Origin: Burkholderiaceae bacterium
Lineage (GTDB): Bacteria; Pseudomonadota; Gammaproteobacteria; Burkholderiales; Burkholderiaceae_C
Length of the DNA stretch: 64,000 bases
Direction: 5' to 3'
Assembly: GCA_913776825.1 (NCBI GenBank)
Contig: CAJYPV010000027.1
Location: forward strand, 186,001 to 250,000
A model generated the notes under the pieces. It did not search any database, was not told the origin of the DNA, and was given only the letters and a program-made list of their open reading frames with translations. Both the position numbers and the translations under genes were made by a program. Shown piece by piece: positions 1 to 64,000 of this stretch. The first letter of the stretch is position 1, and each line of letters starts with the position of its first letter.

Positions 1-805
1 TGGTTTCCAGCGCCACCACGCGCCGCCGCTGGCCGGCGGGCGTCTGCGCGAGGCCGGGCAGGCGCAGCAGTCCGTCGAGGCCGCCGGAGGCCTCCAGCCC
101 CTGGGTCGTGGCGAGGATCACCTCCGGAGCGGCCGCGATGGCGGCTTCAGGCGAGAGCATCTTGTAGCCCTGCACCCCTTGCAGCGCATTGACGGCGCCG
201 GCGTAGGTCAGCATCGCATCGGCGGCGGTGTCGGCACCGGCGATGCGCGCCTGATTCGCGGCGTTGGATAGCACGAACAGCACCCGCGGCGCGCGATGGC
301 CCGCCGCGACGCGGGCCACCGTTTGCTGGCTGAAGGCCCAGTCCTTCTGCAGGCGCTGGATGAGCGCGGTCGCCTGCGTCGGTCGCCCCAGCAACTCGCC
401 CAGCCGACGGGTGCGGTCCACGATGCCGTCGAAGCGATGGTCCGCGCGCAGCACGTGCAGCGGGACCTTGGCGGTCTCCAGCTGGCGCAGCACGGTCGGT
501 GGGCCGGCCTCCTCGGTCGCGACGATCAAGGTCGGCGCGAGCGACAGCAAACCCTCCGCCGCGAGCGTGCGCGCATAGCCCACGTTGGGCAGGCGGGTCG
601 CGGCCTGAGGAAACAGCGAGGTGCTGTCCACGCCGACCAGTTCGGACTCGGCGCCGAGCTCATAGATCAGCTCGGTCAATGCACCGCCCACGCTGACGAT
701 GCGAGCGCTGCCCGCCATCGCTTGTCGCGGCAGCATCGCCATCGGCAGCGTCGCCATGAGGCCGAGCGACGGGCCGAGCACCATCAGACGACGACGGCTC
801 AGCAT
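1..805 (-). CDS. hmuT: Hemin ABC transporter periplasmic binding protein, partial at left edge
   Basis: The ORF track omits this gene because it runs off the window. Read leftward from the ATG at 805 it begins with an Arg-rich n-region (LSRRRLMV, Tat-like) and a hydrophobic core. The mature part has RIVSVGGALTELIYELG and later ADTAADAMLTYAG, which are typical of HmuT/BtuF-type heme or cobalamin binding proteins. At least 268 codons are present and the C-terminus is missing. The start overlaps the hmuS stop by 7 bases, so the two are translationally coupled. The family delivers heme to a HmuUV inner-membrane permease, expected beyond the left edge. It is assigned to heme rather than B12 by its operon with hmuS and hemP. 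Confidence 0.88.
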   Translation of the reverse strand, partial: MLSRRRLMVLGPSLGLMATLPMAMLPRQAMAGSARIVSVGGALTELIYELGAESELVGVDSTSLFPQAATRLPNVGYARTLAAEGLLSLAPTLIVATEEAGPPTVLRQLETAKVPLHVLRADHRFDGIVDRTRRLGELLGRPTQATALIQRLQKDWAFSQQTVARVAAGHRAPRVLFVLSNAANQARIAGADTAADAMLTYAGAVNALQGVQGYKMLSPEAAIAAAPEVILATTQGLEASGGLDGLLRLPGLAQTPAGQRRRVVALET

Positions 806-1893
806 GGCAACGCCTCCGGCGCGCCCTCGACCAGGCTTTCCAGCAGTTGGCGCCACTCGCAGCGCTCGGCCTGCCCGGGCTTGCGCTCGCCGAAGCACAT
901 CGCGAGCGTGCGACCTTGCGCATCGAACAGCTCCAGCGAGCAGACCAGTCCATCGACCGTCGGCTTGCGGACCAGCCAGGCGCTGGCGATCAGGTCTTCG
1001 CGCAGATGCAGGTTGAAGCCCGGATCCAGCACATTGATCCACGGGCCCATCATCGCGACCTGATGGATCGGGCCGCTGTGGATCTGGATCATCCCGGCAT
1101 TGCCGACGAAGACCATGATCGACACGCCTTGCTGCGCCGCGCGGCTCAGCAATTCCTGCGCGCTGGACAGCGGCACCGGTTGCGCAAAGCGCGGATCCGC
1201 GAGCCGCAGGGCTTGGGTCCGACTCAATTGATGGCGACGCAGCAGACCGAAGAAGTCATGCGTGTCGCGCAGCGAGGCCCATTCCTCACGGAAGCGGGCC
1301 ACATCGATGCGCTCATCGGGCTGTTCGGTGGGCTCTTCCCATGCGGCTTCGGCGGCGAGGCCGGGCGATTGATTCTCGGCGAGGAAGCGGCTCACCAGGG
1401 ACTCATACGCCGGCTGATCACTGTCAGGCCGCAGGAAGACCTTGTGGATCGCGTGGCCGGCCGCATCGAAGAACTGCAGGCTGCGTTGCAGCGCGCCATC
1501 GGCCAGTCGCTCGGTCAGGGCGAAGCCGTGGCGCCAGTGGCTGTAGAAGATGCGCAGGTCGATGTCGCCGCCGAGCACCAGGCCGACCTGACGCTGCGGA
1601 CCCTGCGCGCTGACCTCGCGGTAGACACCGACCTTCTCGTGGACGCAGGCTTCATTGCGGGTGAGGGCCATCACCGGACCGAGCGGCTCCAGCGCGGCGA
1701 TCAGGTCCTGCCAGGACGATCGCAGCCGGCGCGCGCGCAGCGGTGATTCGAGATCCGAGAAATCGCCGACGTGCGCGGCCAGCAGCTCGCCCTCGGAGAT
1801 GTGAAGGTCCTTCGCGATGTCGCGGTGACGGGCCTTGCGGGCTTCTCGGGCCGCGGCGAAGGCTTGGCGCAGTTGGGTGTAGCTGGCTTGCAT
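799..1893 (-). CDS. hmuS: Cytoplasmic hemin-degrading/trafficking protein HmuS (ChuS family)
   Basis: The 364-residue protein from the ATG at 1893 is the C-terminal part of the longer open frame in the track. The codons before MQASYTQLRQ lie antisense-shifted inside the receptor gene and are not used. It shows the duplicated ChuS/HemS layout: a helical N-terminal region followed by two similar halves, each with a motif of the GxxxVMALTRNEACVHEK and GxVMVFVGNAGMIQIHSG kind. ChuS/HmuS proteins bind imported heme in the cytosol and either degrade it or pass it on. The gene lies 32 bases after the receptor gene and overlaps hmuT, which fits a Fur-controlled heme uptake operon. Confidence 0.92.
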   Translation of the reverse strand: MQASYTQLRQAFAAAREARKARHRDIAKDLHISEGELLAAHVGDFSDLESPLRARRLRSSWQDLIAALEPLGPVMALTRNEACVHEKVGVYREVSAQGPQRQVGLVLGGDIDLRIFYSHWRHGFALTERLADGALQRSLQFFDAAGHAIHKVFLRPDSDQPAYESLVSRFLAENQSPGLAAEAAWEEPTEQPDERIDVARFREEWASLRDTHDFFGLLRRHQLSRTQALRLADPRFAQPVPLSSAQELLSRAAQQGVSIMVFVGNAGMIQIHSGPIHQVAMMGPWINVLDPGFNLHLREDLIASAWLVRKPTVDGLVCSLELFDAQGRTLAMCFGERKPGQAERCEWRQLLESLVEGAPEALPC

Positions 1894-1925
1894 GGGGGCA
1901 CTCCTGACGGGATGGAAAGACGGGG

Positions 1926-4172
1926 TCAGAACTCGGCACGCAGGGAGACCTGCAGCGCGCGGCCCGGCGCGGTGTAGCCGTCCAGCACGGGGCTGTTGGC
2001 GGCGATGCCGGTGACGTCGCTCCAGCGCCAATAGGTCTTGTTGAAGAGATTGCTGACGGCGGCGGACAGGCTCAGCGTCTTGTTGAAGCGGTAGCGGCCG
2101 CCGAGGTCCACCACGTCGTAGCGTCCAGGCGCGAAGTTGGCGGGATTGCTGAGGTCGTCGCGCGACTTGCCTTGGCTGTGCAGCCATTGACCCTGCAGCG
2201 ACCAGGCGCCCAGATCGACATTCAGACCCAGGCTGGCCCGCAGCGGCTGGATGGAATCGAGCGGCGTCTCTTCGCCGTCCCGGATGCTGTGGCCGCGGGC
2301 TTTCGCCACCGCTGCCTTCAGTTGCCATCCCGCCGCGAGGTCCCACACCGCGCGGGCTTCCACGCCCTTGATGCGGGCCTGGCTGAGGTTCACATACTGG
2401 AAGACCAGCGGATTGGTGGTGGTGCCGGCGCCGCTCACCACCTCCTGGCTGATGAAGTCGCGATAGCGGTTGTCGTAGGCGCTGAGCTGCCAGCGCAGGC
2501 CTTCGCTTAATTGGCCGCGCAGGCCGAGTTCCCAGCTGTTGGCATGCTCGGCCTTCAGGTTGGGATTGCCTTCGCTGCGATAGCCCTGCGCGGGATTGGC
2601 GAAGCCGTTGTTGACCTGGTCCGGCGTCGGCGCGCGGAAGCCCTGCGCCCACTGCACATAGGGTTGCAGCGAGGCCGACACCCGCCACACCGCGCCCATG
2701 CGGGGCGTGACGGCGCTGTCGGACAAGGCCGTCACCGCACCGCTGTAGCCCGACGTCTTGGGCGACAGCTTGTAGCGCTCATAACGCAGCGCAGGAATCA
2801 GGCTCAGCCTGCCCCACTCGATCTCGTCCTGCAGATAGGCGCCGGCGAGGTCGTAGTTCGTGTCGGGGAAGGGCTTGTTGGGGAAGCTCTCACCGGCCGG
2901 CGGCACGGTGCCGTCGCGCAGACCGTCGATGCGGTTGCGGCTCACATCCAGCCCATAGCTCAAGCGTTGGTCGGACCACTGCGTCTGCGCCTGGGTGCTC
3001 AGCCCGATCAGGTGTTCCTTGTAATGGCCGATGCGGATGCGGTCCGCCGCGGTGTTGCGGTCTTCGAAGGACGTCTGCCGCGTGTCGCTGTCCTGCACAT
3101 AGAGCTGGGTGGTGGCTTGCTGGATCCAGCTCGCATTCAGGTCCTCATACCGATGCTCCAGCGAGACCCGGCTTCGCTCCATCTTGTCGTGCGCCTGCAG
3201 GCCGAGCACGGCGGTCGCCGCCAGGTTGCCGGTGGCCGGCGGTGCGGTGACGGCGCTCAGCACGTCGGTGTCGGTCTTGCGCTCGCGGTACTCCACCGTG
3301 CCCATCAGGCGATGCTGCGCATTCACGCGGTAGCCCAGCTTGGCCATCACGCTGCGGGTGTCGATGTCGGTGGGATTGGGCGTCGTCCGATTGGCATTGG
3401 CCACATCATGGGTGCCGCGGTTGTCGGTCTCATGGCCGCGGCGGATGGAGGCCTGCACCAGTCCCGTCCAGTCGCCGCTGGAGAGGGCGACGGCGGCGCT
3501 GGCTTCGCGGGAGTCGTCCACCGTGCGCAAGCCGATGCGGCCATAGCCGGCGATGGTCTTGCCGTCCTTCAGCAGGTCGTCGGGGGAGAGGGTGCGCAGC
3601 ATCAGCGCGCCGGCCAGGCCGTCGCTGCCGTAGGAGGTCGAGGTCGGACCGCGCAGCACTTCGGCGCTGGCCAGGCTGTCGAGATCGATGAAGTCCGCGC
3701 GGCCGCTGGCGAAGGCACCGAAGGCGAAGCTTTGCGGCACGCGAATGCCGTCGACCATCATCAGCACCCGATTGCCTTCCAGGCCGCGGATGTTGATGCC
3801 TTCATTGCCGGCGCGACCGGTGGACGCGCCGGCGGCCGTGAAGCGCGGCGCTATCGACTTGACAGCGAGATCGACCTCGTCGGCGAGCAGGTCCTTCAGA
3901 TCGCGGGCATCGCGACGATCGAGCTGTGGGCGAGTCAGCACGGTGACCGTGTTGGGCACGGTGGCCGTCGCCCGCTCGGTGCGGGTGGCGCTGACGGTCA
4001 GCTCTCCGAGGGCAGTGGCGGAAGCGGCTTGAGCCGCAGCGGCGGCGGATTCAGCGGGCGGCTGGGTTTGGGCGTTCGCCGAGCCGATCAGCAGGAACGG
4101 CGTGGCGAGCGTGGCCGCGGCAGGGAATGCGAACGACAGGGCGAGCGCGATGCGCGTCTGGCGCAGAGACAT
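1926..4172 (-). CDS. hmuR: TonB-dependent heme/hemoglobin outer-membrane receptor
   Basis: The 748-residue protein has a signal peptide of about 34 residues ending ANAQT, then a plug domain (about 60-180) with NIRGLEGNRVLMMVDGIR, then a 22-strand barrel ending in aromatic Phe. Two signatures of heme/hemoglobin receptors are visible: a FRAP box (GFRAPTPDQV) and an NPNL box (GNPNLKAE) in the barrel. It would take heme across the outer membrane with TonB/ExbBD energy. It sits between hemP and hmuS in one leftward unit. The exact ligand (free heme, hemoglobin or hemophore) cannot be read from sequence. Confidence 0.93.
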   Translation of the reverse strand: MSLRQTRIALALSFAFPAAATLATPFLLIGSANAQTQPPAESAAAAAQAASATALGELTVSATRTERATATVPNTVTVLTRPQLDRRDARDLKDLLADEVDLAVKSIAPRFTAAGASTGRAGNEGINIRGLEGNRVLMMVDGIRVPQSFAFGAFASGRADFIDLDSLASAEVLRGPTSTSYGSDGLAGALMLRTLSPDDLLKDGKTIAGYGRIGLRTVDDSREASAAVALSSGDWTGLVQASIRRGHETDNRGTHDVANANRTTPNPTDIDTRSVMAKLGYRVNAQHRLMGTVEYRERKTDTDVLSAVTAPPATGNLAATAVLGLQAHDKMERSRVSLEHRYEDLNASWIQQATTQLYVQDSDTRQTSFEDRNTAADRIRIGHYKEHLIGLSTQAQTQWSDQRLSYGLDVSRNRIDGLRDGTVPPAGESFPNKPFPDTNYDLAGAYLQDEIEWGRLSLIPALRYERYKLSPKTSGYSGAVTALSDSAVTPRMGAVWRVSASLQPYVQWAQGFRAPTPDQVNNGFANPAQGYRSEGNPNLKAEHANSWELGLRGQLSEGLRWQLSAYDNRYRDFISQEVVSGAGTTTNPLVFQYVNLSQARIKGVEARAVWDLAAGWQLKAAVAKARGHSIRDGEETPLDSIQPLRASLGLNVDLGAWSLQGQWLHSQGKSRDDLSNPANFAPGRYDVVDLGGRYRFNKTLSLSAAVSNLFNKTYWRWSDVTGIAANSPVLDGYTAPGRALQVSLRAEF

Positions 4173-4326
4173 GGTGCGGAGGTCCTGGAGGATCTCGCAC
4201 GGGCTGGCCTGTCGCGGGCTGGTGCGGGTGGCCGGTCGTCGGCCGATGGGCAGAAAGTGGGTGTGAAACGGAAAGCCGGGCGGGGCGGTGTCGGTCGCAG
4301 GGAGCCGGCCGCTCAGCGGCGCAGGC

Positions 4327-4557
4327 TCACTTGGTCAGGATCAACTTGCCGAGGGAGGTGAGGCGCAGCCGATACAACTGGCCGGCGTGCTCGATTTCGA
4401 CCTCGCGCTCATTCCCCAGCAGGGCCTGGCTGCTCACGCGCCGACGCTGGGGCAGGGGTGCCGCTTCATGACGCGACGATCCTGACGCGGTGGCGCGCGC
4501 GCTGAGATCCAGCGTGGCGGCCGGCAGGGCCTCGGTGTGGTGGGGTTGGTAAGTCAT
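4327..4557 (-). CDS. hemP: Hemin uptake protein HemP
   Basis: The 76-residue protein has a variable Ala-rich N-terminus and the diagnostic HemP C-terminus ([20 protein letters not shown], then [15 protein letters not shown]). HemP family proteins are about 40-80 residues, lead heme operons in beta-proteobacteria and are needed for receptor expression or heme use. The track starts at a GTG (4563), but the ATG at 4557 is preferred. Neither has a good Shine-Dalgarno, and the predicted transcription start falls almost on the ATG (see the promoter entry). It is the first gene of the hemP-hmuR-hmuS-hmuT unit. Confidence 0.9.
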
Positions 4558-4563
4558 GCCCAC

Positions 4564-4593
4564 ATCTTAGATGAGAACGATTCGCAATATCAA
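4564..4593 (-). promoter_or_regulatory. Predicted sigma70 promoter of the hemP operon
   Basis: TTGATA (4593-4588), an 18-base spacer and TAAGAT (4569-4564) on the minus strand form a good sigma70 promoter overlapping the Fur box. A start about 7 bases past the -10 falls near 4557, the A of the hemP ATG, so the transcript may be leaderless. Confidence 0.6.
4573..4591 (-). promoter_or_regulatory. Fur box upstream of hemP
   Basis: On the minus strand GATATTGCGAATCGTTCTC matches 14 of 19 positions of the classical Fur box GATAATGATAATCATTATC. It lies in the spacer of the predicted hemP promoter, so Fur-Fe(II) would block RNA polymerase when iron is sufficient. The bfr gene starts 258 bases away on the other strand. 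Confidence 0.8.
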
Positions 4594-4848
4594 CCAACTC
4601 ACGAAAAATCTTCTGCTCGCCCGTGCGGAGCGATGATCGCCCTGGGCGGAGCGTCCGTTTTCGGACGGTGCGCCGGTGCGGGGCGATCCACGGGTGCAGT
4701 GCCCGCCGGGGACCGTGATGCGTGGTCTCTCCGAAACTGCGGCTACGAACGGTTCGCATGCAGACCGCGCGGGTCAGGTCTTGTCCCCACGGGCGGTGGG
4801 GACAGACGAGAATCTGCGGATTCCGGAATTTCCGCTGAGGAGAAGAGC

Positions 4849-5325
4849 ATGAAGGGCGATGCCAAGGTCATCGAATATCTGAACGCGCAGCTGAAGAACG
4901 AGCTCACCGCGATCAACCAATATTTCCTGCACTACCGCATGCTCAAGAGCTGGGGCTTCGAGCGCCTGGCCAAGCACGAGTACGCCGAGTCCATCGAGGA
5001 AATGAAGCACGCCGACAAGCTGATGGATCGCATCCTGATGCTGGAAGGCCTGCCCAACCTGCAGGACCTGGGCAAGCTCTACATCGGCGAGAACGCCATT
5101 GAAGTGCAGCACTGCGACCTGAAGATCGAGATGGGCTCGCATCCGCTGCTCAAGGAAGCCATCGCCTACTGCGAGAGCGTGCGGGATTACGTCTCGCGCG
5201 AGGTGCTGGAAGAAATCCTCAGCGACACCGAAGAGCACATCGACCATCTGGAAACCCAGATCGAGCTGATCGCCCAGGTCGGCGAGCAGAACTGGCTGCA
5301 GAGCCAGATGGGCGAAGCGAGCTGA
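4849..5325 (+). CDS. bfr: Bacterioferritin
   Basis: The 158-residue iron-storage protein starts at the ATG at 4849, behind the strong ribosome site GAGGAGAAGAGC. The longer frame in the track is upstream read-through. The ferroxidase ligands sit where expected: Glu18, the EEMKH segment with Glu51 and His54, and the heme-bridging Met52. Later Glu residues of the di-iron site (around 94 and 127) are also present. It forms 24-mer shells that oxidise and store iron in the cytosol. It is divergent from the heme operon and followed by its release ferredoxin, so uptake, storage and mobilisation are grouped. Confidence 0.97.
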
Positions 5326-5376
5326 TCGCGCAGACTCGGCCATGCGCGCGGCGCTGGCCGTGCGGTGGCCCGGCGT

Positions 5377-5413
5377 CAGCCCCGGCATGACCTGACGGTC
5401 TCGGGGGCTTTTT
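5377..5413 (+). terminator. Rho-independent terminator after bfr
   Basis: AGCCCCG and CGGGGGCT arms around a 17-18 base loop are followed by TTTTT. It lies between bfr and bfd and suggests they are separate transcription units. Confidence 0.7.
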
Positions 5414-5528
5414 CACGCCTCTCAATTGAGAGGAATTCTTGTTTGCGTTAGCATCTACAGCATTCCACCGGATCTGGTGCCCGTTCCTGGGCGCCGGCCG
5501 ATTCCCGGATCTGACGAGCTGTCGCGCC

Positions 5529-5771
5529 ATGATCGTTTGCCTCTGCCACCGCGTTTCTGACCGCGACATCCGTCGCAGCGTCGCCGAGGGCGTGCACAAC
5601 TTCGATGTGCTGCAGGACGAGACCCACGTCGCCGCCGCCTGCGGCAGTTGCCACGACTGCGCCCGCGAGGTCTTCGATGAAGCGTTGCAGGCCTGCGCCG
5701 CCGCCCATGGCGTGAGCTGCGGCAGCGCGTCGCGCGTCATCCCGATCGCGCGGATGATCGAAGCGGCCTGA
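5529..5771 (+). CDS. bfd: Bacterioferritin-associated ferredoxin, (2Fe-2S)-binding
   Basis: The 80-residue BFD-like protein starts at the ATG at 5529; the track's longer frame has no support. Cys4 and Cys6 (VCLCHRV) with Cys38 and Cys41 (ACGSCHDC) form the CxC...CxxC ligand set of the Bfd family. Bfd binds bacterioferritin and passes electrons to reduce and release stored iron. It follows bfr. The upstream region has an AT-rich stretch (CAATTGAGAGGAATTCTTG) that could be a weak Fur site, as bfd is usually induced by iron limitation. Confidence 0.94.
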   Translation: MIVCLCHRVSDRDIRRSVAEGVHNFDVLQDETHVAAACGSCHDCAREVFDEALQACAAAHGVSCGSASRVIPIARMIEAA

Positions 5772-5846
5772 TCGCTGAGGCGCCAAGCGCCGCAGATCGG
5801 CGGCACTGATTCGACCCCGCCCCCACTCGGCCGCCCACCGGCCCAG

Positions 5847-5887
5847 AAAAAAACCGCAGACCGGATGCACCGGTGCTGCGGTTTTTT
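5847..5887. terminator. Bidirectional terminator after bfd
   Basis: AAAAAACCGCAG and CTGCGGTTTTTT are perfect 12-base inverted arms around a 16-base loop, so both strands carry a T-run. It ends bfd and can also end the leftward small gene at 6101. The rest of the 5772-6100 interval shows no convincing gene. Confidence 0.9.
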
Positions 5888-6100
5888 CATGCCTGCGCGG
5901 AGGCGGGGCGAGTGGCCAGTGATCGCTTCGTCGGCGGGAGCAGTCCTTGTTCGACTCCCACCGACGGGCTGACCGGGCCGATGGCGCGGACCTCTCGGTC
6001 ACGGCCATCACACGTCACGCCAACGCAGGCAGCCGCCCCGGAGGGCGGCGATCGGCGGGGAGACACCGCGCTCGAGGCGGCGTCTCCCTGACGCGAGGCG

Positions 6101-6412
6101 TTACTTGGCGGCGGAGGCAGTGGCGGCCGGCTTCTCAGCGGCGGCCTTGTCAGCCTTGTGATGCTTGGCCTTGTGCTTGGCCGTCTTGTGCTCGGTGCCG
6201 CCGTCGGTCTTGGCGGTGGCGTGCTCGGCCTTCGTCTCGGTCTTCATCTCGGCCTTGGCGTCCGCCTTCGGTGCGGGCGTCGCGGCAGGCGCGGTGGTGG
6301 CAGCGGGCGCGGCGGTGGTGGCCGGCGCTGCGGGGGTTTGGGCCATCACGGCGCCAGCGATCAGCAGCGCGGGAATCAGGGCCAGGGTCTTGACGGTCTT
6401 GAAGGCTTGCAT
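6101..6412 (-). CDS. Small secreted Ala/Lys/His-rich protein, Asr-like
   Basis: The 103-residue protein starts at the ATG at 6412 behind CTGGAGAAACCAG; the upstream part of the track ORF is not needed. A clear signal peptide (LALIPALLIAGAVMAQT) is followed by a low-complexity Ala/Thr/Pro segment and then a Lys/His-rich tail (KTAKHKAKHHKADK). This composition and order resemble the enterobacterial acid-shock protein Asr, a periplasmic intrinsically disordered basic protein. That is a similarity of style, not proof of homology. It is monocistronic and ends at the shared terminator. Confidence 0.65.
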   Translation of the reverse strand: MQAFKTVKTLALIPALLIAGAVMAQTPAAPATTAAPAATTAPAATPAPKADAKAEMKTETKAEHATAKTDGGTEHKTAKHKAKHHKADKAAAEKPAATASAAK

Positions 6413-6635
6413 CTGGTTTCTCCAGCGGGTTGAACAAGGTGAGGAGACAACGGGACGCGTCGACACTTTGTTGACACCGACATCGCTGCTTTGCATTGCG
6501 TTACGTTCACCGCACGGCTGAGCGCACGAAGCAGGTCTTGCCCGCATGGCGGAGGCAGCGCCTTGATGGAAGATCGCAGCGAGTGCGTCGCTTGGGCGCG
6601 CTGTCTCTATCTCTCAGACGTTCCCGGAGATCCCC

Positions 6636-8258
6636 ATGTCCCATTCCTTCGACTGGACCAGCGGCTATGCCAGCCGGCGCAGCCCGGTGTTTGCGCGCAA
6701 TGTCGTGTCGACGTCTCATCCGCTCGCGGCGCAAGCCGGCCTGCGCATCCTGGCGCAGGGCGGCAATGCGGTGGATGCCGCCATCGCCACCGCCGCCTGC
6801 ATGACGCTGGTCGAGCCCTGCAGCAATGGCCTGGGATCGGATGCCTTCGCCATCGTCTGGGATGGCCGATCGCTGCAAGGCCTGAATGCCTCGGGCATCG
6901 CGCCGCAAGCCTGGACGCCCGAGTATTTCGATCGCCGCTACGGTCCCGGCCGCGAGATGCCCAAGCGGGGCTGGGATGCGGTGACGGTGCCCGGCGCGGT
7001 GGCCGGCTGGGTGGCCTTGAGCGAGCGCTACGGCCGCCTGCCGTTCGCCGAGCTCATGGCGCCCGCGATCGAGATCGCCGAGCGCGGCTATGCGGTGCCG
7101 GTGATCGTGCAAAGCAAATGGCGCATGGCGTCGGAAGTCACCGATCTGGTGTCGCAGCCGGGCTTTGCGTCGACCTTCCTGCCGCGCGGCCGCGCGCCGC
7201 AGGTGGGCGAGCTGTTCCAGTTCAAGGAAGCCGCCCGCACGCTGAAGCTGATCGCCGAGACCCGTGGCGAGGCCTTCTACCGCGGTGAGATCGCCGCCGC
7301 CACCGAGGCCTTCGCGCGCGAGACCGGCGGCGCCATCACCGCGGCCGATTTCGCGGCCTACCGCCCGGAGTGGGTCGACACGCTGTCGCTGGATTACGCC
7401 GGCCACACGCTGCATGAGATCCCGCCGAACGGGCAGGGCATCGCCGCGCTGATCGCGCTCGGCATCCTGAAGCATTTCGATGTGCCGTCGATGCCGGTGG
7501 ACAGCACGGCCTCGCAGCATCTGCAGATCGAAGCGATGAAGCTGGCCTTCGCTGATGTCTACCGCCATGTCGGCGATCCGCGCACGATGCAGGTCCAGGC
7601 GTCGGAGCTGCTGGACCCGGGCTATCTCGCCGAGCGCGCGCGCCTGATCGACATGAACCGCGCCCAGGATTTCCAGGCCGGCAATCCGGTCAAGGGCGGC
7701 ACCATCTACCTGACCGCCGCGGACGAGAGCGGCATGATGGTCAGCTTCATCCAGAGCAACTACATGGGCTTCGGCTCGGGGCTGGTGGTGCCGGGTTATG
7801 GCGTCTCCCTGCAGAACCGCGGCCATTGCTTTACCCGCGAAGCGGGCCATGCGAATCGGGTGGCGCCGGGCAAGCGGCCCTTCCACACCATCATTCCAGC
7901 CTTCCTGATGAAGGACGGGCAGCCGCAGATGAGCTACGGCGTGATGGGCGGCAACATGCAGCCGCAGGGCCACATGCAGACGCTGGTCCGCATGCTCGAC
8001 TACGGTCAGCATCCGCAAGCCGCCTGCGATGCGCCGCGCTGGCGCTTCAACGACGGGCTGTCGATCAACGTCGAGGCCTCGATGGCGCCCGACACCATCG
8101 AGGGCCTGCGCGGGCTGGGCCACCAGATCGGCGACATCCACGACAGCTATCAGGACTTCGGCGCCGGTCAATTCATCTGGCGACTGGGCGATCCGGCCGT
8201 CGACGGCTACGTCGCCGCGAGTGACCCGCGCCGCGACGGCGCCGCAGCGGGCTGGTGA
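6636..8258 (+). CDS. ggt: Gamma-glutamyltransferase family protein, cytoplasmic YwrD-like
   Basis: The 540-residue member of the Ntn-hydrolase GGT family starts at the ATG at 6636. The start of the small subunit is visible: a Thr in GGTIYLTAADESGMMVSFIQ is the likely autoprocessing nucleophile, and GYGVSLQNRG and GVMGGNMQPQGH follow as in the family. There is no signal peptide, unlike classical periplasmic GGT, so it belongs with the cytosolic YwrD-type enzymes. It would hydrolyse or transfer gamma-glutamyl groups from glutathione or related amides. The substrate is not known from sequence. It is followed by 530 bases without a gene. Confidence 0.85.
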   Translation: MSHSFDWTSGYASRRSPVFARNVVSTSHPLAAQAGLRILAQGGNAVDAAIATAACMTLVEPCSNGLGSDAFAIVWDGRSLQGLNASGIAPQAWTPEYFDRRYGPGREMPKRGWDAVTVPGAVAGWVALSERYGRLPFAELMAPAIEIAERGYAVPVIVQSKWRMASEVTDLVSQPGFASTFLPRGRAPQVGELFQFKEAARTLKLIAETRGEAFYRGEIAAATEAFARETGGAITAADFAAYRPEWVDTLSLDYAGHTLHEIPPNGQGIAALIALGILKHFDVPSMPVDSTASQHLQIEAMKLAFADVYRHVGDPRTMQVQASELLDPGYLAERARLIDMNRAQDFQAGNPVKGGTIYLTAADESGMMVSFIQSNYMGFGSGLVVPGYGVSLQNRGHCFTREAGHANRVAPGKRPFHTIIPAFLMKDGQPQMSYGVMGGNMQPQGHMQTLVRMLDYGQHPQAACDAPRWRFNDGLSINVEASMAPDTIEGLRGLGHQIGDIHDSYQDFGAGQFIWRLGDPAVDGYVAASDPRRDGAAAGW

Positions 8259-8788
8259 GGCCGAAGGAGCGCTGAGAGGCGGCCGAGCGTGGCAGGTGCG
8301 CTCGCCCGCGCCGCCGACGCCGGTTCGCACCCTGTCGAACCGTGCGTGGAGCGTGAGCGAATGCCGGACTGACTGGAATCCGCGCGGTGCAAGCGGCGGC
8401 ATGTCCTTCTTCACTTGTCGCTGGCAAAACCCCGCTGCTAGCATCCACGATCGCTTCTTCCTCCCTGGAAGCTTCACGTCGCCCGCGGCCTTCGGCACGG
8501 CGCGGCGTCACCGGCCTGCTGACCATGACCAAGCTGCTCGACCGCACCCGATGCCCCGGCCCACTGTTGCCGTGCGGGGTCGCGCGCACGCGCCGAGTCC
8601 GTGGCGGCGAGGCGATCTCACGGTCCTCGCCGGTGCGGCGGGCCTGAGTCGCACACCGGGCGGCCTGAGGGCGCGCCCGGCCAGGTCCGTCTCCTGCTTG
8701 TTCTGTCGGGGTCATCGACCGTTGAGGTGATGGCCCGGTTCGGCTTCGGCGCACAAGGCCGTGGCGGGACCGCTTCCGGAGTGAAATC
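8259..8788. other. Intergenic region between the GGT-family gene and the MFS exporter
   Basis: The 530 bases hold no ORF with family features; the track frames here are GC-rich noise. The only signal I see is a possible rightward promoter at 8415-8444. Confidence 0.5.
8415..8444 (+). promoter_or_regulatory. Possible sigma70 promoter upstream of the MFS exporter
   Basis: TTGTCG, an 18-base spacer and TAGCAT lie in a locally A-rich patch. It is about 345 bases from the MFS start, so the leader would be long. Pattern match only. Confidence 0.3.
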
Positions 8789-10159
8789 ATGTTGCCCACC
8801 AGGCTCTCTCCTCAAAGGCCCTCGCGCGTCATCGATCGCCTGCTCGATCTGATGCGGCTGCCCGCTGGCGATCTGCTGCGGGATCTGGTCTACCGCCGTC
8901 TGTGGACGTCCATCCTGATCAGCTCGTTGGGCGGGCAGATCACCTTGCTGGCGCTGCCGCTGACGGCGGCGGTGCTGCTGCATGCGTCGCCGACCCAGAT
9001 GGGATGGCTCACCGCGATGGAGATCCTGCCGTTCGTGCTGTTCTCGCTGCCGTCCGGCGTGTGGCTGGACCGGGTGCGCAAACTGCCGGTCTACATCGTG
9101 GGTGAGGTGACCTTGGCGGTGGCGGTCGGCAGCGTGCCGGTGGCCGCGTGGATGGGCTGGCTGGGCATGCCGTGGCTGTATGTCGTCGGCTTCCTGCTGG
9201 GCACGGTGTACACAGTGGCGGGCAGCGCGGCGCAGATCGTGCTGACGCAGGTCGTGAGCCGTGATCGACTGGTGGAGGCGCATGCGAAGAACGCGCTCGC
9301 CTCCTCCGGCGCCGAAGTGGCCGGGCCGGGCGTGGCGGGTGCGCTGATCAAGCTCGTCGGCGCGCCGTGGGCCCTGGCGGTGGATGCGCTGCTGCTGCTC
9401 AGCTCCGCGCTGATCCTGCGGGGCGTGCAGGTGCGCGAGCACCTGAGCCGGCGCGACAGCAACGACTTCTGGCGCGATCTCAAGGCCGGCGTGGCCTTCG
9501 TGCGCGGCGAGCGCATGCTGGTCAGCCTGGCGTGCGCGGTCGGTGGCTGGCAGCTGTTCAATCAGGCGGCGCAGGTGGTGCAGATCCTGTTTGCGACGCG
9601 GGTGCTCGGGCTGTCGGCGCAGAGCGTCGGGCTGTCCTACATCGCGCTGGGCGCGGGCACGGTGCTGGCGAGCGTCTTCGGCCATCGCATCAGTCGTCGG
9701 CTCGGTCCGGGTCCGTGCCTGATTTCCGGCTTCGGCCTGTGCGGTCTCGGATGGACGGTGCTGGCCGTGGCGCCCGCCAACCGCTGGGGCGTGGCGGCCT
9801 TCGCCTTCGCGCTGTTCGCCTTCGGCGTGGGCGCGGTGTTCATCTTCATCAACTTCCTGTCGCTGCGTCAGGCGGTCACGCCCGGCCCCTTGCTGGGCCG
9901 CATGACCAGCACCATGCGCTGGCTGATCCTGATTCCAGCCGGCCCCGGTGCGCTGCTGGGCGGCTGGCTGGGCGAACATGTGCATCTGCGAGCGGCGCTG
10001 CTCTTCGCGGGCATCGGCGCGCTGCTGTTGACGGCGCTGGCGTGGCGCATGCGGTCCATCCGCACGGTGCGCGAGCTGCCGCGCATCGAGGACGCTGCTG
10101 CGGCGCTCGGCGCGGAGGCTCAGCCGGGCTTGAACCTGCAGACCGCGACGCCGAACTGA
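8789..10159 (+). CDS. MFS exporter (EntS/MFS_3-like)
   Basis: The 456-residue protein has about 12 predicted membrane helices. The N-terminal half has the MFS loop motif in a loose form (SGVWLDRVRKLPVYI, a GxxxDRxxRR variant) and the central loop spans about 205-235. The pattern ISSLGGQITLLALPLTAAVLL near residue 50 is typical of the MFS_3/enterobactin-exporter-like group. It would export a small molecule by proton antiport. The nearby iron genes make a siderophore conceivable, but no siderophore biosynthesis is in the window, so the substrate is open. A second Met near residue 22 (MRLPAGDLL) is an alternative start. Confidence 0.8.
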   Translation: MLPTRLSPQRPSRVIDRLLDLMRLPAGDLLRDLVYRRLWTSILISSLGGQITLLALPLTAAVLLHASPTQMGWLTAMEILPFVLFSLPSGVWLDRVRKLPVYIVGEVTLAVAVGSVPVAAWMGWLGMPWLYVVGFLLGTVYTVAGSAAQIVLTQVVSRDRLVEAHAKNALASSGAEVAGPGVAGALIKLVGAPWALAVDALLLLSSALILRGVQVREHLSRRDSNDFWRDLKAGVAFVRGERMLVSLACAVGGWQLFNQAAQVVQILFATRVLGLSAQSVGLSYIALGAGTVLASVFGHRISRRLGPGPCLISGFGLCGLGWTVLAVAPANRWGVAAFAFALFAFGVGAVFIFINFLSLRQAVTPGPLLGRMTSTMRWLILIPAGPGALLGGWLGEHVHLRAALLFAGIGALLLTALAWRMRSIRTVRELPRIEDAAAALGAEAQPGLNLQTATPN

Positions 10160-10184
10160 TCGGCCTTCTTCCACCTCTCTTGCG

Positions 10185-10814
10185 ATGCGCCCCATGACTC
10201 ACAACGATCCCGTGCTGATTCAGGTCCCCGAAGTGCTCGCCACCGATGACCTGTGGCTGATGGCGCCGCAGACGGTGGAGGGCGATGCGGTGATGCTGAA
10301 CTACACGGTGATCTCGTCGCTGCCGCATCTGCGGCCCTGGATGCATTGGGCCCATGAACAGCCGACCGTCGAGCAGTCCGAAGCCATCGTGCGGCGCATG
10401 AAGGCGCAGTTCCTCACCCGTGAGCACCTGGGCTATTTCCTGTATGAGCGTGGCGCCGATGGCAGCCGTGGCGCGCTCATCGGTGGCGCGGGGCTGGTGC
10501 GTCTGGACTGGCTGCTGCGTCGCTTCGAAATCGGCTACTGGCTCGCGCCCACGGCCACCGGCCGGGGCCTGGCGAGTCAGGCGGTGGTGGCGTTGACCCG
10601 CCTGGCCTTCGACGGCCTGCGGGCGCGGCGCGTGGAGATCCGCACCGATGCCCGCAACCTGGCCAGCCGAGCCGTCGCCGAGCGCTGCGGCTTCCAGCTG
10701 GAAGGCGTGTTGCGCAACGATGCGCTGGGCGTGGACGCCGAGCTGACCGACACCTGCATCTTCGGTCTGATCGAGCTCTCGGCGCTGCGCGATCCGTCGG
10801 CGCCACGCCGCTGA
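10185..10814 (+). CDS. GNAT-family N-acetyltransferase, RimJ/RimL type
   Basis: The 209-residue protein starts 25 bases after the MFS gene, so it is probably co-transcribed. The acetyl-CoA binding region is seen as IGYWLAPTATGRGLASQAV (motif A, R/Q-x-x-G-x-G/A variant), followed by RVEIRTDARNLASRAVAERCGF, the typical RimJ/L ending. Such enzymes acetylate ribosomal proteins or small amines. The substrate cannot be told. ATG codons at 10185 and 10194 are both possible starts. Confidence 0.85.
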   Translation: MRPMTHNDPVLIQVPEVLATDDLWLMAPQTVEGDAVMLNYTVISSLPHLRPWMHWAHEQPTVEQSEAIVRRMKAQFLTREHLGYFLYERGADGSRGALIGGAGLVRLDWLLRRFEIGYWLAPTATGRGLASQAVVALTRLAFDGLRARRVEIRTDARNLASRAVAERCGFQLEGVLRNDALGVDAELTDTCIFGLIELSALRDPSAPRR

Positions 10815-10904
10815 TCGACAGAAGCGCCACGCCACAGCGCGGACGCGACGGCAGGCGAAGCGGACTTCAGCGTGTCGCTGCTGTCGGCGCTCCGCCCTCC
10901 GCGC

Positions 10905-11660
10905 TCAAGCGGTCGGACTGAACCGGTCCACGGCATCGGTGATGATGCCGTCCACCCCATTGGCGATCAGCCATTGCGCGGCGGCCGCGTCATTGACGGT
11001 GTAGACCAGCGCCTTCATGCCGGCCTGGTGCAGCTTCTCGACCAGCGCCTGGTCCATCAGCGCGTAATGGGTGATGACGGCACGGCAATCCAGCGCCTGG
11101 GCGCGCTCGAACCAGCCGGCATCCAGCGCTTCCAGCAGCAGACCGCGCGGCACCGCGGGCGCGGTCGCTTGCGCTCCGGCCAGCGCCTCCGGCTGAAAGC
11201 TGCTGAACAGCACCGAATCCGGCGCCGATTCGCCCCACAGCCGCAGCACCTCGCGGCCGACCAGTTCGCCGGTGCGGCGCTCATCGCCGGGCGTCGGTTT
11301 GATCTCGATGTTCAGGGTGTGCTGATTCACCCGCACGAAGGTGGCGATCGCTTCCAGGCTGGGCGGCGGCTCGCCGGCGAACGGCCGGCTGTGCCAGCGG
11401 CCCGCATCCAGGCGCGACAACTCGGACCAGGTGAGATCCGCCGCACGGCCGCGGCCCGAGGTGGTGCGGTCCAGCGTCGCATCGTGCAGCAGGAACGGGA
11501 TGCCGTCGGCCGACAGCTTCACATCGCATTCGAAGGCGCGGTAGCCGTGCCGCGCGCCTTCCCGGAAGGAGGCCAGCGTGTTTTCCGGCGCGAGCTTGCC
11601 AGCGCCGCGATGCGCGACCCAGAAGGGCAGGGACCAGGGCCAGGAATGGCGTTCCATCAT
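10905..11660 (-). CDS. ugpQ: Glycerophosphodiester phosphodiesterase
   Basis: The 251-residue GDPD enzyme hydrolyses glycerophosphodiesters to glycerol-3-phosphate and an alcohol. Catalytic His17 (AHRGAG) and His59 (LLHD) and metal ligands Glu44 and Asp46 (ECDVKLS) are in place, and LNIEIKP provides the further Glu. It has no signal peptide, so it acts in the cytosol like E. coli UgpQ. It starts behind AAGGAGCGAC and is the last gene of the leftward ugpBAECQ cluster, 70 bases after ugpC. Confidence 0.95.
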   Translation of the reverse strand: MMERHSWPWSLPFWVAHRGAGKLAPENTLASFREGARHGYRAFECDVKLSADGIPFLLHDATLDRTTSGRGRAADLTWSELSRLDAGRWHSRPFAGEPPPSLEAIATFVRVNQHTLNIEIKPTPGDERRTGELVGREVLRLWGESAPDSVLFSSFQPEALAGAQATAPAVPRGLLLEALDAGWFERAQALDCRAVITHYALMDQALVEKLHQAGMKALVYTVNDAAAAQWLIANGVDGIITDAVDRFSPTA

Positions 11661-11730
11661 GTCGCTCCTTCAGACGAATCGAATCGAATCGGGCCGCCGC
11701 GGCCCATGCCCCAGGATGGCCGGATGGCCG

Positions 11731-12843
11731 TCAACCGTCCAGTCGCTGGCCGGTCTCGGCGTCGAACCAATGCAGCCGTTCCGCGGGCGCGTGGATCTGC
11801 AGCGTCTCGCCGGCCTGCGGCGGTGCGTCGGTGCCATCGATGCGCAGCGTGAAAGGCTCGCCGCCCTGGCCGCCGAGTCGCCCATACACCAGACGTTCGG
11901 CGCCCAGCATTTCCACCATCTCCACCCACAGCGGCCAGGCGGTGCCGCTGACGGCGCCCTCGGTCGCGGCATGGCGGCGGTCGGTGTGGGCCAGCGCATG
12001 TTCCGGGCGCAGGCCCAGCGTGACCTTGCCCTGACGCGGCGCCGCGCCGGGCAGCGGCAGCGTGGCCTGGCCGAGACGGATCTGCTGGCCGACGATCTCG
12101 CCCTGCAGCAGGTTCATCGCGGGCGAGCCAATGAAGCTGGCGACGAAGGTCGTCGCCGGTTGGCCATAGACCTCTTCGGGCGTGCCGAACTGTTCCATGC
12201 GGCCGGCGTTCATGACGATGATGCGCTGAGCCAGCGTCATCGCCTCGACCTGGTCATGGGTGACGAACAGCGAGGTCACGCCCAGCTCGCGGTGCAGCTT
12301 CTGGATTTCCAGGCGGGTCTGCACCCGCAGCTTGGCGTCCAGGTTGGACAGCGGTTCATCGAAAAGGAAGACCTGCGGATCCCGCACGATCGCCCGGCCC
12401 ATCGCCACACGCTGGCGCTGACCGCCGGAGAGCTCGCGCGGCTTGCGCTGCAGCAGATGGCCCAGCTCCAGGATGCGCGCGGCCTTGTCCACCCGGGTGC
12501 GGATGTCCTCGGGCGAGAGCTTGCGGATCTTCAGACCGTAAGCCATGTTGTCGAACACGCTCATGTGGGGATAGAGCGCATAGTTCTGGAACACCATCGC
12601 GATGTCCCGGTCGGCGGGCTCGACCTGGTTGACCACCCGATCGGCGATGGCGATCTCGCCGTCGCTGATCTCTTCCAGGCCGGCGACCATGCGCAGCAGG
12701 GTGGACTTGCCGCAGCCGGACGGCCCGACGATGACGACGAATTCGCCATCCGCCACCTCGGCATTCACGCCGTGGATCACCGGATTGGCCTTGGCGCCGT
12801 GGCCATAACGCTTGACGACGTTGCGCAGGGAAATGCTTGCCAT
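11731..12843 (-). CDS. ugpC: sn-Glycerol-3-phosphate ABC transporter ATPase
   Basis: The 370-residue ATPase is of the MalK/UgpC type. Walker A GPSGCGKS is at 40-47, the signature LSGGQRQR starts at 138 and Walker B VFLFDEP is near 158-164, followed by the D-loop. The C-terminal TOBE/regulatory domain (about 240-370) contains GLRPEHA. It powers the UgpAE permease. It lies 100 bases downstream of ugpE in the same leftward cluster. Confidence 0.96.
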
Positions 12844-12943
12844 CGTGTGTCTTGTGCTTGTTGTCTCGTGAGTCGAAGCGGGCGCGGTCGAGCAGCTCGA
12901 CCGGCTCGCCGGCGGGCGCCGCCCGGGCGGCGCGCCGCGAGGT

Positions 12944-13792
12944 CTATTTCTCGGTGTCCACCAGGCCCTTGACGAACCATCGCTGCATCAGCACCACCAC
13001 CAGCGCGGGCGGGATCATCGCCAGCAGGGCGGTGGCCATGATGATGTTCCAGTCGTTGGCCGCATCGCCGCCGCTGATCATGCGCTTGATGCCGATGACG
13101 ACGGGATACATGTTCTCGTCGGTGGTCACCAGCAGCGGCCACAGGTACTGGTTCCAGCCATAGATGAACTGGATGACGAACAGCGCCGCGATGCTGGTCA
13201 CCGACAGCGGCATCACCACATCGCGGAAGAAGCGCAGCGGTCCGGCGCCGTCAATGCGCGCGGCTTCCACCAGCTCATCCGGCACGGTCAGGAAGAACTG
13301 CCGGAACAGGAAGGTGGCGGTGGCCGAAGCGATCAAGGGCACCGTCAGGCCGGCATAGGTGTTGAGCATCTTCAGGTCGGCGACGACCTGATAGGTCGGC
13401 CCGATGCGCACTTCCACCGGCAGCATCAGCGTGATGAAGATGGCCCAGAAGAACAGGTTGCGCAGCGGAAAGCGGAAATACACGATCGCGAAGGCCGACA
13501 GCAGCGAAATCGCGATCTTGCCCACCGCGATCACCAGCGCGCAGACCAGGCTGATCCACATCATCTGGCCGACCGGCGCTTTCGAGCCGGCGCCACTGCT
13601 GCCGAACAACGCGGCGCTGTAGTTGTCGATCAGGTGGCTGCCGGGCGTCATCGGCATCGGGGCCTGGACGATCTCGGCGGCGGTGTGGGTGGAGGCCACG
13701 AAGGCCACGTACAACGGGAAGGCGACGATCAGCACACCGATCACCAGGATCAGGTGGGACAGCATCGTCAGGACGGGGCGGCGCTCGACCAT
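12944..13792 (-). CDS. ugpE: sn-Glycerol-3-phosphate ABC transporter permease
   Basis: The 282-residue inner-membrane permease has six predicted helices. The EAA loop [21 protein letters not shown] docks onto UgpC. It begins 1 base after the ugpA stop, so the two are tightly coupled. The C-terminus ends in the usual KGLVDTEK-like segment. It partners UgpA as the MalG-type half of the channel. Confidence 0.95.
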
Positions 13793-13793
13793 C

Positions 13794-14681
13794 TCAGTAA
13801 TTCACTTTCCGTTCGACAAAGCGGAACTGCACCACCGTCAGCACCACCACGATCGCCATCAGCACCACGCTCTGCGCGGCCGATCCGCCCAGGTCCAGGG
13901 CCTTGAAGCCGTCGTAATACACCTTGTAGACCAGGATCGCGGTGTCCTTTCCCGGGCCGCCGTGGGTGGCCGCATCGATGATGCCGAAGGTGTCGAAGAA
14001 GGCATACACCACGTTGATCACCAGCAGGAAGAAGCTGGTGGGCGACAGCAGCGGGAAGGTGATCGTCCAGAAGCGGCGCCACGGGCTGGCCCCGTCGATC
14101 GCGGCGGCTTCGATCAGTGATTTGGGAATCGACTGCAGGCCCGCGAGGAAGAACAGGAAGTTGTAGGACACCTGTTTCCAGACCGCTGCCAGCACCACCA
14201 GCGTCATCGCATCCTGCGCATCCAGCAGATGGTTCCAGGAGATGCCCAGGCTCTGCAACGCATAGGCGACCACGCCGATGGAGGGCGCGAACATGAACAG
14301 CCACAGCACGCCCGCGATCGCCGGCGCGACGGCATACGGCCAGATCAGCAGCGTCTTGTAGACCCCGGCGCCGCGCACCACGCGGTTGGCCATGGTGGCC
14401 AGCAGCAGCGAGACCGTCAGGCCCAGCACCGCCACCAGCAGCGAGAAGACCGCGGTGGTCTTGAACGAGGCCAGGTAACCCGGATCGTTGAACAGCTGGC
14501 GGAAGTTCTCCAGGCCCACCCATTCGGTCGACAGGCCGAAGGCATCCTGCTGCTGCAGGCTCTGCAGCATCGCCTGAGCGGCCGGCCAGAAGAAGAAGGC
14601 GCCGATGACCAGCGCCTGCGGGGCCAGCAGCAACCAGGGCAGCCAGCCAGATCGAAATACCACGCGTTTTTGTTGCGACAT
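13794..14681 (-). CDS. ugpA: sn-Glycerol-3-phosphate ABC transporter permease
   Basis: The 295-residue MalF-type permease has six predicted helices and the EAA loop [21 protein letters not shown]. It starts at the ATG at 14681. A 345-base gap with strong secondary structure separates it from ugpB upstream, whereas ugpE follows almost without a gap. Confidence 0.95.
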
Positions 14682-15026
14682 CCGGGGTGTCCGTCGGGAG
14701 AGTCGATCGGGAAGTCAGTGAATCGGGAAGAGGACGAAGAGGCTTGGAAGCCGGCGATCACGGAAGTCAGCCTCATCCGACGGCGGGCGTCATCGGTGCG
14801 GTGCTGCGGGCGCCGTCGTCTGCCGGGCAGCGCCACCGCGCGAGCGGGCGGGCACGGGTCCGGGGCGGCGGTCTCGGACGGGCATTGCGGCGGAGCGCCT
14901 CGCAGCATCGTCCTCGCGCGGGTTCAAGGAAAGCCCCCGGATCACCTGACATTGTGGGCAGCCGTGCCGGCCCTTTCGGTCATGCGGCCCGTGATCGACC
15001 GATGCACGGGCCGCTGAACCGGTCGA
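14682..15026. other. ugpB-ugpA intercistronic region
   Basis: The 345 bases between ugpB and ugpA are unusually long for this operon. No gene is supported. The ugpB-proximal end carries two overlapping perfect stem-loops (listed separately). No T-run was seen, so this looks like mRNA processing or differential expression rather than a full stop. Confidence 0.6.
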
Positions 15027-15028
15027 TC
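14984..15028 (-). other. Two mutually exclusive stem-loops at the ugpB stop codon
   Basis: Stem A pairs GATCGACCG (14993-15001) with CGGTCGATC (15020-15028). Stem B pairs GCGGCCCGT (14984-14992) with ACGGGCCGC (15006-15014). Both are perfect 9-base stems and they interleave, so only one can form fully. Stem A includes two bases of the ugpB stop. Likely roles are 3'-end protection of abundant ugpB mRNA or an attenuation switch before ugpA. Confidence 0.7.
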
Positions 15029-16340
15029 AGAGCTTGGCGGACTTCTGGAAGCGCTCCAGCAGTTCGTTGCCGCGGGAGATGGCGGTGTCCAGGCCGTCCT
15101 TCGGGGTCTTGCGACCGGCCCAGACCTGTTCCATCTCCTCATCGACGATGGTGCGGATCTGCGCGAAGTTGCCCAGGCGCACGCCGCGCGACTTGTCGGT
15201 GGTCTTGCGGATCATCTGCTGCACCGCGACATCGGTCCCGGGATTGGCCTTGTAGAAGCCGCTCTTCTCGGTCAGGTCGTAGGCCGCCTTGGTGACGGGC
15301 AGATAGCCGGTGCGCTTGTGGCTCTCAGAGGCCACATCCGCGCGCGACAGGTATTGGAAGAACGCGGCCACGCCCTTGTACTCGGCCGGCTTCTTGCCGG
15401 ACATCACCCACAGGCTGGCGCCGCCGATCACGGTGTTCTGCGGTGCGCCCGGCACGTCCGGGTAGTAGGGCAGCGGGGCGGTGCCGGCGGCGAACTTGGC
15501 GCTCTTCTTGATGTTGGCGTAGAGGCCGGAGGAGCCGGTCATCATGGCGCACTCGCCGGAGACGAAGGTGGCGTCGGCGCTGTTGCCGCGGCCCTTGTAG
15601 ACGAACAGGCCCTGCTTGGCCATGTTGGCCAGGTTCTCGATGTGCCGCACATGCAGCGGCGAGTTGAACGCCAGCCGGGTGTCGAGGCCGCCGAAGCCGT
15701 TGTTCTTGGTCGCGTATTCGACGTTGTGCCAGGCGGAGAAGCTCTCCAGCTGCGTCCAGCTCACCCAGCTGGTGGTGAACGGGCACTTGTGGCCGGCGGC
15801 CTTCAGCTTGGCGGCAGCGGCAGCGACTTCCGGCCAGGACGACGGCGCCTTGTTCGGGTCCAGACCGGCGGCCTTGAAGGCATCCTTGTTGTAATGGAAG
15901 ACGGTGGTCGAGCTGTTGAACGGGAAGCTCAGCATCTGACCGTTGGGCGCGGTGTAGTAACCGGCGACCGCGGGCACATAGGCGCCGTTGTCGAACTTCG
16001 CGCCGGCCTGCTGCATCACCTGGCCGACCGGCACCACGGCGCCCTTGCTGGCCATCATCGTGGCGGTGCCGACTTCGAAGACCTGCAGAATGTGCGGCGC
16101 GTTGCCGGCGCGGAAGGCGGCGATCGCACCGGCCATGGACTCGTCGTAGCTGCCCTTGTAGGTCGGGACAATCTTGTACTCGGACTGGCTGGCGTTGAAG
16201 TCCTTGGCCAGGTCATTGACCCAGTCGCCGAGGGCGCCGCCCATCGAGTGCCACCACTGGATTTCGGTCTGGGCGAAAGCGGCGGTCGGGCCGGCGGCCA
16301 GCACGGTGGCCAGCGAGGCGGCAAGCAGTGAAGTCTTCAT
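15027..16340 (-). CDS. ugpB: sn-Glycerol-3-phosphate periplasmic binding protein
   Basis: The 437-residue binding protein starts at the ATG at 16340, where a clear signal peptide begins (LLAASLATVLAAGPTAAFAQ). The longer track frame upstream has no family support. The mature start TEIQWWHSMGGALGDWVNDL and the segment SADATFVSGECAMMTGSSG match UgpB. The length equals that of E. coli UgpB (438). It captures glycerol-3-phosphate and glycerophosphodiesters and leads the leftward ugp cluster. I looked for a Pho box upstream and found only a half-site. Confidence 0.96.
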   Translation of the reverse strand: MKTSLLAASLATVLAAGPTAAFAQTEIQWWHSMGGALGDWVNDLAKDFNASQSEYKIVPTYKGSYDESMAGAIAAFRAGNAPHILQVFEVGTATMMASKGAVVPVGQVMQQAGAKFDNGAYVPAVAGYYTAPNGQMLSFPFNSSTTVFHYNKDAFKAAGLDPNKAPSSWPEVAAAAAKLKAAGHKCPFTTSWVSWTQLESFSAWHNVEYATKNNGFGGLDTRLAFNSPLHVRHIENLANMAKQGLFVYKGRGNSADATFVSGECAMMTGSSGLYANIKKSAKFAAGTAPLPYYPDVPGAPQNTVIGGASLWVMSGKKPAEYKGVAAFFQYLSRADVASESHKRTGYLPVTKAAYDLTEKSGFYKANPGTDVAVQQMIRKTTDKSRGVRLGNFAQIRTIVDEEMEQVWAGRKTPKDGLDTAISRGNELLERFQKSAKL

Positions 16341-16771
16341 GGGTCTCCGTTGCTCCGAAAGGATGTTGTGCGGGTGGACCGGTGGAGGGAGATGCGGGTT
16401 TCCACCGGGCCCGAATGAGCTTATCGAGGCATTGTGACATTGGCCGACCGGGCTGGCGTGCTGCATCCGCACTCGTCGCCGCCCGGACTTTCCCCGGTCG
16501 CGCCCGTGTGGCGAGGCCGCGCCGTGAGAGTCCCTTGGCGGGGATCGCTTCCCCTCGCTAAGGTAGGATTCCGCCCATTGCCCCGTCCGGGGCCGGCCGC
16601 GACCGCGGCCATTCGCGAACGCCTGTTCCGCGCCCCGTGTCGTGCGGGGCCGGGGACCACAAGTCCGAGGCGCTGTCCCGGACGTGGTCCCATGCTTTTC
16701 TCCAGCCAGGCCACGGCGTTCCCACGGAACGCCGGACGCCGCAACCCAGGGTGCGCAGGCACCTGGACGCC
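16341..16771. other. Divergent intergenic region, ugpB / FAD oxidase
   Basis: The 431 bases serve as the divergent promoter region. A rightward sigma70-like pattern is listed separately. On the ugpB side a single TGTCAC half-site followed by CGATAAG is seen, too weak to call. No gene is supported. Confidence 0.5.
16535..16564 (+). promoter_or_regulatory. Possible promoter for the FAD/Fe-S oxidase gene
   Basis: TTGGCG, an 18-base spacer and TAAGGT lie about 200 bases before the chosen ATG. Pattern match only. Confidence 0.35.
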
Positions 16772-19700
16772 ATGAATGCACCGCATCTGCTGATGCCCGT
16801 CGACCCCGCGATGGCCGGCGACTCCGATCCGATGTCCGTCCCCCACGCGTCAGCGCCCCGGCTGCGCGAGATTCCGTACAACTACACCTCCTTCTCCGAC
16901 CGCGAAATCGTCCTTCGCCTGCTCGGCGCACGCGCCTGGGAGCTGCTGAACCAGCTGCGCAACGAGCGCCAGACCGGTCGTTCCGCCCGCATGCTGTATG
17001 AGGTGCTGGGCGACATCTGGGTGGTGCAGCGCAATCCCTATCTGCAGGACGACCTGCTGGACAACCCGCGCCGCCGCGACGCGCTGATCGGCGCATTGCG
17101 CCATCGCCTCAAGGAAGTGCAGCGGCGCCGCCATCCGGAAGACGATGCCCAGCGCGATGCCTGGGTCGGTGAGCTGCTGACCGCCGCCGAAGCCGCGGTG
17201 GCCGCCTTCGCCCATCAATTCGAGCAGGTCGGCGAGCTGCGCAAGCGGGCGTCCAAGGTCTTCGCCCGGCATACCGCGAAGGACAACATCAAGTACGACG
17301 GCCTGTCGCGCGTGGCCCATGTGACCGACGCCACCGACTGGCGGGTCGAATACCCGTTCGTGGTCCTGACGCCCGACACCGAAGCCGAAATGGCCGCGCT
17401 GGTGGCGGGCTGTTTCGAGCTGGGCTTGACGGTGATCCCGCGCGGCGGCGGCACCGGCTACACCGGCGGCGCGGTGCCGCTGGTCTGGAACACGGCCGTC
17501 ATCAACACCGAGAAGCTCGAGGCCATGCGCGGCGTCGAGATGCTGCAGCTGCCGGGCCTGGATCAGCCGGTGCCCACCATCTGGACCGAGGCCGGCGTGG
17601 TCACGCAGCGGGTGTCGGATCTGGCGGAGCTGCACGGCTTCGTGTTCGCGGTCGATCCGACCTCGGCCGAGGCCTCCTGCATCGGCGGCAACATCGCGAT
17701 GAATGCCGGCGGCAAGAAGGCGGTGCTCTGGGGCACGGCGCTGGACAACCTGGCCTCCTGGCGCATGGTCACGCCCGAAGCCAAGTGGCTGGAGGTGGTG
17801 CGGATCGGCCACAACCTCGGCAAGATCCATGACGTCGAAACGGCCAGCTTCGAACTGCGCTATTTCGATGCCACCGGCCGGGTGCTGGAGCGCACCGAGC
17901 GGCTGGACATCCCCGGCCGCACCTTCCGCAAGGAGGGTCTGGGCAAGGATGTGACCGACAAATTCCTGGCCGGTCTGCCCGGCATCCAGAAGGAAGGCTG
18001 CGATGGCCTGATCACCAGCGCGCGCTGGATCGTGCATCGCATGCCGGCGCATGTGCGCACCGTCTGCCTGGAGTTCTTCGGCAATCCGAAGGACTGCGTG
18101 CCGTCGATCGTCGACATCAAGGACTTCATGTTCGCCGAGATGAAGAAGCCCCGCGGGGCCATCCTCGCCGGTCTGGAGCATCTGGACGACCGCTATCTGA
18201 AGGCCGTGGGTTACGCCACCAAGAGCAAGCGCGGCGGCCTGCCGAAGATGGTGCTGATCGGCGACATCGTCGGCGACGATGCCGATGAAGTGGCGCGCGC
18301 CACCAGTGAAGTGGTGCGGCTGGCCAACGGCCGTTCGGGCGAGGGCTTCGTGGCCGTCAGCGCCGATGCGCGCAAGAAGTTCTGGCTGGACCGCAAGCGC
18401 ACTGCGGCGATTTCCAAGCACACCAATGCGTTCAAGGTGAACGAGGATGTGGTGATCCCGCTGCCGCGCATGGGTGAATACACCCTGGGCATCGAGCGCA
18501 TCAACATCGAGCTGTCGCTGCGCAACAAGCTGGCCCTGGTGGTCGCGCTGCGGGCCTTCTTCGCCACCGGCAACCTGCCGCTGGGCAAGAGCGACGATGC
18601 CGGCGAGATCCCCAGCGCCGAGCTGCTGGAAGACCGGGTGCAGCAGGCGCTGACACTGCTGGATGAAGTCGGCGCGCAGTGGCGCGAGTGGATGGACGGC
18701 CTGGACCTGGACCGCGCCGCCGTCGGCGAGCGCAGCTACTTCGAGCAACTGCAGGACTACAGCCTGCGCGCGAGCTGGAAGAAGCAGATCCTCAAGCCGC
18801 TGCAGGATGTGTTTGCCGGCGCGCCGTTCGCGCCCATCCTGGCCGAGTGCAAGCGCATCCACAAGGAGGTGCTGCGCGGTCGGGTGTGGGTGGCGCTGCA
18901 CATGCATGCGGGCGACGGCAACGTCCACACCAACATTCCGGTCAACTCCGACAACTACGAGATGCTGCAGACCGCGCATGAGGCGGTCGGTCGCATCATG
19001 ACGCTGGCGCGCTCGCTGGATGGCGTGATCTCGGGCGAGCACGGCATCGGCATCACCAAGCTGGAGTTCCTGACCGATGAGGAGCTGGCGGGCTTCGCCG
19101 GCTACAAGCAGCAGGTGGATCCGGAGGGCCGGTTCAACAAGGGCAAGCTGCTGCGGCCATCCGCCAGCGGCCAGTCCACCTTCGCGGATCTGACCAATGC
19201 CTACACGCCCAGCTTCGGGCTGATGGGGCATGAGTCGCTGATCATGCAGCAGAGCGACATCGGCGCGATCAGCGAGTCCATCAAGGACTGCCTGCGCTGC
19301 GGCAAGTGCAAGCCGGTCTGCGCGACCCATGTGCCGCGCGCCAATCTGCTCTACAGCCCGCGCAACAAGATCCTGGCGACCTCGCTGCTGGTCGAAGCCT
19401 TCCTCTACGAGGAGCAGACCCGGCGTGGCGTGTCGATCAAGCATTGGGAAGAGTTCGAGGATGTGGCGGACCACTGCACCGTCTGCCACAAGTGCCTGAA
19501 TCCCTGCCCGGTGAAGATCGACTTCGGCGATGTCACCATGAACATGCGCAACCTGCTGCGCAAGATGGGCAAGAAGAGCTTCCGGCCCGGCAATGCGGCG
19601 GCGATGTTCATGCTCAATGCCACCCGTCCGGAGACGATCAAGATCGCCCGGGCGGCGATGGTCGGCGTGGGCTTCAAGGCGCAGCGCATGGCCAACCGCC

Positions 19701-20701
19701 TGCTCAAGCGCGTGGCGCGCAAGCAGACCGCCGCGCCGCCGGCGACGGTGGGGCCGGCGCCGGTGAAAGAGCAGGTCATCCACTTCATCAACAAGAAGTT
19801 GCCGGGTGGCCTGCCGAAGAAGACCGCGCGGGCGCTGCTGGACATCGAGGACAAGGACTACGTGCCCATCATCCGCAACCCGGCCGCGACCAGCGCCGAG
19901 GCGGAGGCGGTGTTCTATTTCCCCGGCTGCGGCTCGGAGCGCTTGTTCAGTCAGGTCGGGCTGGCGACGCAGGCGATGCTCTGGCATGCCGGCGTGCAGA
20001 CGGTGCTGCCGCCGGGCTACTTGTGCTGCGGCTATCCGCAGCGCGGCTCGGGTCAGTTCGACAAGGCCGAGAAAATCATCACCGACAACCGGGTGCTGTT
20101 CCACCGCGTGGCCAACACGCTGAACTATCTGGACATCAAGACCGTGGTGGTGTCCTGTGGCACCTGTTTCGATCAGCTGCAGGGCTACAAGTTCGAGGAC
20201 ATCTTCCCCGGCTGCCGCATCATCGACATCCACGAGTACCTGCTGGAGAAGGGCGTGACCCTGGCCAGCAAGCAGGCCTATCTCTATCACGATCCCTGCC
20301 ACTCGCCGATGAAGCAGCAGGAGCCGATGAAGACGGTCAAGGCGCTGGTGGGTCCGGAGGTCATGAAGAGCGAGCGCTGCTGTGGCGAGAGCGGCACGCT
20401 GGGCGTGACCCGTCCGGACATTTCCACCCAGGTCCGTTTCCGCAAGGAAGAGGAACTGCGCAAGGCCGAGACGCAGTTGCGCGGCACCGGCAAGATCGGC
20501 CCTCAGGAGAGCCTGAAGATCCTGACCAGTTGCCCGTCCTGCCTGCAGGGCTTGAGCCGCTACGGCGGCGACCTGCAGAACGGCCTGCTGGAGGCCGACT
20601 ACATCGTGGTCGAGATGGCCCGCCAGATCCTTGGCGAGAACTGGATGCCCGAGTACGTGGCCAAGGCCAACAACGGCGGCATCGAGCGGGTGCTGGTGTA
20701 A
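16772..20701 (+). CDS. Giant FAD-linked oxidase with Fe-S/CCG module (DUF3683, GlcD-GlcF fusion type)
   Basis: The protein has 1309 residues from the ATG at 16772; the track start at 16637 adds an Arg-rich tail with no family look. Domains in order are: DUF3683-like N-terminus (about 35-185); FAD-binding type 4 (about 190-420) with [20 protein letters not shown]-oxidase C-terminal domain with [15 protein letters not shown] and [11 protein letters not shown] (about 700-800); two 4Fe-4S motifs, [11 protein letters not shown] near 839 and [12 protein letters not shown] near 902; and CCG domains with [17 protein letters not shown] and CCGESGTLG. GlcD/GlcF and Dld-II-type enzymes oxidise D-2-hydroxyacids such as D-lactate or glycolate and pass electrons to the respiratory chain. 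The substrate here is not determined. It appears monocistronic. Confidence 0.9.
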
Positions 20702-20831
20702 GCGACGCACGGCGCCGCATGTCGCCGCGTGGTGGCACATAGATCCGCATTGAGCTGCATTGAGCCGAACTGCGCCGGGAGGCGCGGTGCAGCTGACTCG
20801 CGGATGCGGCTCTGTGGTTCGGCGCGTCGGC

Positions 20832-21308
20832 TCAGGAGTGCCGCTCGGCCGCTGGTGCCGGTGCCTCGGGCGATGCCGCCCGATGCGAGGATTCACCGTG
20901 CAGCATGGCCAGGTGGTCGATGACGCCGGGCACCTCGGCGGCGCATCGCAGCAGCAGGGCGGTGGGCGTGCTCACCTTGCTCTGGCCCGATTCCCATTTC
21001 GCGAATGAGCTGTCTCCCGCGCCGAACAGGCGCGACGCGGCACGCTGGGTCAGATCGTGCTGCTGGCGCAAGGTTTGGAGAAAGGTCGTGTCGATCGACG
21101 CCACCACATCGCGCTCCTGGGCCGCCTGCATCACCGCCCGGTTGTGCGCCATCTGCCGACGATCGGTCAGCGATTGGGCGCAGCGGTCGCAGATGTGATG
21201 CAGCAGGCCGTCGATGTCCAGTTGGCGTCGGCCCGACCGGACCACGCTCACATAAGACGCTTCCGACATCTGGCCGTCTTCGCAGAACGGGCATTTCATC
21301 TTCTTCAT
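20832..21308 (-). CDS. mqsA: MqsA-family antitoxin / Zn-finger HTH regulator
   Basis: The 158-residue protein starts at the ATG at 21308, where AAGGAG lies 6 bases upstream; the ATG 6 bases earlier would overlap that ribosome site. The N-terminal zinc site is Cys6, Cys9 (CPFC), Cys40 and Cys43 (ICDRC). The C-terminal XRE-like HTH (about 75-130) contains LTQRAASRLFGAGDSSFAKW, typical of MqsA/YgiT. MqsA neutralises MqsR and represses the operon through a palindrome, and one is present just upstream of the toxin gene. The last 20 residues are a Pro/Ala/Glu-rich tail. Gene order toxin-antitoxin matches E. coli mqsRA. Confidence 0.85.
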   Translation of the reverse strand: MKKMKCPFCEDGQMSEASYVSVVRSGRRQLDIDGLLHHICDRCAQSLTDRRQMAHNRAVMQAAQERDVVASIDTTFLQTLRQQHDLTQRAASRLFGAGDSSFAKWESGQSKVSTPTALLLRCAAEVPGVIDHLAMLHGESSHRAASPEAPAPAAERHS

Positions 21309-21346
21309 GGTCATCTCCTTCGCCAGGCGTCGCTGAGGGCGCGGCT

Positions 21347-21796
21347 TCAAAGTCGTTCGTAGTGAAGCGAGTACACGATGAGCAGGTGTCCCTCGACCGC
21401 AAACTTGAAATAGATCCTGGGATGCCCACACGGGACCGCACGACCGCACATCCGGTTGAAGGCCATGAGGTACACATCCGCCAGTGAGGGCACTCGCCGG
21501 TCCTTTCCGTCGGTCAGCAGCGTGATGGCGGGTTCCAGGCACCATTGAGAACTTCTCGGCTGAACGTATTCGGGCCCCAATGCTTGAATGAACTGATCCA
21601 GCGTGTCTTCGTCGAAGCCGAGTTCTCGGTAGCAGTCGATGGCCGCGCTCGAGGTCAGTTGCCATGTCAGCTCGTGATGTCGAAGCGCGGTCTGGACCCG
21701 TTGAAGATGCCAATACGGGCCATCGGTCAGCACGCGTGGATCGCAGGGTTGTGAGGGTGGGGGTGGGAAGGGCTTGCGCCAAAATTTGTGTGCCAA
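21347..21796 (-). CDS. mqsR: MqsR-like toxin, extended form
   Basis: The 149-residue protein lies 38 bases upstream of mqsA. It is longer than E. coli MqsR (98 residues), but the order of elements is similar: HLQRVQTALRHHEL, then a helix with CYRELGFDEDTLDQFIQAL, then strands with PRIYFKFAVEGHLLIVYSLH at the C-terminus. About 20-50 extra residues sit at the N-terminus and in the middle (SSQWCLEP...SLADVYLMAF). MqsR is an mRNA interferase cutting at GCU. The start is a TTG (21796) preceded by AAGG, which would keep expression low. It could instead be an unrelated partner of an MqsA-like regulator. Confidence 0.62.
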   Translation of the reverse strand: MAHKFWRKPFPPPPSQPCDPRVLTDGPYWHLQRVQTALRHHELTWQLTSSAAIDCYRELGFDEDTLDQFIQALGPEYVQPRSSQWCLEPAITLLTDGKDRRVPSLADVYLMAFNRMCGRAVPCGHPRIYFKFAVEGHLLIVYSLHYERL

Positions 21797-21800
21797 GGTG

Positions 21801-21815
21801 ATACCTTAAAGGTAT
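21801..21815. promoter_or_regulatory. MqsA-type operator palindrome
   Basis: ATACCTT-A-AAGGTAT is a perfect 7-1-7 palindrome ending 5 bases before the toxin start codon and overlapping its ribosome site. Its ACCTT/AAGGT halves resemble the E. coli MqsA site, AACCT-N-AGGTT. It is therefore the likely autoregulatory operator of the mqsRA-like operon. Confidence 0.75.
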
Positions 21816-21915
21816 TTGAAGCCAAAGGCAAGTTCGTCTTTCAGCGCCTGTGCGCCACCCTGGCCGGCCTGGCCGGCGGCAGTCGGTACCGCGATGTGTC
21901 GAACGTCGCCCACGA

Positions 21916-21945
21916 AAAAGGGGTCGCCTGTTGGCGACCCCTTTG
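21916..21945 (-). terminator. Terminator of the leftward TonB receptor gene
   Basis: AAAGGGGTCGCC-TGTT-GGCGACCCCTTT is a perfect 12-base stem with a T-run on the minus strand, about 110 bases after the receptor stop. It separates the receptor from mqsR. Between 21946 and 22052 nothing else is seen. Confidence 0.9.
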
Positions 21946-22052
21946 CTTGATGGGTGAGTGGTCCGACGATGCGCGCGGGCTGTCAGCAGGTGTAAGTGCT
22001 GTGCCAGTGCGTGAGGCCGTGGCCGCGCTTCGTGGCGGCGTCCGGACCTTGC

Positions 22053-25000
22053 TTAGAACTTGTAGTTCGCGCCCAGCAGGAACTCTCGACCCGTCACGTG
22101 ATAGACCACGGGGCTGTTGCGGGCGCGGCTGATGAACTGGTCGTTCGCTTCATTGGTCAGGTTGACGCCCTCCAGCGTGACGGTGAGGCGGTCGTTGAAC
22201 TTGTAGGAGATCGAGGCGTCCACATTGAGCGTCTCGTTCTTGCCCTCGACATCGTTGTTGTTCTGACCCGGCACGCGGGTCAGGAACGCGGACCGCTGCG
22301 AGGCCGACACCCGGGCGCTGAAACGGTTGTCGTCGTAGTACAGCGTGGCATTCCACGAGCGCGGCGACATGTTCAGCAGGTCATCCACGATCACGCTGTT
22401 GCTGGTCGGCGAAACCAGGTAGGTGATCTTGGACTTCACATAGGTGTAGTTCAGCACCGTGCCGAAGTTCTTGCCCCAGCTCGGCAGGAAGCTGAACGGC
22501 TGCTGATAGTTCAGCTCGACGCCGCGCAGCTTGCCCCCCGGTGTGTTGATCGGCGTGGTGGTCTGGAAGACCTCTTCCCCGGTGAAGTTGGATGGCAGCA
22601 GCGACAGCGGCAATCCGGTCTGGTTGAACGGAATGTTGTTGCGCAGGCTCTGGATGTAGGTGTCGATGTTCTTCTGGAACACGCCCACGCCGATGAAGGC
22701 ATTGCGACCGAAATACCACTCGGCGCTGCCGTCGAAGGTCTTGGCACGGAACGGCTTCAGGAACGGATTGCCGGTGGTGATCGACAAGGTCCCGGTGGTG
22801 CTGATCGTGCCGCCCGGGTTGAGGTTGCCCAGCTGCGGACGGGCCATCACCTTCGCGGCCGCGAAACGCAGGATGAAGTCGCGGGTGAGATTCGCCGAGA
22901 CATTCAGCGAGGGCAACCAGTCCTTGTAGCGCTGGCTGATGATCACTTCGGTGCCGCCACCGCTGGCCAGGTAGCCGGTCGCCGCCTGCTCGGTCTCGAC
23001 ATACCGCACGCCCAGGTTGCCCTGGACCGGCAGGCCGAGCACACGGGTCTCGAAGTCCGCCTGCAGGAAGCCGCCCTTGTCGCGCTCGGTCACCTTGCGG
23101 TTGTTGCCGCGCGCATTGCCATTGGTGGTCGACGACAGGGTGAAGTCGCCCGGACCGCCGGCAGGACCGCTCTTGATGCAGTTGCAGTAGATGTCGTAGG
23201 CCGCGGCGATCGCGTTCAGATCGGGAATGACCCAGGAGGTCGGCGTGCCCGCCGGCAGGTTCAGGCCGCTGCCGAAACCGGTCAGCATCGTGGTGAGGCC
23301 GCCGCTGCCGGCGGCCGGCGCGAAGATCGTGTCGTTCTGATTGACCCGGCGGTATTCGTAGGTGTCGAACTTGTACTGCTTGTAGTCCACGCCCGCCTTG
23401 AGCGTCAGCGCATCCGGAATCGCCTCCCAGGCCAGGTCCAGATGGGCGATGTCATTGCGATTGGTCGCGCCCTGCGGCCGGATGCGGATCTCGCTGGTCG
23501 TCGTGTTGGTGACCGTGCCCGGCTGCGTGCCGGAACTGACCTGCGGCACGCCGACGATGCCCAGCGCGCCGCCGGCCTGCGCCGGATCGAACGGATAGCC
23601 GATCACCGGCAGCCGGTCATTGCCGCGGAAGTCCAGCGTGTAGCCGTTGACATTCAGCGCATCCAGCGTGGTCGTGGTCTGCACCGGATTGCGGAAGGCG
23701 GAATTCGCGCGGCCCACCTTGGCATTGAGCTTCAGGTGATCGCCGAATTGCTGCTCCAGCGTCAGGCTGGGCTGGGTGAAGGTGGTCGACAGCTTGTCGA
23801 AGCGCGACTCCGACCGCACGTCCACGCCGTTGTACTTGCCGTAGAGCAGCGCGCCGTTCGGGCCGTATTCGGTCTCGACCACGCTGGTTTGCGGCTTGCC
23901 GCCCTGGCTGGCGGTGCGGCTGAAGGAGATCGCCTCCAGGAAGTCCTCCTGACGCGTCGCCTTGAGCTTCGAATAGAGCAGATCGAAGCTGACCAGCGTG
24001 CTGTCGGTCGGCCGCACCTGGACCGAGCTGGTCAGGCCGAGTCGATCCTGGTCATGGCTGAGCCGGCCATAACGCGGCAGGCGCGGATGGAAGTTGTTGG
24101 CGCTGCTGGCATCGGCATATGCCGCATTCGTGGCGGCGCTGCCGGGCAGGCGCGGCACACCCTGGGCGGCCGGGCCGCAATTGGCGGCCGTCGTCGTCGG
24201 ATTGGCCGGCGTCACGCCGGTCGGCGAGCACCAGCCGCCCGACGACGGCCCGTTGTCCCAGCGCACGCTGGAGAAGCCTTCCTCAAACAGCCGGCGCTTG
24301 GAGTACGCGCCCGACAGCAGCACGCCGATGCGCTTGTCCGCGAACACATCGCTGACCAGGAAGGCCAGGCGCGGATCGGTCTCCTTGGCCAGGTCGTTGT
24401 AGCGCGCCTTGACCGAGCCGGTGATGACCCGCTTGTTGAAGTCGAACGGTCGCGCCGCCTGCAGATCGACGGTCGCGCCCAGCGAGCCCTCATCCACTTC
24501 GGCCGAGCTGCTCTTGCGCACGGTGATGGTGTTGAACAGCTCCGAGGCGAAGACGTTGAAGTCAAAGCCGCGCGAGCGATTGGCGCCGCCGGAGCTGTCG
24601 GTGCCGCCGGTCGTGGCCAGCGCCTCGATGCCGTTGATGCGCACACGGGTGAAGTCCGCGCCCAGGCCGCGCACGGTGATGTTGCGGCCTTCGCCGGCGT
24701 CCCGGTCGATCACCACGCCGGGCACGCGCTGCAGCGATTCCGCCAGGTTGGTGTCCGGGAATTTGGCGATGTCCTCGGCCTTCACCACATCCACGATGCC
24801 GCGCTCATTGCGCTTGGCATTGAGCGCGCTTTCCAGCGAGGCCCGGATGCCGGAGATCACCACGGTTTCCAAGGCCTGTGAATTGGCGTCCTTGGCATCA
24901 GGCGCGGAGGCCGCAGAAGCGGCGGCCGCCGGCGCGGCGGGCGTGCTCTGGGCCCACGCCGGCATCGCCAGGGTCACCGTGCCCAGCAGGCAGGCGGCCA

Positions 25001-25136
25001 GTTGGGCCAGTGGCGTCAGGCGCGCGGGCGGGATGTCGCGGTGCGACGAGGTCTCCAGACGGCGCGTGCCGTGCGGGCGACGACGGAGGAGGGCGGACGG
25101 GGACGTCCCGAGGCGGGTCCCAAGGCGTTGGGGCAT
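22053..25136 (-). CDS. TonB-dependent receptor, probable oligogalacturonide transporter
   Basis: The protein has 1027 residues from the ATG at 25136 (GGAG 10 bases upstream); the track's longer start is not needed. A long n-region precedes the signal core (LAACLLGTVTLAMPAWAQS). The TonB box region is ETVVISGIRASLESALNAKR and the plug carries AESLQRVPGVVIDRDAGEG and ITVRGLG. The barrel ends ...FLLGANYKF. This TonB-receptor-plus-SGIRASLE type is widespread in carbohydrate-scavenging loci of Caulobacter and Xanthomonas relatives. The adjacent pectin genes suggest that it imports oligogalacturonides. The ligand is inference from context. Confidence 0.88.
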   Translation of the reverse strand: MPQRLGTRLGTSPSALLRRRPHGTRRLETSSHRDIPPARLTPLAQLAACLLGTVTLAMPAWAQSTPAAPAAAASAASAPDAKDANSQALETVVISGIRASLESALNAKRNERGIVDVVKAEDIAKFPDTNLAESLQRVPGVVIDRDAGEGRNITVRGLGADFTRVRINGIEALATTGGTDSSGGANRSRGFDFNVFASELFNTITVRKSSSAEVDEGSLGATVDLQAARPFDFNKRVITGSVKARYNDLAKETDPRLAFLVSDVFADKRIGVLLSGAYSKRRLFEEGFSSVRWDNGPSSGGWCSPTGVTPANPTTTAANCGPAAQGVPRLPGSAATNAAYADASSANNFHPRLPRYGRLSHDQDRLGLTSSVQVRPTDSTLVSFDLLYSKLKATRQEDFLEAISFSRTASQGGKPQTSVVETEYGPNGALLYGKYNGVDVRSESRFDKLSTTFTQPSLTLEQQFGDHLKLNAKVGRANSAFRNPVQTTTTLDALNVNGYTLDFRGNDRLPVIGYPFDPAQAGGALGIVGVPQVSSGTQPGTVTNTTTSEIRIRPQGATNRNDIAHLDLAWEAIPDALTLKAGVDYKQYKFDTYEYRRVNQNDTIFAPAAGSGGLTTMLTGFGSGLNLPAGTPTSWVIPDLNAIAAAYDIYCNCIKSGPAGGPGDFTLSSTTNGNARGNNRKVTERDKGGFLQADFETRVLGLPVQGNLGVRYVETEQAATGYLASGGGTEVIISQRYKDWLPSLNVSANLTRDFILRFAAAKVMARPQLGNLNPGGTISTTGTLSITTGNPFLKPFRAKTFDGSAEWYFGRNAFIGVGVFQKNIDTYIQSLRNNIPFNQTGLPLSLLPSNFTGEEVFQTTTPINTPGGKLRGVELNYQQPFSFLPSWGKNFGTVLNYTYVKSKITYLVSPTSNSVIVDDLLNMSPRSWNATLYYDDNRFSARVSASQRSAFLTRVPGQNNNDVEGKNETLNVDASISYKFNDRLTVTLEGVNLTNEANDQFISRARNSPVVYHVTGREFLLGANYKF

Positions 25137-25373
25137 GACTTTGTCTCCACAGGTTCTTCTCGACCGTCGGCGCGGGATCATGGCCCGTCGCTCTGGCGGC
25201 GCGTCATCAGTCACGGGCGCACGGAGGGCGCCACCGGTAAGCGGGGTCGGACGCCGCTGCAGTGCGGTCGTCCGTCGGTCGTACTGCTGGGGAAAGTGGG
25301 TACTGCGTCGGCGCCCGCCGTCCGCCGGGGCGGGCCCGGACGGGGTCGGTCACCGGGGGTCCGGCGTCACGGC

Positions 25374-25793
25374 TCAGAGGTAGTCGTCGCGCCGTGGGGA
25401 GAACTGATCCAGCAAGGTGCTGTCGGGCTCCAGGGCGACCACGCCGTGGCGGTGCAGCCGCGGCGCGATGAAGGCATCGCCCACCTTCAGCACCCGCTTC
25501 ACGCCGGCCACCTCGCAGGCGAAGGAGCCGCTGATCACGAACGCGATCTGGTCATGGGCGTCATGGGCGTGCGGGGTGCCGACGGCGCCCTGGTCGAACT
25601 GCACCAGCACCGACATCAGCTCCGGCGTGTGCCCGACGATCTTGCGGCGGATGCCGTCGCCCAGATCCGTCCACGGCGTGGCGGCATGGTCGAAGTAAGG
25701 CTGGATCGAGCCCCCGGAAGCGCCGGTGTCGGCGTGGGAAGGGGTGTCGGCGCTGGCCTCGGCCGTCGCGGTCGTCGGGGTCTGTGCGTTCAT
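25374..25793 (-). CDS. kdgF: Cupin KdgF, unsaturated uronate ring-opening enzyme
   Basis: The 139-residue single-cupin protein carries metal-binding motifs GTPHAHDAHDQIAFVISG and later APRLHRHGVVAL, and ends with the KdgF-like DQFSPRRDDYL. KdgF converts 4,5-unsaturated galacturonate, the product of pectate and oligogalacturonate lyases, to 5-keto-4-deoxyuronate, the KduI substrate. The first 30 residues are a Thr/Ala-rich extension. It is divergent from kduI and its promoter overlaps the KdgR-type box. Confidence 0.88.
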   Translation of the reverse strand: MNAQTPTTATAEASADTPSHADTGASGGSIQPYFDHAATPWTDLGDGIRRKIVGHTPELMSVLVQFDQGAVGTPHAHDAHDQIAFVISGSFACEVAGVKRVLKVGDAFIAPRLHRHGVVALEPDSTLLDQFSPRRDDYL

Positions 25794-25836
25794 GTCTCGT
25801 GCCGCTGAAGGCGGTCTTCAACCGTTGTTGCGAGCA

Positions 25837-25864
25837 ACTATAGCGAGACAATAAAAAAATGAAA
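25837..25864 (-). promoter_or_regulatory. Predicted kdgF promoter
   Basis: On the minus strand TTTCAT (25864-25859), a 16-base spacer and TATAGT (25842-25837) form a sigma70 promoter. The -35 element overlaps the KdgR-type operator. Confidence 0.6.
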
Positions 25865-25876
25865 CGGCGGTTCACT
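25858..25876. promoter_or_regulatory. KdgR-type operator between kdgF and kduI
   Basis: AATGAAACGGCGGTTCACT has the TGAAAC-N-GTTTCA inverted-repeat form of gamma-proteobacterial KdgR sites, with the same spacing and a few mismatches. It sits in the divergent kdgF/kduI region, and a KdgR orthologue is encoded at 36109. It should repress both directions until 2-keto-3-deoxygluconate accumulates. Confidence 0.7.
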
Positions 25877-25971
25877 AGATAGAAACCATAGTTCCGGGAA
25901 AGTCCGAAGAGCCGTTAGGCTTGCGCCGAAATCTGCTTTTCGACCCGCACAGAACATTGCCGAGGATGACC

Positions 25972-26808
25972 ATGGAGATTCGCCAACCCGTCCACAGCGA
26001 GCATGCCCGCACGCTCGATACCGAAGGCCTGCGACGGCACTTCCTGGTGGAAAACCTGTTCCAGCCGGACCAGGCCACGCTGACCTACAGCCAGATCGAT
26101 CGCATCATCGTCGGCGGCATCATGCCGGTCAGCCGGCCGGTGAGTTTCGCTCCGGAACTGGGCCGCCACACCGGCACCGACTTCTTTCTGCAGCGCCGCG
26201 AGCTGGGCCTGATCAACATCGGCGGCGCCGCCCGGGTGCTGGTCGATGACCAGCAGTTCGAGATCGGCCCGCGCGAGGCCCTGTATGTCGGTCAGGGCGC
26301 CAGGATCCTGGAATTCAAGAGCGTGGATCCGGCCCAGCCGGCCAAGCTGTATTTCAACTGTGCGCCGGCGCACACCGCCTATCCGCACCGCAAGGTCACG
26401 CTGGCCGAGGCCTCGCCCGAGACCCTGGGCTCGCCCGAGACCAGCAACCGCCGCACCATCTACAAGTTCCTGGTGCCGGACGTGCTGCCCACCTGCCAGC
26501 TGCTGATGGGCATGACCCAGCTGGAGCCCGGCAGCCTGTGGAACACCATGCCCTGCCACCAGCATGACCGCCGCATGGAGGTCTATTTCTACTTCGACAT
26601 GAATCCGGATGCGGTGGTCTTCCACATGCTGGGCGAACCCACCCAGACCCGCCATCTGGTGGTGCGCAGCGAGCAGGCGGTGATCAGCCCGAGCTGGTCC
26701 ATCCATTCCGGTGTCGGCACCCAGGCCTACACCTTCATCTGGGGCATGGTCGGCGAGAACCAGGTCTTCAAGGACATGGACCATGTGCCCATGACCGCGC
26801 TGCGTTGA
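25972..26808 (+). CDS. kduI: 5-Dehydro-4-deoxy-D-glucuronate isomerase
   Basis: The protein has 278 residues from the ATG at 25972, behind GAGG with 6-base spacing, equal to the E. coli length. KduI isomerises 5-keto-4-deoxyuronate to 2,5-diketo-3-deoxygluconate. The zinc site is visible in [15 protein letters not shown] (two His and a Glu), with a further His in [17 protein letters not shown]. It leads the kduI-kduD pair, 14 bases upstream of kduD. The track start at 25921 is a TTG without support. Confidence 0.96.
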
Positions 26809-26822
26809 AAAGGGACCCTGAC

Positions 26823-27584
26823 ATGATCCTGGATCAATTCCAGCTGGATGGCCGCGTGGCCATCGTCACCGGTTGCAATACCGGTTTGGGGCAGGGCATG
26901 GCGGTCGCGCTGGCCCAGGCCGGTGCCGATGTGGTGGGCGTGAATGTGTCCGACCCGGTCGAGACGCGCGCGGAGGTCGAGCGACTGGGTCGCCGCTTCC
27001 TGGACCTGCGGGCCAATCTGGGCGACATCAGCTGCATCGAAGGCCTGGTGGCCGAAGCCAAGTCCCTGACCGGCCGCATCGACATCCTGGTCAACAACGC
27101 CGGCATCATCCGCCGCGAGGACGCCATCCGCTTCAGCGAGAAGGATTGGGACGATGTCATCGACCTGAACCTGAAGACGGTGTTCTTCTTCTCGCAGGCG
27201 GTGGCCCGGCAATACCTGGCACAAGGCGGCGGCGGCAAGATCATCAATGTGGCGTCGATGCTGTCCTTCCAGGGCGGCGTGCGGGTGCCGTCCTACACCG
27301 CCAGCAAGAGCGGCGTGATGGGCATCACCCGGCTGATGGCCAATGAATGGGCCTCGCACGGCATCAATGTGAATGCGATCGCGCCCGGCTACATGGCGAC
27401 CAACAACACCGTCGCGCTGCGCCAGGACGAGAACCGCAATGCCGCCATCCTGGAGCGCATTCCGGCCGGCCGCTGGGGCGTGCCCGACGACCTGGCCGGC
27501 CCTGTGGTGTTCCTCGCGTCCAAGGCCTCCGACTACGTCAATGGTTACACCGTCGCGGTCGACGGCGGCTGGCTGGCCAGATAA
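26823..27584 (+). CDS. kduD: 2-Dehydro-3-deoxy-D-gluconate 5-dehydrogenase
   Basis: The 253-residue short-chain dehydrogenase starts at the ATG at 26823; the TTG at 26805 overlapping kduI is less likely. The cofactor motif TGCNTGLGQG, the NNAG motif and the catalytic Ser (VASMLSF) with YTASK (Tyr and Lys) are all present. It reduces 2,5-diketo-3-deoxygluconate to 2-keto-3-deoxygluconate, the KdgR effector. Length and composition fit KduD rather than a generic SDR, and kduI is directly upstream. Confidence 0.95.
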   Translation: MILDQFQLDGRVAIVTGCNTGLGQGMAVALAQAGADVVGVNVSDPVETRAEVERLGRRFLDLRANLGDISCIEGLVAEAKSLTGRIDILVNNAGIIRREDAIRFSEKDWDDVIDLNLKTVFFFSQAVARQYLAQGGGGKIINVASMLSFQGGVRVPSYTASKSGVMGITRLMANEWASHGINVNAIAPGYMATNNTVALRQDENRNAAILERIPAGRWGVPDDLAGPVVFLASKASDYVNGYTVAVDGGWLAR

Positions 27585-27917
27585 CTTCTCTACGCGCTGC
27601 GCGCGCCCCGGCCACAAGGGCCGTGTGAGCTGCGGGAGCTGATCCATCCGTCGGATGGGCCGGCTCCGGTGGCCCGCATCAGGGGGCGAGTCGGTGGGCA
27701 CGGCCCACGCCGGTATCTGCGGTCATGGAGGCGGTCCGCGATGGTCTGAGGACGATCGCGCGGCCCTCTGCAGGCCGGACGCCGGCGGCACGGCCGGGAG
27801 ACGACGCGGCTGCCTCAGGGCAGCGCGCGGCGGACCCCGGCGCGATGCCCGAACTCCGCTTGGCATCCGCCGACGCGCGCGGACTTGGCTCGATCGTCAC
27901 CGACGGAGACACGGTGC
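27585..27917. other. kduD-togM intergenic region
   Basis: The 333 bases have no supported gene. A small hairpin (CCATCC-GTC-GGATGG, 27644-27658) without T-run follows kduD. I found no second KdgR-type box here, so togMNAB may be read through from kduI or use another promoter. Confidence 0.5.
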
Positions 27918-28805
27918 ATGTATGAGAACAAGAAGCTGGGCTTCATGTTCGTCCTGCCATTCGTGCTGGGCGTGCTGCTGTTCAAGCTCTTTCCCTTCGT
28001 GATGAGCTTCGCGCTCAGCTTCACGCAGTACGACCTGATCGATCCGCCGCAGTTCGTCGGACTTCAGAACTATGAAGAGCTCGCGACCGCGGATCCGCTG
28101 TTCCGCAAGTCGCTGGGCGTGACGCTGCTGTTTGCGCTGCTGGCGGTGCCGCTGCGCGTCGGCTTCGCGCTGCTGATCGCGCATGTGCTGAATTTCAAGC
28201 TGCGCGGCATCAACTTCTTTCGCGCGGCGTTCTACATCCCGTCCATCCTCGGCGGCTCGATCGCGGTGGCGGTGCTGTGGCGTTTCGTCTTCGCCAAGAA
28301 CGGGCTGGTCAACCTGCTGCTGGCCAAGCTCGGCATGACCCCGATCGCCTGGCTGGCCGATGAGCATTACTCGATGTGGACCATCGTGCTGCTGTTCACC
28401 TGGCAGTTCGGCTCGGCGATGGTGATCTTTCTGGCCGCGCTGCAGAACGTGTCGGTGTCGCTCTATGAAGCCGCCGAATGCGATGGCGCCAGCAAGTCCC
28501 AGCAGTTCTGGAAGATCACCGTGCCGCTGATCACGCCGGTGATCTTCTTCAACATGATCATGCAGATGGTCCATGCCTTCCAGGAATTCAACGGCCCCTA
28601 CATGATCACCGAGGGCGGCCCGCTGCATTCCACCTATGTGCTGGCGCTCTACATCTACGACCAGAGCTTCCGCTTCTTCAACCTCGGTTATGGCGCGGCC
28701 CTGTCGTGGGTGCTGTTCGCGCTGGTCGGCGGCCTGGCGGCGTTCTCCTTCTGGAGCTCCAAGTACTGGGTCTTCTATTCCGGCGAGAAGGAGCAGAAGC
28801 GATGA
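27918..28805 (+). CDS. togM: Oligogalacturonide ABC transporter permease TogM
   Basis: The 295-residue MalF-type permease starts at the ATG at 27918 (MYENKKLGFMF), behind GGAG; the track start is earlier and unsupported. Six helices are predicted and the EAA loop is EAAECDGASKSQQFWKITVPL. The sequence PYMITEGGPLHSTYVLALYIY is typical of this family. It joins TogN and TogA to import oligogalacturonides across the inner membrane. The stop overlaps the togN start (ATGA). Confidence 0.9.
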   Translation: MYENKKLGFMFVLPFVLGVLLFKLFPFVMSFALSFTQYDLIDPPQFVGLQNYEELATADPLFRKSLGVTLLFALLAVPLRVGFALLIAHVLNFKLRGINFFRAAFYIPSILGGSIAVAVLWRFVFAKNGLVNLLLAKLGMTPIAWLADEHYSMWTIVLLFTWQFGSAMVIFLAALQNVSVSLYEAAECDGASKSQQFWKITVPLITPVIFFNMIMQMVHAFQEFNGPYMITEGGPLHSTYVLALYIYDQSFRFFNLGYGAALSWVLFALVGGLAAFSFWSSKYWVFYSGEKEQKR

Positions 28806-29719
28806 GCCGCCTCGATATCCGCTCCAAGCCGCTGGCCGCGGCGCCGCACGGCGCGGCGGGCCTGCCCGAGCCGCTGGTGCTCGGCCGTGACCGCGGCCAT
28901 CCGTGGCTGCGTTATGCGGCGCTGATCGCCGTGGCGGTGGTGATGCTGTATCCGCTGCTGTGGCTGGTGGGCGCGTCGTTCAAGAGCAATGCGGAGATCT
29001 TCACCTCCGCCGGCTTCTGGCCGGACCGGCTGGATTTCAGCGCCTATGCCAAGGGCTGGAAGACCAGCACCGAATACACCTTCGCCACCTATTTCCTCAA
29101 CAGCTTCCTGATCACCATTCCGCGCATCATCGTCACCGTGATCTCCTGCGTGCTGGTGGCCTATGCGTTTGCCCGCTTCGAGTTCTGGGGCAAGAAGCTG
29201 CTGTTCAGCATCATGATCGCCACCATGATGCTGCCGCTGATCGTGCTGCGTCTGCCGCAGTACCTGGTGTTCCGCGAGATCGGCTGGCTGGATTCCTATC
29301 TGCCGCTGATCGTGCCCTCGGCCTTCGCCACCGACACCTTCTTCGTGTTCATGCTGGTGCAGTTCCTGCGCGGCATTCCGCGCGACATGGAAGAAGCGGC
29401 CCAGATCGACGGCTGCAATGCGCTGCAGCTGCTCTGGCACATCATCGTGCCGATGCTCAAGCCGGCCATCATTTCGGTGATCGTCTTCCAGTTCATCTGG
29501 ACCATGAATGACTTCATGGGGCCGCTGATCTATCTGGGCTCGGTCGAGAAATACCCCGTGTCGCTCGCGCTGAAGATGAGCATCGGCGCCACCGAGGAAG
29601 TCGAGTGGGCCAATGTGATCGCGATCTCGGTCGTGGCCCTGATTCCCTCGGTGCTGGTGTTCTTCGCGGCCCAGCGGCACTTCATCGAAGGGGCGACCTC
29701 CTCCGGCGTGAAGGGATGA
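28802..29719 (+). CDS. togN: Oligogalacturonide ABC transporter permease TogN
   Basis: The 305-residue MalG-type permease starts at the ATG at 28802, which overlaps the togM stop by 4 bases. The track's 413-residue frame begins inside togM out of frame and is not the gene. A short Pro/Ala-rich cytosolic N-terminus precedes the helices. The EAA loop is EEAAQIDGCNALQLLWHIIVPM. It is coupled to togM and forms the channel with it. Confidence 0.9.
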   Translation: MSRLDIRSKPLAAAPHGAAGLPEPLVLGRDRGHPWLRYAALIAVAVVMLYPLLWLVGASFKSNAEIFTSAGFWPDRLDFSAYAKGWKTSTEYTFATYFLNSFLITIPRIIVTVISCVLVAYAFARFEFWGKKLLFSIMIATMMLPLIVLRLPQYLVFREIGWLDSYLPLIVPSAFATDTFFVFMLVQFLRGIPRDMEEAAQIDGCNALQLLWHIIVPMLKPAIISVIVFQFIWTMNDFMGPLIYLGSVEKYPVSLALKMSIGATEEVEWANVIAISVVALIPSVLVFFAAQRHFIEGATSSGVKG

Positions 29720-29792
29720 CCGGCGCCCGTCGGGCCGCGGCCTGCACCGCGCGCCGGCCCGGCACGACCTCACAACAAGACTCGAGACAGCG

Positions 29793-30932
29793 ATGGCAAG
29801 ACTCAATCTGAACAAGGTCGAGAAGACCTATCCGAATGGCTTCAAGGCGGTCCACGGTGTCGACCTGGACATCAAGGACGGCGAGTTCATGGTGTTCGTC
29901 GGCCCGAGCGGCTGCGCCAAGTCCACGCTGCTGCGCATGATCGCCGGCCTGGAGAGCATCTCCGGCGGCGAGCTGCGCATCGGCGATCGCGTGGTCAATA
30001 CCCTGCCGCCCAAGCAGCGCGGCATCGCGATGGTGTTCCAGAACTACGCGCTCTATCCCCACATGAAGGTCTACGAGAACCTGGCCTTCGGACTGAAGCT
30101 GGCCGGCACGCCGAAGGCCGAGCTCGACCAGCGGGTGCGCCATGCGGCGCGGCTGCTGGAAATGGAGCATCTGCTGGAGCGCTATCCGAAGCAGCTGTCC
30201 GGTGGCCAGGCGCAGCGGGTCGCGGTGGGCCGCGCCATTGTCAAGAAGCCGGACGTGTTCCTGTTCGACGAGCCGTTGTCCAACCTGGATGCCAAGCTGC
30301 GCGCCGCGATGCGGGTGCGCCTGACCGAGCTGCACCGCACCCTGCGCGACAGCCAGCAGCCCGCCACCACCATCTACGTCACCCATGACCAGGTCGAAGC
30401 GATGACGATGGGCGAGCGCATCTGCGTGCTCAAGGAAGGCGTGATCCAGCAGGTGGACACCCCCACCGCGCTGTATGACCGGCCTGCCAACAGCTTCGTG
30501 GCCAGCTTCATCGGCTCGCCGGAAATGAACCTGCTGGATGCGCGGCTGCAGGCCACCGACAACGGCCTGTCGGTGCTGGTCGGCGGCGCCCGGCTGGCGC
30601 TGCCGGCCGACAAGGCCAGCCGGCTGGCGACCGTCCAGACGCTCGTGGATGGCGCGCTGCAACTGGGCCTGCGGCCCGAGCACATCGGCGTGCAGCCGCG
30701 CGCGCAGGGTGACAGCCAGCCCGTAGCCACCCGCCTGCGCTTTGCCGAGCACATGGGCTCGGAGCTGTATCTGCATGTCGAGATCGGCGATGCCCGCCTC
30801 ACCGCCCGCATCCCCGCGGAACAGGCCGGCGTGCTGCAGGGCCTGGACCGCGGCGACGCCATCACCCTGCATCTGCAGATGTCCGCCTGCCATCTCTTCG
30901 ATGCCAAGACCGGCATCAACCTGCTGACATGA
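29793..30932 (+). CDS. togA: Oligogalacturonide ABC transporter ATPase TogA, variant Walker A
   Basis: The 379-residue MalK-type ATPase has Walker A at 37-44 reading GPSGCAKS: the usual second Gly before Lys is Ala (codon gcc). The signature LSGGQAQR starts at 135, Walker B is VFLFDEP near 155-161, and the switch His is in VTHDQ. The C-terminal TOBE region has GLRPEH. It energises TogMN. The stop overlaps togB (ATGA). UgpC in this window has the normal GCGKS. Confidence 0.92.
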   Translation: MARLNLNKVEKTYPNGFKAVHGVDLDIKDGEFMVFVGPSGCAKSTLLRMIAGLESISGGELRIGDRVVNTLPPKQRGIAMVFQNYALYPHMKVYENLAFGLKLAGTPKAELDQRVRHAARLLEMEHLLERYPKQLSGGQAQRVAVGRAIVKKPDVFLFDEPLSNLDAKLRAAMRVRLTELHRTLRDSQQPATTIYVTHDQVEAMTMGERICVLKEGVIQQVDTPTALYDRPANSFVASFIGSPEMNLLDARLQATDNGLSVLVGGARLALPADKASRLATVQTLVDGALQLGLRPEHIGVQPRAQGDSQPVATRLRFAEHMGSELYLHVEIGDARLTARIPAEQAGVLQGLDRGDAITLHLQMSACHLFDAKTGINLLT

Positions 30933-32245
30933 GCAGCCGCCGCCGCTATCTGCTGGGCGCGGCCGCCTTGGGCGCGGCCTCGGTCGCGCCATCGCTGCTG
31001 CTGCATGCCGAAGAACGCGAGCCGGTGCTGCGCTTCGCCTGGTGGGGCGGGGCGGGGCGCCATGAAGCGACGCTCAAGGCCCTCGCGCTGTTCGAGCGCC
31101 GCCACGGCGTGCGGGTCAAGGCCGAATACATGGGCTTCAACGGCTACCTGGAGCGGCTCACCACGCAGATCGCGGGCGGCTCGGAGCCCGATGTCATGCA
31201 GATCAACTGGGCCTGGACGGCGATGTTCAGCAAGCGCGGCAACGGCTTCGCCGACCTGCGCCGTTTCGCCGGCCTGCTGGATCTGTCGCAGTTCGCTGCC
31301 GAGGACCTGGCTTATGGCGAGGTCGGCGGCAAGCTCAATGCGCTGCCGGTGTCGTTCAGCGCGCGGGTGATGCTCTGGAACCAGGCCGCCTTCGAACGCG
31401 CCGGCCTGGCCGTGCCCGGCACCTGGGATGAGCTCTTCGCCGCCGGACCCGCCTTCCGCCGCGCGCTGGGCGAGAACGCCTATCCGCTGGATGGCGAGCT
31501 CTACGACATGATGCTGCTGGCCCAGTCCTGGGTGCAGCAGCGCCATGGCATGGCCTATGTCGACCCCACGCAGCCGCGCGTCGCCATGACCCCGGCGGCC
31601 GCGCTGGACTGGGTGCGCATCTACCGCCGTCTGGTGGACGAGCATGTGGCCACGCCGCTGCCGCTGCGGGCCAGCCTGGGCGGTGCCGAGAAGCCCACCG
31701 AGCAGCAGCCTGATTGGGTGGTCGGTCGATGGGCCGGCAACTACACCTGGGATTCGGTGATCGCGCTGCGCTCATCGACCCTGGACAAGCAGCAGCGGCT
31801 GGTGCTGGGCGATTTCCCGACGCTGCCCGGCGCGCTGGACAGCGGCATGTTCGGTCGCCCCACCGTGATGTATGCCGTCAGCCGCCATGCGGAAAAGAAC
31901 GGCCGCGCCGAGATCGCGGCCCGTCTCGTCAATTTCCTGCTGACGGATCCGGAAGCGGCGGCCCTGCTGGGTCGCACCCGCGGGCTGCCGTCGGCGCGCG
32001 GTCCGTTCGAGCAACTGCGCGAGCAGCAGCGCGTGCCGCCGCTGGAACTGGCGGCGCACGACCAGATCCATGCGCAACGCGTGGCTGGACGGCTCAAGCG
32101 TCCCGCGCCGCTGTTCGAGCATGCCCGGCTGCACAAGTTCATGCGCGAGGTCTTCGAAACCGTGGCCTACCGCAAGACCAGCGATGAAGACGCGGCACGC
32201 CGCCTGGTGACCGAAGGCCAGGCGCTGCTGCAACGCATCAAGTGA
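30929..32245 (+). CDS. togB: Oligogalacturonide-binding protein TogB, Tat-type signal
   Basis: The 438-residue family 1 extracellular solute-binding protein overlaps togA by 4 bases. The N-terminus MSSRRRYLLGAAALG matches the twin-arginine consensus (SRRxxL) followed by a modest hydrophobic core, so Tat export is likely. The mature part starts EPVLRFAWWGG and contains GGSEPDVMQINWAW, where family members contact sugar. It is the last transporter gene, followed by ogl. Confidence 0.87.
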   Translation: MSSRRRYLLGAAALGAASVAPSLLLHAEEREPVLRFAWWGGAGRHEATLKALALFERRHGVRVKAEYMGFNGYLERLTTQIAGGSEPDVMQINWAWTAMFSKRGNGFADLRRFAGLLDLSQFAAEDLAYGEVGGKLNALPVSFSARVMLWNQAAFERAGLAVPGTWDELFAAGPAFRRALGENAYPLDGELYDMMLLAQSWVQQRHGMAYVDPTQPRVAMTPAAALDWVRIYRRLVDEHVATPLPLRASLGGAEKPTEQQPDWVVGRWAGNYTWDSVIALRSSTLDKQQRLVLGDFPTLPGALDSGMFGRPTVMYAVSRHAEKNGRAEIAARLVNFLLTDPEAAALLGRTRGLPSARGPFEQLREQQRVPPLELAAHDQIHAQRVAGRLKRPAPLFEHARLHKFMREVFETVAYRKTSDEDAARRLVTEGQALLQRIK

Positions 32246-32393
32246 TGTCCTGCCACCGCACCCTTTGCCTCACCGTCCTTGTCCGTCGGGATGACCGCCA
32301 CGATCGCCTCCATTGCCTTCATCGCTGCCAATGCCGCCATCGCGGGGATGGCGTCGTGTCGGCCCCGCCTCTGCCTCGAGTCTGAAAGCCACC

Positions 32394-33545
32394 ATGAAAG
32401 CCAACGAACGCCAACTCCGATTCGTCACCCGTGAAGATCCGGACACCGGCGCCCGGGTGACCCGCCTCACCCCGACCGACGTCACCTGCCATCGCAATTA
32501 CTTCTATCAGAAGTGCTTCACCAACGATGGCAGCCAGCTGATCTTCGGCGCCGAGTTCGGCCCGGGCCGCAGCTGGAACTATCACCTGCTGGATCTGAAG
32601 AGCCAGACCGCGACCCAGCTCACCGATCAGCCGGGCGAAAACACCTTTGGCGGCTTCCTCAGTCCCGATGACCGGCATCTTTACTTCGTGCGCGCCGAGC
32701 GTGAGCTGATCCGTCTGTCCATGCGGGATCTGAGCGAAGAGGTGGTCTATCGCGTGCCGGAAGGCTGGGTCGGCTACGGCACCTGGGTGGCCAACAGCGC
32801 GTGCACCCGCATGGTCGGCATCGAGATCGATGCGCGCGACTGGTTCCCGCTGAGCGACTGGCAGAAGTTCCACCAGATGTTCCATGCCAAGCCGCGCTGC
32901 CGCCTGATTCGCATCGATCTGGCGACCGGCGAGCGCGAGGTCATCCTGGAGCAGAAGGGCTGGCTGGGCCATCCGCAATATCGCCCGAACGACGACCACA
33001 CCGTGGCCTATTGCCATGAGGGTCCGCATGACCTGGTCGATGCGCGCATGTGGTTCATCAACGAAGACGGCACCAACATCCGCTGCGGCCGCCGCCATGA
33101 TCCGGGCGAGAGCTGCACCCATGAGTTCTGGGTGCCGGACGGCTCGGCCATGATCTATGTGTCCTATCTGAAGGGCCAGCGCGACCGCTGGATCTGCTCG
33201 CTCGATCCGGTCACGCTGGACTCGCGCCGCCTCACCCGCATGCCGCCGTGCTCCCATCTGATGAGCAATCAGGACGGCAGCCTGCTGATCGGCGACGGCT
33301 GCGATTCCCCCGCCGATGTGGCCGATGCCGGCGCGCATCAGATCCAGACCGATCCCTATCTCCATCTGTTCGACCTGAAGGCCGGCACCGAGCGCCGCGT
33401 CGCCCGCCACGACAGCAGCTGGAAGGTCTACAAAGGCAATCGCCAGGTCACGCATCCGCATCCGTCGTTCACGCCGGATGAGCGTCAGGTCTTGTTCAGC
33501 GCCGATGCCGAAGGCGAGCCGGCGCTCTACCTGGCGGATCTGTGA
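32394..33545 (+). CDS. ogl: Oligogalacturonate lyase (PL22)
   Basis: The protein has 383 residues from the ATG at 32394, close to the 388 of Dickeya Ogl; the track's earlier start lacks support. It is a seven-bladed propeller enzyme without signal peptide, so it is cytosolic. Conserved stretches are TCHRNYFYQKCFTNDG, GHPQYRPND and ESCTHEFWVPDG, which hold the metal-binding His/Gln set of PL22. It cuts digalacturonate and unsaturated digalacturonate to monomers. Its stop overlaps the next start by 1 base (TGATG). Confidence 0.95.
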   Translation: MKANERQLRFVTREDPDTGARVTRLTPTDVTCHRNYFYQKCFTNDGSQLIFGAEFGPGRSWNYHLLDLKSQTATQLTDQPGENTFGGFLSPDDRHLYFVRAERELIRLSMRDLSEEVVYRVPEGWVGYGTWVANSACTRMVGIEIDARDWFPLSDWQKFHQMFHAKPRCRLIRIDLATGEREVILEQKGWLGHPQYRPNDDHTVAYCHEGPHDLVDARMWFINEDGTNIRCGRRHDPGESCTHEFWVPDGSAMIYVSYLKGQRDRWICSLDPVTLDSRRLTRMPPCSHLMSNQDGSLLIGDGCDSPADVADAGAHQIQTDPYLHLFDLKAGTERRVARHDSSWKVYKGNRQVTHPHPSFTPDERQVLFSADAEGEPALYLADL

Positions 33546-36025
33546 TGCGTGCGCGCAGCCTGGCCCACGCGCTGACGACCGCGATGATGGCGATCACCCT
33601 CGGCGGCGCGACATCGATGGCAACGGCGGCATCAGCCTCTGCCTCTGACGCCGCGTCGGGCCAGCCGATGCCGGCGTCGTCCGCCGTGTCCAGCGCCGCG
33701 TCGTCCTCGGTGGCCGCAGCGGCGGCGATGGCGACGTCTGCCGCGTCCTCCCGACCGCAACTGGACGCGGCGTCGGCGGCCCGCATGGAGCTGGCCGACT
33801 ACCTCGGTGACTGGCAACCGCCGCCGCTGGCCGATCCCTCGCGCTGGACGCCGGATGCCGTGATCGCCGCCGACGGCAGTGGCACCCATCGCAGCGTTCA
33901 GGCCGCGCTGGACAGCTTGCCCGCGCGCGGGACCGACGCACGGCGCCGCTATCTGCTGATCAAGCCGGGCACCTATCGCGAGGTCGTCTGCGTGCGCAAC
34001 AAGGTGCCGTTCACGCTGTACGGGGTGGGCGATCCGTCGGCGGTGGTGATCGTCGAGGGGCGCTACAACGCCTTGCCCAAGGCACGCGACGAGGCCGCCC
34101 AACCCTGCATCCCGGCGACCGGCAGCGAGATCCACGGCACGGCCGGCAGCACCAGCGTCGCGCTGTTCAGCGACGACATCCAGCTCACCGGCCTCACCAT
34201 CGCCAATGACGCGATGGACCGGGTGCGCGGTGGCCAGGGCTATCCATCAGGTGTGTCGGAAAGCGGCGGCGCGCAAGCGGTCGCCCTGATGACGGCGGGC
34301 GATCGGATCCAGATCGAGAACGTCCGCCTGCTTGGCCATCAGGACACCTTCTTCGCCGAGGTCGCCAATGGCGGGCGCGCCACCCGGGTGCTGGTGCGCC
34401 GCAGCGAGATCCGCGGGGATGTCGACTTCATCTTCGGCGCCGCCACGCTGGTGATCGACGACAGCCTCATCGTCAGTCGCGCCGGCCGTCGCGTGGCGGG
34501 TCACGGCGGCCATGTGCTGGCGCCCAGCACCCGCGACTTCCAGCCGCATGGCTTCCTGGTGCGCCGCAGCCGTTTGCTGGCCGAGCCCGGCGTCGCACCC
34601 GGCAGCATCAGCCTGGGTCGGGCCTGGGACCACGGTGTGGCCGCAGGCACCTGGCGCCGCACCCGCGACGTGCCCAATGGTCAGGCGCTGATCCGCGACA
34701 GCCTGCTGGGGCCGCATCTGACGGGATGGTCGGCGTCGACCTCGCGCCGACCGTTTGCCGCGCACGGCGACGCGGCCAACCGCTTCAGCGAGTACCGCAA
34801 CAACGCCTTGCCCGCCGCCGCCTATGAGGCGCTGGGCGAAGGCGATGGCTGGGGCTCGGTGGACGGCGGCACGCAGGGCGGTGCCGCCGCGCGCCCGGAA
34901 CAGGTGCTGGCGATCCGCAGCCGGGCCGATCTGGACGCGGCCTTCGCCCTCGGCGACACGCCCAAGATCCTGGCGCTGATGACGCGCATCGATCTGGCCG
35001 CCGATGCGACCGGCCGCCGTCTCACCGCAGCGGACTTCCGCGATCCCGCCTTCGACTTCGAAGCCTTCGTGCGCGACTACGACCCCGCTCGCTGGGGCCG
35101 TGAAGCGCCCGCCGGCCCGCAGGAAGAGGCGCGTCGCGCTTCCGCCAGACGGCAGGCGGTGCAGGTGGTGGCGCGTGTGCCGTCGCGCACCACGCTGATC
35201 GGCGTCACGCCGGACGCCGGCTTCGAGGGCGGCATGCTGCTGCTGGAGAAGGTCGATCAGGTCATCCTGCGCAACCTGCGTTTCGCCGATGCCTACGACC
35301 ATTTCCCCGCCTGGGACCCGCAGGACAACGGCCACGGCGAATGGAACTCCGATTACGACACCGTCTCGCTGCGCCAGGCGCGCCGGGTGTGGATCGATCA
35401 CTGCAGCTTCGACGACGGCGATCGGCCCGACCAGCAGGAGCCGGTCGCGCTGGGCCAGCGTCTGCAGCGCCATGACGGCCTGCTCGACATCACCCGCCAG
35501 TCCGACCTCGTCACCGTGTCCTGGAATGTCTTTCGTCGTCACGACAAGACCATGCTGATAGGCGGCAGCGACCGCCATGAGGACGATGCCCGCCATCTGC
35601 GGGTCACGCTGCACCACAACCTGTGGGACGAGGTGAAGGAGCGCACGCCGCGGGTGCGCTTCGGCCGGGTGCATGTGGCCAACAACCTGTTCGTGGCGCG
35701 CGGCGATGTCGCGTATGCCTACGGCTATTCGCTGGGCGTGGGCCTGAAGTCCCAACTGCTGAGCGAAGCCAATGTCTGGGAGGCCGATGCCGGCATCGGC
35801 GCGAACCGGCTGGTGCGACTGCTCAAGGGCGATCGCTTCGAAGACCGCGGCTCCTGGCTGAACGGCGCGCCGGTCGATCTGGTCAGCGCTCTGCGAACCG
35901 CGAATCCGCAGGTCGCCCTGTCGGACACCGTCGGTTGGACACCGCCCTACCGTCTGTCCCTGGACCCGGTTTCTGCGGTGGCGACGCGGGTCCGCGAGGG
36001 TGCGGGCGCGGGGCGGCTGTGGTGA
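33545..36025 (+). CDS. Secreted pectin methylesterase-pectate lyase fusion (CE8-PL1)
   Basis: The 826-residue protein starts at the ATG at 33545. A signal peptide (about 1-30) and an Ala/Ser-rich linker (about 30-80) lead to a CE8 domain (about 95-440). This has LLGHQDTFFAEV (catalytic Gln-Asp) and GDVDFIFGAATLVIDD (second Asp). A PL1 domain (about 455-815) follows, with WNSDYDTVSLRQARRVWIDH, TVSWNVFRRHDKTMLIGG and the catalytic-Arg region KERTPRVRFGRVHVANN. It would de-esterify pectin and cleave the resulting polygalacturonate by beta-elimination. It is the last catalytic gene of the pectin operon and is coupled to ogl. Confidence 0.9.
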   Translation: MRARSLAHALTTAMMAITLGGATSMATAASASASDAASGQPMPASSAVSSAASSSVAAAAAMATSAASSRPQLDAASAARMELADYLGDWQPPPLADPSRWTPDAVIAADGSGTHRSVQAALDSLPARGTDARRRYLLIKPGTYREVVCVRNKVPFTLYGVGDPSAVVIVEGRYNALPKARDEAAQPCIPATGSEIHGTAGSTSVALFSDDIQLTGLTIANDAMDRVRGGQGYPSGVSESGGAQAVALMTAGDRIQIENVRLLGHQDTFFAEVANGGRATRVLVRRSEIRGDVDFIFGAATLVIDDSLIVSRAGRRVAGHGGHVLAPSTRDFQPHGFLVRRSRLLAEPGVAPGSISLGRAWDHGVAAGTWRRTRDVPNGQALIRDSLLGPHLTGWSASTSRRPFAAHGDAANRFSEYRNNALPAAAYEALGEGDGWGSVDGGTQGGAAARPEQVLAIRSRADLDAAFALGDTPKILALMTRIDLAADATGRRLTAADFRDPAFDFEAFVRDYDPARWGREAPAGPQEEARRASARRQAVQVVARVPSRTTLIGVTPDAGFEGGMLLLEKVDQVILRNLRFADAYDHFPAWDPQDNGHGEWNSDYDTVSLRQARRVWIDHCSFDDGDRPDQQEPVALGQRLQRHDGLLDITRQSDLVTVSWNVFRRHDKTMLIGGSDRHEDDARHLRVTLHHNLWDEVKERTPRVRFGRVHVANNLFVARGDVAYAYGYSLGVGLKSQLLSEANVWEADAGIGANRLVRLLKGDRFEDRGSWLNGAPVDLVSALRTANPQVALSDTVGWTPPYRLSLDPVSAVATRVREGAGAGRLW

Positions 36026-36108
36026 AATTCCTTCCTTGACGGCGCGACGGCTTCCGGCGGTCGCGCCATACTTCTTCCGCACTTCCCGCATACCGAGAAC
36101 ACGAGCGC

Positions 36109-36921
36109 ATGGACGACGAATCGATCGATGGCAAACAGCAGCCGGAATCCGTGGCGGCGGTGCTCAAGGTGTTTGCCATCCTGCAGGCGCTGTCGGAGCG
36201 CAGTGATACCGGGATCTCGGAGTTGTCGGTGCGGCTGGCCATGCCCAAGGCCACCGTCTACCGGTTCCTCCAGACGATGAAGACGCTGGGCTATGTGCGC
36301 CAGGAAGCCGACAGCGAACGCTACGGCCTGGCGATGAAGACCTTCGAGCTCGGCGCCAAGGCGCTGCAATATCCCGATCTGGTCGAACTGGCCAAGCACC
36401 ACATGCAGATGCTGGCCGATGTGACCGGCGAGACGGTGCATCTGGGCACGCTGATCGACAGCGAAATCATCTATGTGCACAAGGTCGATTCGCGCCACAT
36501 GCTCGGCATGTATTCGCGGGTGGGCCGCCGGGCGCCGCTGCATTGCACGGCGATCGGCAAGGTGCTGATGGCCTGGGAGCATCCGGAGCGTCGTCAACGC
36601 ATCCTGGCCGATGCCGAGCTGCGGCGCTTCCGCGACAAGACCATCACCGACCTCGGCGAGTTCGAGCTGGAGCTGCAACGGGTCAAGGCCCAGGGCTTCG
36701 GCGAGGACCGCGAGGAATTCGATGACCACATCCGCTGCCTGGGCGTGCCGATCTTCGATCGGCTCGGCCATCCGGTGGCCGGCATGAGCATCAGCTTCCC
36801 GACCTTCCGCTACGACGAAGCCAAGGCGCCCGAGGTGGTTGCTGCCTTGCAGGCCGCCAGCCGCGACATCTCCGAGAAGCTCGGCTGCTTCCACTTCCCG
36901 CTGGACGACCGGCCCGCCTGA
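36109..36921 (+). CDS. kdgR: IclR-family repressor of pectin catabolism
   Basis: The 270-residue protein aligns along its length with E. coli KdgR: PESVAAVLKVFAILQALSER, then ATVYRFLQTMKTLGYV in the HTH, then YSRVGRRAPLHCTAIGKVLM and GMSISFPT in the effector domain. KdgR represses pectin and uronate genes and is released by 2-keto-3-deoxygluconate. It closes the pectin cluster, 83 bases after the CE8-PL1 gene. Its likely target is the box at 25858. Confidence 0.93.
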   Translation: MDDESIDGKQQPESVAAVLKVFAILQALSERSDTGISELSVRLAMPKATVYRFLQTMKTLGYVRQEADSERYGLAMKTFELGAKALQYPDLVELAKHHMQMLADVTGETVHLGTLIDSEIIYVHKVDSRHMLGMYSRVGRRAPLHCTAIGKVLMAWEHPERRQRILADAELRRFRDKTITDLGEFELELQRVKAQGFGEDREEFDDHIRCLGVPIFDRLGHPVAGMSISFPTFRYDEAKAPEVVAALQAASRDISEKLGCFHFPLDDRPA

Positions 36922-37272
36922 GCGTGAGGGCCGCGCGGCGCGTTCGAAGCGCCTGACGGGGCCGTCGATCTGAAGACCGTCGATCTCATCGAGCCGATCA
37001 ACGGGATCCAGCGCCCGTCATCGCAGCCACGATGAGCGCATCGATCGACCGCGCCAGCGCGACACCGCCACGCCCGTGGTGCGCATGCCAGAATGTTGTC
37101 GTACAACCTGCTGGCGTCGTGGCCCATGAGGTCGTCGCCAAGGCGCCTTCGCAGTGCCGCTGCGCGCCGTCAGCGTTTTCCTTGAACTCCGGTCTCCGGG
37201 CCGGACCTCGTCCCCGGCGGCCATCGTGCCGCTTTCTGATCCTGTGATCGTCGTGATGTCTGTGGTCTTGCC
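36922..37272. other. kdgR-GntR intergenic region
   Basis: The 351 bases have no supported gene. The palindrome GTTGTCGTACAAC at 37095 is the only clear element. Confidence 0.5.
37095..37107. promoter_or_regulatory. GntR/FCD-type palindrome upstream of the GntR gene
   Basis: GTTGT-CGT-ACAAC is a perfect palindrome of the TnGTnnnACnA type bound by FadR-subfamily regulators. It lies about 166 bases before the GntR gene and is likely its autoregulatory site. Confidence 0.5.
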
Positions 37273-38025
37273 ATGAGCGTGTCTCCCGCCCCTCGTCGTC
37301 CCCGCAACCTGGCGTTGGGCCTGGTCGAGGCCTTGGGCGAGCGCATCCGCAGCGGCGTGCTCGCCGCGGGCGACAAGCTGCCGACCGAGGCCGCGATCAT
37401 GGGTGAGTTCGATGTCAGCCGCACCGTGGTGCGGGAGGCCATCTCCAAGCTGCAGGCGTCGGGGCTGGTCGAGACCCGTCATGGCATCGGCACCTTCGTG
37501 TTGGGGTTGGGGGAGGGCGGGGCGTTCCGGATCTCCGCCGACCAGATGGCCACGCTGCATGACGTGGTGTCGGTGCTGGAGTTGCGCATCGGCCTGGAGA
37601 CCGAGGCCGCCGCGCTCGCCGCGCAGCGGCGCACCGATGCGCAGCTGGCGCAGATGCGCGAGGCGCTGGCCGCCTTCGCCGCAGCGGCGGATGCCGGCCG
37701 GGATGCGGTGGCGGCGGATTTCCAGTTCCATCTGGAGATCGCGCGAGCCACCGGCAATCCGCATTTCGAGCAGCTGATGAGCACGCTGGGCGCGCCCAGC
37801 ATTCCGCGCGCACGACTGCCCAGCCTGGCCGCCGCTGGTGCCGATGATCCGGTGGCGCAGCGTGACTATCTGCGCCGCGTCAATGCCGAGCATGAAAGCA
37901 TCCTGGATGCGATCGCCGCCGGCGATGGCGAAGCCGCCCGCGCGGCCATGCGCACCCATCTGGCCAACAGCCGCGAGCGGCGTCGCCGCGCCGCCCTGTC
38001 GCTGCAAGGTCGTGAGACGGCCTGA
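37273..38025 (+). CDS. GntR-family (FadR/FCD) transcriptional regulator
   Basis: The 250-residue protein has an N-terminal winged HTH (about 10-75) with GDKLPTEAAIMGEFDVSRTV, VREAISKLQASGLVETRHGI and GTFV. The FCD domain follows with the metal-binding pattern seen as FQFHLEIARATGNPHF and RVNAEHESILDAIAAGD. Such regulators respond to sugar acids. Lying between the pectin cluster and the glucarate operon, it is a good candidate for controlling the latter. The effector is not known. Confidence 0.88.
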   Translation: MSVSPAPRRPRNLALGLVEALGERIRSGVLAAGDKLPTEAAIMGEFDVSRTVVREAISKLQASGLVETRHGIGTFVLGLGEGGAFRISADQMATLHDVVSVLELRIGLETEAAALAAQRRTDAQLAQMREALAAFAAAADAGRDAVAADFQFHLEIARATGNPHFEQLMSTLGAPSIPRARLPSLAAAGADDPVAQRDYLRRVNAEHESILDAIAAGDGEAARAAMRTHLANSRERRRRAALSLQGRETA

Positions 38026-38606
38026 GCGGGCATCGGCCTGATTCCTTCCCCCGCTGGCCTTTGCGATGCGGCATCCCGGCCGCGGAGCTCGTGCGGTTGT
38101 CGGCGACCCCTGCCGCTGCGGCCGAGAAGCTGACCGCGGCGCCACACTGCCCTCCATCCACAGCCGGCGCGTCGGCCGACGCGCAAGGCATCCGCTCACT
38201 GCCCCTTGACCGCAGCGCACACAACGCGGCGCTGAGCGGCACGGTGGTCGCTCGCTCGGGATGCGACTGAAGCGCGGCGTCGGTGTTCGGTCGCCATTGA
38301 GAGTGAATCGCCCGACGGGCCGCAAACCCGAGGTGGGCGTGCGGCACTCACCGAGCCTCACATGACACGGGGCTCGCATGCCAATGGATTCGATTCATCC
38401 TCACATCGGGCGCGCCGAGCGCGCTCGACGCCCTTCGCGCCTGATGGGCAGCTCCTGGCGGTCGCACGGGCAGGGGTCGGCGCATGGCGTTCATCGGACC
38501 GGGGGCGCGGTCGTCGGCACGTCCTGCGTCGCCGAGCCAGATCCGCGCGCTCCCCACGGTGCGGCGCCGACGAGCGCATCACCCTCACGCTGAGCGAAGG
38601 AACTGG
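38026..38606. other. GntR-MFS intergenic region
   Basis: The 581 bases have several GC-rich open frames in the track, none with family features. I see no clear promoter or repeat. Confidence 0.45.
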
Positions 38607-39794
38607 ATGTCCTCCTCTTCAAAAATGCCGATCCAGGTCTGGATCCTCTCCCTCTCGTCCTTCGCCATCGGCACGGCCGAATTCGTCATCGCCGGGATCT
38701 TGAGCCAGGTCGCCGACACGCTCGGCGTGACGCCCGGGCAGGCGGGTCGCCTCATCACCGCGTATGCCCTGGCGGTGGTGATCGGCGGGCCACTGCTCAC
38801 CCTGTGGCTCGCTCGATTTCCGAAGAAGCGGGTGCTCGTCGGGCTGATGGCCCTGTTCATTGCGGGCAACCTCATCAGCGCCTTCGCCAATGACTACTCG
38901 ACCTTGCTGGTGAGCCGCGTCGTGGCCGGCGTGACGCAAGGTCCGTTCTACGGCATCGGTGCGGTGGTGGCGACCCGGCTGGTCTCCGAGAACCAGACCG
39001 GTCAAGCCGTGGGCCGGATGTTTGCCGGCTTGACCTTGGCCAACGTGCTGGGCGTGCCGGCCGGCGCCTGGATCGGCAACCGCGGGGATTGGCACGCCAC
39101 CTTTCTGGTCGTCGCGCTCCTGGGCACGATGGCCATGCTGGCCCTGGCCGTCATGCTGCCTCGGGAAGCGTCCGCGACGGTCCCCCGCGGCGAGCCGATG
39201 CGCCGTCAGCTCGCCGCGTTCAAGGAGCCGCAGTTGCTGGCCAGTCTGGCCATCACCACCCTGGGTTGGGTGGGGTTCATGACCTTCTATGGCTACATCG
39301 GACCGATCGCCGAGCATGTGGCGGGCTTTGATCGAGGCGAGCTCAGCGGCGTGCTGGTCGTGGTGGGCCTGGGACTCGTCGTGGGCAATGCGCTGGGCGG
39401 ACGCACCGCCGATGCCAGCCTGCGCGGATCGCTGATCGGCTGGCCGGTCGCGATGATCGCCGCCCTGCTCGCGGCGGGCTGGCTCGCGCCCTACAAATGG
39501 GCCTTCCTCGCAGCGGCGTTCGTCTTCGGCGTCACCTCGTTCGCGAATGTGCCCTCGCTGCAGATGCGGGTGATGAAGTACGGCCAGGCGGCGCCGGAGC
39601 TGGCCGCCACGGCCAACATCTCGGCCTTCAATATTGCCAACGCGCTGGGCGGTGTCATTGGCGGCGCGGTCATCGACAGCTCGCTCGGAGAGGCAGCGAT
39701 TCCGTTTGCCGCCACCCTCGTGCCGATGCTGGCGCTCCTGTTCATCGTGAGCCAGGAGTGGCGTCGTTCATCCCCCTCCGGCATGGCCCGTTGA
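38607..39794 (+). CDS. MFS transporter, DHA1 family (AraJ-like)
   Basis: The protein has 395 residues from the ATG at 38607, behind GAAGGAACTGG; the track start at 38484 is not supported. It has twelve predicted helices. The start PIQVWILSLSSFAIGTAEFV and the motif ITAYALAVVIGGPLLTLWLARFPKKRVL are typical of the DHA1 AraJ/purine efflux group. It would export sugars or small drugs. Its role relative to the glucarate operon is unclear. Confidence 0.85.
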   Translation: MSSSSKMPIQVWILSLSSFAIGTAEFVIAGILSQVADTLGVTPGQAGRLITAYALAVVIGGPLLTLWLARFPKKRVLVGLMALFIAGNLISAFANDYSTLLVSRVVAGVTQGPFYGIGAVVATRLVSENQTGQAVGRMFAGLTLANVLGVPAGAWIGNRGDWHATFLVVALLGTMAMLALAVMLPREASATVPRGEPMRRQLAAFKEPQLLASLAITTLGWVGFMTFYGYIGPIAEHVAGFDRGELSGVLVVVGLGLVVGNALGGRTADASLRGSLIGWPVAMIAALLAAGWLAPYKWAFLAAAFVFGVTSFANVPSLQMRVMKYGQAAPELAATANISAFNIANALGGVIGGAVIDSSLGEAAIPFAATLVPMLALLFIVSQEWRRSSPSGMAR

Positions 39795-39851
39795 TCGGCG
39801 GGAGATCCGCCGATCGGCCCGCCGTGCAGCGCGGGCCCGGTGAATTTGATG

Positions 39852-39885
39852 GATGGCCTCCCTCCATCGAGGAGGGGGGCGCATC
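39852..39885 (+). terminator. Stem-loop after the MFS gene
   Basis: GCCTCCCTCC-ATCGA-GGAGGGGGGC gives a 10-base stem (one G-U), extended by GATG/CATC. There is no T-run, so it may be a weak or Rho-assisted terminator. Apart from this and the promoter at 39979, the 39795-40146 interval is empty. Confidence 0.45.
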
Positions 39886-39978
39886 GCACCACAAGGCGGC
39901 TTGCGCCCGCCTGGCATGGGTCCGTTCGGCCTATCGCCATGCACCCAGGCGTTTACCCTGAGCGCTGAACCTTCCGGC

Positions 39979-40017
39979 TTGTCAGTGCTTTCGATGCACT
40001 TGTATGATGACTGACAA
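39979..40017 (+). promoter_or_regulatory. Promoter and inverted-repeat operator of the glucarate operon
   Basis: TTGTCA (39979-39984), an 18-base spacer and TATGAT (40003-40008) form a strong sigma70 promoter. Perfect 8-base inverted arms TTGTCAGT (39979-39986) and ACTGACAA (40010-40017) bracket it, one covering the -35 and one just after the -10. A dimeric regulator bound to both would block the promoter. The GntR/FCD protein at 37273 is the candidate. Confidence 0.65.
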
Positions 40018-40146
40018 CAAGGCCGCCAGCCCGGGGTGAGCCCGTCGTCGGATCGCTCCGAAGGCGTGTCACCCCAGGACAAGAGCGACCGACCCACCGA
40101 CCCGGTGACCCGGCCCCAGGCCGACCCCGCCACGGAGACAAGGTTC

Positions 40147-41127
40147 ATGCATTCCTCTCTCATTCGTCGACTGCTGCCCCGCGTGGGCGCGGCCCTGCTG
40201 ACCGCCGGTCTGGCGCTGTCCGCTCACGCTTTCCCTGACAAGCCGGTCACGCTGCTGGTGCCGTTCCCGCCGGGCGGCTCCACCGACAGCCTGGCCCGCG
40301 CCATGGGCGCCAAGCTGCAGGAAAAATGGGGCCAGACGGTCATCGTCGACAACAAGCCCGGCGCGACCGGCACCCTGGGCACCGCCCAGGTCAAGCGGTC
40401 GGCGCCAGACGGCTACACGCTGCTGGTGTCCTCGCTGGGCCCGTTCGTCATCGCGCCGCATCTGCTGAAGGCCGTCCAGTACGACGCGCTCAAGGACATC
40501 GATCTGCTGACCGTGGCGGTGCAGGCGCCCAATGTGCTGGTCGTGCCGGCCGCGTCGCCGCTGAAGTCGGTGCAGGACGTGGTGGATTCGCTCAAGAAGC
40601 AGCCTGAGAAGCTGACCTTCGCCTCGTCGGGCAACGGCTCGTCCGATCACCTGACGGCCGAGCTGTTCTGGCTGCAGACCGGCACCACCGGCCTGCATGT
40701 GCCCTACAAGGGCGGCGCGCCCGCGATCAGCGATCTGCTGGGCGGGCAGGTGGATGCGTCGTTCCAGAACGTGAATGCGGTGCTCTCGCACATCCAGGCC
40801 GGCAAGCTGCGGGCGCTGGCGGTGACGGGGGACAAGCGCTCCCCGGTGCTGCCGTCGGTGCCGACGCTGTCGGAGTCCGGCATCAAGGGCGCGGATGTGT
40901 ATTCCTGGCAAGGCGTCGCGGTGCCGAAGGGCCTGCCGCCCGCGCTGCGCACCCAGATCCATCAGGCGCTGGTGGCGGCGCTGCAGGATCCGTCGGTCAA
41001 ACACAAGTTCGCGGAGATCGGCATCGAGACCGTGGCCAATACGCCCGAGCAGGCGCAGGCTTTCCAGAAGACGGAGTTCGCCCGCTGGAAGCAGGTCATC
41101 GAGACTCGAAAGATCACGGCGGACTAG
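40147..41127 (+). CDS. Bug-type TTT periplasmic binding protein 1
   Basis: The protein has 326 residues from the ATG at 40147; the track start is earlier. Signal peptide LLPRVGAALLTAGLALSAHA, then FPDKPVTLLVPFPPGGSTDSLARA and NKPGATGTLGTAQV are hallmark TctC/Bug motifs, with VPYKGGAPAISDLLGGQV later. Bug proteins bind carboxylates. It is first in the glucarate operon, so glucarate or galactarate are likely ligands. No TctA/TctB membrane genes are present in the window. Confidence 0.92.
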   Translation: MHSSLIRRLLPRVGAALLTAGLALSAHAFPDKPVTLLVPFPPGGSTDSLARAMGAKLQEKWGQTVIVDNKPGATGTLGTAQVKRSAPDGYTLLVSSLGPFVIAPHLLKAVQYDALKDIDLLTVAVQAPNVLVVPAASPLKSVQDVVDSLKKQPEKLTFASSGNGSSDHLTAELFWLQTGTTGLHVPYKGGAPAISDLLGGQVDASFQNVNAVLSHIQAGKLRALAVTGDKRSPVLPSVPTLSESGIKGADVYSWQGVAVPKGLPPALRTQIHQALVAALQDPSVKHKFAEIGIETVANTPEQAQAFQKTEFARWKQVIETRKITAD

Positions 41128-41129
41128 AT

Positions 41130-41250
41130 AGGCCCCCCCCTACCGGCTGACGCCGGCCCCCCAGGGGGCGAGCTGGAGCCCGGCGGAGCCGGATCTCCGA
41201 GCTCCGCTGGGCTTGTCGGGGCGGGCCCCTCCGAGTGGGGCGGGTGGTCT
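41130..41250. repeat. GC-rich REP-like intergenic element
   Basis: A dense set of short inverted repeats lies between the first Bug gene and gudD: CCGGC-TGA-CGCCGG, GGCCCCCC-AGGGGGCG and GGGCCCCTCC-GAG-TGGGGCG. It looks like the palindromic extragenic elements scattered in many Burkholderiales genomes, from general memory. Only one copy is in this window, so repeat status is unproven. Confidence 0.4.
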
Positions 41251-41302
41251 TGGTGGCGATTGAACGTTGCAGTGCTCGGGAGGCCGAGCGGTTGGAGTGG
41301 TG

Positions 41303-42655
41303 ATGGCAGCAAGCAGTCCAGTGGTGAAGTCGGCGCGGGCGATTCCGGTGGCCGGGCGCGATGGGATGTTGATGAATCTGAGCGGGGCGCATGCGCCGTT
41401 CTTCACGCGCAATCTGCTGGTGCTGGAAGACAGCGCCGGCCATGTGGGCGTGGCAGAGATTCCCGGTGGGGAATCGATTCGGCAAACGCTCGAACAAGCC
41501 GGCGCGATGCTGGTCGGACAACCGATCGCGACCTGGAACGCGCTGCTGGCCCGCATCCGCGAGAAATTCAAATCCCTCGACAGCGGCGGACGAGGCCTGC
41601 AAACCTTCGATCTGCGCACCACCATCCATGTGCTGACCGCCGTGGAATGCGCCTTGCTCGACCTGCTCGGACAACACCTCGGCGTGCCCGTCTGCGAGCT
41701 GCTCGGCGAAGGCAAACAACGCGATTCGGTCGCGATGCTGGGCTACCTGTTCTTCGTGGGCGATCGCACCCGAACCAACCTTCCCTACCTCACACCCGAC
41801 GACGAACGCACCGCGACGTCGTCCGCCGCCGACCAATGGCTGCGCGCGCGCCACGAGGTCGCGATGACGCCCGACACCATCGTCGCCCAGGCCGAAGCCG
41901 CGCAAGCACGCTACGGCTTCAAGGACTTCAAGCTCAAAGGCGGCGTGCTGGCCGGTGAAGCCGAAGTGGACGCCGTGAAAGCGCTGAAGGCCCGCTTCCC
42001 CGAAGCCCGCGTGACGCTCGACCCGAACGGCGGCTGGATGCTGAAGGACGCCATCCGCCTGCTGCGCGATCTCGGCGATGTGCTGGCCTACGCCGAAGAC
42101 CCCTGCGGCGCGGAAGACGGCTTCTCCGGCCGCGAGGTGATGGCCGAGTTCCGCCGCGCCACCGGCCTGCCCACCGCCACCAACATGGTGGCCACCGATT
42201 GGCGTCAGCTGACCCATGCGCTCAGTCTGCAGTCGGTCGACATCCCGCTCGCCGATCCGCACTTCTGGACGATGTCCGGCGCCGTCCGCGTCGCCCAGAC
42301 CTGCCGCGACTTCGGACTGACCTGGGGCTCGCATTCCAACAACCACTTCGATGTGTCGCTGGCCATGTTCACCCATGCCGCCGCCGCCGCGCCCGGCCGG
42401 CTCACCGCCATCGACACCCACTGGATCTGGCAGGACGGCCAGTTCCTCACCCAGCAACCGCTGCAGATCATCGACGGCGAAGTGGCCGTGCCCACCGCAC
42501 CCGGCCTCGGCGTGACGCTGGACATGGACGCGGTCGAAGCCGCCCATCAGCTCTACCTCCAGCACGGCCTCGGCGCGCGCGATGACTCGATCGCGATGCA
42601 GTTCCTGATCCCCGGCTGGCGCTTCGATCCCAAGAAGCCCTGCATGGTGCGCTGA
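41303..42655 (+). CDS. gudD: Glucarate dehydratase
   Basis: The 450-residue enolase-superfamily enzyme starts at the ATG at 41303, behind GGAG. It matches E. coli GudD almost end to end: [32 protein letters not shown], the catalytic Lys in [13 protein letters not shown], metal ligands in TLDPNGGW and [10 protein letters not shown], and the catalytic His in SHSNNHFD. It dehydrates D-glucarate (and L-idarate) to 5-keto-4-deoxy-D-glucarate. It lies between two Bug genes, with garL, garR and glycerate kinase downstream. Confidence 0.96.
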
Positions 42656-42667
42656 GGTCACCCCATC

Positions 42668-42725
42668 GCCCGGCACCACGCCGGGCTTCCCGATTTCTCG
42701 ATTTCCTCGATTTCCCCGATTTCCC
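42668..42725 (+). repeat. Hairpin followed by four tandem CGATTTC repeats
   Basis: GCCCGGC-ACCAC-GCCGGGC (42668-42686) is a perfect 7-base stem. It is followed by four imperfect tandem units, CGATTTCT, CGATTTCCT, CGATTTCCC and CGATTTCCC (42691-42725). The pyrimidine-rich strand after the hairpin may act as a partial terminator between gudD and the second Bug gene. Confidence 0.65.
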
Positions 42726-42842
42726 ACACGAGACATGAGAGGCGCCGCAGGACGGCGCCCCACCGAGCCGCACGGCGCGCAGGCGCGACGCAGCGGTCGG
42801 GCGTCTCCCCATCCCCCCGATCCACCCCCGGAGAGAGACAAG

Positions 42843-43823
42843 ATGCGAATTCAACGACGACACCTCGCCCTGGCCGCCACGGCCGCCGCCGCGCTCGGCG
42901 CACTGCCGCTGTCCGCCCTGGCGCAGACCGCTGCCTGGCCCACCAAGCCGGTGCGGCTGGTGGTGCCCTACACGCCGGGCGGTTCCTCGGACATCATTGC
43001 CCGCGCGATCGGCCCTCTGCTGTCCGAGGCGCTGAAGCAGCCGGTCATCATCGAGAACAAGGCCGGCGCGAGCGGCAACATGGGCGCCGACATGGTCGCC
43101 AAGTCCACCGACGACCACACCCTGCTGCTGTGCGATGTGACGGCGCTGGCGATCAGCCCGTCGGTCTATCCGAAGCTGCCCTTCAATCCGTCCAAGGACC
43201 TGAAGGGCGTGGCGATGCTGGCCTATTCGCCGCACATGCTGGTGGTGCATCCCTCGGTGCAGGCCAACAATCTGAAGGAGCTGGTCGCGCTGTCCAAGAC
43301 CAGCAAGATCGATTTCGCGGTGACCGCCATGGGCAGCGCCCCGCATCTGGCCGGGCTGGCCGTGGCCGGCGCGACCGGCGCGAAGTGGGAATACATCCCC
43401 TACAAGGGCGGCTCGCAGGCGGTCACGGACACCATCGCCGGTCAGACGCAGGTGCTGATGAACGGCATGCTGGCCACGCTGCCCTTCGTGCAGAACGGCA
43501 AGCTGAAGGTGCTGGGCGTGAGCAAGTCCACCCGCGTGCCGCTGCTGCCCAATGTGCCGACGATCGCGGAGCAGGGCGCGCCCGGCTTCGAATCCGGCAC
43601 CTGGCAAGGCGTGCTCGCCCCCGCCAGCCTGCCCGCTGCGGCCCAGGCGAAGCTGTCCGCCGAGCTGATCCGCATCATCCGCATGCCCGACCTGCGCGCC
43701 CGTCTGGCCTCGCAGGGCGCCGAGGTCTTCACCATGAACCCGACCGAGTTCAGCACCTTCTTCGAGAAGGAGCGCAAGAATTGGCTGAATGTGGTGACCA
43801 AGAACAACATCAAGCTCGACTGA
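42843..43823 (+). CDS. Bug-type TTT periplasmic binding protein 2
   Basis: The protein has 326 residues from the ATG at 42843, behind CGGAGAGAGACAAG; the track's upstream codons are not used. Signal peptide LALAATAAAALGALPLSALAQ, then PTKPVRLVVPYTPGGSSDII and IIENKAGASGNMGADMV define the Bug fold. It resembles the first Bug protein in layout but differs in sequence, so the two may bind different aldarates (glucarate versus galactarate). It lies between gudD and garL in the same direction. Confidence 0.92.
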   Translation: MRIQRRHLALAATAAAALGALPLSALAQTAAWPTKPVRLVVPYTPGGSSDIIARAIGPLLSEALKQPVIIENKAGASGNMGADMVAKSTDDHTLLLCDVTALAISPSVYPKLPFNPSKDLKGVAMLAYSPHMLVVHPSVQANNLKELVALSKTSKIDFAVTAMGSAPHLAGLAVAGATGAKWEYIPYKGGSQAVTDTIAGQTQVLMNGMLATLPFVQNGKLKVLGVSKSTRVPLLPNVPTIAEQGAPGFESGTWQGVLAPASLPAAAQAKLSAELIRIIRMPDLRARLASQGAEVFTMNPTEFSTFFEKERKNWLNVVTKNNIKLD

Positions 43824-43949
43824 TCCCGGACGACACCGCGCCGTGTCGGCCGGTCGAGCTGCCTCGCTCGACCGACCGGTCCCGATCCCATCGCGCGCTG
43901 GCGATGGGGACGGGCCCGGCGCCCTTCACCGCTCCTGAAAGACCCCGCC

Positions 43950-44732
43950 ATGACCACACCGACCACGCCTTACTGCAGCTTCCCCAACTCGCTGCGCCAG
44001 CGCCTGCTGGCCGGAGAAACCCTGCTCGGCTGCTGGTGCTCGCTGGCCAATCCGATCACGACCGAGGTGCTGGGCGTGGCCGGTTTCGACTGGCTGCTGC
44101 TGGACGGTGAGCACTCGCCCAACGATGTGGTGAGCTTCATCCCGCAGTTGATGGCGCTCAAGGACAGCGTGAGCGCGCCGGTGGTCCGTCCTTCCAGCAA
44201 CAACCCGGTCGAGATCAAGCGGCTGCTGGATGCGGGCTTCTCCAATCTGCTGATTCCCTTCGTGGAGACCGCCGAGCAGGCCGCGCTGGCCGTTGGCGCG
44301 ACCCGCTATCCGCCGCAGGGCTTCCGCGGCGTGTCGGTGGCCCAGCGCAACAACCGCTACGGCACCGTGCCCGGCTACTTCCAGGGCATCAACGAGCAAC
44401 TGTGCGTGATCGTGCAGATCGAAAGCCCCGCCGGCGTGGCGGCGGTGAGCGAGATCGCCGCAATCGACGGCGTGGATGCGGTCTTCATCGGCCCGTCCGA
44501 CCTGGCCGCCGGTTACGGCCATCTGGGCAACCCGGCGCATCCGGACGTGCAGGCCGCCATGACCACGATCTTCGACGCCTGCAAGGCCGCGGGCACACCC
44601 GTCGGCATCCTGGCGCCGGTCGAAGCGGACGCGCGCCGCTACATGGCGATGGGCGCGACCTTCGTGGCCGTCGGCAGCGATCTGGGCCTGTTCCGCCAGG
44701 CCACGCAGGCGCTGCGCGACAAGTTCCGCTGA
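43950..44732 (+). CDS. garL: 5-Keto-4-deoxy-D-glucarate aldolase
   Basis: The 260-residue class II aldolase of the HpcH/GarL family closely follows E. coli Gar[21 protein letters not shown], the catalytic His in DGEHSPND, metal ligands in VQIESPAG and [10 protein letters not shown], and [20 protein letters not shown]. It splits 5-keto-4-deoxy-glucarate to pyruvate and tartronate semialdehyde. It sits upstream of garR, which uses the second product. Confidence 0.96.
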
Positions 44733-44789
44733 GCCGCGCCGGCCCACCTTCTTCATTCCCTTCAGTTCAGCAGTGAAAGAGAGCAAGTC

Positions 44790-45686
44790 ATGAGCATCAA
44801 GATCGGTTTCATCGGACTCGGCATCATGGGCGCGCCGATGGCGGTCCGACTGGCCGCAGGCGGTCACAGCCTGTTCGTCCACACCCGCAGCCAGGTGCGT
44901 GACGAGGCCAAGGCCGCCGGCGCGACGCTGTGCGCCAATGCCACCGAAGTCGCGCAGAAGGCCGACGTGATCTTCACCATGGTGCCCGACACGCCCGATG
45001 TGGAGCGGGTGCTGTTCGGCGAAGGCGGCGTGGCCGCCGGCCTGTCCAAGGGCAAGACCGTGGTGGACATGAGCTCCATCTCGCCGATGGCCACCAAGGA
45101 GATTGCCCAACGCATCCAGGCCCTGGGCGCGGACTGGCTGGATGCGCCGGTCTCGGGCGGCGAAGTCGGCGCCAAGGCCGGCACGCTGACGATCATGGTC
45201 GGCGGCGAGCAGGCCGTGTTCGACCGCATCAAGCCGCTGTTCGAGCTGATGGGCAAGAACATCACGCTCGTGGGCGGCGCGGGCGCCGGCCAGACCTGCA
45301 AGGTGGCCAACCAGATCATCGTCGCGCTGAACATCGCCGCAGTCAGCGAAGCGCTGGTGTTCGCCTCCAAGGCAGGTGCCGATCCGGCCAAGGTGCGTGA
45401 AGCGCTGATGGGTGGTTTCGCCTCCAGCCGCATCCTGGAAGTGCATGGCGAGCGCATGATCAAGCGCACCTTCAATCCCGGCTTCCGCATCGCGCTGCAT
45501 CAGAAGGATCTGAACCTGGCCCTGCAAAGCGCCAAGGCGATGAGCCTGGCCCTGCCCAACACCGCCAACACCGCGCAGCTGATGCAGACGGCGGCGGCCC
45601 AGGGCTGGGACCAGCTGGACCACTCCGCGCTGGTGCGTGCCATCGAATTGATGGGGCATCATGAACTGGGCGACGATGCGGCCTGA
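44790..45686 (+). CDS. garR: Tartronate semialdehyde reductase (2-hydroxy-3-oxopropionate reductase)
   Basis: The 298-residue beta-hydroxyacid dehydrogenase has Rossmann motif GFIGLGIMGAPMA, substrate motif DAPVSGGEVGAKAGTLTIM and catalytic Lys in GQTCKVANQ. It reduces tartronate semialdehyde to D-glycerate. It starts 57 bases after garL with a leader containing GAAAGAGAG. Confidence 0.94.
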   Translation: MSIKIGFIGLGIMGAPMAVRLAAGGHSLFVHTRSQVRDEAKAAGATLCANATEVAQKADVIFTMVPDTPDVERVLFGEGGVAAGLSKGKTVVDMSSISPMATKEIAQRIQALGADWLDAPVSGGEVGAKAGTLTIMVGGEQAVFDRIKPLFELMGKNITLVGGAGAGQTCKVANQIIVALNIAAVSEALVFASKAGADPAKVREALMGGFASSRILEVHGERMIKRTFNPGFRIALHQKDLNLALQSAKAMSLALPNTANTAQLMQTAAAQGWDQLDHSALVRAIELMGHHELGDDAA

Positions 45687-45743
45687 TCACGGCTGACGTC
45701 GTCATTCCTTTGCCTTGCCTTTGCTCTTGCTCCTTGCGCGCCC

Positions 45744-47045
45744 ATGAACCAGGCCCTGCTGCTCGATGATCCCCGCGCGCTGCTGCGCCACCTCTATGAC
45801 GTGGCGGTGGCGCGCGCGCTGCCAGGCCAGATCCTGGCGGATCACCTGCCCCCGCCGCCGCGGGGCCGCACCCTGGTGCTGGGCGCGGGCAAGGGCGGGG
45901 GATCGATGGCTCAGGCGCTGGAAGCCGCCTGGCCGGCCGAGGCGCCGTTGTCGGGCCTGGTGATCACCCGCTATGGCCATCTGCCGCCGGACTACCAGCC
46001 GCAACGGCTGACGTTGGTGGAAGCCGCCCATCCGGTGCCGGACGCGGCGGGCGAGCGTGCCGCCGCGCGCATGCTGCAACTGGTGAAGGACTTCGGCCTG
46101 ACGGCGGACGATCAGGTCATCTGCCTGATTTCCGGGGGCGGATCGGCGCTGCTCTCGCTGCCCGCGCCCGGTCTGACGCTGGCCGACAAGCAGGCGATCA
46201 ACCGGGCGCTGCTGGCCAGCGGCGCAGGCATCGCCGAGATGAACTGCGTGCGCAAGCACCTGTCGGCGATCAAGGGCGGCCGGCTGGCCGCCGCCTGCTC
46301 ACCGGCCCGGGTGCTGACGCTGATGATTTCGGATGTGCCGGGCGACGATCCGGCCGTCATCGCCTCCGGCCCAACCGTGCCGGACGCCACCACCTGCGCC
46401 GACGCGCTGGCCATCTGCCAGCGCTACGGCATCGCTCTGCCTGAGATCGCCCGGGACGCCCTGGCGCGCGGCGATTGGGAAACCCCCAAGCCCGGCGACG
46501 CCTGCTTCGACGGACATGACCAGCGCATCATCGCGGCCCCACGCCAAAGCCTGCAGGCGGCGGCCGAGGCGGCCCGGGCGATGGGCCTGACCACCCATGT
46601 GCTGTCCGATGAGATCGAAGGCGAATCGCGGGATGTCGGCCGGGTGCATGCGGCGCTGGCGCGCGCCGTGGCGCGTCATGGCGAGCCGTTCGCGAAACCC
46701 TGCCTGATCCTGTCCGGCGGCGAAACCGCCGTGACCCTGAAACCCCATCCCGGCCGAGGCGGTCGGGCCGGCGAGTTCCTGCTCGGCTGCGCGCTGGCGC
46801 TGGACGGTCAGCCCGGCGTCTGGGCGCTGGCCGCCGACACCGACGGCATCGACGGCGTCGAGGACAACGCCGGCGGCTTCATCGCGCCGGACAGCCTGGC
46901 CCGCGCCCGCGCGCTGGGACTGAAGCCGGCCGAGCTGCTGGCCGCCAACAACGGCTATGCGTTCTTCGAGGCGCTGGGCGATCTGATCGTGACCGGGCCG
47001 ACGCAGACCAACGTCAACGATTTCCGCGCGCTGCTGATTCGCTGA
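45744..47045 (+). CDS. ttuD: Glycerate 2-kinase (MOFRL/TtuD type)
   Basis: The 433-residue protein belongs to the GckA/TtuD family: VLGAGKGGGSMAQALE near the N-terminus, CLISGGGSALLSLPAPG, LSAIKGGRLA, then the C-terminal MOFRL domain with SGGETAVTLK and DTDGIDGVEDNAGGF. It phosphorylates D-glycerate to 2-phosphoglycerate, feeding glycolysis. It completes the four-step glucarate pathway of the operon, 57 bases after garR. Confidence 0.92.
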   Translation: MNQALLLDDPRALLRHLYDVAVARALPGQILADHLPPPPRGRTLVLGAGKGGGSMAQALEAAWPAEAPLSGLVITRYGHLPPDYQPQRLTLVEAAHPVPDAAGERAAARMLQLVKDFGLTADDQVICLISGGGSALLSLPAPGLTLADKQAINRALLASGAGIAEMNCVRKHLSAIKGGRLAAACSPARVLTLMISDVPGDDPAVIASGPTVPDATTCADALAICQRYGIALPEIARDALARGDWETPKPGDACFDGHDQRIIAAPRQSLQAAAEAARAMGLTTHVLSDEIEGESRDVGRVHAALARAVARHGEPFAKPCLILSGGETAVTLKPHPGRGGRAGEFLLGCALALDGQPGVWALAADTDGIDGVEDNAGGFIAPDSLARARALGLKPAELLAANNGYAFFEALGDLIVTGPTQTNVNDFRALLIR

Positions 47046-47166
47046 GCGCGGCGGCACGTCGTCCATGCCCATGGACGATGGCCCGAACGAGCCAGTCGGC
47101 GACCCGGTCGCCCCCGGGCACCCTAACCGTATCAATTTGAAACGGCCGCGGTCGGCGCTGCGGTTG

Positions 47167-47180
47167 TTGACCTCACTCAA
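47167..47180. promoter_or_regulatory. FNR/DNR-type box upstream of the Crp/Fnr gene
   Basis: TTGACCTCACTCAA keeps the TTGA-N6-TCAA core of FNR/DNR sites. It lies 55 bases before the GTG of a Crp/Fnr-family regulator, which suggests autoregulation or control by another Fnr-like protein. Confidence 0.45.
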
Positions 47181-47234
47181 ACTGCCGACGCGGCCGCGAC
47201 GCGACATTGCGCTTTTGGTTTCTCCGTTCGCGCC

Positions 47235-48026
47235 GTGTCAGACCCTTCCGCCGCCCCTGGTTCCGCGCCTGCTGAGCCCGCCTGTGCCCCGCAGGCGCCG
47301 GTCGTTCAGGACCGCCCGCTGACCGCCTCGCCAGCCCTGCAGGCGCGGATCGACTGGACGCTGCTGTTGCCGGATCTCCCGCTCGATGCCGCGCTGCGGC
47401 AGGCGCTGCTGAGCATGGTGTCGCTGCGCACCTTCCGTCCTGGCGCCGCCATCCATCGACACGGCCAGCCGGCGACGGTGCTGCGCGCGGTGTGCGAGGG
47501 CAGCGTCGGGCTGGGCCGTCGCTCGCGGGGCGGCGCGGATCCCTTGATGCAGAGCTTTCAGCTCAAGCGCACCGTGCGGTCGCCCGCCTGGCTGGATCTG
47601 CACACCGCCTGGCTGGGCACGACCTATGAACTGGATGCATGCGCGACCGGCCCGGCGCCGACGCTGGTGCTGGAATGGCCGGTCGCCGTGGCCCGGGGCT
47701 GGCTGCGTCATCAGCCGGAGGTGCTGGCGGCCTTGATGCGGGCCCTGGCGGCGCAGATGTGTGAGGTGCAGGACCAACTGCACGAGCTGTCCAGCAAGGA
47801 CGCGCTGGGCCGCGTGGCCGCCTGGCTGATGCGGCGGGCCGGTCCGAACACGCGGCTGGAAATCGTCGAGAAGAAGCGCGATGTGGCGTCGCAGCTGGCG
47901 ATCTCGCCCGAGACCTTTTCGCGCATCCTGCGGCAACTGGCGCGACGTCGGCTGGTCAGCGTGGATGGTTACCAGGTGGCGCTGCTGGACCGGATCGGGC
48001 TGATGCGGCTGGCGCGTGACTTCTGA
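47235..48026 (+). CDS. Crp/Fnr-family transcriptional regulator
   Basis: The 263-residue protein starts at a GTG (47235). An unusual Pro/Ala-rich N-terminus of about 35 residues precedes a cyclic-nucleotide-binding-like fold (about 60-150), without the N-terminal Cys cluster of oxygen-sensing FNR. The C-terminal Crp-type HTH (about 190-255) has SKDALGRVAAWLMRRAG and the recognition region VASQLAISPETFSRILRQL, an E-x-x-S-R pattern typical of Fnr-like readers of TTGAT sites. The effector and targets are unknown. Confidence 0.85.
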   Translation: MSDPSAAPGSAPAEPACAPQAPVVQDRPLTASPALQARIDWTLLLPDLPLDAALRQALLSMVSLRTFRPGAAIHRHGQPATVLRAVCEGSVGLGRRSRGGADPLMQSFQLKRTVRSPAWLDLHTAWLGTTYELDACATGPAPTLVLEWPVAVARGWLRHQPEVLAALMRALAAQMCEVQDQLHELSSKDALGRVAAWLMRRAGPNTRLEIVEKKRDVASQLAISPETFSRILRQLARRRLVSVDGYQVALLDRIGLMRLARDF

Positions 48027-48140
48027 CGCAGGCTCGCCGGCGGCTGTCGTCCTTGGCATGGACAGGCGGGCTCGGGTGCTGGTCGGCGCCCGACGACAGG
48101 CATAGACTGATCGCACCGAGGCTTTAGCGGAGTCGGCGTG

Positions 48141-48971
48141 ATGAACACCAGCGCGGAACGGTTCTTTGGCGGTCATGCCTCCTTGCCGGTCATGCCCGAA
48201 GTGGGGCGACGACTGCTTCACAGCCTCGATGACGACAGCGCCAGCCTCACCCAGATCGCCGAGCTGATCGGCAAGGATTCGACGCTGTCGGCCAAGGTGT
48301 TGCGGCTGGCCAATTCCGCGCGTTACAGCCCGTCCCACACGATTGCCACGCTGCAGGATGCGGCCATGGCGCTGGGCATGGAGACCCTGCGCAACCTGGC
48401 GATGGCCGCCAGCATCTCCGGCACCTTCCCTCAGGTCAGCGGGCTGGACCGCGCACGCTTCTGGCGCCACAGCATGCGCACCGCAGGCTATGCGCGGCTG
48501 CTGGCCAAGCTGCTGCAGGGCGACGCGGATGCGGCCTACCTGGCCGGGCTCATGCTGCGCACCGGTCAACTGCTGATGGCGCTGCGTGAGCCGGATCAGG
48601 TGGCGGATGTCGAATCCCATGCCGCCGAGCCGGGCAGCCGGTTCTCGCTGGAGATGCATCGCTTCGCCTGCACCCATGCCGATGTGACCGCCGCGCTGGC
48701 CGCGCACTGGCATTTCCCGCATGGACTGGTGGAAGCGTTCAAGGATGCCAACGCCCCGCTGGAGATCCGTCCGTTCTCACTGCTGGCAGCGGTGCTGCAT
48801 CTGGCCGAAGTGCTGGCCGATGCCGCCGATCAGCGCGAGGATCCGGTCAAGGCGCTGCAGGCCGCGGTGCCGGAGCTGGTCGAGCATCTGCACCTGGATC
48901 TGGATTTCCTTCGGCTGCGGCTGGATGGGGCCGGGGATCCTGGGGCGGATGTGGATTTGTTGTTGCATTGA
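48141..48971 (+). CDS. HDOD domain protein
   Basis: The 276-residue protein starts at the ATG at 48141, next to the GTG used in the track. The HDOD domain (about 12-210) shows LPVMPEVGRRLLHSL, LIGKDSTLSAKVLRLANSA and AAMALGMETLRNLAMA. HDOD proteins are degenerate HD-type signalling modules linked to cyclic-di-GMP, motility or stress. The last 125 bases overlap xdhB tail to tail on the other strand. No partner signalling gene is adjacent. Confidence 0.88.
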   Translation: MNTSAERFFGGHASLPVMPEVGRRLLHSLDDDSASLTQIAELIGKDSTLSAKVLRLANSARYSPSHTIATLQDAAMALGMETLRNLAMAASISGTFPQVSGLDRARFWRHSMRTAGYARLLAKLLQGDADAAYLAGLMLRTGQLLMALREPDQVADVESHAAEPGSRFSLEMHRFACTHADVTAALAAHWHFPHGLVEAFKDANAPLEIRPFSLLAAVLHLAEVLADAADQREDPVKALQAAVPELVEHLHLDLDFLRLRLDGAGDPGADVDLLLH

Positions 48972-51327
48972 TCACCGCCTCCACCGCATCCAGCACCGCC
49001 TCCGGCGTCGCCGGAGCCCGCAGCGGCGGATCGCATCGTGGTCCGCCACAGGCGGCGACCGCATCCTTGATGGCCAGCAGCACCGAGAACGGCAGCAGCA
49101 GCGGGGGCTCGCCCACCGCCTTTGAGCGATGGATGCTGTCCGCGCGGTTGGGCGCGTCGAAGAGGCGCACCCGGAAGTCCGTCGGCATGTCGTTGGCCGT
49201 CGGGATCTTGTAGGTGCTCGGCGCATGGGTGAGCAATCGGCCGGTGGTCGGATGCCACACCAGTTCCTCGCAGGTGAGCCAGCCCTGTCCCTGCACGAAC
49301 GCGCCTTCCACCTGACCGATGTCCAGCGCCGGATTGAGCGACTGGCCGACGTCATGCAGCACATCGGCCCGCAGCACGCGGTGCTCGCCGCTCAGGGTGT
49401 CCACCACCACCTCGGCGACGGCCGCGCCATAGGCGTAGTAGTAGAAGGGATGACCCTGCAGCTTGGCGCGGTCCCAATGCAGCCCGGGCGTGGCATAGAA
49501 ACCATCGCTCCAGAGCTGGATGCGCTTCAGATAGGCCTTCGCCACCAGCGCCTCGAACGGCAGGGCGCGACCACCGCCATGCACCTGCCCGGCATTGAAG
49601 ACCAGCGTGTCGGCGGCACAGTCCAGCAGCTCGGCGGCCAGCGGCATCAGGCGCTGACGGATCTTGCGAGCGGCGTCCTGGGCCGCCTTGCCGTTGAGGT
49701 CCGATCCGGTCGACGCCGCAGTGGCCGAGGTATTGGCCACCTTGCTGGTGTCGGTGGCGCTGGCCCGCACCCGCTCGGCCGGCACGCCCAGCTCATGCGC
49801 CACCACCTGCGCGATCTTGGTGTTGAGACCCTGGCCCATCTCGGTGCCGCCATGGTTCACCAGCACCGAGCCATCGGTGTAGACATGCACCAGCGCGCCC
49901 GCCTGGTTCAGATGGACGACATTGAAGGAGATGCCGAACTTCACCGGCGTCAGCGCCAGCCCACGCTTGAGCACCGGACTCGTCGCATTGAAGGCATCGA
50001 TCTCGGCTCGCCGCGCGTGATAGCTCGACTGCTCGATCAACTGGTCGGTCAGGGGCTGTAGGAGATGGTCATCGATCGTCTGGCCATAGGGCGTCACGTC
50101 CTGTCCCGGCCGATAGAAATTGCGCTGTCGCACCAGCAGCGGATCCAGGCCCAGATGCCGCGCGACGCTGTCCATCATCATCTCGATCGCCAGCGCCCCC
50201 TGCGGCCCGCCGAAGCCGCGAAACGCCGTGTTGCTCTGGGTGTGGGTGCGGGCGCAGTAGCCATGCATCGCCACATGCGGCAGCCAGTACGCATTGTCGA
50301 AGTGACACAGCGCCCGGGCCATCACTGGCGCCGACAGGTCCGCGCTGTGGCCCGAGTTGGAGATGAGGTCGATCTCCGCCGCCAGCAGCCGACCGTCGTC
50401 GTCAAAGCCCACCGACCAGCGGTAATCGAACCCATGTCGACGGCCGGTGATCAGGAAATCATCGTCGCGATCCAGCCGCAGCTTGACCGGCCGACGCAGC
50501 CGTGTCGCCGCCAATCCGGCGATGCAGGCAAACAGCGCGGACTGCGATTCCTTCCCGCCGAAACCGCCACCCATGCGCCGGCATTGCACCGTGACCTGAT
50601 GCGCCGCCCAGCCCAGCGCATGCGCGACCAGTTGCTGCATCTCGGACGGATGCTGGGTCGAGCAATGGATCAGCAGCCCCTGGTCCTCCTGCGGCAGCGC
50701 ATAGCTGATCTGGCCTTCCAGATAGAACTGCTCCTGTCCGCCGACGGCCCACTCGGCCGCCAGACGATGCGGCGCCGATGCCATGGCGGTCGCCGGATCG
50801 CCGCGGGTGAGGTGCATCGGCGGCACCACATACCGGCCCTGCGCATGGGCCTCGCGCGCGGTCAGCACCGCAGGCAGCGCCTCGGCCTGGATCACCTCCC
50901 GCGCCAGCGCGGCCGCGCGGCGGGCGAGGGCGCGGTCGGTGGCAATGACCGCGAACACCGGCTGGCCGAGGTAGCGCAGCTCGCCATCGGCCAGGATCGG
51001 ATCGTCGTGCAGCAACGGCCCGCAGTTGTTCTCGCCGGGAATGTCCTGCGCCGTCAGCACCGCGACCACGCCGGGCTGGCGCTTCAGCCGCTCCAGGTCG
51101 ATGCCGATCAGCCGCCCATGCGCCAGCGGTGACAGACCAAGCGCCGCATGCAGCGTGCCGTGCGCTTCGGCGATGTCGTCGGTGTAGAGCGCCTCGCCGC
51201 TCACATGCAGATGAGCGGCTTCATGCACCCGGCTGACGCCGACCTGCGGTTGCGGCGTCAAGGCGATGGCGCTGTCATCGACCGCGCTCGGGGTCGACAG
51301 GACGGGCGACGCGAGCGGCTTGTTCAT
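48847..51327 (-). CDS. xdhB: Xanthine dehydrogenase large (molybdopterin) subunit
   Basis: The protein has 826 residues from the ATG at 51327. The molybdenum-cofactor segments are GGQEQFYLEGQISYAL, RRMGGGFGGKESQ, NTAFRGFGGPQGALAIE and GQGLNTK; the catalytic Glu lies in SKAVGEPPLLLPFSV. It oxidises hypoxanthine and xanthine to urate with XdhA. After the normal family end near VLDAVEAVINAT, a 40-residue Pro/Ala/Asp-rich tail continues antisense to the HDOD gene. The start overlaps the xdhA stop by 4 bases. No xdhC follows. Confidence 0.95.
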   Translation of the reverse strand: MNKPLASPVLSTPSAVDDSAIALTPQPQVGVSRVHEAAHLHVSGEALYTDDIAEAHGTLHAALGLSPLAHGRLIGIDLERLKRQPGVVAVLTAQDIPGENNCGPLLHDDPILADGELRYLGQPVFAVIATDRALARRAAALAREVIQAEALPAVLTAREAHAQGRYVVPPMHLTRGDPATAMASAPHRLAAEWAVGGQEQFYLEGQISYALPQEDQGLLIHCSTQHPSEMQQLVAHALGWAAHQVTVQCRRMGGGFGGKESQSALFACIAGLAATRLRRPVKLRLDRDDDFLITGRRHGFDYRWSVGFDDDGRLLAAEIDLISNSGHSADLSAPVMARALCHFDNAYWLPHVAMHGYCARTHTQSNTAFRGFGGPQGALAIEMMMDSVARHLGLDPLLVRQRNFYRPGQDVTPYGQTIDDHLLQPLTDQLIEQSSYHARRAEIDAFNATSPVLKRGLALTPVKFGISFNVVHLNQAGALVHVYTDGSVLVNHGGTEMGQGLNTKIAQVVAHELGVPAERVRASATDTSKVANTSATAASTGSDLNGKAAQDAARKIRQRLMPLAAELLDCAADTLVFNAGQVHGGGRALPFEALVAKAYLKRIQLWSDGFYATPGLHWDRAKLQGHPFYYYAYGAAVAEVVVDTLSGEHRVLRADVLHDVGQSLNPALDIGQVEGAFVQGQGWLTCEELVWHPTTGRLLTHAPSTYKIPTANDMPTDFRVRLFDAPNRADSIHRSKAVGEPPLLLPFSVLLAIKDAVAACGGPRCDPPLRAPATPEAVLDAVEAVINATTNPHPPQDPRPHPAAAEGNPDPGADARPAPAPRPAAP

Positions 51328-52898
51328 GCGGCGCTCCGCGAGATCGGCTGGAACGAGGTCACGCGGGTGGCCGAGGCGGGCAAGGGTGCGTCCTCCCGCG
51401 TTTCCAGCCAGAAGCGCCGGATCAGGTTGGCGGCGACGCGGGTGCGGTAATGCGCGCTCGCCCGCAGGTCGGTGAGCGGCTGGAAGTCGTTGGACAGCGC
51501 CAGACCGGCGGCGGCCTGGGTGGCCTCGGTCCAGGCCTGTCCAAGAGCGGCGGCCTCCGCCTGCGCCGCGCGTTTGACGATGCCGGCCATGCCGCCGAAC
51601 ACGAATCGGGCATCGCGCACCACACCGTCGGCGATCCGGAGTTTGAGCACCGCGCAAACGGCGGAGATGTCGCTGTCGTAGCGCTTGGAGATCTTGTAGG
51701 CCCGCAGCAGCGGGGTGACGTGGGGCGTGCGATCGTCGGGCGCGTCGCCGGCCGCGGCCGCCCCGGCGGCGGGATCCGGCAAAGGCACCTCGATCGCCTC
51801 GATGAATTCGCCGGGCTGCAGCGCGTTCTTCATGTAGTCCAGATAGAAGGCCTCCAGCGGCAGCCGACGCGACTGTTGACCGCGGCGCAGCACGAGCTGC
51901 GCCTCCAGCGCGATCAGCGCGGGCGCGCCGTCGCCGATCGGGGAGCCATTGGCCAGATTGCCGCCCAGCGTGCCGGCATGTCGCACCGGCGGCGAGGCGA
52001 AACGCAGCCACAGCTCGCGCAGCGCGGGTTCGCGCGCCACCAGCGCCGCCCACGCGTCTTCGAGCGGCACGGCGGCGCCCAGGCGCAGCATCGTCGGCGT
52101 GGCCTCGATCTCACGCAGCGCCGCCACGCGGCCGGTCAGCAGCAGGTCGCCCAGTGGACGGTGCTGCTTGTTGACCCACAGCGCCACATCGGTCGCGCCG
52201 GCCACCATCCGCGCCTGCGGCAGGCGCTCGCGCAGCTCGGCCAGATCGTCCAGGCTCTGGGGCGCAAAGACATGCTGAGTCGACCCGTCCCAGTCGCGCG
52301 CGGCATGGTGCAGCGGGGCGTCTTCGCTCAGGCGGCGGAGCGCGGCCATGAGCGGCGCGCGGTCCAGCAACTGAGGCGGCGCATCGAACATGCGCTGCCC
52401 CGCATCCAGCAGCGGCCGGTAGCCGGTGCAACGGCACAGGTTGCCGGCGAGATCGTCCGCCAGTTGGGAGCGGCTGGGGCGCGTGCCGTCGGCGTGATGG
52501 CGCTCGTACAGCGCCTGCAGCGTCATGGTGAAGCCGGGCGTGCAGAAGCCGCATTGCGAGCCGTGGCAGTCGACCAGCGCCTGCTGCACCGGATGCAGCG
52601 CGCGGCTGTGGCCCAGGTCCTCCACCGTCAGCAGGGCCTGACCATCGAGCATCGGCAGGAACTGGATGCAGGCATTCACGTTGCGCAGCGACAGGTCCCG
52701 ACCGTCCGCCGACAGGCTGCCGACGACCACGGTGCAGGCGCCGCAGTCCCCCTCGGCGCAGCCTTCCTTGGTGCCGGTGCAGTGGGCGTGCTCCCGCAGG
52801 TATTGCAGCACCGTCGTGGTGGGCGGCAGATCCGACACCTCCTGCACGCGGCCTTGGTGAAAGAAGCGGATCGGACGCGGGCTGGAGGACACGGTCAT
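51324..52898 (-). CDS. xdhA: Xanthine dehydrogenase small (FAD/2Fe-2S) subunit
   Basis: The 524-residue protein has two 2Fe-2S domains at the N-terminus, with CTGTKEGCAEGDCGACTVVV (about 40-60) and CGFCTPGF plus NLCRCTGYRP (about 115-165). An FAD domain of the CO-dehydrogenase-flavoprotein type (about 210-510) has AGATDVALWVNKQ and HAGTLGGNLANGSPIGD. It passes electrons from the molybdenum site to NAD. It leads the leftward xdhAB pair, divergent from a LysR regulator. Confidence 0.96.
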   Translation of the reverse strand: MTVSSSPRPIRFFHQGRVQEVSDLPPTTTVLQYLREHAHCTGTKEGCAEGDCGACTVVVGSLSADGRDLSLRNVNACIQFLPMLDGQALLTVEDLGHSRALHPVQQALVDCHGSQCGFCTPGFTMTLQALYERHHADGTRPSRSQLADDLAGNLCRCTGYRPLLDAGQRMFDAPPQLLDRAPLMAALRRLSEDAPLHHAARDWDGSTQHVFAPQSLDDLAELRERLPQARMVAGATDVALWVNKQHRPLGDLLLTGRVAALREIEATPTMLRLGAAVPLEDAWAALVAREPALRELWLRFASPPVRHAGTLGGNLANGSPIGDGAPALIALEAQLVLRRGQQSRRLPLEAFYLDYMKNALQPGEFIEAIEVPLPDPAAGAAAAGDAPDDRTPHVTPLLRAYKISKRYDSDISAVCAVLKLRIADGVVRDARFVFGGMAGIVKRAAQAEAAALGQAWTEATQAAAGLALSNDFQPLTDLRASAHYRTRVAANLIRRFWLETREDAPLPASATRVTSFQPISRSAA

Positions 52899-53049
52899 GA
52901 CGGACGTCGGCTGAGAAGGCGCAAAAGCGCGTGGCGAGGGCCAGGCCGGGCGATCCGAAGTCGATGGGAACGCGCGGTGCGCTGGAAACCCAACCCGAGT
53001 GTGGCCGGTGAAGGCAATCGCCTGAAACGGTAACCCTGCGGCTCCGCAT

Positions 53050-53073
53050 GGTTATACGATGTGCCACATAACC
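53050..53073. promoter_or_regulatory. LysR-type operator between xdhA and the LysR gene
   Basis: GGTTAT-N12-ATAACC is a perfect 6-base inverted repeat, with an inner TTAT-N12-ATAA of the T-N11-A kind, in the divergent xdhA/LysR region. It is followed by an AT-rich TATATAA. It is the expected binding site of the adjacent LysR regulator. Confidence 0.65.
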
Positions 53074-53090
53074 TATATAAGCCATTGAAT

Positions 53091-54077
53091 ATGTCGAAAC
53101 CATTCAACTTCGACAAGATCGAACTCCAATTGGTGCGGGTGCTGCAGTCCTTGATTCTTGAGCGCAGTGTGTCGAGGGCCGCGATGCGGCTCGGCAGTAC
53201 GCAGCCCGCGGTGAGCGTGCAGCTGCGGCGTCTGCGCGCGCTCACCGGCGATCCGCTGCTGGTGCGCAGCGGCGGCGGCATGACGCCGACCTCCACCGCC
53301 CTGGAATTGCTGGCGCCCGCCGAGCGCTTGCTGCGCGAAGCCGATGAGCTTTTCGGCAGCCGGCTGCGGCGCAGCGGCTTCGATCCGGCGACCGCCACGC
53401 TGCGCTACCGGATCGCGGCCAGCGACTACCTCGATCCGCTGTTCCTGCCGCAACTGGTGGCGCGCCTGCAGCGGCTGGCGCCGGGCGTGCAGCTCGACCT
53501 GCAGCCGCTGACGGCGGATTACGACTACCGCGCCTCGCTCGCTCGGGGCGAAGTGGATCTGGTCATCGGCAACTGGCTGGAGCCGCCCGGTGAGCTGCAC
53601 ATGGGCCGTCTGCTGAGCGACGAGGTGGTCTGTCTGGTGAGCGATCAGCATCCGGCCGCCCGCATGTCCGCGCGGGCCTGGACCCAGGAGCGCTACCTGG
53701 ATTGCCAGCATCTGGCCCCGATGCCGCTCAGCCCGGGTCAGCCCGGCGTGATCGAGCAGCATCTGGCCTCGATCGGATTGCAGCGCCGCGTCGCGGTGCG
53801 CTGCGCCCATTTCAGCCAGTTGCCGTCCATGGTGGCGCGCAGCCTGCTGGTGCTGACCACCGGCCGGCTGTTCTGCCGCCGCTATCTGGACCGCCTGCCG
53901 GTGACCATCCTGCGGTGTCCGGTTGCCTTTCCGTCCATGACCTATTACCAGCTCTGGCACGACCTCAGCCATGCGAGCGCGCCGCTGCGCTGGCTGCGCG
54001 AGCAAGTGCGGGAAGTGGCCCGCGAGCTGGTCAAACCCGCCGACGACCTCACCGGGTCGCCAGCGCTTTCCGAATGA
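53091..54077 (+). CDS. LysR-family regulator of purine catabolism
   Basis: The protein has 328 residues from the ATG at 53091; the GTG at 53061 used by the track lies inside the predicted operator. The HTH (about 5-65) has LQSLILERSVSRAAMRLGST and QPAVSVQLRRLRALTGDPLLV. The effector domain is NodD/Nac-like: RIAASDYLDPLFLPQLVARL. It is divergent from xdhAB and its stop overlaps guaD by 4 bases, so it probably activates both in response to a purine. Confidence 0.88.
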   Translation: MSKPFNFDKIELQLVRVLQSLILERSVSRAAMRLGSTQPAVSVQLRRLRALTGDPLLVRSGGGMTPTSTALELLAPAERLLREADELFGSRLRRSGFDPATATLRYRIAASDYLDPLFLPQLVARLQRLAPGVQLDLQPLTADYDYRASLARGEVDLVIGNWLEPPGELHMGRLLSDEVVCLVSDQHPAARMSARAWTQERYLDCQHLAPMPLSPGQPGVIEQHLASIGLQRRVAVRCAHFSQLPSMVARSLLVLTTGRLFCRRYLDRLPVTILRCPVAFPSMTYYQLWHDLSHASAPLRWLREQVREVARELVKPADDLTGSPALSE

Positions 54078-55477
54078 CGATGACTGCTTCTCCTGTGACC
54101 TCGGCCGCGTGCGCGACGCCGATGCCTGCTGCGGCGCCCGCCGCGTCCACCGCGCCCACCGCGTCCACTGCCGCCGGCGGCGGTGCGGCGGACCGACTCG
54201 CCCTCAAGGGCGATCTGCTGGACTTCACCGCCGCGCCCGACTGGGCTCGGGTGGACGACCCGGCGGTGCGTTTCCGTCCCGACCACTGGCTGCTGATCGA
54301 GCAGGGACGCATCGTCGGCGCGCAGCCGACCGATCCGGGGGAGGGCTGGCAGCGGCACGACCACAGCGGCCGGCTGATCCTGCCCGGCTTCGTGGACACC
54401 CATGTCCACAGTCCGCAACTGGATGTGATTGCCTCCTACGGCACCGAGCTGCTGGATTGGCTCAACACCTACACCTTCCCCGCCGAGCGCCGCTATCAGG
54501 ATCCCGCGGTGGCCCAGGAAGGCGCCGCGCGCTTCCTCGATGCGCTGCTGGCGCACGGCACCACCGCCGCCGTGGTGTATCCGACGGTGCACAAGGGCTC
54601 GGCCGACGCGCTCTTCGACGCCGCCGCAGCCCGCGGCATGCGGCTGATCACCGGCAAGATCCTGATGGATCGCCATGCGCCGGACGGCCTGCGCGATGAC
54701 GTGGTCCAGGCCGAGCGCGACTGTCTGGACCTGATCGCCCGCCACCATCAGCGCGAGCGGCTGGCCTATGCGGTCACCGTGCGGTTCGCGCCGACCAGCA
54801 CGCCGGAGCAACTGGCCATGGCCGGCGCCTTGTGCCGCGCCGACGCGTCGCTCTACATGCAGACCCATGTGGCCGAGAACCGCAGCGAGGTCGAGTGGGT
54901 GGCGCGGCTCTTCCCGCAGGCGCGCAGCTATCTGGATGTCTATGACCAGGTCGGCCTGCTGCATCCGCGCGCGGTGCTGGCGCACGGCATCTGGCTGGAC
55001 GTCACCGACCGCGCGGTGCTGGCGCGCACCGGCGCCCAGATCGCGCATTGCCCGTCCTCCAACCTGTTCCTCGGCAGCGGCCTGTTCGATTGGGCCGCCC
55101 ATCGGGCTGCGGGCGTGGCGGTCAGCGTGGCCAGCGATGTGGGCGGCGGCACCTCGCTGTCGACGCAGCGCACCCTGTCCGACGGCTACAAGGTGCAGGC
55201 GCTGCAGGGTCAACGGCTGACCGCCTGGAGCGGTCTGCATGCCGCCACGCGCGGTGCCGCCGAGGCGCTGGATCTGGCCGGCGAGCTGGGGCATTTCGAT
55301 CCGGGCACGATGGCGGATGTCTGCATCTGGGATTGGGCGAGCGGCTCGGTGGCGCAGCACCGGATGGCGCTGGTGCGCGAGCTGCATGAGCGTGTCTTCG
55401 CCTGGATGACGCTCTCCGATGAGCGCAACCTGGTCGCGAGCTACGTGGCCGGGGTGCCGCGGTTTCAGCGCGGCTGA
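54074..55477 (+). CDS. guaD: Guanine deaminase
   Basis: The 467-residue amidohydrolase starts at the ATG at 54074, overlapping the LysR stop (ATGA). Zinc-binding FVDTHVHSPQ, the later His in QTHVAENRSEVEWV and LAHGIWL, and the Asp in SVASDVGGGTSLS form the GuaD active site. It converts guanine to xanthine, the XdhAB substrate. A Thr/Ala-rich extension of about 40 residues precedes the domain. Confidence 0.94.
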   Translation: MTMTASPVTSAACATPMPAAAPAASTAPTASTAAGGGAADRLALKGDLLDFTAAPDWARVDDPAVRFRPDHWLLIEQGRIVGAQPTDPGEGWQRHDHSGRLILPGFVDTHVHSPQLDVIASYGTELLDWLNTYTFPAERRYQDPAVAQEGAARFLDALLAHGTTAAVVYPTVHKGSADALFDAAAARGMRLITGKILMDRHAPDGLRDDVVQAERDCLDLIARHHQRERLAYAVTVRFAPTSTPEQLAMAGALCRADASLYMQTHVAENRSEVEWVARLFPQARSYLDVYDQVGLLHPRAVLAHGIWLDVTDRAVLARTGAQIAHCPSSNLFLGSGLFDWAAHRAAGVAVSVASDVGGGTSLSTQRTLSDGYKVQALQGQRLTAWSGLHAATRGAAEALDLAGELGHFDPGTMADVCIWDWASGSVAQHRMALVRELHERVFAWMTLSDERNLVASYVAGVPRFQRG

Positions 55478-55667
55478 AGGATCGTCGGCTCAATCGACGC
55501 TGGGGCACTGCGGCGCGACGGGCCATCGGCTGATCGCGACGTTGAGGCGGCGCGCCTGGCGACTGGTCCGTCCTGATCGACGGCCTGTCGCGCTCGGGGT
55601 GGGCAACACCTGCCCCCGGTTCTATAGTGGTCGTCGCCGGTGCCCACCGGCCCATCAAGGAGAGGTG

Positions 55668-57686
55668 ATGACGACCACACGAGCCGGACTCGGCCAGCCC
55701 CGCGCGGGCCTGATGAATCCAATCGGACGCCTGGCAGCGAGCTGCCTGGGCCTGGGAGCGGCGCTGCTGCTGACGGCGCTGCCGGCGAGCGCAGCCCCGG
55801 CGGCAGCGGCCGCCAAGCCGACGACGCTGCGGGCGTTGCGCCCGGCCCAGCCCGCGTCGGCGCCGGCGCGTCCGGCCAAGCGCTACACCATCGAGCAATT
55901 CATGGCGACGACGGCGGTGTCCGGTGCGTCGTTCTCCGCCGATGAGCGGCGCATCCTGTTCAGCAGCAATGCCAGCGGCATCTTCAATGTCTACAGCGTG
56001 TCGGTGGACGGCGGCGAACCCGTCGCGCTGACCAGCTCCAAGACCGACAGCCACTATGCGGTCGGCTACTTCCGCCACGACGACCGGGTGCTCTACACCC
56101 GCGACCAGGGCGGCAATGAGCAGAACCATCTCTATGTGCGTGAGCTCGACGGCACCGAGCGGGACCTGACGCCGGGCGACAAGCTCAAGGCCCAGTTCCT
56201 CGACTGGCAGGACGATGGCCAGTCGTTCTATGTCTCGACCAACGAGCGCGATCCGCGCTACTTCGATCTCTATCGCTACGACGCGAAGACCTATGCGCGC
56301 ACGCTGGTCTACAAGAACGACACCGGTCTGTCGATCGAGGACATCAGCGGCAATGGCCAATGGATCGCGCTGGGTCGCACCACCACCACCTCGGACACCG
56401 ATGTGATGTTGCACAACGTCGAGACCGGCCAGACCAAGCATGTGACGCCGCATCAGGGCGTGGCCGCCTACTCGGCCGCGACCTTCGACCCGGCGGGCCG
56501 CCGTCTGCTGATGCGCACCAACGATGGCACCGAGTTCACCCGTCTGGTGGCCTACGACCTGAGCACCGGCCAGACCACCGAAGTCGAGAAGGCGGATTGG
56601 GACATCGCCTACAGCATGTATTCCCGCGATGGCCGTTACCGGGTCACCGGCATCAATGCGGACGCCACGCTCACCTTGCGCATCGTGCAGACGGCCGATG
56701 GCAAGCCGGTGGCGCTGCCCGCACTGCCTGGGGGTGAAGTGCGCGGCTTGAGCTTCTCCCGCACCAGCGCGCGCATGGCCTTCTATCTGAATGGGGACCG
56801 CTCGCCGAGCAACCTCTATGTCTATGACTTCGGCACCGGCCGGGTCAAGCAGCTGACCCGCTCGCTGTCCAAGGACATCGATCCGGAGGAACTGGTCGAA
56901 GGGCGCATCGTGCGCTTCAAGTCCTTCGATGGCCTGGTCATCCCGTCGGTCTACTACCAGCCCAAGGAAGCCTCGCCGACCCACAAGGTGCCGGCGGTGC
57001 TGTTCGTGCATGGCGGCCCGGGCGGCCAGACCATGCGTGGCTATTCGGCGCTGATGCAGTACCTGGCCAACCACGGCTATGCGGTGCTGGGCATCAACAA
57101 CCGTGGCAGCGCCGGCTATGGCAAGAGCTTCTTCGCCGCCGATGACGGCAAGCATGGCCGCGAGCCGCTGTGGGATTGCATCGAAGCGAAGACCTGGCTG
57201 GCCTCGACCGGCGTGATCGATCACGAGCGCATCGGCATCATGGGCGGCAGCTATGGCGGCTACATGACGCTGGCGGCGATGGCGTTCCGGCCGGAGGCGT
57301 TCAAGGTCGGCATCGACATCTTCGGCGTCTCCAACTGGCTGCGCACGCTGGAATCGATCCCGCCCTATTGGGAGTCCTTCCGCCAGGCGCTCTATCAGGA
57401 GATCGGTGATCCGGTGAAGGAAAAGGACCGGCTGATCGCCAGCTCGCCGCTCTTCCATGCCAGCGAGATCCGCAAGCCCTTGATGGTGATCCAGGGCAAG
57501 AACGATCCGCGCGTGATCCAGCCCGAGAGCGATGAGATCGTGGCCGCGGTCAAGAAGAATGGCGTGCCGGTCGACTACCTGGTCTTCGACGACGAGGGCC
57601 ATGGCTTCTCCAAGAAGAAGAACCAGATCGAGGCCAACCGCCGCATGCTGGAGTTTCTGGACAAATACCTGAAGCCCGGCCTGTGA
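55668..57686 (+). CDS. Secreted S9-family prolyl-oligopeptidase-like peptidase
   Basis: The 672-residue protein starts at the ATG at 55668, behind AAGGAGAGGTG; the track's longer frame crosses guaD and is not used. A signal peptide with n-region of about 20 residues ends ALPASAAPA. A beta-propeller (about 70-400) is followed by an alpha/beta hydrolase domain (about 410-670) with HGGPGGQT, the nucleophile Ser in GGSYGGYMT, Asp in GKNDPRV and His in DDEGHGFSKK. It is like DPP4/acylaminoacyl peptidases and would trim small peptides in the periplasm. TATAGT at 55623 may be its -10. Confidence 0.93.
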   Translation: MTTTRAGLGQPRAGLMNPIGRLAASCLGLGAALLLTALPASAAPAAAAAKPTTLRALRPAQPASAPARPAKRYTIEQFMATTAVSGASFSADERRILFSSNASGIFNVYSVSVDGGEPVALTSSKTDSHYAVGYFRHDDRVLYTRDQGGNEQNHLYVRELDGTERDLTPGDKLKAQFLDWQDDGQSFYVSTNERDPRYFDLYRYDAKTYARTLVYKNDTGLSIEDISGNGQWIALGRTTTTSDTDVMLHNVETGQTKHVTPHQGVAAYSAATFDPAGRRLLMRTNDGTEFTRLVAYDLSTGQTTEVEKADWDIAYSMYSRDGRYRVTGINADATLTLRIVQTADGKPVALPALPGGEVRGLSFSRTSARMAFYLNGDRSPSNLYVYDFGTGRVKQLTRSLSKDIDPEELVEGRIVRFKSFDGLVIPSVYYQPKEASPTHKVPAVLFVHGGPGGQTMRGYSALMQYLANHGYAVLGINNRGSAGYGKSFFAADDGKHGREPLWDCIEAKTWLASTGVIDHERIGIMGGSYGGYMTLAAMAFRPEAFKVGIDIFGVSNWLRTLESIPPYWESFRQALYQEIGDPVKEKDRLIASSPLFHASEIRKPLMVIQGKNDPRVIQPESDEIVAAVKKNGVPVDYLVFDDEGHGFSKKKNQIEANRRMLEFLDKYLKPGL

Positions 57687-58208
57687 GCCAGCCCCCGCTC
57701 GCGGGGCGCAGCTGAGACACGACGCCGAGCGCTGAGCGACTCGGCGTCGTCGCTTCTGCGCCCGCGCAGCGCGGCCGACGACCAGGCTGATCGAGACGAC
57801 GGCGGTCGTGGATGCCCACGGCGCGCATGTCCGCGCGCAAAGCCATGTTTCCAGCGCCTACGCATGTGCGCCCATCTGTAACGCCTGCCAGCACGGGCCA
57901 CCGGAGCGCGGCCGCGTGGCGCGCCCAGCCGCCGGTTTCGCACCGGCTGCGCGTCTCCGGAAGGTCCATGCGCGGGGGGACGGTGCTGCGCGCTCCTGGC
58001 GTGCCGTGACCCGACCGCGCCTGACATCGTTGTCAAACGGCCGACCCGACATCGCCCATCGCCCGAATCCGGAGCGTCCGTCAATTCCTGCACAGGTTGC
58101 ACTGCTTACAGCCTGTTGCCGCGGTCCTCGCCAGGCGCTGCACGATGCATCCCTGCCCAGACGTGAGACACCTGGGTCCATCTGTTCTTGAAGAGGGGGA
58201 TTTCAGTC
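57687..58208. other. Intergenic region after the S9 peptidase
   Basis: The 522 bases contain hairpins next to the S9 stop (listed separately) and no supported gene further on. I see no clear promoter for the cold-shock-domain gene. Confidence 0.5.
57691..57750 (+). terminator. Paired stem-loops after the S9 peptidase gene
   Basis: CCCCGC-TC-GCGGGG is followed by ACGACGCCGAG (57719-57729) and CTCGGCGTCGT (57740-57750), a perfect 11-base stem with a 10-base loop. No T-run follows, so this is a likely 3'-end structure rather than a classic intrinsic terminator. Confidence 0.5.
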
Positions 58209-58610
58209 ATGCGATTCGAAGGTACGTTGGACAGCTGGTATGCCGAGCGCGGTCATGGTTTGGTCGCTCCGGAACAAGGCGGCGAACCGCTGTTCGTTCA
58301 CGTGTCCGCTTTCCCGATGGACGGTCAGCCGCCCAACGAAGGGGAGCGTGTGAGTTTCGAGGTTGTTGCAAAGAGTGACGGCAGCAAGCAGGCCGTCCGT
58401 TTGCAGCGCCTGAGTCCGTTCCGGGTGCCGGCGCAATTGCGCGCACCTCGCACGGCATCCCGCCCGCGTCCGATCGCCAAGCGGCGTCGGGTGTCGGCGC
58501 TGATGTGGGTGGTGATGGGCGTGCTGGCGTTGGGCTTCGGTGCCACGCTGTGGCCGCCGTCGGCCGACCCGCTGATGGCGCAACGCGTCAGCGCCACCGC
58601 CACGCGCTGA
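58209..58610 (+). CDS. Cold-shock-domain protein with C-terminal membrane anchor
   Basis: The protein has 133 residues from the ATG at 58209. The N-terminal part (about 1-70) is a cold-shock-like OB fold: GTLDSWYAERGHGLVAPEQG then LFVHVSAFPMDGQPPNEGER. A basic linker (RPRPIAKRRRVSA) leads to one hydrophobic helix (ALMWVVMGVLALGFGATLW). It differs from CSD-DUF1294 proteins, which have several helices. The normal RNP1 aromatic KGYGFI is replaced by RGHGLV, so nucleic-acid binding may be altered. It could tether RNA at the membrane. It is monocistronic. Confidence 0.75.
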   Translation: MRFEGTLDSWYAERGHGLVAPEQGGEPLFVHVSAFPMDGQPPNEGERVSFEVVAKSDGSKQAVRLQRLSPFRVPAQLRAPRTASRPRPIAKRRRVSALMWVVMGVLALGFGATLWPPSADPLMAQRVSATATR

Positions 58611-58630
58611 GCCGGGCGTCGATCGATCCG

Positions 58631-58691
58631 GCGGCTGCTGCATCGGCAGCCGCATTGATTTCGTGGGGGACCGGCGCTGGCGCCCGGTCCC
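58631..58691 (+). other. Two perfect hairpins after the cold-shock-domain gene
   Basis: GCGGCTGC-N7-GCAGCCGC (58631-58653) and GGGACCGG-N9-CCGGTCCC (58667-58691) are perfect 8-base stems lying before the two T-run terminators. Together they make four consecutive hairpins in about 125 bases. Confidence 0.65.
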
Positions 58692-58700
58692 GTCGCCGAA

Positions 58701-58730
58701 GCGGCGGGTGTCGTCACCCACCGCTTTTTT
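58701..58730 (+). terminator. First rho-independent terminator after the cold-shock-domain gene
   Basis: GCGGCGGGTG-TCGT-CACCCACCGC is a near-perfect stem (one mismatch) followed directly by TTTTTT. Confidence 0.8.
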
Positions 58731-58732
58731 CG

Positions 58733-58756
58733 GGCCACCCTCGGGTGGCCTTTTTT
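58733..58756 (+). terminator. Second rho-independent terminator, tandem
   Basis: GGCCACCC-TC-GGGTGGCC is followed directly by TTTTTT, 2 bases after the first terminator. It guards the 3' end of the convergent receptor gene. Confidence 0.9.
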
Positions 58757-58771
58757 ACGTCCGCGCGGCGC

Positions 58772-61252
58772 TCAGATCTTCATTTCCAGCCGCACCTGCC
58801 AGACGGTGAAGCTGCGGCCGGTGCTGTCCGCCAGCACGATCCGGTCCGGGCTGGTCGACACGCTGCCGTTGCCGTAGGTCAGCGGCGCCAGGTTGCTGGC
58901 GGAGACCCGCAGCGCCACGGCCGGCGAGAAGGTCCACATCGCCGACAGGTCCAGCACCCGCTTCTTGTCGATGTCCGCCAGCACCTGCGGGCTTTGCTGC
59001 AGCAGGTTGGTCGGCGTGTAGTTGAGCGACGCGCCGAGCGTCAGCGGCAGGCTGCGCAGGCGGTAGTCCGCACCCAGGTTGGCGGTGTAGCGCGGCTGTT
59101 GGTCCAGCTTGTTGTTCGGGCCGGGAATGCCGTCCACCGAGGAATCGAACACCGACAGATTGCTGCGCAGGTTGATCGGCAGCGCGTCGGTCCAGTATTC
59201 ATCCAGCCGGAACTTCGCCTCCAGCTCCACGCCGTAGGTGGTGGCATTGCCGATGTTGCGCGGGCGGACCACATAGCGCTGCACCGGCGCATAGGGCACG
59301 CTCTCCAGCACGGCCTGGCTGCGGATGAGATCGGTGATGCGGCGATAGAACAGATTGGCGCTCAGCAGGCCGCCTTTGGACAGGTATTTCTCATAGCCGA
59401 TCTCCACCCCGGTGGCCATCTCCGGCTTCAGCCCGGGATTGCCCATGCGGTCGGGCGAATCCAGGGTGTTGGTGGTGCAGGGCAGGGTGGGGTCGTCGCA
59501 GGGATAGCGGTTGCTGATGCTGAGCCGGCCCACCACATCATTCAGATTGGGCGACCGATAGCTGCGGGTCAGGCTGGCCCGGATCTGCTCACGGCTTTTC
59601 GGATCCAGCTTGTAGACGCCATGCAGCAGCGGCGTCACCACATGCGAGGTGTTCGTGACCGGTCCCTGGTTGTTGCGGCTTTCGGTCTCGATGCCTTCCC
59701 AGCGCAGCCCGGCATAGAAGCCCCACTGCGGCCCCACGCTCCATTCGTCCTGCGCGTAGGCGGCGAAGCGGCGCGTCGATGCAGTGACGTTGTCGCCGAA
59801 GTCGGCCAGGTAGCTGCAATTGCGCGCGGGTTGCGCGGCATCGTAGGACTGGGCGCAGAGCCGGTCCTGGCGGCGGGAGGTGCCTTCGCCCTCCAGGCCC
59901 GCGACCAGGTTGTGCTCGTTGTCCATCTGGTGCGTCAGCTTGGAATTGAAGCTCCAGGAGGTGTCGCGGCTCCGGGTGTCGTCGTCCTGGGTGCGGTAGA
60001 ACGCGCCGTCGGTGGTCTCCAGGCGGTGGCTGTCGCTGGACATGGTCATCCGGCCCAGTCCCACGCGCGTTTCCAGCCGCGATTTCTCGTTCAGCCGCTT
60101 GTTCCACTGCAGATTCAGCCGAGCCATGGTGGCGCGGTTGTGGTTGTCGGTGCTGGCGTCGGTGTAGCGCAGGCGATCCAGGTCGCCTTCCGGCAGCTCC
60201 GGGGTCTGGATCTGGTTGAAGCGGCTGGTGCCGTTGCCGCGGTTGACCATGACGAAGGGCTGGATCGCCAAGGTGTCCGCCGCGCCCAGCTTGAGCTGCA
60301 GCCGACCGGTGAGGTTCAGCGATTTGCGCTCATCGCCGCTCTGGCCGAGCCCGGTCAGGCGGGTCTCGCGGATGACGTTGCCCGAGTCATCCAGCAGTTG
60401 CGTCAGCGAACGGTTGTGGATGTCGTCGAGCCGCTTGTGCTGCATCGCATTGACGGTGACGTTGTAGGCATTGCCCTCGTCGTCCAGCTTGTCATTGCGG
60501 GTCCAGCTCAGGCTGGGCGTGACATGGTCGCGCTCGATCGTGGTGGCCAGCCGGACTTCATTCAGCCGCCGCTGCAGCGCCTCGCGCAGCACGACGTTGA
60601 TGGTGCCGGCGATGGCCCGTGCGCCGAACTCGGCGGTCGGCGCCCGCATGACTTCGATGCGCTCGATCTGCTCGGGCGGGAGCTCGTCCAGCGAGAAGCC
60701 CGGCGGCATGCGCTCACCGTTGACCAGGATCTGGGTATAGCCGCCGCCCATGCCGCGCATGCGGACTTCGCCGCCACGCCCGGGTCGGCCGCCGGTGGTG
60801 ACGCCGGGCAGGCGCTTGAGCACCTCGCCGATGGTGCTGTCGCCATAGCGCTCGATTTCCTCGCGACCGATGATGATCTTGGACGCGGTCGAGGCACGGC
60901 GCTGATCGTCATCCCGCGAGGTGCCCTGGATCTCGACACGGTCCAGCTTCTGCGGATCGTTGGCCGGTCGCGTGGTGGGGGTGGCGTCGGGTCGTGTGCG
61001 GGGCGCTGGAGTCGCAGCTGGGGTGGCGGCCGGATTGGCGGCCGCCGGGCGAGCCGCAGGCGGGTTGTCCTGCGGGGCAGGCGCTGGCGACGGCGCAGTT
61101 TGCGCGCTGGCAGCGGTGCCTAGCGCCAGCATCAGCGAGAAGGCCAGCGGATGGCGCATCAAGCGGCTGGGCTCGACGCGTGAGGTGGCGCGGGTGGAGG
61201 ACACCGGCGAAGAAACGGAGCAGGAGCGGGGAAGGCGGCGGGTGCGTGTCAT
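58772..61252 (-). CDS. TonB-dependent receptor (FepA/CirA-like)
   Basis: The protein has 826 residues from the ATG at 61252. An alternative ATG at 61159 (MRHPLAFSLMLALG) would start directly at the signal peptide and may be better; neither has a clear ribosome site. A Pro/Ala-rich spacer (about 50-110) precedes the plug with GEVLKRLPGVTTGG, VRMRGMGGGYTQILVNGERM and EIERIEVMRAPTAEFGARAI. The barrel ends in VWQVRLEMKI, an unusual Ile rather than Phe at the end. Related receptors carry ferric siderophores or unknown nutrients. The track's longer 1071-residue frame is read-through. Confidence 0.87.
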   Translation of the reverse strand: MTRTRRLPRSCSVSSPVSSTRATSRVEPSRLMRHPLAFSLMLALGTAASAQTAPSPAPAPQDNPPAARPAAANPAATPAATPAPRTRPDATPTTRPANDPQKLDRVEIQGTSRDDDQRRASTASKIIIGREEIERYGDSTIGEVLKRLPGVTTGGRPGRGGEVRMRGMGGGYTQILVNGERMPPGFSLDELPPEQIERIEVMRAPTAEFGARAIAGTINVVLREALQRRLNEVRLATTIERDHVTPSLSWTRNDKLDDEGNAYNVTVNAMQHKRLDDIHNRSLTQLLDDSGNVIRETRLTGLGQSGDERKSLNLTGRLQLKLGAADTLAIQPFVMVNRGNGTSRFNQIQTPELPEGDLDRLRYTDASTDNHNRATMARLNLQWNKRLNEKSRLETRVGLGRMTMSSDSHRLETTDGAFYRTQDDDTRSRDTSWSFNSKLTHQMDNEHNLVAGLEGEGTSRRQDRLCAQSYDAAQPARNCSYLADFGDNVTASTRRFAAYAQDEWSVGPQWGFYAGLRWEGIETESRNNQGPVTNTSHVVTPLLHGVYKLDPKSREQIRASLTRSYRSPNLNDVVGRLSISNRYPCDDPTLPCTTNTLDSPDRMGNPGLKPEMATGVEIGYEKYLSKGGLLSANLFYRRITDLIRSQAVLESVPYAPVQRYVVRPRNIGNATTYGVELEAKFRLDEYWTDALPINLRSNLSVFDSSVDGIPGPNNKLDQQPRYTANLGADYRLRSLPLTLGASLNYTPTNLLQQSPQVLADIDKKRVLDLSAMWTFSPAVALRVSASNLAPLTYGNGSVSTSPDRIVLADSTGRSFTVWQVRLEMKI

Positions 61253-62041
61253 CGTGAGGCCAATGGCAAGGCAAGCGCGGCAGGACTTGGCGGGGAAGCG
61301 GGCGTCACCGGTGCGGCTGCGGCCGATGGATGGGCCCGCGCTTCCCGGGGGGCTGGGACGCGGCGCGGAGAGGGGAATGAGGTCCGATTGGAAACGGCTC
61401 GCAGGATCGCATGGCCCCCTGCGCGGTGCCGTCCGGCTGGCCGGACTTTCATCGTTCTTTACATGGTCTGATGGGCCGGCGCGACGGTGCGCTCGGGACA
61501 AACCCTGACGCTTGCTCGTGATTCCCGAAGCGCAGCTTCGGAAGGTCCGCTGACGCGTCTTCCAGCGTGTTTCCCCTCGCGTTTCTCCTCGCGTTTCCCC
61601 TCGCGCTTGCCATCGCGCTGACTGCTCGGTGGATTCGCTGTGCCGGCGCCGCGCACGCGCGATCGCCGACCAGCGTCCCGCGCGCCATCGAGCCACGTGC
61701 TGGACATGAAAAAAGCCACCGCGCAGGGTGGCTTGATTCAGGAAGAGGGTATCCGGACGCTGGTGACGGGTTCCAGCACTCTGCCCTATGTCGCAGCCGA
61801 TTGGTTTGTCTCGGATGCATTGCATTGTGCCGGCCGAGTGTGACAGTGCTTTGACGAAAAGCAGGGCTTTCATGGCCCAGTTGGCCAAGGCCTCGACCGT
61901 ATCATCGACCGACCGAGGAGGCGTGGCGCGCGGCCCGTCCGGCGACGTCGCACGACCTTCCAATGCCAGCCGCGCGTGATCGCTCATTCATCAAGCGGCG
62001 CGGTCATTCCGCACCGATGTTGTTGTTCCTGGGGAGGAGCC
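61253..62041. other. Divergent intergenic region, TonB receptor / DUF1275
   Basis: The 789 bases have no supported protein or tRNA. A leftward intrinsic terminator at 61709 inside it suggests either a short leftward transcript or an attenuated leader for the receptor. Confidence 0.5.
61709..61734 (-). terminator. Leftward terminator/attenuator upstream of the TonB receptor
   Basis: AAAAAAGCCACC-GCGCAG-GGTGGCTT gives on the minus strand a 7-base stem followed by TTTTTT. No leftward gene lies just upstream, so it may end a small RNA or attenuate receptor transcription. Confidence 0.6.
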
Positions 62042-62119
62042 ATGAAGCTGGGTCGCCGTTCGCCATCGGCATGCAGCCGCCGCACCATGCGGCGCGTCCG
62101 CGAGGGCGGTCAGCGGTGA
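62042..62119 (+). CDS. 25-residue leader peptide coupled to the DUF1275 gene
   Basis: The ATG at 62042 follows the strong ribosome site GGGGAGGAGCC. The short frame, rich in Arg (CSRRTMRRVREGGQR), ends in TGA at 62117-62119. That stop overlaps a GTG at 62116 that is in frame with the DUF1275 protein. This is the classic start-stop arrangement of translational coupling. Function beyond coupling is unknown, and the peptide may not be stable. Confidence 0.45.
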   Translation: MKLGRRSPSACSRRTMRRVREGGQR

Positions 62120-62931
62120 GGCGTCTGCTGCATCTGACCCATCGGCATCGTTCGCCGGCCACCAACCAGGCCTTGGGTCTGTTGCTGGCCTTCAATGCGG
62201 GCGCGGTGAATGCGGGCGGCTTCCTGGTGCTGCAGCGCTACACCTCGCACATGACCGGCTTCGCGTCGCAATTGGCCGATGGCGCCGTGCTGGGCCAGAC
62301 CACGCTGGTGCTGAATGCGCTGGGCGCGATCCTGGCGTTCATGGCGGGCGCGGCGGTGTGCGCGCTGCTGGTCCATTGGGCCCGTCAGCAGCAGTTGCGC
62401 TGTGTGTATGCCCTGCCGCTGCTGCTGGAAGCGGCGCTGCTGTTTCCCTTCGGCCTGATGGGCGCGATCACCCTGAGCTGGCACACGCCGTTCGCCGTGC
62501 CGCTCACCGTGCTGCTGCTGTCCTTCATCATGGGCTTGCAGAACGCGGTGGGCTCCAAGACCTCGGGTGGCCGCATCCGCACCACCCACATGACGGGCAA
62601 CATCACCGATCTGGGCATGGAGCTGGGCAAGATGCTGTATTGGAATCGCCAGAGCCGGCGAGCGGCGCAGTCGGCGATGCCCGAGGGCTCGACCGCCAGC
62701 CCGCTGCCGGAGGCCATCCGATCAGGCGTGCATCACAACCGCCAGCGCGCCGCGATGGCGGCCAGCCTGCTGGGCAGCTTTGTCCTTGGCGGTTTCGCGG
62801 GCGCGCTGGGCTTCCAGCATGTCGGCTTCATCTGCGTGGTGCCGCTGGCGGCGCTGCTGTTCGCGCTGTCGGTGATGCCGATGCGGCGCGATGGTGCGCG
62901 CTGGCGAGCGATCCTGCGCGGCGAGGGCTGA
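62116..62931 (+). CDS. DUF1275 (YoaK-type) membrane protein
   Basis: The protein has 271 residues if it starts at the GTG at 62116. In-frame ATGs at 62071, 62017 and 61963 give longer, Arg/Pro-rich N-termini without clear ribosome sites. Six or so helices are predicted. Conserved DUF1275 segments are NAGAVNAGGFLVLQRYTSHM, GLQNAVGSKTSGGRIRTTHM and TGNITDLGMELG. The family is of unknown transport-like function. A charged loop (about 175-210) with RRAAQSAMPEGS separates the last helices. Confidence 0.85.
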   Translation: MRRLLHLTHRHRSPATNQALGLLLAFNAGAVNAGGFLVLQRYTSHMTGFASQLADGAVLGQTTLVLNALGAILAFMAGAAVCALLVHWARQQQLRCVYALPLLLEAALLFPFGLMGAITLSWHTPFAVPLTVLLLSFIMGLQNAVGSKTSGGRIRTTHMTGNITDLGMELGKMLYWNRQSRRAAQSAMPEGSTASPLPEAIRSGVHHNRQRAAMAASLLGSFVLGGFAGALGFQHVGFICVVPLAALLFALSVMPMRRDGARWRAILRGEG

Positions 62932-62991
62932 AAAAAAAGTCCGCTCGACTGGCGCAAAGTCCCAACGGGACGCTGCGCCAGCGGAGCGGAT
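62931..62991 (-). terminator. Strong leftward terminator, probable end of the LexA-controlled transcript
   Basis: Nested arms TCCGCTC/GAGCGGA, TGGCGCA/TGCGCCA and GTCCC/GGGAC form a long stem-loop. On the minus strand it is followed by eight T residues. No T-run exists in the DUF1275 direction. The natural user is leftward transcription from the promoter at 63530. Confidence 0.85.
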
Positions 62992-63302
62992 CAAGGGGGT
63001 TTGAAATGGTGAAACTGAACGAGACAAAAGAGCGATGAAGACGCGTGACGGCATCGTCACCGCAACCCTCCAACGATCGGTCACGGCAACGTCGCGGGAC
63101 GCATCAAAGAACTGGCAGCGAGACGCGGCGCCGGGCTGCCGTCGACACTCCCCGTCGGTGATCCTGCAGTGAACCTGCAGGGATCGTCGACATCCGCCCG
63201 GGGCCGGTATTCCCAGGCAGACGTCTCATCCACGGGTGAGCGACGGCGAACCGATCGCCGGGCCGGAGCGGTCGGGCGGACCGTCCTGCCCCGCTGCACG
63301 CA
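62992..63302. other. Region between the micro-protein and its terminator
   Basis: About 310 bases. An inverted repeat GATCC-TGCAG...CTGCA-G-GGATC (63160-63185) is present. No conserved ORF is seen on either strand, so this would be an untranslated 3' tail of the LexA-controlled transcript. Confidence 0.4.
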
Positions 63303-63413
63303 TCAGCCCAGCACGCCGGTGGCCAGTCCGAGACAGGACAGCACACCGATGCACAGCACCCAGGCGTCGGCATTGTTCAGCGAGGACCAGACTCGTTGCT
63401 TCAGGACTTGCAT
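63303..63413 (-). CDS. 36-residue single-pass membrane micro-protein, predicted SOS-inducible
   Basis: This gene is too short for the ORF track. The ATG at 63413 follows GGAG with a 6-base spacer (GGAGATGGCCATG); ATGs at 63419 and 63425 are in frame but less well placed. The peptide has a polar N-terminal half (MQVLKQRVWSSLNNAD) and a hydrophobic C-terminal helix (AWVLCIGVLSCLGLATGVLG), a type of small bitopic membrane protein. It lies about 110 bases downstream of a LexA-box promoter and upstream of a T8 terminator. By analogy with SidA or TisB it might inhibit division or depolarise the membrane during DNA damage. That function is inference. Confidence 0.6.
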   Translation of the reverse strand: MQVLKQRVWSSLNNADAWVLCIGVLSCLGLATGVLG

Positions 63414-63529
63414 GGCCATCTCCATGTCGGTGCCGGCTGAGCGCGTCAGCGGCGGGGTGACACCGCCCGGTGGGGCGGCGGCCGATGACGTGGATCCGGA
63501 GACCCGCGCCGTCGGCTGCGATGGAAAGG

Positions 63530-63558
63530 AATGTACTGTATGTGCATACAGTATTCAA
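63530..63558 (-). promoter_or_regulatory. Sigma70-type promoter enclosing the LexA box
   Basis: On the minus strand TTGAAT (63558-63553), a 17-base spacer and TACATT (63535-63530) fit sigma70 with ideal spacing. The LexA palindrome fills the spacer and touches both hexamers. Transcription would start near 63523. Confidence 0.75.
63534..63553. promoter_or_regulatory. LexA (SOS) box
   Basis: TACTGTATGTGCATACAGTA matches the E. coli LexA consensus TACTGTATATATATACAGTA at 17 of 20 positions, with the essential CTG-N10-CAG intact and near-perfect dyad symmetry. Confidence 0.85.
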
Positions 63559-63690
63559 CAGGGGCGAACCGGATTGTGGTTCAAACGCCCCGTTGACCTC
63601 GCCTGGCCGTAGATGGACCAGGGATGACGGCAGCGACGCGACAAGCGTTCGCCGCCCCGCCTGCACCGCCGCCAGGCGCGGCGTCCGGCA

Positions 63691-64000
63691 TCAGGCCGCG
63701 GCCGTGCCGGGCCGCTGGCCGTCGTCCAGCGATTCTTCGAGCGCGGGCGTTGCTGCGCGGGCGGTGGTCGGGCGACGGGCGCCATGCGGCTTGCGCAGCC
63801 ACAGGTAGAGACCGCTGCCCAGCACGATGATGGAGGCGATGTCCAGCAGCGCCCAGAGGATCTTCATCGGCATGCCGCCGTAATCTCCGAAGTGCAGCGG
63901 CTGCGACACCAGCAGCGCGGTCAGGTACCAGGGCAGGTCCGGCGAGGCGGTGAGCGCGCCGGTGCGGGCATCCATCAGCATCGGCTTGAGCAGCTTGGAG
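63691..64000 (-). CDS. PepSY-associated membrane protein, C-terminal part (cut by right edge)
   Basis: The C-terminal 103 codons are inside the window; the start lies beyond 64000. Visible are LPWYLTALLVSQPLHFGDYG and GMPMKILWALLDIASIIVLG, the last two membrane segments of PiuB/PepSY-TM iron-uptake-associated proteins, then a Thr/Ala/Glu-rich cytosolic tail. Such proteins often sit beside TonB siderophore receptors and may reduce or process siderophore-iron. It reads toward the LexA-controlled unit, in the same direction. Confidence 0.85.
   Translation of the reverse strand, partial: SKLLKPMLMDARTGALTASPDLPWYLTALLVSQPLHFGDYGGMPMKILWALLDIASIIVLGSGLYLWLRKPHGARRPTTARAATPALEESLDDGQRPGTAAA

Follow-up and report, generated by a model that had tools for sequence, protein, structure and literature searches.

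A very probably undescribed, putatively LexA-controlled gene for a 36-residue single-helix protein in Roseateles and related genera

The window, that is, the whole 64-kb stretch of DNA that was analysed, carries on its minus strand a short transcription unit in which a LexA-box promoter, a leader, a 36-codon gene and an intrinsic terminator follow one another (Table 1). A first-pass annotation of this DNA had described a box matching 17 of 20 bases within the 17-base spacer of TTGAAT/TACATT, a 36-codon frame with its own GGAG that encodes a polar half followed by a hydrophobic helix, and a nested stem-loop with T8 that closes the unit. All of these elements are present in the sequence, and they hold up on comparison with relatives. 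The gene is shorter than the usual gene-calling length cut-offs and may therefore be absent from annotations.

Table 1. Features of the small-protein locus, in window coordinates
Feature	Coordinates	Strand	Basis or remark
-35 hexamer TTGAAT	63553..63558	(-)	Sequence; TTG(A/C)nn in the corresponding position in genus members, G009, G050, G023, G083 and g30
LexA box TACTGTATGCACATACAGTA	63534..63553	(-)	0 mismatches to TACTGTATNNNNATACAGTA; box retained in relatives
-10 hexamer TACATT	63530..63535	(-)	17 bp from the -35 (spacer 63536-63552); TA(C/T)ATT or similar in relatives
Inferred transcription start	about 63523	(-)	
5' leader	63424..63523	(-)	Length varies among relatives
Ribosome site GGAG	63420..63423	(-)	6-nt spacing to the ATG; GGAG likewise shortly upstream of the start codon in members inspected
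36-codon gene MQVLKQRVWSSLNNADAWVLCIGVLSCLGLATGVLG	63303..63413	(-)	ATG at 63413, stop at 63303; conservation, dN/dS 0.11, AlphaFold2 helix
Conserved, mostly unpaired 3' segment TTCAGTTTCACCATTTCAAACCCCCTTGA	62991..63025	(-)	Directly precedes the terminator; may act as a 3'-UTR small RNA
Intrinsic terminator, nested hairpin and T8	62931..62990	(-)	Fold of the last 120 nt (hairpin 62940-62990, T8 at 62931-62938); hairpin and T-run in genus copies

Judged by its pattern of substitution, the 36-codon frame is a real gene under purifying selection. Across 14 distinct coding sequences from the genus, pooled pN/pS is 0.18 and median dN/dS 0.11, while the other two frames of the same DNA give ratios of 0.84 and 6.0. 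Variable sites number 15/36, 3/36 and 25/36 at first, second and third codon positions, respectively. The assigned start is supported by a relative (L014) in which no earlier ATG adjoins the gene (RRDAMQVLK). A longer, 40-residue product beginning at the in-frame ATG at 63425 was rejected because this codon is present in some relatives only, and in most relatives the GGAG abuts the next ATG. The frame is kept in 15 of the 16 genus genomes, 14 of which carry it at 82-100% identity and one, G009, in divergent form; the sole genome lacking the gene (G007) gave no remote match either. Among the named relatives are Roseateles depolymerans, R. terrae, R. aquatilis, R. noduli, R. chitinivorans, R. 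subflavus and Mitsuaria chitosanitabida.

The LexA box agrees with the E. coli consensus TACTGTATATATATACAGTA at 17 of 20 bases and with the pattern TACTGTATNNNNATACAGTA at all 16 specified bases, the four free bases standing outside this count. It is the sole exact match to that pattern in a scan of the 5.74-Mb genome and the only exact CTGT-N8-ACAG within the window. Eleven genome sites lie within three mismatches of the LexA pattern, and a reversed control pattern gave no genome match even at that tolerance. Since several of these sites precede textbook SOS genes (lexA, imuA and splB-like genes, with names assigned from sequence), the motif appears to be a working LexA motif in this genome. 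Of 201 family genomes, 24 contain exact boxes; those inspected often stand before imuA, splB-like, lexA, dinB and dnaE2-like genes, and in four genomes before the small-protein gene. At the locus itself, the box sits past the 3' end of a PepSY gene, so that the 36-codon gene is its only evident target. Service of the box in the opposite direction was rejected, as the transcript would then be antisense to the PepSY gene. Generic scans for promoters and terminators reported neither the TTGAAT/TACATT promoter nor the hairpin at 62940-62990, an outcome attributed to their strict rules; both elements are supported by their conservation in relatives.

LexA-like boxes also precede other unknown proteins in the genome. 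At three loci (L003, L007 and L008), such boxes (1501-1520) are each followed by a member of a single family of roughly 130-150 aa (MLVRALLLRHxG...YExRDGRG...), of which the one member searched had no Pfam match. Boxes at L002 and L003 precede a family of ~90 aa (LNDxxSIxxWWAVYPxRHGALLxDWARRRPEHR) with no significant Pfam match, whose gene at L003 is divergent from the MLVRALLLRHxG family gene. LexA-like boxes at L005 and L009 stand before proteins of about 137 and 145 aa, again with no Pfam match.

Every copy of the small-protein gene within the genus has a box of 15-16/16 (14/16 in G009), located about 35-190 nt upstream. In profile searches, seven further genera yielded remote members, and each of these members was checked for a box, with scores of 16/16 in g30 and G127, 15/16 in G050 and G083, 14/16 in G023 and 13/16 in G100. 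G311, with a canonical CTGT-N8-ACAG (11/16), and G221, with a degenerate box (11/16), are the most weakly supported members. At 85 comparison loci, the best box score in about 3 kb is 9-12/16. Profiles this short give only rough E-values and the alignment was built up iteratively, so remote membership rests on score and LexA site jointly, and low-scoring profile matches with no LexA-type site were treated as chance. The promoter layout, TTG(A/C)nn followed after 17 bp by TA(C/T)ATT or similar, is found in most remote members too. In the window's GTDB family, where about 141 genera were sampled, members occur in 8; outside that family, order-level scans (399 and 170 genomes sampled) gave no followed-up match with both a convincing score and a box.

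The upstream PepSY gene is common to the genus only. Neighbours of the remote members include mutS, a transporter and a response regulator (named from sequence), and as these members occupy unrelated loci, box and gene appear to travel together. In the genus g30 (L047, L031), the gene is divergent from an apparent mutS, a mismatch-repair gene. No division gene or lexA is in genomic linkage with the family, the lexA of the window's genome being on another contig. The first-pass annotation had proposed that a Burkholderiales lineage carries here a so far undescribed gene that LexA controls and that encodes a small membrane protein with one helix, and had suggested a search of relatives for the frame with a LexA box upstream. 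That combination was found in the 15 genus genomes and in the seven other genera, which supports the proposal. On sequence grounds, the existence of the small-protein family and its control by LexA are almost beyond doubt, and it is highly probable that LexA controls a translated membrane protein.

The family is united by the motif [D/N/E][P/A]xxW[V/I]xx[I/L][A/G]xxxxxG[L/I/F]xxG, derived from 11 diverse members of 36-83 aa, in which W18, G29 and G33 are invariant. Each of the 11 has one predicted helix of ~19 residues with no charged residue, and G29xxxG33 lies within this one transmembrane helix. The N-side is net positive and the C-side neutral or negative in 11/11 proteins compared; the positive N-side predicts an N-in/C-out topology. 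AlphaFold2 models helices at 2-13 and 15-35, with a pLDDT of 91 for block 21-30. Conservation has a periodicity that peaks near 100 degrees per residue, as would a single helix face, at marginal significance (permutation p about 0.05). The Roseateles and g30 proteins stop at the helix, and the other remote members add a C-terminal tail of 20-45 residues. In three of the tails (L151, L154 and L156), a similar stretch was noticed (VLHLARAD, EVVRLAAAE and LVVLQAQAD), possibly a second functional site, which is absent from Roseateles.

Searches against known families returned no threshold-passing match for the protein or the locus in Pfam, NCBIfam, Rfam or PDB, the PDB giving only chance matches to transporters. 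None of 13 members matched a Pfam toxin family, domain searches of the peptide found no LysM after the helix, and the SulA domain PF03846 had no match in the peptide and none in the genome. A likeness of one remote member, EPESWILGIGGLTVLGL, to PEP-CTERM was rejected at 12.2 bits against a cut-off of 20.7 (E 0.21); the window protein had no match. A literature search brought up no account of a gene of this kind for this group. With a perfect LexA site here and such sites before relatives in at least seven other genera, the family is very probably a DNA-damage-response gene so far undescribed. Lysis and holin-like genes are small, membrane-borne and often SOS-induced, and one left over from a prophage or bacteriocin and controlled by the SOS response would present a similar picture. 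This explanation is extremely improbable: no phage or plasmid relatives were found, viral matches extend over 11 residues only, PHROG scores are weak, and the chromosomal neighbours are ordinary. A phage or plasmid origin was rejected on the first two of these grounds.

Within Roseateles, the 3' end of the unit is conserved as well. The last 120 nt of the transcript fold at -44.7 kcal/mol (z -5.7), and a hairpin with T-run lies 68-364 nt past the stop in 14/14 close genus copies. The window and its closest relative share 89% identity over the last 95 nt of the transcript, against 67% elsewhere in the 3' UTR. A mostly unpaired TTTCAGTTC-type segment precedes the terminator in most of the genus, and the tail has a single copy in the genome. 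In the relatives L018 and L024 the TTTCAGTTC motif is repeated, and L018 has an extra GGTCCCC hairpin. Such conservation would be expected if the RNA were the main product, with the 3' end of an SOS transcript acting as a small RNA and the frame being secondary. The clear protein-level selection on the frame, the remote members that keep the protein but show neither this tail nor a strong terminator, and the lack of an Rfam match make this reading very improbable. It is possible, as a lead only, that the conserved Roseateles segment and terminator form a 3'-UTR small RNA besides the protein. A dual transcript, in which an SOS division brake is encoded and the Roseateles 3' end is released to tune other mRNAs in DNA damage, is quite unlikely.

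The features of the protein suggest a mechanism in which a free-standing SOS gene brakes division. LexA bound on the promoter spacer would keep the gene silent, and upon DNA damage RecA-driven cleavage of LexA would release a monocistronic mRNA. Translation from the GGAG site would yield a 36-residue inner-membrane protein with its basic N-terminus inside, helix 15-35 across the membrane and the C-terminus at the outer face. W18, I22, S/T26, G29 and G33 would lie roughly on one side of the helix, where a second membrane helix could dock. The partner would most likely belong to the septal wall-synthesis complex (FtsW/FtsI/FtsN), and the protein would hold back division until the DNA has been repaired, in the manner of Caulobacter SidA. 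Induction, membrane location and docking are predictions; that the target is FtsW/I/N and the outcome division arrest is proposed with moderate confidence only. A partner-binding division inhibitor is favoured because the helix is uncharged, the tryptophan and GxxxG are fixed, the leader is unconserved (short in one clade) and the genome is without SulA. The mechanism as a whole is put forward tentatively, at slightly below an even chance. Counted against it are the patchy distribution, the lack of division-gene linkage, the marginal face periodicity and the C-terminal tail of most remote members, which Roseateles lacks. Self-assembly is a further use to which the GxxxG would be suited.

Many small bacterial membrane proteins regulate another membrane protein, and a conserved helix face suits any specific helix partner. 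The gene could accordingly encode a damage-switched regulator of a transporter, protease, sensor kinase or respiratory enzyme, unrelated to division. The patchy distribution and missing division-gene linkage fit such a role, and the upstream neighbour in Roseateles is itself a PepSY membrane protein. That neighbour is, however, absent beside the remote members, and the known single-helix proteins under SOS control that the literature search turned up affect division or membrane energetics; a target of this kind is rather unlikely. Alternatively, the product might be a depolarising peptide of the TisB/DinQ kind, SOS-induced in the inner membrane and checked by antisense RNA, that lowers proton-motive force and ATP and favours dormancy. 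The family is like DinQ in its size, in its single helix and in its control by LexA, and the leader is long in the window's clade. The helix carries no charged residue, however, while its tryptophan and GxxxG are strongly constrained, and matches to Pfam toxin families and to RNA families (Rfam) are lacking. The leader is also unconserved: in one Roseateles clade the start falls only about 40 nt past the box, which leaves little room for a regulated leader. A depolariser is thus unlikely.

The division brake proposed above has its closest counterpart in SidA of Caulobacter, a LexA-controlled inner-membrane protein of 29 aa with FtsW as partner (PMC4211646). SidA, SosA and YneA are single-helix SOS division inhibitors, and YneA acts on FtsW (PMC4211646, PMC6851548, PMC13396833). 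The family, compared with SidA by description only, is likewise predicted to be a tiny LexA-controlled single-helix protein of the inner membrane; SidA belongs to a different bacterial class, and the FtsW partner has been shown for SidA only. Staphylococcus SosA, Bacillus YneA and mycobacterial ChiZ are SOS-induced with a single helix and the C-terminus outside, as is predicted for the family, whose remote members mostly are also tailed. These proteins are longer and their genes commonly lie beside lexA, and YneA and ChiZ carry LysM (PMC6851548, PMC13396833), whereas the Roseateles protein ends at the helix, has no LysM and is encoded away from lexA.

Among depolarisers, DinQ is a LexA-controlled peptide of 27 aa with a single helix, and DinQ and TisB belong to the type I toxins, which have an antisense RNA and a processed leader (PMC3567139). 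These E. coli peptides are also small, LexA-controlled and located in the inner membrane, but their type I architecture does not appear to be conserved here; together with the uncharged helix and the invariant tryptophan and GxxxG, this makes a SidA-like partner-binding peptide a better fit than a TisB-like depolariser, the other of the two models that the first-pass annotation had named. The weak likeness of EPESWILGIGGLTVLGL to PEP-CTERM (E 0.21) differs in kind, since the PEP triplet, signal peptide and basic C-terminus are all absent from that member. For multi-chromosome beta-proteobacteria, a 2012 comparative study predicted LexA regulation of two hypothetical genes, hypA and hypB, the latter in Burkholderia only (PMC3323433). 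These are also predicted LexA-controlled unknowns of the same class, and the family, compared with them by description only, may overlap them. No description of division arrest during SOS in Burkholderiales was found in the literature, and the genome has no SulA; with its conserved LexA promoter and three invariant residues, the family is a concrete candidate. No relation was detected to the library families of SidA, SosA, YneA and DinQ, and if confirmed, the family would be a further single-helix SOS effector.
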